Shown here: positions 1-21,873 of the stretch, piece by piece
How positions within the stretch are numbered: the first letter of the stretch is position 1
Layout: every line of letters begins with the position of its first letter
From: a virus
Length of the DNA: 21,873 nt
Strand: one strand, 5' to 3'
IMG/VR virus record: IMGVR_UViG_3300035698_002976
Span: 1-21,873 of that record
Position numbers and translations under genes: made by a program
Notes under the pieces: model-generated
The model's database searches: none
What the model saw: only the letters and a program-made list of their open reading frames with translations
Told to the model about the DNA's origin: nothing

Positions 1-1
1 A

Positions 2-136
2 AACAAAACCCAAAAATATTGGTGCGATACTTGTGGTGTCGTACATGAAATTAAACAGGGGCAACAAAGTGTATGCCCTACTTGTAAAACCCCGATGAAA
101 CAAATTCAAGTGGGGATTGTAACTAAAGGAGAGTGA
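2..136 (+). CDS. Zinc-ribbon protein, C-terminal fragment
   Basis: This is the last 44 codons of a gene that begins before the window, open in frame 2 and ending with TGA at 134-136. The fragment carries two CxxC knuckles (WCDTCG and VCPTCK) spaced like a treble-clef or rubredoxin-like zinc ribbon, followed by a short basic tail. The family role cannot be named from a fragment. Small zinc ribbons of this kind are common in phages and may bind nucleic acid or act as protein adaptors. It lies directly in front of a second zinc-ribbon gene and a glycosyltransferase, and its stop sits inside the ribosome-site region of the next gene, so the two are probably translationally coupled. Confidence 0.7.
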   Translation, partial: NKTQKYWCDTCGVVHEIKQGQQSVCPTCKTPMKQIQVGIVTKGE

Positions 137-141
137 TTGTG

Positions 142-345
142 ATGGCAGAGGAAAAGAAAAAAGACGATGTAAAGAAAGAACCCAAAAAGGGTGGAAAAGT
201 GAATATGTGTTATGTTTGCGGGCATAAGTCAGATGGCAAAATGCCAAGGAATTGCCCAACGTGTAACATTCTTCTTGAACCGGAAAAAGAGGCAACGGAC
301 AAGAAAAAGAAATACGATGCATGGAAAACAAAAAACAACGTATAA
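142..345 (+). CDS. Small rubredoxin-like zinc-ribbon protein
   Basis: The protein has 67 residues from ATG 142. An in-frame GTG at 133 would add three residues, but AAAGGAGAG at 125-133 is correctly spaced only for ATG 142. It has a very Lys/Glu-rich N-terminus, then MCYVCGHKSDGKMPRNCPTC, which resembles the CxxCG...CPxC iron or zinc knuckle of rubredoxin and rubrerythrin tail domains, then a charged tail. No catalytic partner is visible. It follows another zinc ribbon and precedes a glycosyltransferase in the virion cassette. The function is unknown. Metal binding is inferred from the four cysteines, and whether the metal is Zn or Fe cannot be told. Confidence 0.75.
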   Translation: MAEEKKKDDVKKEPKKGGKVNMCYVCGHKSDGKMPRNCPTCNILLEPEKEATDKKKKYDAWKTKNNV

Positions 346-354
346 AGGACATAA

Positions 355-1485
355 ATGGAAAAGCTAAAAGTACATTGGGTAACGCAAACAAACGATACAC
401 AGGGCAACGCTCTTGGGTACGCAACGCATAACAAATTCATGCGCAAGTATTCGGAGAAGTTCTTGGAGTTTGACGACAGCGCTGATATTGCATTACACAT
501 TGTACCGGCAGACCATTTCCGACCAATACCGGGTAAGTTCAATGTACTCTTTTCCATGTGGGAGTTCTTGGACTTGCCCGATTCTTATGTTGAGAACCTA
601 AAGAAAGCAGACCATATAATTGTTCCGAGTAGGTTTTGCCGGGATTTGTTTCGCCCGCTTGTTAACTGCCCGGTGGACGTATGCTTTGAGGGCGTAGAGG
701 CAGAAAGTTACCCGATGCATAATAGATCAGTAAACGGCAAGTTTCGTTTCCTTTGGGTGGGAGCGCCTAACCCTCGTAAGGGTTATCCTTGGATAGTACA
801 GGCAACCAAGTTGATTGAGAAAATGCCTAATGCAGAGATATACATTAAAACGACATTGCCCAAAATGAGTTGGCTAAAGACTGTTACAAACGCATGGAAA
901 AAGCGTAAACTGTTTTTTACAAACCCGACATTTGACGACAAGCGCAAGATTGGTTTTGCTAAAGCTTGGTGGATAAGTTTCGTGCGGGCTATTAGACGTA
1001 TACCAAAGCCCTATTATGCCGGTGTAATAAAGACATGGGGCAAACATAAGAACATACATTTAGACAGCCGGTTTCTTTCTTTTGAGGAGTTAATTGAATT
1101 ATATAACTCGGCAAACTGTTTTATATTACCTCATTGCGGTGAGGGGTGGGGGCTTACGTTGTGCGAGGCTATGGCAACCGGAGCGCCTTGCATTGCAACG
1201 CCAACGACAGGTTGTGCAGATTTCTTTGACGAAACGGTGGGTTTCCCATTGGATTATACAATACAGAAACAAGACCTTGATAATTACGACCTCAAAGACG
1301 CTAGGGGATATATGCCGGATATGGCAAGCGTCATTGGCAACATGATGTTCGTAATGGAAAATTATAAACTGGCATTGAATAAAGGTAAAAAAGCGCATAG
1401 CCGTATAAGTTCAAAGTTTACTTGGAGCAAAAGCGGTGAAAGGCTCAACGAGATATTAAGGGGGATTCATGTTAATAACGCTTGA
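355..1485 (+). CDS. GT4-family glycosyltransferase
   Basis: A 376-aa GT-B fold glycosyltransferase that would transfer a sugar from an activated nucleotide donor to an unknown acceptor. The diagnostic C-terminal donor-binding motif is EGWGLTLCEAMATG at about residues 263-276 (the E-x7-E motif of GT family 4), followed by a conserved CIATPTTGCADFF segment. The linker strand FLWVGAPNPRKG near residues 132-143 is also typical. A basic, aromatic-rich stretch near residues 168-235 looks like an insertion relative to minimal GT4 proteins. The start ATG has AAAGGA at 348-353 region context just upstream. The gene lies between small zinc-ribbon proteins and the head-tail connector, and its 3' end overlaps the connector by 17 bases. 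That position suggests a virion protein is the acceptor (inference). Modification of host surface glycan is the alternative. Confidence 0.88.
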   Translation: MEKLKVHWVTQTNDTQGNALGYATHNKFMRKYSEKFLEFDDSADIALHIVPADHFRPIPGKFNVLFSMWEFLDLPDSYVENLKKADHIIVPSRFCRDLFRPLVNCPVDVCFEGVEAESYPMHNRSVNGKFRFLWVGAPNPRKGYPWIVQATKLIEKMPNAEIYIKTTLPKMSWLKTVTNAWKKRKLFFTNPTFDDKRKIGFAKAWWISFVRAIRRIPKPYYAGVIKTWGKHKNIHLDSRFLSFEELIELYNSANCFILPHCGEGWGLTLCEAMATGAPCIATPTTGCADFFDETVGFPLDYTIQKQDLDNYDLKDARGYMPDMASVIGNMMFVMENYKLALNKGKKAHSRISSKFTWSKSGERLNEILRGIHVNNA

Positions 1486-2038
1486 TGATGTAAAAAACTA
1501 TATGCAAATTGAAGAATCAACACAGGACGCACAGATTGTGCAAATGATTGATTCCGTACAAGCGCAGGTAAAGAAAAAGATAAGCCGGGATTTAGAAAGT
1601 TCGTTACATACCGAATACCATGACGGCGACAATACAAATATGCTTATGGTTAAGGAGTTCCCGGTAACAGCTATAACCTCCATACATGACGACCCGGACA
1701 GGGTATACGGCGACAGCACGCTTATATCTGCAGATGATTACATATTCGGCGAGGTTGACGGCGGTAGTCCGGGCATTGTGCGTTTAGAATCCGGGTATTT
1801 CTATGACGCCCAAAAGAATATTAAAATCGTTTATACCGGTGGATTTACAGCCGAAACGGTGCCGGAGGATATTAAAATGGCACTTATTAAGCTTGTAGGC
1901 GCCGAACACATAGAAAGCAACGGTGCAATATTCGCGATACCTGCAGACGGAGAGGACACCGGCGGTACATATCGCCCGGCTGTGCTACGAAAAAGGGCTT
2001 GGCAGATATTAAAACAGTATAGGAGTATTAACCTGTGA
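1469..2038 (+). CDS. Head-tail connector (gp6-like)
   Basis: A 189-aa protein starting MLITLDDVKNYMQI, the usual opening of the HK97 gp6 / SPP1 gp15 connector family (phage_connect_1 type). It has a long N-terminal helix, a central beta-rich insertion (FPVTAITSIHDD...), and a C-terminal helical part ending in a RAWQILKQYR segment. In the virion such proteins form a ring under the portal, joining capsid to tail. The start overlaps the glycosyltransferase end by 17 bases and the stop overlaps the next start in a GTGA, both signs of tight coupling. It is somewhat longer than the ~100-aa core family. Identification rests on N-terminal pattern, size and position immediately before a gp10-like gene. 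Confidence 0.8.
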   Translation: MLITLDDVKNYMQIEESTQDAQIVQMIDSVQAQVKKKISRDLESSLHTEYHDGDNTNMLMVKEFPVTAITSIHDDPDRVYGDSTLISADDYIFGEVDGGSPGIVRLESGYFYDAQKNIKIVYTGGFTAETVPEDIKMALIKLVGAEHIESNGAIFAIPADGEDTGGTYRPAVLRKRAWQILKQYRSINL

Positions 2039-2634
2039 TAAAGATTCAGTTCAGCAAAACAGACGTTAAGAAGATTACAAAGACCCTTAAAGGGCTTAAC
2101 CCGGCTAGGGGGGGCAAGATATTGATTCATGCCATGACCAAGGTAGGTATCGACTTGGAGGGTGCGTTACGGCTTAATACAGCCCGCAGAGGGTTCTTTA
2201 AACACCCATCAGGACAGCTTGCACGCTCCATACAGAGCAAATTGACGGTTAGGGGTACAACCATAGCCTCGGTGGTCGGTTCCGGGGTGCGTACAGGCAA
2301 AAGAATACCTTACGCCACAATACAGGAGCGGGGCGGTACAATAAGACCGAAAAACTCAAAGTACCTTACAATCCCATTATCCGGGGCGAAAACAGCGTCA
2401 GGCAGGGCAAGCAAAGCGTCTGCAAGGGATTACAGCGATACTTTTGTAAGGAAGTCCAAAAGCGGGAACCTTATTATATTTCAAGACAGGGGCGGTAAAG
2501 CGGTACCGTTGTTTCTATTAGCGACCTCGGTAACGATACCCGGCACAAAATACATGAGCAGAACATTGGCAAGGCAGACCGTAAGCGTAGGTAAAATATT
2601 AGTCGATACCGTTAACAAGGAGGCTTTTAAATAA
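2035..2634 (+). CDS. HK97 gp10-like neck/tail-completion protein
   Basis: A 199-aa basic protein from a GTG start that overlaps the previous stop, with AGGAG at 2021-2025. It has the N-terminal helix, the HPSGQLARSI segment, and the YATIQERGGTIRPKNSKYLTIPL region typical of HK97 gp10-like / virion morphogenesis proteins that close the head-tail junction. The motif ERGG-x-I-x-P is particularly characteristic. It sits between the gp6-like connector and a presumed tail terminator, the standard order of long-tailed phages. The stop and next start share TAATG. Confidence 0.8.
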   Translation: MIKIQFSKTDVKKITKTLKGLNPARGGKILIHAMTKVGIDLEGALRLNTARRGFFKHPSGQLARSIQSKLTVRGTTIASVVGSGVRTGKRIPYATIQERGGTIRPKNSKYLTIPLSGAKTASGRASKASARDYSDTFVRKSKSGNLIIFQDRGGKAVPLFLLATSVTIPGTKYMSRTLARQTVSVGKILVDTVNKEAFK

Positions 2635-3092
2635 TGTCAACCACAACACCAAAATTAGCTTGGCAAGCATTAGTGGACAAACTAAATGCCGAAAGAAAAA
2701 AAGGACAATCCCTTGAATATGTAAAGGGTATTTATGAGGGGGTGAGGGATAAAATAACAGCATTCCCGATTGTTGTATTAGAGCCGAAAAGGGAGCCGGA
2801 AGTAGACGGCGCCTTGTATGGCAGAACTGACGCAAAGTTTGAAATTGAGATATTCGGCGTCATTAAGATACAGGATAAGAAAAAACAGATCGTGGGGGTC
2901 GGGCAAACAAAAGGAATACTCGACCTTAAAAATGACATCTTAACCGCATTAAGTGAAGACCATACGCTCGGTTGCGTAGTTACGGACGTAAACATAAACG
3001 ATGTAGTTTATGAATGGAGAGATTACCCGGCAAGGTCGGTTACTATAACAGTAGAGTTGCAATACTCTCAAAACACAATAACAAGAACGTAA
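2634..3092 (+). CDS. Tail terminator / tail completion protein
   Basis: A 152-aa protein starting at an ATG that overlaps the preceding TAA. It has an N-terminal helical region, then alternating strands (KFEIEIFGVIKIQDK, a helix GILDLKNDILTAL, and SVTITVELQYSQ at the end). This alpha/beta layout, with a helix between paired strands and a final beta strand, matches tail terminator proteins such as lambda gpU, SPP1 gp17 and related minor tail proteins. Position directly before the tail tube gene supports the call. No catalytic residues are expected. The assignment is by fold pattern and synteny rather than a diagnostic motif. Confidence 0.65.
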   Translation: MSTTTPKLAWQALVDKLNAERKKGQSLEYVKGIYEGVRDKITAFPIVVLEPKREPEVDGALYGRTDAKFEIEIFGVIKIQDKKKQIVGVGQTKGILDLKNDILTALSEDHTLGCVVTDVNINDVVYEWRDYPARSVTITVELQYSQNTITRT

Positions 3093-3105
3093 GGAGGAAC
3101 AAGCC

Positions 3106-4047
3106 ATGACTATGATTCAAAAGTTACAAATGGTACTTCTCAAAAGTGAAGTTACCTACGGTACCGACCCGGTACCAACGCCGGGAGCAAACGCTGTGTT
3201 AGTGTATGACCCGTCAACAAAGTTTAATATCGAGGATTTAGAGAGGGCGCCGTCTTTGCCCGACCTCGGTCAGCTTGCGTCAAAAGACGGAACAAGAACA
3301 GCCGAGCTTTCATTTTCGGTTGACTTCTCCGCCAACGACAGCAAGGGCGTTGCCCCGGAGATTGGCGATTTGTTACAGGCATTCGGGTTTGCTGAAACCG
3401 TAAGTGTAGGGTCGAGCGTTTCTTATGCGCCGACTACTTGCGAAACTTCGCTAACCGCTTACCACTATAACATCGACAAATGCACCGGATCTGCAATTCT
3501 GAATAAGCTGACCGGGTGTGTGGGTCGTGATTTAAAGATAACCATTGAGGCGGGTAAGCTTGTCAAGATGGAGGCAACGGTTGTTGGGCTATACAATGCA
3601 CCGACAGACGTAACAGCACCAACGGCGCCAACGTATGTTGGTACACCGCAGGTTGCTAAAAATCAGACCGTTACAATTGATGGTGTTACTTCTCTTGCAA
3701 TACAGAGCATATCAATTGACCTTGGCAATGAAATATCAATAGGCGAGGATTTGAGCGGAACGTATGGCGTTAATGACATTAAAATCATAAAGCGCAAGCC
3801 CATGATTGAGTTTAACCCGGAGAAAGTTCCGATAAGCACTTATGATTGGTGGTCAGAGTTCGCGAATGACCCGGTGGCTGTTTCGTTTAACATTGGTACA
3901 GGTATAGGAGCAATAACAATAACGGCGCCGGCTATGAAGATAACCGACATTGCGCAGGGCGACAAAGAGGGTCGGCTTGTTGATGAGGTTACAGCACAGT
4001 TAGCACGTTCAGTTGGTAATGACGAGTTTGCAATAAGTTTTGCATAA
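3106..4047 (+). CDS. Major tail tube protein
   Basis: A 313-aa protein with a strong AAGGAGG site at 3091-3097. It begins with KLQMVLLKSEVTYGTD, typical of tail tube proteins that polymerise as hexameric rings around the DNA channel. Features include repeated beta hairpins, a helix region with PEIGDLLQAFG, and the late strand pair ITITAPAMKITDI followed by GDKEGRLVDEV, resembling the conserved 'G..EG' end of siphovirus tube proteins. It lies just upstream of the frameshifted chaperone and the tape measure, as expected. A 78-nt gap with strong secondary structure follows it. In-frame readthrough past TAA 4045 would add only 19 codons. Confidence 0.85.
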   Translation: MTMIQKLQMVLLKSEVTYGTDPVPTPGANAVLVYDPSTKFNIEDLERAPSLPDLGQLASKDGTRTAELSFSVDFSANDSKGVAPEIGDLLQAFGFAETVSVGSSVSYAPTTCETSLTAYHYNIDKCTGSAILNKLTGCVGRDLKITIEAGKLVKMEATVVGLYNAPTDVTAPTAPTYVGTPQVAKNQTVTIDGVTSLAIQSISIDLGNEISIGEDLSGTYGVNDIKIIKRKPMIEFNPEKVPISTYDWWSEFANDPVAVSFNIGTGIGAITITAPAMKITDIAQGDKEGRLVDEVTAQLARSVGNDEFAISFA

Positions 4048-4071
4048 CTTGAACGGACAGCAATGTTCGTG

Positions 4072-4117
4072 GGGTGGGGGTTTCTTTTCGGGGTTCCCTC
4101 ACCCTAAATAACCCCGA
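4072..4117 (+). promoter_or_regulatory. Potential H-type RNA pseudoknot before the tail chaperone
   Basis: Two interleaved stems can be read. GGGTGGGGG (4072-4080) pairs with CCCTCACCC (4096-4104), 9 bp with one G-U. TCGGGGTT (4088-4095) pairs with AACCCCGA (4110-4117), 8 perfect bp. Their order (stem 1 left, stem 2 left, stem 1 right, stem 2 right) with no bases between 4095 and 4096 is that of an H-type pseudoknot, or of two mutually exclusive hairpins. The element ends one base before the AAGGAG ribosome site at 4119-4124. No U-run follows, so a simple intrinsic terminator is unlikely. The 5-nt loop spanning the 9-bp stem is short, so full pseudoknot formation may be strained. Confidence 0.5.
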
Positions 4118-4134
4118 TAAGGAGAGTGAGTAAT

Positions 4135-4521
4135 ATGTATGTAACAGTAAATCCGGACAGCATTAAAGAGGTAGACATTAAAGGCGCTAAATTTAAAATT
4201 GGCGTTATTCCTTACCAAAAGTTTCTTGAACTGCAAAGCTCAATAAGGGTAAGTATTAACGATGAAAAAACAGGCGTGTTTAATATGTGCAAAGGCAATA
4301 TTGATTTTGTTAAGTGGGGTGTGCGGGGGCATAGCGATATGCAATTTGAAGATGGCAAGGACGTACCCTTTAAAACCGACAAGGTTGATTTTGACGGTAA
4401 AAGCTTTGATGTGGTAAGCGAGGAAACATTACAAAACTATTTCCCGAAAAACCTTTATGTTGATATAGCAACCGCCGTAATTGGCTACAATATGATGAGC
4501 GAGGACGAAGAAAAAAACTAA
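4135..4521 (+). CDS. Tail assembly chaperone, short (G-like) form
   Basis: A 128-aa product from ATG 4135. A GTG at 4126 is in frame but only one base from the AAGGAG at 4119-4124, whereas ATG 4135 is 10 bases away. It has a beta-rich N-terminus (VTVNPDSIKEVDIKGAKFKIGVIPY) and an acidic C-terminus ending SEDEEKN. Encoded between tail tube and tape measure, this is the position of lambda G-type chaperones, which coat the tape measure during tail assembly and are absent from the finished virion. The last codons form the slippery sequence that yields the longer form. Confidence 0.85.
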   Translation: MYVTVNPDSIKEVDIKGAKFKIGVIPYQKFLELQSSIRVSINDEKTGVFNMCKGNIDFVKWGVRGHSDMQFEDGKDVPFKTDKVDFDGKSFDVVSEETLQNYFPKNLYVDIATAVIGYNMMSEDEEKN

Positions 4522-4856
4522 CCTTGGCAATTTGCCTCCCGGCGGAGCTAGATTGCCAATACTGCACCGAACAACAACAAGCGATACGAGGGTGCGTTAA
4601 AGATAGTGAAACAGGGTATCGCATGAATGATGGGTCAATTGTATATCGTTGCCCGGTAAAAGAGATAACAAGAGATACAACAAATTATTTACAGATGCAC
4701 AACCATTGCGAGAAATTTAAACAGTTACCTTTTGCGGGTTCAGTAGCCGGACAGCCGGCAAAGATAATGCAAGCTTTTTCGCTAATACAAAGAGCGATAA
4801 ACGACAGAACTAAAGAAAACATGGAGAGGGTACACAATGCCAAACACAGACCTTAA
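4135..4856 (+). CDS. Tail assembly chaperone, -1 frameshift (GT-like) form
   Basis: Predicted 240-aa fusion: 128 residues in frame 1 up to AAC 4516-4518, then -1 slippage and reading from CTA 4518 through 112 codons to the stop at 4854-4856. The downstream frame has no credible start of its own (a TTG at 4524 without ribosome site) and opens right at the slip site, as in lambda G/GT. The added T domain is Cys/His-rich (DCQYC, RGC, YRCPV, HNHCEKF), which is unusual and could bind metal. It ends overlapping the tape measure start by 20 bases. In the family, G binds the tape measure and the T part recruits tail tube subunits. Confidence 0.85.
4512..4559 (+). promoter_or_regulatory. Programmed -1 ribosomal frameshift signal
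   Basis: The slippery heptamer A_AAA_AAC occupies 4512-4518 in the correct phase (GAA AAA AAC TAA). After a 5-nt spacer comes a perfect 8-bp stem TTGGCAAT (4524-4531) / ATTGCCAA (4552-4559), with a nested CTCC/GGAG stem (4536-4539 / 4544-4547) in the loop. Heptamer, spacing and stem are those of classic -1 signals, and the -1 frame is open for 112 codons. Confidence 0.92.
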
Positions 4857-6738
4857 TATTATTGCAAAAATGACCTCGGCACAAATAGACGCCGGGTTTA
4901 AAAAGATGATGAAAAACCTTAACAAGTCCGAAAAGGGCTTTAAGGAAAACGAGCGTGCGTCTAAAAAAGCCTTTGGGAACCAACAGCAAGCGGGCATGAA
5001 ACAAGTAGCCTTGAAGATAGCCGGGATAGCAACGGCGCTTGTTGGGCTTTCTGTGGGCTTGAAAAAAGTCATTGAGGCAAGCTCGGAGGTCGAGGGGTTA
5101 CAAATAAGGTTGGAGGTTTTGTTTGGTAGCGTGGAGGAGGGTAACAAAGTATTTGGCGATATGCAAGAACTGGCAAGTCAGGTACCTAAAACATACCAAG
5201 AGATTATGCAAAGTGCAACCGCCCTTGGTGGTGTAGTAACAGGAGGCTCCGCAGAAATTAAAAAGTGGATGCCTCTTATTGTCGATTTATCTTCCGCAAC
5301 CGGTATCGCAGTACAGGACGTAACAAGTCAGGTCATTCGTATGTATTCAGCCGGTGCCAACTCTGCCGATATGTTCCGGGAGCGTGGTGTACTGGCTATG
5401 TTGGGCTTTGAAACAGGCGTTGCAATATCCGCAGAGGAAACCCGCAAGAAACTATTAGAGGCGTTTGAAGACCCTGCAAGTAAGTTTGCCGGGGCGTCTG
5501 ATAAGCTCGCGAAAACATGGGTCGGCGCCATGTCAATGATGGGCGATGCTTTATTCCAATTAAGGGTAAAGCTTGGGGATTTCATTACACAGAATGAAGA
5601 CCTTGCAAGGGTTGTAAATAAAGTAACCGAGGCAATAAAGGAAATGCCGGACGCAGTTGATGAAATAGCGCAACGGCTTGCAAAGTATCAAGAAATAAAT
5701 GAGGGCATGGAAGCAGAAGACGGAATGATACAAAAGATGATGGGCGTTGCTCAAATGAGTACCGTACAAGGGTTCATTGATGTTATCGGATTAGCTAACG
5801 AGGCTGTAACAGCATTAGCAGATAAAATGCTTGAAACGGATTATGCGCAAGCAATAGACACCGCATTATCAGCACCGCCGGTTGAGGAAGAAGACCCCTT
5901 GGAGGGTGGCGCAAATGACTATGAGGCAAAGCTAGAAAACGAAAGACTTTATTGGGAAGATAAAGCACAAGTCGCATTGGCAGGTAATGAGTTAATTGAT
6001 ATGCTATTAAAGGAAACCGAGGATTGGAAAAAAACTATGCGTGAGCAAGACAAGTTATTCTTTATACAGAATGAACTTGAAAAGGTTAACTTGCTAATGA
6101 CAAATGCAAAACTTGAAGAAAAAACAATGATAAAATTAAGCGCTAAAAAGAAAGCGTTAATGTTATCCGAAACACAATTAAAAAAGAAAACAACAGAGGC
6201 AACGACTGAAATGTGGGTTGGTGGCGCCAAGTCAATGTTAGGTGCTACAAGTGCCATGCTTGGGGCAATGGGGGGCGAAAGTAAAAAGTATGCCGGCATT
6301 ATGAAAGGGATAGCAATTGCCGAGGCTGTAATAAATACCGCCGTTGCTGTAACAAGCGCATTAAAAACAGATCCTTTTTTGCCGATGGGTCCGATTATGG
6401 CGGGTGTTGCGTTAGCAATGGGAACCGCACAGATAGCGACAATAGCAAGTCAGGGGTTCGCAGAGGGAACGGACAGCGTTCCGGCTAACCTAACTCCGGG
6501 AGAAATGGTTATACCAAGAGGCTTTGCAAATGCTGTAAGGTCGGGGGATATTACAATAGGTGGCAGGGTTGCAGGTGGAGAAAGCGGAGCCGGTACCGGT
6601 GGCACAGTTCTTGCACCGGCAATAGAAATTGTTATTAATAACCCGGTTGTCGATAGCCCGGATAGCATTAACGCTATGGCAGACACAATTGCTTTAAGGG
6701 TTTCAGAAATTATTGCAGAGGAGGAAGAAAGGTTATGA
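4837..6738 (+). CDS. Tail tape measure protein
   Basis: A 633-aa protein with GGAGAGG at 4823-4829 before ATG 4837. The N-terminal helical region has many Lys/Glu/Gln. A hydrophobic segment follows near residues 57-76, then a conserved tape-measure section with LEVLFGSVEEGNKVFGDM and LSSATGIAVQDVTSQVIRM. A helical middle leads to hydrophobic stretches near 487-540 (GIAIAEAVINTAVAV, IMAGVALAMGTAQIATIAS), and the C-terminal PGEMVIPRGFANAVRSGD typical of this family. The protein sets tail length and helps DNA ejection. At about 0.15 nm per residue it predicts a tail near 95 nm (an estimate). Its stop overlaps the Dit start in ATGA. Confidence 0.93.
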   Translation: MPNTDLNIIAKMTSAQIDAGFKKMMKNLNKSEKGFKENERASKKAFGNQQQAGMKQVALKIAGIATALVGLSVGLKKVIEASSEVEGLQIRLEVLFGSVEEGNKVFGDMQELASQVPKTYQEIMQSATALGGVVTGGSAEIKKWMPLIVDLSSATGIAVQDVTSQVIRMYSAGANSADMFRERGVLAMLGFETGVAISAEETRKKLLEAFEDPASKFAGASDKLAKTWVGAMSMMGDALFQLRVKLGDFITQNEDLARVVNKVTEAIKEMPDAVDEIAQRLAKYQEINEGMEAEDGMIQKMMGVAQMSTVQGFIDVIGLANEAVTALADKMLETDYAQAIDTALSAPPVEEEDPLEGGANDYEAKLENERLYWEDKAQVALAGNELIDMLLKETEDWKKTMREQDKLFFIQNELEKVNLLMTNAKLEEKTMIKLSAKKKALMLSETQLKKKTTEATTEMWVGGAKSMLGATSAMLGAMGGESKKYAGIMKGIAIAEAVINTAVAVTSALKTDPFLPMGPIMAGVALAMGTAQIATIASQGFAEGTDSVPANLTPGEMVIPRGFANAVRSGDITIGGRVAGGESGAGTGGTVLAPAIEIVINNPVVDSPDSINAMADTIALRVSEIIAEEEERL

Positions 6739-7511
6739 CCAATACTTGCGACATAGGAATTGTATTTCGTTTTGGAGATTTTAAGTTTGGGTTTTGTGAA
6801 AACGAAACTTATGTAACAGACTTTGCAGAGAAAGAGGCAAAGGCGGTAAAGGTCAACAATATACCAAAGACAGATGGTTCCAAAGCAGAGGAGGCAAACC
6901 GGGCAAGCTTGCAAGTTTCTTTGTCGGGTCATGTTTCTGCCTGTGGTTATAGCGACCTCCGGGGCAGAGTTAACGATTTAAAGGTTGCCTTGATGAATGG
7001 CAAACAAAACTTTTACGTTGACGGAGAGCGGTATATACTGGCACAGCTTAAATCATGGAGCATTAAATACAAGTCATTGAAAAGGCTCGCAACTTTTAAA
7101 GCGTCATTGATAACCGATTATCCTTTTTGGCAGTCGGTAGCGCTTAACATAGACAACCGCACGCCGGCAGATGGCGTTGGTTACATTGTATATAACAACG
7201 GCAATGCACCGGCAAGGGTCAAGGTTACAATCGTGGCGCCGGTGGGTGGTGTTTCAAATGATATTGAGATAACCAACGAATCAAGGAGCGATGAGGCGTT
7301 TAGGTTTACAGGCGATGTAACAGCCGGCGAAACGCTTATAGTTGATAACAGGGTTGACGATGCAAGCGATTTTGTGGTTACAAATAATGGCGTTGACGCT
7401 AACGCAAACTTTGAGGGCGATTATTTAGTATTGGCGCCGGGAAGTAACGTCATAAGGTTTGACGGTACCGTTGGCGAAACGACTTTAGAGTGGAGAGATA
7501 CTTGGACTTAA
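6735..7511 (+). CDS. Distal tail protein (Dit)
   Basis: A 258-aa protein whose ATG overlaps the tape measure TGA. The N-terminal half has the Dit pattern: FGDFKFGFCEN, then a hinge and RLATFKASLITDYPFWQS (the 'yPyW/F' feature of SPP1 gp19.1-like proteins). The C-terminal half is beta-rich (VKVTIVAPVGG..., GSNVIRFDGTVGETTLEWRDTW), consistent with the galectin-like second domain. Dit forms the hexameric ring joining tail tube to baseplate. Position after the tape measure and before the hub gene is standard. Alternative: a generic minor tail protein. Confidence 0.8.
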   Translation: MTNTCDIGIVFRFGDFKFGFCENETYVTDFAEKEAKAVKVNNIPKTDGSKAEEANRASLQVSLSGHVSACGYSDLRGRVNDLKVALMNGKQNFYVDGERYILAQLKSWSIKYKSLKRLATFKASLITDYPFWQSVALNIDNRTPADGVGYIVYNNGNAPARVKVTIVAPVGGVSNDIEITNESRSDEAFRFTGDVTAGETLIVDNRVDDASDFVVTNNGVDANANFEGDYLVLAPGSNVIRFDGTVGETTLEWRDTWT

Positions 7512-7512
7512 T

Positions 7513-8718
7513 ATGACGATACAAACTAAAAATTATCAAATATTGCTTTCGGATAAAAACGGTGTAAGGAAACAAGACCTTACGCCTTTTGCCGTTGGTA
7601 TTGATTGGACATGGAACAGCAAGGGCGGTTGTGGTCGCTGTGAAATGACCATAAACCTACCGTATCGCAAGTTTGACATAGATGCTATGGATGATATACA
7701 AATACGCATTAAAGACCTTGTAAACGGCGGGTCAAAGCTCGTTTATCGTGGGTGGGTTGCTACTACGAACCCCCGGCTTTCGTCTAAAGAAAGCATTATG
7801 CTTGATGTGCGTGGATATTTCGACCTATTTAAACGCAGGGTAATACAAGACGGCACAAATAAAAAGACCTACACAGGGCAATACATACATGAAATAGTCA
7901 ATGATATTCTTGATACCTACATTATACCGACAACAAGCATTACAAAGGGTACCATTGACGACTCAACATTTAATGCCGATACGTTAGAATTTAAAACAGA
8001 CGCACAAAACGTAATGGAAACATTGGCAGGGGTTGACGGTGGGGTTGAGTATGGCGTAGACGAAAACCTTGTTTTCTTTTGGCGTACACAAAGCACGACA
8101 GTAAGGAAAAAGTTTCTTGTCGGTTCTGATATAGGAGTATTTAACCGCAAAATATCATACGACAAATTGTATAATAAAATATACTTTGAGGGTGGCAAGG
8201 TTGGCGATTCAATATTTGAATCAATTATAGAAAGTACGGACAGCCAATTTGCTTATGGGTTAGCGGAGAAGATACAAACAAACTCGGCTATTGTTTCGAC
8301 AAGTGTAGCAGATCAATACCTCGGCAACCTATTAGACGTAAACGCTGTGCCTCGCAGTAAAATGACTTTAAACATACCGGAAACGTCTTTTAGGTTTGAG
8401 GATTACTCGCCTATGGGCAAGCTTTCAATATATGACGTTGAGCATGACGTTGACGAAGTAACCGTTGGTATATGGGGCTTATCGGGTGCCGGCGGTAGCA
8501 ATTGGCTTTGGGGCAAGGCAGAGAACGGCGGGCGTGGCGCAATATGGGGTGGCGGTGGCGGTGGCTTTCAAAGTTTTATTGATAAAATCAAATACACGTT
8601 ATCCGATACGGACGGCAAGGTAAATGCGCAATACTCACTTGGTTTAACCAATGATGAAACGGCGTCAAAGATAAAGCAATTAGCATTACAAACAAGCAAT
8701 TTAAGACAAAGGAGTTAA
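7513..8718 (+). CDS. Tail-associated baseplate hub protein (Tal-like)
   Basis: A 401-aa protein starting one base after the previous stop. The N-terminal part (DWTWNSKGGCGRCEMTINLP, then YRGWVA and MLDVRGYFDLFKRRV) resembles the hub domains of gp27/Tal-like siphovirus tail proteins that form the trimer closing the tube. A central region FLVGSDIGVFNRKISYDKLYNKIYFEGG is typical of such hubs. No peptidase or lysozyme domain is evident. An odd Gly/Trp-rich stretch lies near residues 321-356 (WGLSGAGGSNWLWG, GGGGGGF), perhaps a flexible linker or surface loop, before a helical C-terminus. Assigned by order and general pattern. Confidence 0.7.
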   Translation: MTIQTKNYQILLSDKNGVRKQDLTPFAVGIDWTWNSKGGCGRCEMTINLPYRKFDIDAMDDIQIRIKDLVNGGSKLVYRGWVATTNPRLSSKESIMLDVRGYFDLFKRRVIQDGTNKKTYTGQYIHEIVNDILDTYIIPTTSITKGTIDDSTFNADTLEFKTDAQNVMETLAGVDGGVEYGVDENLVFFWRTQSTTVRKKFLVGSDIGVFNRKISYDKLYNKIYFEGGKVGDSIFESIIESTDSQFAYGLAEKIQTNSAIVSTSVADQYLGNLLDVNAVPRSKMTLNIPETSFRFEDYSPMGKLSIYDVEHDVDEVTVGIWGLSGAGGSNWLWGKAENGGRGAIWGGGGGGFQSFIDKIKYTLSDTDGKVNAQYSLGLTNDETASKIKQLALQTSNLRQRS

Positions 8719-8722
8719 TATA

Positions 8723-9640
8723 ATGGCGGATTATCCAAATGCAAAAAAGAACTTTACGGCACTCATAGACGGTACAACGTACATGGAGGCTGTAAACGTC
8801 AATGTCGTTTATGATGAGGTCGAGGCAACACAGTTGTTTATCGGTGCGTCAGGCGCATTGCAAAGTCATAATTCAAGTATATTGGAGCTATTGCTCAACA
8901 ATTATACAGGGTTACGGCTCGTGTATAGCGACACCGGAGAAATAACAATTAAGTCCGGCAGAGCGATAATACCAAACGTAACGGCGTCAATTAAAAAGTT
9001 AAGAGTAAACACCGCCGATGATTCAATAACTGTTACAGACCTTGACACCGGGGCTATGGCAGAGGCTTATTATTATGTATACGCAGTTGCAGACGCCTCC
9101 GGTAGTGCCATTGCCTTTGTTTTCTCTGCCTCCGATTCGGCGCCAACCGGGTACACATATTACAAAAAGATTGGTTGGTTCTACAATGAAACAGCAAGTG
9201 TTTTAGACGTAACGACAAAACAGTTTGGCAATATAATAGACAACGCACGCAACCCAAACAGGGTAACACGTTCAGCAACAAGCACGCAGACAATAGCCTC
9301 CGCAACGCCGGCAACGCTTGACAGCATGGAAATAAATTTCGTTTCTAACGGTGGCAGGGTAATAGTTGAGGGGTCTATATATGTTAGGAACGGAGGTCAT
9401 GCAACAACAGATTTAATTGTTGACATAGACGGTACCGACAAAATAGTTTACAACTATTTAGAAGTTCCCTCCGGACAAACAGAGGCAGGGCAATGGGTAC
9501 CTATATATTATGACGAAGTTTTATCCGCCGGGGAACACACCATCAAAATAGAATGGAGTGCAAGTTCCGGCATATCAACAACCAAGACAGTTGGCAATGC
9601 AGAAGATACGCCAAGGACATTAACGGTTCACGAAGAATAA
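8723..9640 (+). CDS. Minor tail / baseplate protein
   Basis: A 305-aa protein with GGAG at 8711-8714. It is rich in Thr, Ala and beta-strand patterns. The N-terminal half (SGRAIIPNVTASIKKLRVNT, AEAYYYVYAVADASG) resembles segments seen in tail proteins that carry fibres. The C-terminal half (RVIVEGSIYVRNGGHATTDL, AGEHTIKIEWSASSG) looks like a jelly-roll or Ig-like beta sandwich. No catalytic motif is seen. It lies between hub and fibre, so a baseplate or receptor-binding role is inferred. I do not recognise a specific named family. Confidence 0.6.
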   Translation: MADYPNAKKNFTALIDGTTYMEAVNVNVVYDEVEATQLFIGASGALQSHNSSILELLLNNYTGLRLVYSDTGEITIKSGRAIIPNVTASIKKLRVNTADDSITVTDLDTGAMAEAYYYVYAVADASGSAIAFVFSASDSAPTGYTYYKKIGWFYNETASVLDVTTKQFGNIIDNARNPNRVTRSATSTQTIASATPATLDSMEINFVSNGGRVIVEGSIYVRNGGHATTDLIVDIDGTDKIVYNYLEVPSGQTEAGQWVPIYYDEVLSAGEHTIKIEWSASSGISTTKTVGNAEDTPRTLTVHEE

Positions 9641-9656
9641 AAAAAAGGGGTAAAAA

Positions 9657-10004
9657 ATGGAATGTACAAACTTTACTAAATACCGGGGCGATGATTGCAC
9701 AATTAATTTAGCGTTTAAAGACGGCGATGGGGTGGCACAGGACATCACCGGTTGGACTACGTTTATAACAATTAAGTCCGACATTGACGATGCAGACGTT
9801 GACGCTGTGTTTCAAGAGGACGTAACTGTACACGATACCCCGGCAGATGGGTTAACGCATTTTACAATCCCGGACACAGATTCGGACGACCTTGCCGGCG
9901 ATTATGTTTATGACATTCAGTACAAGGACAACACCGGGTTAATCAAAACAGTTATGAAAGGTGTTTTTACTTTTACGAAAGATGTAACGAGGAGGATTAC
10001 TTAA
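9657..10004 (+). CDS. Small BppU-N-like tail protein
   Basis: A 115-aa acidic protein preceded by AAAAGGGG at 9643-9650 region. Its pattern YRGDDCTINLAFKDGDGVAQDITGW, then TFITIKSD and DYVYDIQYKDNTG, matches the small beta-sandwich found at the N-terminus of baseplate upper proteins (BppU-like) and in stand-alone proteins next to tail fibres. It probably serves as an adaptor joining fibre to baseplate. It is immediately followed by the large fibre gene with a one-base gap, supporting co-function. Family assignment is from sequence pattern only. Confidence 0.6.
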   Translation: MECTNFTKYRGDDCTINLAFKDGDGVAQDITGWTTFITIKSDIDDADVDAVFQEDVTVHDTPADGLTHFTIPDTDSDDLAGDYVYDIQYKDNTGLIKTVMKGVFTFTKDVTRRIT

Positions 10005-10005
10005 T

Positions 10006-13000
10006 ATGGACATTAATGTAACGGTATATATCCCAACTGATAATGTCAATGTAGCTGTATCAATTAACGAGGGTGTAACTGTAAAACAATTTAATGGAAA
10101 CATAAGCCCGGATAGACAAGAATGGGGGCAGAATGGTTTTATAGATCGCACCAATAGCACAATGTCTTTCGTTGATGGTACCCGGACATTTACAATAACC
10201 CCAACCGGGGCAAAGTTTGATTATTATTACCAAGGTCGCAAATTCTCTACGGTGTCAGCCGATAGCGTTGTTATTGAGGACGAGATTGGCACGCACGTTA
10301 TATATTATGACGGCGATACGTTGACGGCGCTATATGCACCAACAGACGGACAGTATGACACCATTCTACGCACCAAAACACTTGTTGCCACGTTGTATTG
10401 GAACAAGACACAGGGCGAATTGCTTTATTTTGGAGAAGACCGGCATGGTTATAGCATGGCGCCTGTAACTCATTCTTACTTGCATTATGTTAATGGGTTG
10501 GCTTATGTTTCCGGGCTTGCATTAAATACAATGGACGTTGACGGTTCCGGTAACGATAATACCTCGGCACAGTTCGGCATTGATGCCGGGGCGGTTGCTG
10601 ACGAAGACATATATGACGAGTTGGGAGCCGTTTTAGCGTCTGCCGGTTGCCCGATATGGTATATGCTTGGAGCGGTACCGGAATGGAACGTAACAAATAA
10701 CACAGGGTACAGCGTAAGGACATTCGACAACACAAACGCAACAAGACTTGCTTGGAACGAGTTCACAGCCGGAGCGTGGCAACTTACTGAAACAACAAGC
10801 AATCAATATACGCTGTGTCATATATTCGCCACAACGGACAAAGATACTCCGTTGATAGCGATAATGGGTCAAGCTAAATACCTTACTGTTAAGTTAGCAC
10901 AAGACGGAGCCAAAACAGAAATGCTTTCGTTGGTAACTGACGACTTACCTTTGCCGGAATTAAAGCCGGTGGCAAGTATCATTTTGCAAACTGTAAGCAC
11001 CTACACGAATGACGTAAAAGCACGAATAAGACTAACAGAAGACGGCAACAATTATATTGATTGGAGAAGTACAGCCATAACCTCAACATCAGCCGGCACA
11101 AGTCATGCAGACCTTTCCGGGTTAGTAGGTTCGGACGACCATACTCAATATGCTTTATTGCTTGGGCGTTCCGGTGGGCAAACGCTTATCGGTGGCATTG
11201 TTTCCGCAGATGATTTAATACTTTCATCAACAAGCCATGCAACAAAGGGTAAGATAATTTTAGGTACAGCCGAAACAAGTTATTTTGACGAGGTAACAGA
11301 GAACCTTGTTATATCCGGTACCATTGCCGGCAGTAATTTATCCGGTACAAACACAGGCGACCAAGCCACTATTGTTGGTATAACTGGCACAAAAGCACAG
11401 TTCGACACAGCAGTAACGGACGGAAACTTTGCGTATTCCGGAGGCGCTTATCACGATGGTTTCAGCGACTTTGTGGCAAACGAACACATAAACCATACCG
11501 CAGTTACATTAACAGCCGGTGCCGGGCTTACCGGTGGCGGAACCATAGCGTCAAGCAGAACCTTTGCAGTTGGAGCGGGTACCGGGATAACGGTTAACGC
11601 CGACAGCATAGAAACAAACGATGGCGCAATAGATCACAACAGCTTATTGAACTACTCTGCAAGCGTGCATTATACACAAGCAAACATTATAGCCGTTGGC
11701 ACAATAGCAACAGGGGTTTGGAGCGGTACAGCTTTAATTGCCGGGAAAGTGCCAAACCATGATAATTTAGACGGCTTTGTCGCTAACGAGCATATTGATT
11801 GGACAACAGACCAAGGGGCAACAGACATACACGCAGGGAATTACATAAACACAACTTACGTTGCGGGAGATTTTGCGCATGACAGTTTGGCGAGCCTTAC
11901 AGGTACCGCCGGACAATACAATCACCCGACAAACGCACAAATGGTCATAATTGGTAATACTTCCGGGAGCAACTCCGGCGACCAATCATCGGGCGACTTT
12001 GATCACAATTCGTTGTCAAACACGCATAACCTTACAACGGACATTGACCACAACGCATTGACAAATACGCACAATCTCACAACAGATATTGACCATGACG
12101 CATTGACGAACTTTGTAGCCAACGAACACATTAACCATACCTCCGTTACATTAACTGCGGGTGCCGGGCTTACCGGTGGCGGAACCATAGCGTCAAACAG
12201 AACCTTTGCAGTTGGAGCGGGTACCGGGATAACGGTTAATGCCGACACCATAGAAACAAACGATGGCGCAATAGATCACAACAGCTTATTAAACTACTCG
12301 GCAAGTGTACATTTTACACAGGCGAACATCGTAACCGTTGGCACAGTAACAACAGGGGTTTGGAGCGGTACGGCTTTGGTTGCCGGAAAAGTACCCGACC
12401 ATGACGACTTAAACGGATTTGTCGCAAACGAGCATATCAATTGGGTAAACGGTGGGGCTAATAACTTCGATACAGCCGGCACAGGTAACTTTGACGGAGC
12501 AGTAACAATTGGAGCCTTTACAATACCGAACACAGACGGTACAAGCGGGCAGGTATTACAGACAAACGGTTCCGGGGTCTTGACTTGGGCGACACCGTCC
12601 GGCGGTGGCGGTGGGTGGCAAGATGATGGCACGATAGTAAGACCGTCAACCATTACGGACAATGTGGGCATAGGGGCAACAAGCGCCGGCACAAGCGCCG
12701 AGGGCGTGTTAGTCATAGGAATACAAGAGATTCCAACAACAAGCCCGGCAGATGCGGTGCAACTTTATGCCGAGGACGCTGATGCAGGGTATACGGCAGA
12801 TGTTTTTGATAACGTAGCAAACCTTTCTTTAGACGTTGGCGCTCCATATAACATGGCAAATGTAATAGATGAAAATACAGCAACTTGGGGTGGGGATAAT
12901 GGACATGGTGGCGTTAATAAGTCTTTAAAATATGACTTTGGCTCCGGGGTAACAAAAACAATTACAAAGTTTTCTATTGGTGCGAGTGATGCTGTATACA

Positions 13001-13593
13001 CCGGTTCCCCATCTGCCTATCTTTTGCAAGGTTCAAACAACGATTCTTCTTGGACTACTCTTGACAGCGATACCGGGTTAACATGGACAGCCGGGCAAGT
13101 AAGAGATTATGAGTTTGCAAACACAACAGCGTACCGCTATTACAGATTATACTATACGGCTATACAATCCGGCGATGAGTGCCGGTTTGGTTATTGGGCA
13201 GGGTATGAAAGCATATTGCCATTGGCTGAATTAAAAGTAAGGGATGAGGCGGGCAACATTACAACGCTTTCTCCTCATACGTTTACTTTGGTTGATAGAG
13301 GGCATGACCTTGCTTGGACATACCATTCAGAGCAAGACGGCAATATTATAGAGGCAGATATGTACCGGGCTATGCGCATGATAGAGGAAATGTCGGGTAA
13401 GCAAATAATGCAAATGAGGGATAGCGCCGGCGATGATATTTCGGACTTCAAAGGTCGCAACCTAATACAGAAAGCAAGCAAAAGAATACAGGCGCATACC
13501 TCAAAAATAAATGCCTTGCAGTTTACAACCGAGCAATTAGAGGCACGCATTGTGGAACTGGAAAAAGAGGTAACGGAATTGCAAGCCGTATAG
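10006..13593 (+). CDS. Large tail fibre with internal repeats, discoidin-like domain and coiled coil
   Basis: An 1195-aa fibre. Residues 1-360 form a unique beta-rich N-terminal part. Residues about 366-390 carry SHADLSGL...DDHTQYALLLGR, a motif frequent in phage fibres. Residues 489-599 and 703-813 are two copies of a ~111-aa module (FVANEHINHT...GAGLTGGGTIAS...), separated by three DHN-x-L-x-N-THNLTT repeats at 666-702. A GGGGG linker lies near 866. Residues ~945-1080 resemble an F5/8 type C (discoidin) carbohydrate-binding domain (AYLLQGSNNDSSWTTL..., YRYYRLYYT). Residues ~1145-1195 are a coiled coil (LEARIVELEKEVTELQ). It probably trimerises and contacts host glycans. No S74-type chaperone domain is evident. 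Confidence 0.82.
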   Translation: MDINVTVYIPTDNVNVAVSINEGVTVKQFNGNISPDRQEWGQNGFIDRTNSTMSFVDGTRTFTITPTGAKFDYYYQGRKFSTVSADSVVIEDEIGTHVIYYDGDTLTALYAPTDGQYDTILRTKTLVATLYWNKTQGELLYFGEDRHGYSMAPVTHSYLHYVNGLAYVSGLALNTMDVDGSGNDNTSAQFGIDAGAVADEDIYDELGAVLASAGCPIWYMLGAVPEWNVTNNTGYSVRTFDNTNATRLAWNEFTAGAWQLTETTSNQYTLCHIFATTDKDTPLIAIMGQAKYLTVKLAQDGAKTEMLSLVTDDLPLPELKPVASIILQTVSTYTNDVKARIRLTEDGNNYIDWRSTAITSTSAGTSHADLSGLVGSDDHTQYALLLGRSGGQTLIGGIVSADDLILSSTSHATKGKIILGTAETSYFDEVTENLVISGTIAGSNLSGTNTGDQATIVGITGTKAQFDTAVTDGNFAYSGGAYHDGFSDFVANEHINHTAVTLTAGAGLTGGGTIASSRTFAVGAGTGITVNADSIETNDGAIDHNSLLNYSASVHYTQANIIAVGTIATGVWSGTALIAGKVPNHDNLDGFVANEHIDWTTDQGATDIHAGNYINTTYVAGDFAHDSLASLTGTAGQYNHPTNAQMVIIGNTSGSNSGDQSSGDFDHNSLSNTHNLTTDIDHNALTNTHNLTTDIDHDALTNFVANEHINHTSVTLTAGAGLTGGGTIASNRTFAVGAGTGITVNADTIETNDGAIDHNSLLNYSASVHFTQANIVTVGTVTTGVWSGTALVAGKVPDHDDLNGFVANEHINWVNGGANNFDTAGTGNFDGAVTIGAFTIPNTDGTSGQVLQTNGSGVLTWATPSGGGGGWQDDGTIVRPSTITDNVGIGATSAGTSAEGVLVIGIQEIPTTSPADAVQLYAEDADAGYTADVFDNVANLSLDVGAPYNMANVIDENTATWGGDNGHGGVNKSLKYDFGSGVTKTITKFSIGASDAVYTGSPSAYLLQGSNNDSSWTTLDSDTGLTWTAGQVRDYEFANTTAYRYYRLYYTAIQSGDECRFGYWAGYESILPLAELKVRDEAGNITTLSPHTFTLVDRGHDLAWTYHSEQDGNIIEADMYRAMRMIEEMSGKQIMQMRDSAGDDISDFKGRNLIQKASKRIQAHTSKINALQFTTEQLEARIVELEKEVTELQAV
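11470..11802 (+). repeat. Fibre module, copy 1 (333 bp)
   Basis: First copy of a 111-codon module that recurs exactly 642 bp downstream in the same frame. The core (about 11519-11607) is nearly identical at nucleotide level to copy 2, including synonymous positions, while the edges differ at many third positions. Confidence 0.9.
12001..12111 (+). repeat. 45-bp tandem repeats in the fibre
   Basis: Two full 45-bp units (12001-12045, 12046-12090) and a partial third (12091-12111) encode DHNSLSNTHNLTTDI, DHNALTNTHNLTTDI and DHDALTN. They occupy the space between the two large fibre modules. They are coding, with drift at third positions, and are not a CRISPR array. Confidence 0.88.
12112..12444 (+). 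repeat. Fibre module, copy 2 (333 bp)
   Basis: Second copy of the module at 11470-11802, with amino acid differences limited to conservative substitutions such as A/S, Y/F and I/V. Both copies end in FVANEHI followed by a short Trp-containing turn. Confidence 0.9.
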
Positions 13594-13600
13594 CACCGAC

Positions 13601-13629
13601 TTGCCAAAATGAAGTTTAAGAGGTATAGT
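13601..13629 (+). promoter_or_regulatory. Sigma70-type promoter before the lysis cassette
   Basis: TTGCCA (13601-13606), a 17-bp spacer and TATAGT (13624-13629) each match 5 of 6 consensus bases. A TATAAT at 13633-13638 is nearby but has no properly spaced -35. The promoter begins just after the fibre stop codon and would start transcription about 35 bases before the ATG at 13673. Confidence 0.7.
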
Positions 13630-13672
13630 TTATATAATGTTTAATGTAACAATAACCCCGGAGGAGAGCAAA

Positions 13673-13984
13673 ATGAAAACTGTAAACCTAAACAAAACAT
13701 TTACCCTATTGGACGGAACGTGTGTTCTTGATGAATCAGGGAAGAAACCCGAACAAATGAACAAGTTTCTTGGCAACTTACTTGTCAAGACACCCGCAAA
13801 AAAAGACGCTTGTATGCAACTTACCCTTGGGCAAAAGCTTTACGCAACAACAGAGATAATCACCCTTGAAACCGCAGAGATAGACTTGATAAAAGACATT
13901 ATGAAAGGTGCAAGAAATTCTGCCCTAATTGAGGCGCAGGTAATACAGGCGCTTGAAACCGATGCGTCTACAAAAAAAGGATAA
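13673..13984 (+). CDS. Small conserved-type phage protein of unknown function
   Basis: A 103-aa protein. The start is ATG 13673, because the strong CGGAGGAG at 13660-13667 points to it; an in-frame ATG at 13637 lies in the promoter region and has no ribosome site. It opens MKTVNLNKTFTLLDGTCVLDE and contains TLGQKLYATTEIITLETAEIDLIKDIM. This layout (short strand, 'LDG' turn, a long helix, then a short acidic region of helices) recalls small phage proteins often encoded after tail fibre genes, but I cannot name a function. It is the first gene after the promoter and precedes membrane-associated lysis genes. Confidence 0.75.
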   Translation: MKTVNLNKTFTLLDGTCVLDESGKKPEQMNKFLGNLLVKTPAKKDACMQLTLGQKLYATTEIITLETAEIDLIKDIMKGARNSALIEAQVIQALETDASTKKG

Positions 13985-13986
13985 CT

Positions 13987-14250
13987 ATGGATAAATGCGA
14001 AAAGCATGACGATTGCATGGAATCAGTACGAGAGGGAACTCACCAAAACGCTTTGGAAACGAAAGAGCTTTCCGGCATTTTAAAGGGTTTTATGACTTCG
14101 ACAAAAGATTATATTGATGCTAGTCGCAACGATCTATATTCCAAGGGCGGTGTTATTGATAGTATGGGGAACCATTCAAGCCAACTAAAATTGCAATGGG
14201 GTTTGATGGTACTTGTATTGATAGCCATAATAACAGTATCGGTAAGATAA
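13987..14250 (+). CDS. XhlA-like single-span membrane protein
   Basis: An 87-aa protein with AAAAAGGA before ATG 13987. It has a soluble, charged N-terminal helix with a Cys/His cluster (CEKHDDC), a central region DYIDASRNDLYSKGG, and one C-terminal membrane segment (LQWGLMVLVLIAIITVSV) ending in Arg. Small proteins with a cytoplasmic helix and a single C-terminal span occur next to holins (the XhlA / haemolysin-like class) and assist lysis. It overlaps the next gene by one base (TAATG). The role is inferred from topology and neighbourhood. Confidence 0.7.
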   Translation: MDKCEKHDDCMESVREGTHQNALETKELSGILKGFMTSTKDYIDASRNDLYSKGGVIDSMGNHSSQLKLQWGLMVLVLIAIITVSVR

Positions 14251-14417
14251 TGCAGGTCGATGCCGAGGAGTACGACAAGGCGTTGCACGAAATACCTGTG
14301 TTTGTTCAGAGGTTGGAGGCGTTGGTTGCTACGCTAAAGCAATTAGAAAAAGACATAATGCAATTTCGGCAACATTTAATAAAGTCCGTAAAGGACGAGG
14401 AGGACAAACCATGTTAG
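14250..14417 (+). CDS. 55-aa coiled-coil peptide
   Basis: ATG 14250 overlaps the preceding TAA, and the gene ends 7 bases inside the holin gene. The 55-residue product is almost wholly helical and heptad-like (VQRLEALVATLKQLEKDIMQF), then a charged tail with KDEEDKPC. There is no membrane segment. A longer reading from 14196 is in frame but begins within the previous gene without a ribosome site. Translational coupling to both neighbours suggests a lysis-associated accessory or spanin-like/antiholin-like partner, but no function is recognised. Confidence 0.65.
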   Translation: MQVDAEEYDKALHEIPVFVQRLEALVATLKQLEKDIMQFRQHLIKSVKDEEDKPC

Positions 14418-14755
14418 ATATTTTAAAAAACCTAATGGGAACACCTGCGGTACAGGCAATTTTGTTTGCGGTTATAATTATAGCGGTAAGCTTTATCGTT
14501 AAAAAAACCAAAACAAAAAAAGACGATATGGTATGGGGCATTGTTAGAGGCGCCATGTTTAACGCTTTTAATATTGCTGAAAAACTTATACCGGACAACA
14601 GTTCAAACGCCGGCATGAGAAAAGTTGATGAGGCGCTAAAAGCTTTTAACGGAAAAATATCCGACAGCCTTGGGCGTAATGCAAGCAAGTCTGAATTAGA
14701 TCAGGCAAAAGCATTATGGTCTGAAATGGCTTTTGAGATTAAAAAAAAATCGTAA
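14411..14755 (+). CDS. Holin, LLH-like
   Basis: A 114-aa protein with GAGGAGG at 14397-14403 region before ATG 14411. It has an N-terminal membrane span (AVQAILFAVIIIAVSFIV, about residues 13-30), a strongly basic KKTKTKK segment immediately after, then a soluble helical part (FNAFNIAEKLIPDN..., SDSLGRNASKSELDQAKALW). One N-terminal span with a long cytoplasmic helix domain resembles phage LL-H-type holins, which trigger or permit lysis by permeabilising the membrane. An endolysin gene is not present nearby. The coding sequence ends in nine consecutive A's before TCG TAA (see the possible extension). Confidence 0.65.
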   Translation: MLDILKNLMGTPAVQAILFAVIIIAVSFIVKKTKTKKDDMVWGIVRGAMFNAFNIAEKLIPDNSSNAGMRKVDEALKAFNGKISDSLGRNASKSELDQAKALWSEMAFEIKKKS

Positions 14756-14907
14756 GCAAGCCAATTAAGTGCTTGTTGTGGGCTTTTAGAAACCGGAAAA
14801 AAATAAAACTTGTAAGCAATATTGCTAAACACATAAAATTCGGTCAGTTCAAGACGCCCATGACAGGCACTAAATATACAGGTTTCAAGGTAGACTTTAA
14901 ATTTTAA
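14741..14907 (+). other. Possible -1 frameshift extension of the holin
   Basis: The holin ends ATT AAA AAA AAA TCG TAA. The A9 run (14741-14749) permits -1 slippage, after which the frame stays open for 52 codons from ATC 14749 to TAA 14905-14907, giving a 165-aa product. The extension is strongly basic and aromatic (RNRKKIKL, FKTPMTGTKYTGFKVDFKF) and uses codons like its neighbours (ATA, GTA, ACA). It has no credible independent start: a TTG at 14773 and ATG at 14860 lack ribosome sites. A weak AAGCC/GGCTT stem starts about 7 bases after the run. Alternatives: chance open frame, a decayed 3' end, or a homopolymer length error. Confidence 0.35.
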
Positions 14908-14912
14908 CACAT

Positions 14913-14932
14913 TGTTCGCTCCTCGGTGAACA
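14913..14932 (+). ncRNA. Hairpin displaying an anti-ribosome-site loop (candidate sRNA seed)
   Basis: TGTTC (14913-14917) pairs with GAACA (14928-14932), enclosing exactly GCTCCTCGGT (14918-14927). This loop is the perfect reverse complement of ACCGAGGAGC, the ribosome-site motif of early genes at 15034, 16444 and 17653, and part of those at 15547 and 20091. An intrinsic terminator starts 2 bases later, so the 3' end of the late transcript has the layout of a small RNA: exposed seed, then terminator. On the opposite strand the same bases would look like a ribosome site (see rejected items). Confidence 0.45.
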
Positions 14933-14933
14933 T

Positions 14934-14972
14934 GGCAGGGGTTGGATTAATTTCCGGCTCCTGTCTTTTTTT
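14934..14972 (+). terminator. Strong intrinsic terminator after the lysis cassette
   Basis: GGCAGGGGTTGGA (14934-14946) pairs with TCCGGCTCCTGTC (14953-14965) over 13 bp, four of them G-U, around a TTAATT loop, followed by seven T's at 14966-14972. It separates the late (tail/lysis) transcript from the early promoter at 14983. Confidence 0.92.
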
Positions 14973-14982
14973 GTCTATTTAC

Positions 14983-15011
14983 TTGCATTGTGCGTGCGTG
15001 CGTGCTAGTAT
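14983..15011 (+). promoter_or_regulatory. Early promoter with GTGCGTGC spacer (1)
   Basis: TTGCAT (14983-14988), a 17-bp spacer of mostly GTGC repeats, and an extended TGC-TAGTAT (-10 at 15006-15011). It follows the terminator directly, and the predicted start is about 20 bases before the ribosome site at 15034. A second promoter of nearly identical layout lies at 15316-15344. Confidence 0.6.
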
Positions 15012-15033
15012 CTATTCATAAATATTAAACATA

Positions 15034-15046
15034 ACCGAGGAGGAGC
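15034..15046 (+). promoter_or_regulatory. ACCGAGGAG-type ribosome site
   Basis: ACCGAGGAGGAGC precedes ATG 15050. The ACCG prefix goes beyond normal anti-16S pairing, yet it recurs before the RecT gene (16444-16452), the gene at 17670 (17653-17663) and, with GGGG, the gene at 20108 (20091-20100); the exonuclease gene has a shorter ACGAGGAGC (15547-15555). Confidence 0.7.
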
Positions 15047-15049
15047 ATT

Positions 15050-15316
15050 ATGGCTAAAGGGTATAAATTTATTGATAAGGATTTTGATTACGAGGAAAAA
15101 GAGTATTGGTATACCGCAGACGTATGGACAGAAAGCACATACATACCCGCTACTTGCGATTCGCCGGCGGAGTACGATTCCTCGGCAGAGGTAGAAATAA
15201 GGGAAGTAACCGAATACCTTGGCAACGGTACGGACAGGGATATACCTATAAAGGATTTGCCAAAAGGATTGTCGGACGCCATAGAGGAGGACGCAGAAAA
15301 AGAGAGCGAGGAATAA
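15050..15316 (+). CDS. Small acidic early protein, unknown
   Basis: An 88-aa strongly acidic protein (many Glu and Asp, ending EEDAEKESEE), first gene of the early region. It contains aromatic-rich EYWYTADVWTE and a DIPIKDLPKGLSDAIEE helix. No zinc or catalytic motif is present. Highly acidic small early phage proteins often act as inhibitors or DNA mimics of host factors, but nothing here proves it. Promoter and ribosome site are clear, which supports expression. The next promoter overlaps its stop codon. Confidence 0.8.
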   Translation: MAKGYKFIDKDFDYEEKEYWYTADVWTESTYIPATCDSPAEYDSSAEVEIREVTEYLGNGTDRDIPIKDLPKGLSDAIEEDAEKESEE

Positions 15317-15344
15317 TTTGTATTTGGTGCGTGCGTGTGTTACG
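15316..15344 (+). promoter_or_regulatory. Early promoter with GTGCGTGC spacer (2)
   Basis: TTGTAT (15316-15321), a 17-bp spacer containing GGTGCGTGCGTGTG, and extended TGT-TACGAT (-10 at 15339-15344). Aligned with the promoter at 14983-15011 it keeps the same spacing and the GTGCGTG core. It would drive the zinc-ribbon gene at 15381 and those beyond. Confidence 0.55.
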
Positions 15345-15380
15345 ATTGCGAAACAAACAATAAGGGAGGTGAAAAATAAA

Positions 15381-15506
15381 ATGGCTAAACTAAAATTAAG
15401 ATGCCCCAAATGCGACAGCGGTAATGTAGCAACAACCGGCAAGGAAAGATACTGCCGTAAGTGCGGGCATAGGTCAGAAAAGAAACACACTTTTGAGGTT
15501 AAATAA
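15381..15506 (+). CDS. 41-aa zinc-ribbon protein
   Basis: The start is ATG 15381, nine bases after GGGAGGTG at 15364-15371; an upstream in-frame start at 15318 falls in the promoter. The product has RCPKCDSGNV, then YCRKCGHRSEK, a four-cysteine zinc ribbon of the kind found in RNA polymerase subunits, TFIIS-like domains and many small phage proteins. The basic character favours nucleic acid binding. It sits between the acidic early protein and the exonuclease gene, with a separate promoter on each side. Confidence 0.8.
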   Translation: MAKLKLRCPKCDSGNVATTGKERYCRKCGHRSEKKHTFEVK

Positions 15507-15510
15507 AAAC

Positions 15511-15537
15511 ATGACAAAAACGATTCATTGTTATATG
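15511..15537 (+). promoter_or_regulatory. Possible promoter before the exonuclease gene
   Basis: ATGACA (15511-15516) and an extended -10 TGT-TATATG (15529-15537), with a short 15-bp spacer. ATGACA and TGTCAT (15536-15541) also form an inverted repeat across the site, which could be an operator. Weaker than the other promoters listed. Confidence 0.35.
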
Positions 15538-15562
15538 TCATACAAAACGAGGAGCGAAGAAT

Positions 15563-16444
15563 ATGGACAGAAATAAATTTATTGGAGCAAGTGAAATAGC
15601 GTCAGTTATGGGGCTTTCAAAGTGGAACACCCCGCTTGGAGTATGGGCGGAAAAGACCGGCAAGGTGCCGGCAAAGGATTTAAGCGATAACGAAAGTGTT
15701 GAATGGGGTACCCGGCTTGAACGTGTAGTGTCAGCCAAGTTTGCAGAAAAGCATGACGTCAAACTCATGGCATATAAGAAAAGGTATGTACACCCGGATT
15801 ACCCTTTCTTGTCGTGCGAACTGGACAACATAATAACCGGCACCGATACGCTTGTTGAAATAAAGACTTGCCATGAATATATGGGCGATGCTTGGGGCGA
15901 TGATGATATACCAAAAGAATATGTGTACCAAGTTATGATGCAACTCGGTTTGTCAAAGCGCAAAAAAGGTTGGATAGCTGTATTGATTGGCGGTAACAAA
16001 TACCGGGAGCGGGAAATAGAGTTTGATTCTGAAATGTATGATGGTATGATTCAAAAAGCTGTACATTTTTGGAATAGCTTTGTACTTGCAGACGTACAGC
16101 CAATTGCCATTGGTGGCGATTCGGACGTACTGTTAGCGCTGTACCCGGAAGAAATAACGGACGACCTTGTTGCCGGCGATGAAGATTCGGACACATGGGT
16201 TGGGTACCGGCAAGAGGTTTGTATGCACATTAAGGAACTAGAAAAAGAAAAAGCAGACTTGGAGGCAAAGATAAAACAAAAGATTGCCGATTCAATTGGT
16301 ATGGTTTCAGAGAAATACAAAGTTACATATAAAAAAATAACAACAAGGAGGGCAGACGTTAAAGCCTTGAAAGACGCAGGGTTGTTTGAGGAGTACAGTT
16401 ACGAAAGTGATTCAAGACGTATTGGTATTAAGTTAAAAAAATAA
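15563..16444 (+). CDS. YqaJ-type viral recombinase exonuclease
   Basis: A 293-aa nuclease of the lambda-exonuclease/YqaJ fold (PD-(D/E)XK). N-terminal GASEIASVMGLSKWNTPLGVW (residues 8-28), WGTRLE with Glu53, LSCELDN with Asp88, LVEIKTC with Glu99 and Lys101, and YQVMMQLGL with Gln123/Gln127 give the expected metal and catalytic positions. It resects double-stranded DNA ends to 3' single strands for the annealing protein. The C-terminal third (about 210-293) is helical, with a coiled coil (KELEKEKADLEAKIKQKIAD), as often seen in phage YqaJ proteins. The next gene, RecT-like, is 18 bases downstream: a two-component recombination pair. Confidence 0.92.
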   Translation: MDRNKFIGASEIASVMGLSKWNTPLGVWAEKTGKVPAKDLSDNESVEWGTRLERVVSAKFAEKHDVKLMAYKKRYVHPDYPFLSCELDNIITGTDTLVEIKTCHEYMGDAWGDDDIPKEYVYQVMMQLGLSKRKKGWIAVLIGGNKYREREIEFDSEMYDGMIQKAVHFWNSFVLADVQPIAIGGDSDVLLALYPEEITDDLVAGDEDSDTWVGYRQEVCMHIKELEKEKADLEAKIKQKIADSIGMVSEKYKVTYKKITTRRADVKALKDAGLFEEYSYESDSRRIGIKLKK

Positions 16445-16462
16445 CCGAGGAGGGAAAGCATT

Positions 16463-17614
16463 ATGACCAACGCAGTAGAAAAAGCAAAGGGAGCATTAGA
16501 CAAAGCCAAGAAAGTTGAAACCGTATGGGATTTCTTGGAGGCACGCAAAGGCGACATTATTAAGGTGTTGCCAAAACATATAACCCCGGACAGACTTATT
16601 GGCATTATGACGTATGTTATAAAGGGTACGCCGGCGATTGCACAGGCAAGCCAAATGTCATTGATTTCGGCAGTTATACAAACAGTACAGCTTGGATTGG
16701 AGCCGGGCAACTTGGGGCATTGTTATTATGTGCCTTTTAATAATACGAAAAATGGGGTCAAGGTTAAAGAGGTGCAGTTCATACTTGGCTATAAGGGCAT
16801 AATTGAGCTTATAAACCGGGCAGGTAAAGCCGTAATACTCTCAACGGAGATAGTGTATGCCAACGATACTTTTGCCCATGAGCAGGGTTTAAACCCGGTA
16901 TTAAGGCATATTCCAACAGAGGGCGAGCGTGGCAAGGTGCGAGGCGTGTATTGTGTAGCCAAAAACCTTGTGGCAAACGAAAGGATTTTTATATACCTTA
17001 CGTTTGAGGACATTGAAAAGGTGCGGAAGTCGTCCAAGGGTGCCAACAGTTCGTTTTCGCCTTGGCATAACTGGTATGAGGAGATGGCAAAAAAGACCGC
17101 TGTACGGCGCATGAGCAAGTTGTTACCGCTCTCCGTAACAGATCGCAAGGCTATTGCCACAGACGAAACCACAAAAACGACCATTGACGCCAATATGGTT
17201 GACTTGCCGGACGAAACTAACTGGAAAGATGATGATGTGGTTGTTGACGTAGAACCGGAGCCGGTGGACACAGTAAAGCCGGCAGGGGCTACGATAACCC
17301 CGGCAGGGGAGCAAGTGGTTGATGATGGTGGAGAACTAACGGCAGAGGCGATATTTGAGCCGTCCACTTCCGATATAGACAACACGACCCCGGACAAACT
17401 GCGGGATGAGTTGCTTACCATGTTGCTTGCCTTGGCAGATGGCGACCCGGAGCAGGTGCAAACAAAGCTTAAAGAATATACCTCGTTTGGTAATTACGCC
17501 GGCGCCGATTCGTTAAGCCGGTTAAGCGATGTACGCAAGGAAACTGGAAAGCGTTGTATGTTAGAGGTTACGCATAGCAAGGTAAAAAAAGCTTACCTTG
17601 AATTGATAGGATAA
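16463..17614 (+). CDS. recT: RecT-family single-strand annealing protein
   Basis: A 383-aa protein. The conserved RecT core spans about residues 20-235: LPKHITPDRLIGIMTYVI, SLISAVIQTVQLGLEPG, ILGYKGIIELINRAG, and PWHNWYEEMAKKTAVRRMSKLLP near 208-230. RecT coats single-stranded DNA and anneals complementary strands during phage recombination and replication. After the core comes an acidic, Pro/Asp-rich linker (DDDVVVDVEPEPVDT) and an extra C-terminal helical piece of ~80 residues (TPDKLRDELLTMLLALAD...VKKAYLEL), longer than typical RecT. An acidic tail may serve protein interaction. Ribosome site ACCGAGGAGGG precedes the ATG. Confidence 0.93.
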   Translation: MTNAVEKAKGALDKAKKVETVWDFLEARKGDIIKVLPKHITPDRLIGIMTYVIKGTPAIAQASQMSLISAVIQTVQLGLEPGNLGHCYYVPFNNTKNGVKVKEVQFILGYKGIIELINRAGKAVILSTEIVYANDTFAHEQGLNPVLRHIPTEGERGKVRGVYCVAKNLVANERIFIYLTFEDIEKVRKSSKGANSSFSPWHNWYEEMAKKTAVRRMSKLLPLSVTDRKAIATDETTKTTIDANMVDLPDETNWKDDDVVVDVEPEPVDTVKPAGATITPAGEQVVDDGGELTAEAIFEPSTSDIDNTTPDKLRDELLTMLLALADGDPEQVQTKLKEYTSFGNYAGADSLSRLSDVRKETGKRCMLEVTHSKVKKAYLELIG

Positions 17615-17626
17615 AGCTAACACGTT

Positions 17627-17646
17627 GGGGCGGGTAAAACCGCCCC
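17627..17646 (+). repeat. Intergenic hairpin element, copy 1
   Basis: GGGGCGG-GTAAAA-CCGCCCC, a perfect 7-bp stem with a 6-nt loop; G-U and G-C pairs can lengthen it to 10 bp (17624-17649). The same 20 bases occur at 20065-20084. Both are followed within 6-8 bases by an ACCGAGG ribosome site. No T-run follows, so it is more likely an mRNA processing or stability element than a terminator. Confidence 0.85.
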
Positions 17647-17669
17647 GGCACAACCGAGGAGCGTGAAAC

Positions 17670-18110
17670 ATGAAAGAGATTAAAAAATGCCCGCATTGTA
17701 ACCAAAATATTATGGTATACCGCCGAAACATTAGAGCGAATATGCTGTATTGCTTGCACCGGTTATACTTCACATTAAACAACATTCCCACAAAAACAAA
17801 GAACATAGACGCCCGGAGCAATGTTATAAGCGACTTTCCAAAGCTACGGTTTTGGGGGCTTATAGAGGAGCTTGATAATTATTGGGTCGTAACCACAAGA
17901 GGGCGATTGTTTCTTATGGGCAAAATAGCCATACATAAATACAGATGGATATATAACAACGAGGTACAAGCGGGGCAGATAGATAATCCAAAGCAATTTA
18001 TATGGGATATAGCCCCGGAGAAGATAAGCAAAGCAACGGTTATAGAATGGGCAACTGCGTGGGTTGCTCCCGGTACAAAGAAAAGCGTACAACAAGAACT
18101 TGTCTTTTAA
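17670..18110 (+). CDS. Unknown early protein with N-terminal CPHC knuckle
   Basis: A 146-aa protein preceded by ACCGAGGAGCG at 17653-17663. The N-terminus KKCPHCNQN, followed by Cys28 and His30, may be an incomplete or CCCH metal site. The middle region resembles a winged-helix layout: helix MLYCLHRLYFTLNN, helix near SDFPKLRFWGLIEE, then a beta hairpin YWVVTTRGRLFLMGK. The 'LRFWGLIE...YWVVTTRGRLFL' pattern is typical of winged-helix DNA-binding proteins, where a wing follows a recognition helix. I infer DNA binding; the family is not recognised. A promoter for the next unit lies over its last codons. Confidence 0.75.
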   Translation: MKEIKKCPHCNQNIMVYRRNIRANMLYCLHRLYFTLNNIPTKTKNIDARSNVISDFPKLRFWGLIEELDNYWVVTTRGRLFLMGKIAIHKYRWIYNNEVQAGQIDNPKQFIWDIAPEKISKATVIEWATAWVAPGTKKSVQQELVF

Positions 18111-18127
18111 AGAAATTATGTTACACT
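18100..18127 (+). promoter_or_regulatory. Promoter before the replication leader
   Basis: TTGTCT (18100-18105), a 16-bp spacer and TACACT (18122-18127), four of six matches in each box. The transcript would start near 18134, only a few bases ahead of the leader ribosome site AAGGTGG at 18135-18141, so the true start may be slightly upstream. Confidence 0.45.
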
Positions 18128-18147
18128 CTCACAAAAGGTGGTCGGCA

Positions 18148-18294
18148 ATGATAAACACTAAAAATATTATAAAAAAAGGAAACGGCGAGAGCTGTTTTTC
18201 TTCCCGGTACTGGGTTCGGTTTGCCGACTTCTCCCATGCCGGGTTTTTTTATTTACAGACAAATAAAGGGGCGATATGGATTGGACAAAGATAA
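18148..18294 (+). CDS. 48-aa leader ORF, possibly regulatory
   Basis: ATG 18148 has a good ribosome site (AAGGTGG, 18135-18141) and is open for 48 codons, ending at TAA 18292-18294 inside the next gene. The peptide starts MINTKNIIKKGNGES and is then rich in aromatic residues (RYWVRFADFSHAGFFYLQ). The reading frame passes straight through the terminator hairpin at 18203-18250, which suggests a leader peptide whose translation governs termination rather than a conserved functional protein. I recognise no family. The overlap of 19 bases with the replication gene would also couple translation. Confidence 0.4.
   Translation: MINTKNIIKKGNGESCFSSRYWVRFADFSHAGFFYLQTNKGAIWIGQR
18203..18250 (+). terminator. 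Terminator/attenuator hairpin with alternative pairing
   Basis: CCCGGTA-(C)-TGGG (18203-18214) pairs with CCCA-TGCCGGG (18233-18243), 11 pairs with one bulge and one G-U, a nested TCGG/CCGA stem (18216-18219/18224-18227) lies in the loop, and seven T's follow at 18244-18250. The loop strand TTGCCGAC (18221-18228) is also the perfect complement of GTCGGCAA (18141-18148), which covers the end of the leader ribosome site and the first base of its start codon. No further promoter is visible between this terminator and the replication gene at 18276. Confidence 0.75.
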
Positions 18295-18971
18295 AAACAA
18301 AGCATTTTTTGTTTACTGATTTCACGCTATTACAGCGGGGAGCATTGGCAACCCTATTTTGTTTAACAGCACATTTGGAGCGTATGCCTACGGCTAAAGA
18401 AAAGCGCCGGCACGTTACGGACACCATGTTGGCGACCCTTGAACGAGGCTTGCAGACCCATTGCACGACCCTTGCACAGGTGTTGCACAAGGTGTTGGAG
18501 GACGTGGCAACGGTGGTTGCAACTAGGGTACAAGGTAAAGAAAGGGTGCGTAAACATAGGGTTTCCGCTAAATGTAACACGTTACAGGGTAAAGATTGTA
18601 ACGCTACAGAGAAGATAAGAGAAGATAATAGAATAGAAGATAAGAAAAAGAACAAGGACAAAGACAAAATAAACTTTGCAGAATTAGTCAAACTAAAACA
18701 AAAAGAATATGACGAGCTAAAAAGATTGCATGGAGATTTCTACACAGAGAAAGCAATATACTGTTTAGATAAATATAAGCTTTCAAACGGCAAAACATAT
18801 AAAAGCGATTACGGTGCGATATTGTCATGGGTAATGGGTAAATGCAAAAAGGAGTTTCCGGTTTCAGTAAACCAAAACATTGAGAAGATAGTTAAGATAA
18901 ACAGGGCGGGCGTTAAAAAGATACAAGACTTGATTGGAGGTGTTTTAGATGGCAAAACAATACAACCTTAA
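18276..18971 (+). CDS. DnaD-like phage replication protein
   Basis: A 231-aa protein with AAAGGGG at 18265-18271 before ATG 18276. The N-terminal third (HFLFTDFTLLQRGALATLFCLTAHLERMP) looks like a winged-helix replisome-organiser domain, followed by helices. A charged low-complexity Lys/Asp linker (EDKKKNKDKDK) comes next, then a C-terminal part with EYDELKRLHGDFYTEKAIYCL and SNGKTYKSDYGAILSWVMGK, the 'YKSDY.AIL.W' motif common in DnaD-type and phage initiation proteins. Such proteins bind the origin and help load the helicase. The linker region at nucleotide level is AT- and purine-rich with TGTAAC repeats, possibly the origin itself. Confidence 0.75.
   Translation: MDWTKIKTKHFLFTDFTLLQRGALATLFCLTAHLERMPTAKEKRRHVTDTMLATLERGLQTHCTTLAQVLHKVLEDVATVVATRVQGKERVRKHRVSAKCNTLQGKDCNATEKIREDNRIEDKKKNKDKDKINFAELVKLKQKEYDELKRLHGDFYTEKAIYCLDKYKLSNGKTYKSDYGAILSWVMGKCKKEFPVSVNQNIEKIVKINRAGVKKIQDLIGGVLDGKTIQP
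18573..18680 (+). other. Candidate replication origin inside the initiator gene
   Basis: TGTAAC (18573-18578) and its inverted partner GTTACA (18581-18586) are followed by another TGTAAC (18597-18602) and a half-site TACA (18605-18608). Directly after comes about 70 bases of purine-rich, A-rich repeats of the AGAAGATAA type. Iteron-like sites beside an easily melted tract inside an initiator gene match the plan of several phage origins. No DnaA box was seen. Low certainty. Confidence 0.3.
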
Positions 18972-19197
18972 AGACACCGGCAAGATACCCACAGCGGTAA
19001 AAGCAGGGCATTTTGTTTTGTGTACCTGCGACACCTGTGGTTCGTCGACAGCGTTTAAGTACGGCACGCCGGCGAATGGCGAGCGGTTAATTGCTATGTT
19101 TAATAATAAAGGCTTTGTATGTGCCGGCTGTAATAATAAAAAGATACAGAAGTTTAAACAAAGACAGGAAGAACAAAGGGCGGATATATATGGATAA
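18949..19197 (+). CDS. Small zinc-binding protein
   Basis: An 82-aa basic protein that overlaps the initiator gene by 23 bases, with GGAGGTG at 18936-18942 region before the ATG. Four cysteines occur as CTCDTCGSST and CAGCNNKK, separated by about 35 residues, consistent with a zinc finger or treble clef; a charged helix (KIQKFKQRQEEQRA) follows. The function is unknown. Position between the initiator and the RusA-like resolvase suggests DNA replication or recombination work. Confidence 0.75.
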   Translation: MAKQYNLKDTGKIPTAVKAGHFVLCTCDTCGSSTAFKYGTPANGERLIAMFNNKGFVCAGCNNKKIQKFKQRQEEQRADIYG

Positions 19198-19588
19198 AGT
19201 ACATCATTTTTTTGTTACACCTTTAAAGGTTAAAAAAAGTAAATTCAAGTTTTTCTTATTGAACATTAATAATTATAGAAACGCACATCACATGGTTCTT
19301 GCAAATACCAAAATAGAGTTTCGCAATGTGATGGACAGGCGGTACCCGGAGCAGTTAAAAGCGGTACCCGGACAGGTAAAGACAATATACACAGTATACG
19401 CCGGCAGTAACCATGCTTTTGATATTGGCAACGTGTGTTCGATAGTACAAAAGTATTTTGAGGATTGGGTAGTCAGTAGGGGTGTACTCGCTGACGACAA
19501 TATAAAGATAATAACAAAATGTGCTTATGAATATGGGGGGGTTGATAAGGACGCACCGAGGGTGGAAGTAAGGATTGTAACGGAATAA
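19190..19588 (+). CDS. RusA-like Holliday junction resolvase
   Basis: A 132-aa protein. ATG 19190 is chosen because AAAGGG lies about 9 bases upstream; the same frame runs back to 19091 but inside the previous gene and without a ribosome site. The RusA layout is visible: N-terminal strands (HHFFVTPLKVKK), a conserved basic centre, then HAFDIGNVCSIVQKYFEDWVV (Asp78) and GVLADDNIKII (Asp102, Asp103), ending in APRVEVRIV. The acidic residues form the metal site of RusA dimers that cut four-way junctions and resolve recombination intermediates. The DxxN and LxDD signatures support the family; the start of the family core is somewhat diverged. Confidence 0.75.
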   Translation: MDKVHHFFVTPLKVKKSKFKFFLLNINNYRNAHHMVLANTKIEFRNVMDRRYPEQLKAVPGQVKTIYTVYAGSNHAFDIGNVCSIVQKYFEDWVVSRGVLADDNIKIITKCAYEYGGVDKDAPRVEVRIVTE

Positions 19589-19603
19589 ACCAAAGGAGGA
19601 AAT

Positions 19604-20056
19604 GTGGCAAAAGAAAAGAAAGACGAAAAACTGGTTGTTGCAAAAAAGGTACCAACGAAAAAGGAACGTGACCAAAACCGTACCATTCACGATGTTTGGG
19701 ATAGGTACGAATTTAGCGAAGATGAAAAAAGGGAGTTTGCTAACCATTTGGCGCAAAAGACAATTGAAAAGCAACGCACCGAGGACGAAAAGAAAAGTGT
19801 TATGACTCATTTCAAGTCAAAGCTTGACGCTATAACAAGCGGTATAAACGAGCTTTCTGATTGGATAATGAGCGGGTACAAATACAAAACTTACAAATGT
19901 CATAGGCACATGGATAGGACAAACCAACGCAAGAAGTATTATGACATTGAAACTGGCAAGCTTTTAAAAACTGAAATAATGTCGAAGTTCGATATGCAAC
20001 AAACGATTGACGAGGTGTATGAGGGAGAGGCACCCGGCAACGCAATAACAAAATAG
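19604..20056 (+). CDS. Unknown helical phage protein
   Basis: A 150-aa protein. AAAGGAGG (19590-19597) serves GTG 19604; an ATG at 19602 opens a different frame of only 67 codons with unlikely composition, so GTG is preferred. Lys-rich N-terminus, then helices (FSEDEKREFANHLAQKTIEK, MTHFKSKLDAITSGINEL) leading to a beta hairpin with MDRTNQRKKYYDIETGKLL. A coiled helical body with a 'DTG/ETG' beta end resembles uncharacterised proteins frequent in phage recombination regions. The function is unknown. It shares an operon with the RusA-like gene. Confidence 0.75.
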   Translation: MAKEKKDEKLVVAKKVPTKKERDQNRTIHDVWDRYEFSEDEKREFANHLAQKTIEKQRTEDEKKSVMTHFKSKLDAITSGINELSDWIMSGYKYKTYKCHRHMDRTNQRKKYYDIETGKLLKTEIMSKFDMQQTIDEVYEGEAPGNAITK

Positions 20057-20064
20057 GACTAACC

Positions 20065-20084
20065 GGGGCGGGTAAAACCGCCCC
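20065..20084 (+). repeat. Intergenic hairpin element, copy 2
   Basis: Exact copy of the 20-base hairpin at 17627-17646, again between a gene stop and an ACCGAGG-type ribosome site (20091-20100). The flanks differ, so the conserved part is the hairpin itself. Confidence 0.85.
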
Positions 20085-20107
20085 AAACAAACCGAGGGGG
20101 TAACAAA

Positions 20108-20917
20108 GTGGACAAGGAATATTTAAAAAACGAGTTAGCAAAGTACAATTTACCGGACGCAAGGATTGCAGAACTAAAAGCACAGTTTATGCCAATTATA
20201 GTAACCGGCGTTGATGATAAAAAAAATTATGAGTTTTGCAAAGAGGGTCATATTGCAATTAAGAAATTAAGGTGTAATATTGATAAGAAGCGCTTGGAGA
20301 TTAATTCCGGCGCCAATACGTTTGTAGCGCTAAACAACGCCGAGGGAAAACGATTAACCCAAGGGGTTAAGGAAATTGAAGACCATTTATTGACACAGCG
20401 CAAAGTCGTAGAGGACGCCGAGCGTTTAGCCAAGGAAGAAAAGGAACGTGTCGCAAGGGTTGAGGCAGACCGCTTAAAGCAAGTAGAAATTGACCGGCTT
20501 GCCAAGCAGAAGAAAGACCAAGACGACAAAGACCTTGTTTTAAAAACGGCGCAAGATAAGTTGGACAAGGAACGTAAAGACTTTGACGAAGAAAAAAGGC
20601 TTGCCAATGAAAAAACCAAAAGAGAGGACGCAAGCAAAGCGCAAGCCAAGCAAGACAAGATTGACGCAGACGCCAAGGTTAAGCAAGATAAAATTGACGC
20701 AGATCTAAAAGCCGAGCAAGACAAGAAAGACGCCTTGGCAGAAGAACAAAGGCAAAAGGAACTTGCCCCGGACGTAGATAAATTATGTGAGCTTTATAAC
20801 ACAATAGACAATATCGAGTACCCAAAGATGGCAACCTACGAGGGAACCGAGTTCGTTGATTTTATAAGGGCAGAAATAACGCAGTTGAATAAAAAGCTAT
20901 TAAGCGTAAAACTATAA
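20108..20917 (+). CDS. Long coiled-coil early protein, unknown
   Basis: A 269-aa protein from GTG 20108, preceded by ACCGAGGGGG. The N-terminal part (residues 1-90: IVTGVDDKKNYEFC, AIKKLRCNIDKKRLEIN) looks globular. Residues ~95-215 are an unbroken charged coiled coil rich in Lys, Asp, Glu and Ala, with repeats of QDKIDADxKxxQDK. The C-terminus has helices DVDKLCELYNTIDNIEYP and FVDFIRAEITQLNKKL. Similar proteins (some called DUF1351-like) accompany RecT/exonuclease genes in phages. No enzymatic motif is present. A structural or scaffold role in replication is inferred only. Confidence 0.7.
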   Translation: MDKEYLKNELAKYNLPDARIAELKAQFMPIIVTGVDDKKNYEFCKEGHIAIKKLRCNIDKKRLEINSGANTFVALNNAEGKRLTQGVKEIEDHLLTQRKVVEDAERLAKEEKERVARVEADRLKQVEIDRLAKQKKDQDDKDLVLKTAQDKLDKERKDFDEEKRLANEKTKREDASKAQAKQDKIDADAKVKQDKIDADLKAEQDKKDALAEEQRQKELAPDVDKLCELYNTIDNIEYPKMATYEGTEFVDFIRAEITQLNKKLLSVKL

Positions 20918-21042
20918 TGAAAAGCGACTATGGAAAGAAAGCGACAATAACCTGTGGCGTATGTTTTAAGAAATGCGCCAACAGGGATATTAAATGTGAT
21001 ACTTGCATAAGATTTGGCAATTATAAAAAGGAGACAAAATGA
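20917..21042 (+). CDS. 41-aa zinc-finger microprotein
   Basis: ATG 20917 overlaps the preceding TAA, and the stop overlaps the next ATG (ATGA). The peptide carries CGVCFKKC and, after NRDIK, CDTC, five cysteines able to bind zinc. It has basic flanks and no other domain. Coupling on both sides suggests that it is truly translated. The function is unknown, probably nucleic acid or protein binding. Confidence 0.7.
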   Translation: MKSDYGKKATITCGVCFKKCANRDIKCDTCIRFGNYKKETK

Positions 21043-21188
21043 AATACCCTATGGAATATTGGACAGGTAGAATGAGCGGTTTTATTATGGCGGTAACTCG
21101 CACTCGTGATGTAAGCCCCGATGTAAAAGACGCCGGCAGGAAATTGGTTGAAGATTTTGAAAAGGACTTTGAAAGCGAGGATAAATAA
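21039..21188 (+). CDS. 49-aa unknown microprotein
   Basis: The gene has AAAAGGAGA just before ATG 21039 and overlaps both neighbours by one to four bases (ATGA and TAATG). The product is MKYPMEYWTGRMSGFIMAV followed by a charged C-terminal helix (DAGRKLVEDFEKDFESED). No membrane span or metal motif is clear. It is supported by its position, ribosome site and coupling rather than by family resemblance. Confidence 0.65.
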   Translation: MKYPMEYWTGRMSGFIMAVTRTRDVSPDVKDAGRKLVEDFEKDFESEDK

Positions 21189-21873
21189 TGGAACGATGGC
21201 AACTTAAACAGAGGCAGGGCTTGCCGTTGGAAGTAAAGATTATTATGAGCCAAAAAAGAATAAGGGAATTTTACGAACATTACCAAGGTGATGTGTATGT
21301 CAGCTTTTCGGGTGGTAAAGATTCAACGGTATTATTAGATTTAGTGCGAAGTCTTTATCCTAAAGTTCCGGCGGTGTTTGTAGACACAGGGTTAGAGTAC
21401 CCCGAAATTAGGGATTTCGTTAAAACCTTTGACAACGTTGTTTGGTTGAAACCCAAAATGCCATTTAATGAAGTCATTGAAAAGTATGGCTTTCCGGTTA
21501 TAAGCAAGGAATCAGCGAGAGGGATTAGCGATTTACAGAACCCCACAGATAAAAACCTAAAAACAAGACAGACGAGATTGCATGGCAACTGCAACGGAAC
21601 GGCGGGTATTCTTGCGAAGAAGTGGCGGTACTTGGTTGACGCACCGTTTAAGGTTTCGCCCCGGTGCTGTGATGTTATGAAAAAAAACCCTTTTAAGGCA
21701 TACGAAAAACAAACAGGACTTAAAAGCTTTGTTGGTACAATGGCGCAAGATAGCCGGCTACGGCGCCAAAAATACCTCAAATATGGGTGCAATGCTTTTG
21801 AGGGTAAGGCACAATCAACACCTATTGCGTTTTGGCTAGAGAAAGACGTATGGGAATATTTAAAAGACAAGCC
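21188..21873 (+). CDS. PAPS reductase-family / PP-loop protein, N-terminal part
   Basis: The gene is open from ATG 21188 to the window end (228 codons), so the C-terminus is missing. The PP-loop VSFSGGKDSTVLLDLV has SGGKDS at residues 41-46, which binds ATP or PAPS pyrophosphate. FVDTGLEYPEIRDF follows, and a Cys-rich section (Cys135, then RCCDVMKK with Cys160-161) precedes FVGTMAQDSRLRQ-like sequence conserved in phage members. The family adenylates or reduces sulfur substrates. Many phage copies lack the full cellular sulfate pathway, and their true substrate is unsettled (nucleotide or tRNA sulfur chemistry, or cysteine metabolism). ATG overlaps the previous stop. Confidence 0.85.
   Translation, partial: MERWQLKQRQGLPLEVKIIMSQKRIREFYEHYQGDVYVSFSGGKDSTVLLDLVRSLYPKVPAVFVDTGLEYPEIRDFVKTFDNVVWLKPKMPFNEVIEKYGFPVISKESARGISDLQNPTDKNLKTRQTRLHGNCNGTAGILAKKWRYLVDAPFKVSPRCCDVMKKNPFKAYEKQTGLKSFVGTMAQDSRLRRQKYLKYGCNAFEGKAQSTPIAFWLEKDVWEYLKDK

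What the first reader, a model, noticed from the sequence alone, without database searches (positions are those of the whole stretch)
14913..17663. Late 3'UTR hairpin whose loop is the exact complement of early-gene ribosome sites
Directly before the lysis-cassette terminator a 5-bp hairpin presents a 10-nt loop GCTCCTCGGT, the reverse complement of ACCGAGGAGC. Contiguous matches: 11 nt at 17653-17663, 11 nt at 15548-15558 (loop plus 3 nt of the stem), 9 nt at 15034-15042 and 16444-16452, and 7 nt at 20091. Seed-in-loop plus terminator is a common sRNA plan. A 3'UTR fragment of the late transcript could shut down translation of early recombination and replication genes, a possible early-to-late switch. 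I know of no such described system.
Basis: partly seen in the sequence, partly recalled or inferred. Interest (0 to 1): 0.7.

Follow-up and report, generated by a model that had tools for sequence, protein, structure and literature searches.

The report
Late RNA antisense to early ribosome sites
A phage's late RNA carries a short hairpin that mirrors the ribosome-binding sequence repeated in front of its early genes, and a well-studied group of mycobacterium phages carries the same design with other letters, which points to an RNA brake on early genes that has not yet been tested at the bench.

Summary
The complementarity is real. GCTCCTCGGT occurs once on the + strand (0.0025 expected by shuffling), in non-coding DNA between 5-bp arms (14913-14932), just before a strong terminator. 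Its complement is the Shine-Dalgarno region of early genes at 15050, 15563 (RecE-like), 16463 (RecT-like), 17670 and, weaker, 20108; ACCGAGG precedes none of 18 late genes. The loop is not freely open: the lone hairpin closes to 8 bp around CCUC.

(1) In late read-through RNA the same nucleotides fold back on the nearest early site (15034-15047): 14 bp, opening cost 11.9 against 2.2 kcal/mol in RNA started at the likely early promoter. A cis lock is as plausible as a trans sRNA. (2) The RBS repeat resembles the unexplained 'start-associated sequences' of cluster K mycobacteriophages. Their lone reverse copy, unassigned since 2011, proves to be the 10-nt loop of a conserved hairpin in the gap where Adephagia late transcription starts. 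Loop and RBS thus differ together between unrelated phages.

Against: no close relative spans the window's junction; two cluster K relatives have a changed loop; several other SAS phages showed no such loop; there is no RNA evidence. Partly supported; unproven.

The parts
14913..14932 (+). hairpin TGTTC-GCTCCTCGGT-GAACA in the 3' UTR of the late operon
14918..14927 (+). antisense loop GCTCCTCGGT, reverse complement of the early-gene RBS motif ACCGAGGAGC
14934..14972 (+). intrinsic terminator of the late operon (13-bp stem, T7)
14983..15011 (+). likely early promoter TTGCAT-17-TAGTAT with extended -10 (TGC); transcripts from it lack the antisense element
   Evidence: sequence; weak match to consensus (missed by the scan), but the GTGCGTGCGTG spacer recurs at 15318-15346
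15034..15047 (+). RBS ACCGAGGAGGAGCA of the first early gene, paired over 14 bp by 14913-14927 in read-through RNA
15050..15316 (+). first early gene (88 aa, unknown function), main predicted cis target
15546..15558 (+). RBS AACGAGGAGCGAA of the RecE-like exonuclease gene (15563-16444)
16444..16456 (+). RBS ACCGAGGAGGGAA of the RecT-like gene (16463-17614)
17653..17665 (+). RBS ACCGAGGAGCGTG of the gene at 17670-18110
20091..20103 (+). weaker RBS copy ACCGAGGGGGTAA of the gene at 20108-20917
14701..14910 (-). minus-strand ORF (69 aa, GTG) that the antisense motif would serve as an RBS; rival reading, codon use does not support it

Best explanation
The early genes of this phage share a start-associated ribosome-binding motif, about ACCGAGGAG(C/G)GAA. 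The 3' untranslated end of the late operon carries its reverse complement in a hairpin next to the terminator. Late RNA with this element most likely pairs with the early ribosome sites and blocks translation once late transcription is strong: in cis on the gene at 15050 when RNA polymerase reads through the terminator, and in trans, from terminated or processed late RNA, on the RecE, RecT and 17670 mRNAs. RNA from the early promoter starts downstream of the element and stays translatable. Shown here: the sequences, their statistics, the predicted energies, and a recurrent design in cluster K1 phages. Inferred: that the RNA exists, pairs in the cell, and acts in trans.
For: Loop copy found once against 0.0025 expected, in a hairpin (0.14-1.4% base rate), in non-coding DNA (1,019 of 21,873 bases). 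ACCGAGG precedes 4 of 13 early and 0 of 18 late genes, and the 15563 site differs by one base. The 13-nt element matches the consensus of the five sites at 12 positions, and four of the five sites match the element better than they match each other on average. Duplexes of -22.6 to -24.8 kcal/mol with all five sites. Accessibility-corrected mean energy -6.5 for the five early sites, -1.5 for late genes, and 0 of 150 control segments as strong. Independent parallel: in cluster K1 mycobacteriophages the single reverse copy of SAS (GGGATAGGAGCCC) is the 10-nt loop CCUCCUAUCC of a conserved two-part hairpin (95.6% of cells paired, compensatory changes), in the gp92-gp93 gap where Adephagia late transcription starts (PMC11373665).
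Against: No related phage covering this junction was found, so loop/RBS covariation in near kin is untested. The loop is largely closed in isolation. Cluster K relatives Ekdilam and Amohnition have a changed loop, although Amohnition keeps 17 SAS copies. The corresponding gaps of SirPhilip, Shandong1 (K6), Hurricane (K3) and Yuna hold no antisense 7-mer, and the Microbacterium EF phage AnnaSerena, which has its own SAS, has no reverse SAS copy and only one loose antisense 9-mer. In cluster K the hairpin is probably in a late leader, here in a late 3' UTR, so the two need not share function. There is no transcript evidence for the window.
Confidence: 0.42

Rival explanations
1. Cis lock only. 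The element is the 5' strand of an inhibitory long-range helix that hides the RBS of gene 15050 in RNA that reads through the late terminator. RNA from the early promoter between the two strands cannot form it. This is the logic of T4 gene e and I-TevI, with early and late exchanged.
For: In RNA 14905-15080 the pairing probability is about 1, the helix beats the local hairpin by 11.1 kcal/mol, and SD opening costs 11.9 against 2.2 kcal/mol without it. Gene 15050 is the outlier among 30 genes (11.7; next 5.4). 0 of 300 shuffles of the element reach the value. The 5' arm, not only the loop, pairs. The likely promoter lies between the two strands.
Against: Shuffling all of 14905-15012 reaches the value in 5 of 300. 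The element matches the RecE and RecT sites (12 of 13 each) better than the 15050 site (9 of 13). A cis lock needs no hairpin around the antisense stretch. In Adephagia the next gene downstream has no SAS, so cis action is unlikely there.
Confidence: 0.28
2. The motif is an ordinary RBS on the minus strand, for a small gene at 14910-14701 or its remnant, and the + strand complementarity is a by-product.
For: The minus strand reads CGAGGAGCGAACAATGTG, 16 of 18 identical to the RecE start region, with the GTG at the same spacing.
Against: Codon score -0.14, among spurious ORFs (mean -0.34, sd 0.25) and below every known gene (lowest 0.047). No family match. It would be the only gene on that strand, overlapping the 3' end of the holin-like gene. 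The scan found no minus-strand promoter just upstream. It does not predict a flanking stem.
Confidence: 0.13
3. Coincidence, or a DNA-level site (for example an operator GTTC-N10-GAAC near the early promoter), with no antisense function.
For: Picked after the fact from a whole window; one genome; no Rfam match; inverted repeats of similar length occur elsewhere in the window.
Against: Expected 0.0025 copies, in the small non-coding fraction, inside a hairpin, next to the late/early boundary; recurrent design in cluster K1.
Confidence: 0.17

Closest known systems
Start-associated sequences (SAS/ESAS) of cluster K mycobacteriophages (Pope et al. 2011, PMC3203893; PMC12699233)
   Same: Phage-specific repeat containing AGGAG at the RBS of non-structural genes only, conserved beyond 16S pairing; inverted repeats upstream of some copies (here at 17627 and 20065); a single reverse copy not serving an obvious gene
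   Different: Other sequence and shorter conserved core (about 10 against 13 nt); 5 copies against 11-19; the SAS reports read here do not mention that the reverse copy is a hairpin loop
c4 antisense RNAs of phages P1, P7 and P22
   Same: Same-strand RNA upstream of its target, able to pair with the target's ribosome site (details partly from own knowledge; review PMC12197685)
   Different: One target operon (ant) and immunity control; no Rfam match here
T4 gene e, soc, 49 and I-TevI inhibitory leaders (PMC3014915, PMC2988022)
   Same: RBS hidden only in the longer upstream-initiated RNA; freed when transcription starts at a promoter inside the structure
   Different: T4 blocks late genes on early RNA; here early genes would be blocked on late RNA, across a terminator
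icaR 3' UTR anti-SD element of Staphylococcus aureus (PMC3868564)
   Same: A 3' UTR motif pairs with a Shine-Dalgarno region and blocks translation, in cis or in trans
   Different: Pairs with its own mRNA; not a phage switch; not aimed at a repeated RBS family

Membership tests
SAS-type start-associated repeat | Repeated motif at the RBS of non-structural genes, absent from structural genes | tested here: met
   ACCGAGG upstream of 4 of 13 early and 0 of 18 late genes, plus a one-mismatch copy at 15546
SAS-type start-associated repeat | Conservation beyond what pairs with 16S rRNA | tested here: met
   The ACC prefix is shared by 4 of 5 sites and is not part of the anti-SD pairing
SAS-type start-associated repeat | Cluster K sequence GGGATAGGAGCCC | tested here: not met
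   Different sequence; so it works like SAS but is not a member of the cluster K family
Trans-acting phage sRNA | Discrete transcript or processed RNA | not testable with these tools
   Needs RNA-seq or Northern blot
Trans-acting phage sRNA | Accessible seed complementary to several target RBSs | tested here: inconclusive
   Complementarity met; the full loop costs 5.6 kcal/mol to open, the central six bases 1.1
Trans-acting phage sRNA | Seed and target sites covary in relatives | tested here: inconclusive
   No close relatives span the junction; cluster K1 shows the plan with different letters, with exceptions
c4 antisense RNA (Rfam) | Covariance-model match | tested here: not met
   No match at gathering threshold or at E up to 5
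T4-type RBS lock on longer transcripts | SD hidden in the long RNA, free in the short RNA | tested here: met
   11.9 against 2.2 kcal/mol; outlier of 30 genes; predicted only
T4-type RBS lock on longer transcripts | Promoter mapped between the two strands of the helix | not testable with these tools
   Candidate at 14983-15011 by sequence only

The most novel reading that the evidence does not exclude
A convergent class of phage late RNAs, 'anti-SAS' RNAs, each presenting in a hairpin the complement of that phage's own start-associated RBS repeat, silences a whole set of early genes with one RNA at the early-to-late switch. SAS repeats would then be the address that makes early genes responsive.
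Probability: 0.25. Interest if true: 0.85.

Novelty: new variant of a known kind. Interest (0 to 1): 0.6.

Why it matters
Cluster K SAS repeats have been described as of unknown role since 2011 (PMC3203893, PMC11373665). A conserved hairpin in the late-transcription start region with a complementary loop offers a concrete, testable role in phages that grow in a laboratory host, and the window suggests the same idea arose independently. One RNA aimed at a repeated RBS would let a phage shut off many early genes at once without a protein repressor.

Tried and rejected
Exact hairpin scan in IMG/VR: 12 hits, none related by protein content, so treated as chance. Phage-record searches with window DNA, the tail protein and the frameshift extension: no match. 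RecE, holin-like and first-early-gene scans: no relatives. The tail-module relatives L019-L037 lack an exact ACCGAGGAG and none yielded the RecT gene. RecT relatives L005/L006 show no such RBS repeat. The genome-contig scan found nothing. Minus-strand gene: judged unlikely on codon use. tRNA/tmRNA: none. EF-phage blind test (AnnaSerena): no reverse SAS within 2 mismatches and one unconvincing antisense 9-mer, reported as a failed prediction. A first automatic survey failed through poor gene calling; the rerun found an antisense copy of a repeated SD 9-mer in the window and in Anaya only, but did not recover the known SAS in L040, L055, L056 or L042/L043, so its negatives are weak. A first interaction script returned only zeros through an energy-function error and was replaced.
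Full report
Setting. The window is an entire 21.9-kb virus record with every convincing gene on the + strand. Tail and structural genes run to about 14.9 kb; the region from 15.0 kb holds RecE-like and RecT-like genes (PHROG E 2e-70 and 2e-72) and other non-structural genes. The host is unknown. The structural part is called 'late' and the rest 'early' from general phage knowledge, not from data.

Observation. The hairpin TGTTC-GCTCCTCGGT-GAACA is at 14913-14932, directly before a strong terminator. Its loop is the exact complement of ACCGAGGAGC. The sense motif occurs at the Shine-Dalgarno position of 15050, 16463 and 17670, with one mismatch at 15563 and a weaker copy at 20108. None of 18 late genes carries ACCGAGG. 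An exact + strand copy of the loop is expected 0.0025 times.

Pairing. A simple accessibility-corrected calculation gives the late 3' UTR -3.2 to -9.6 kcal/mol with the five sites (mean -6.5), against a mean of -1.5 for late genes; 0 of 150 control segments of the window were as good. The 13-nt element fits the consensus of the five sites at 12 positions and fits four of the five sites better than they fit each other, as expected of a general anti-motif.

Cis alternative. In RNA that reads through the terminator, 14913-14927 pairs with 15034-15047 as 14 bp with one bulge. This fold is 11.1 kcal/mol better than the fold with the local hairpin, and SD opening costs 11.9 against 2.2 kcal/mol in RNA started at the likely early promoter. 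Gene 15050 is the outlier of 30 genes. Shuffling only the element never reaches this (0 of 300); shuffling the whole upstream region does in 5 of 300, so the cis case is good but not overwhelming. The promoter is a weak consensus match (TTGCAT-17-TAGTAT with TGC before the -10), supported by a twin at 15318-15346 with the same GTGCGTGCGTG spacer. The cis lock works like T4 gene e and I-TevI, where longer upstream RNA hides the RBS and a nearer promoter frees it (PMC3014915, PMC2988022).

Parallel in cluster K. Repeated RBS motifs restricted to non-structural genes are known as SAS in cluster K mycobacteriophages; Pope et al. [quoted passage not shown] Adephagia and Anaya were fetched. The right arm of Adephagia has 16 sense sites and one reverse site; Anaya has the same plan. 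The reverse site lies in the roughly 430-nt gap gp92-gp93 of Adephagia and forms GCGCGG-CCUCCUAUCC-CCGCGC inside a longer outer stem. Fourteen homologues keep the structure: 95.6% of cells paired against 35-45% for slid partners, covariation score above all 500 shuffles, and both-sided changes in the outer stem. The shuffle control ignores relatedness, so this is support, not proof. Twelve of the fourteen keep the exact loop and all keep CCUCCU. RNA-seq of Adephagia places the start of late transcription between genes 92 and 93 (PMC11373665), so the hairpin probably sits in the late leader; its exact position relative to the start site is not known to me. In no paper read here is this reverse copy described as a hairpin; subscription papers, including the ZoeJ study, could not be checked.

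Limits of the parallel. Ekdilam and Amohnition have CCUCCUUCCCC in the loop, although Amohnition keeps 17 SAS cores. The corresponding gaps of Shandong1 (K6), Hurricane (K3), SirPhilip and Yuna lack an antisense 7-mer. Microbacterium phage AnnaSerena, with its own SAS (PMC7302621), has no reverse SAS copy. The design is therefore not a general companion of SAS repeats.

Mechanism. I commit to antisense control of early ribosome sites by late RNA. The sequence element and its pairing potential are shown; existence of the RNA, pairing in cells, and the balance of cis and trans are inferred. Trans-capable action: 0.42. Cis only: 0.28. Coincidence or DNA site: 0.17. Minus-strand RBS: 0.13, since the 69-aa ORF has codon use like that of spurious ORFs.

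Classification. By how it would work it is closest to c4 antisense RNAs, the icaR anti-SD 3' UTR (PMC3868564) and the T4 leader locks. It is not a member of the cluster K SAS family by sequence nor of any Rfam family. A single RNA aimed at a repeated early RBS would be a new variant of antisense RBS control. The firmest new observation may be the cluster K1 hairpin rather than the window itself.

Noticed in passing
L040 31625-31715 (Adephagia JF704105, record about 58624-58714) and homologues in L041, L044-L048, L052, L057-L062: Conserved RNA with two hairpins in the gap before the late genes of cluster K1 phages; the second hairpin shows the complement of the SAS motif in its loop.
   Followed up: yes
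window 14741-14907: The holin-like gene (14411-14755) ends in an A9 run; the -1 frame is open from 14743 to 14907 with fairly gene-like codon use (0.083 for 14773-14907) and no RBS of its own. Either a programmed frameshift or a homopolymer error that shortens the gene.
   Followed up: partly
window 14764-14875: The same stretch folds into a long imperfect hairpin (about 15 contiguous pairs), z-score -4.05 for 14756-14905.
   Followed up: no
window 14983-15011 and 15318-15346: Two promoter-like sites TTGYAT-17-TAnnAT with TG before the -10, sharing the unusual spacer GTGCGTGCGTG.
   Followed up: partly
window 17627-17659 and 20065-20097: Repeated hairpin GGGGCGGGTAAAACCGCCCC a few bases upstream of two ACCGAGG ribosome sites, resembling the extended SAS arrangement (D15).
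   Followed up: partly
L044, L048, L055 (Ekdilam, Amohnition): Homologous hairpin whose loop CCUCCUUCCCC no longer matches the SAS fully, although Amohnition has 17 SAS cores.
   Followed up: partly
window 355-1485: Glycosyltransferase gene inside the structural module, with a 68% identical counterpart in relative L022.
   Followed up: no
window 11468-12409: Large tail-fibre-like gene (10006-13593) with a 300-nt internal direct repeat, 89% identical, 642 nt apart.
   Followed up: no
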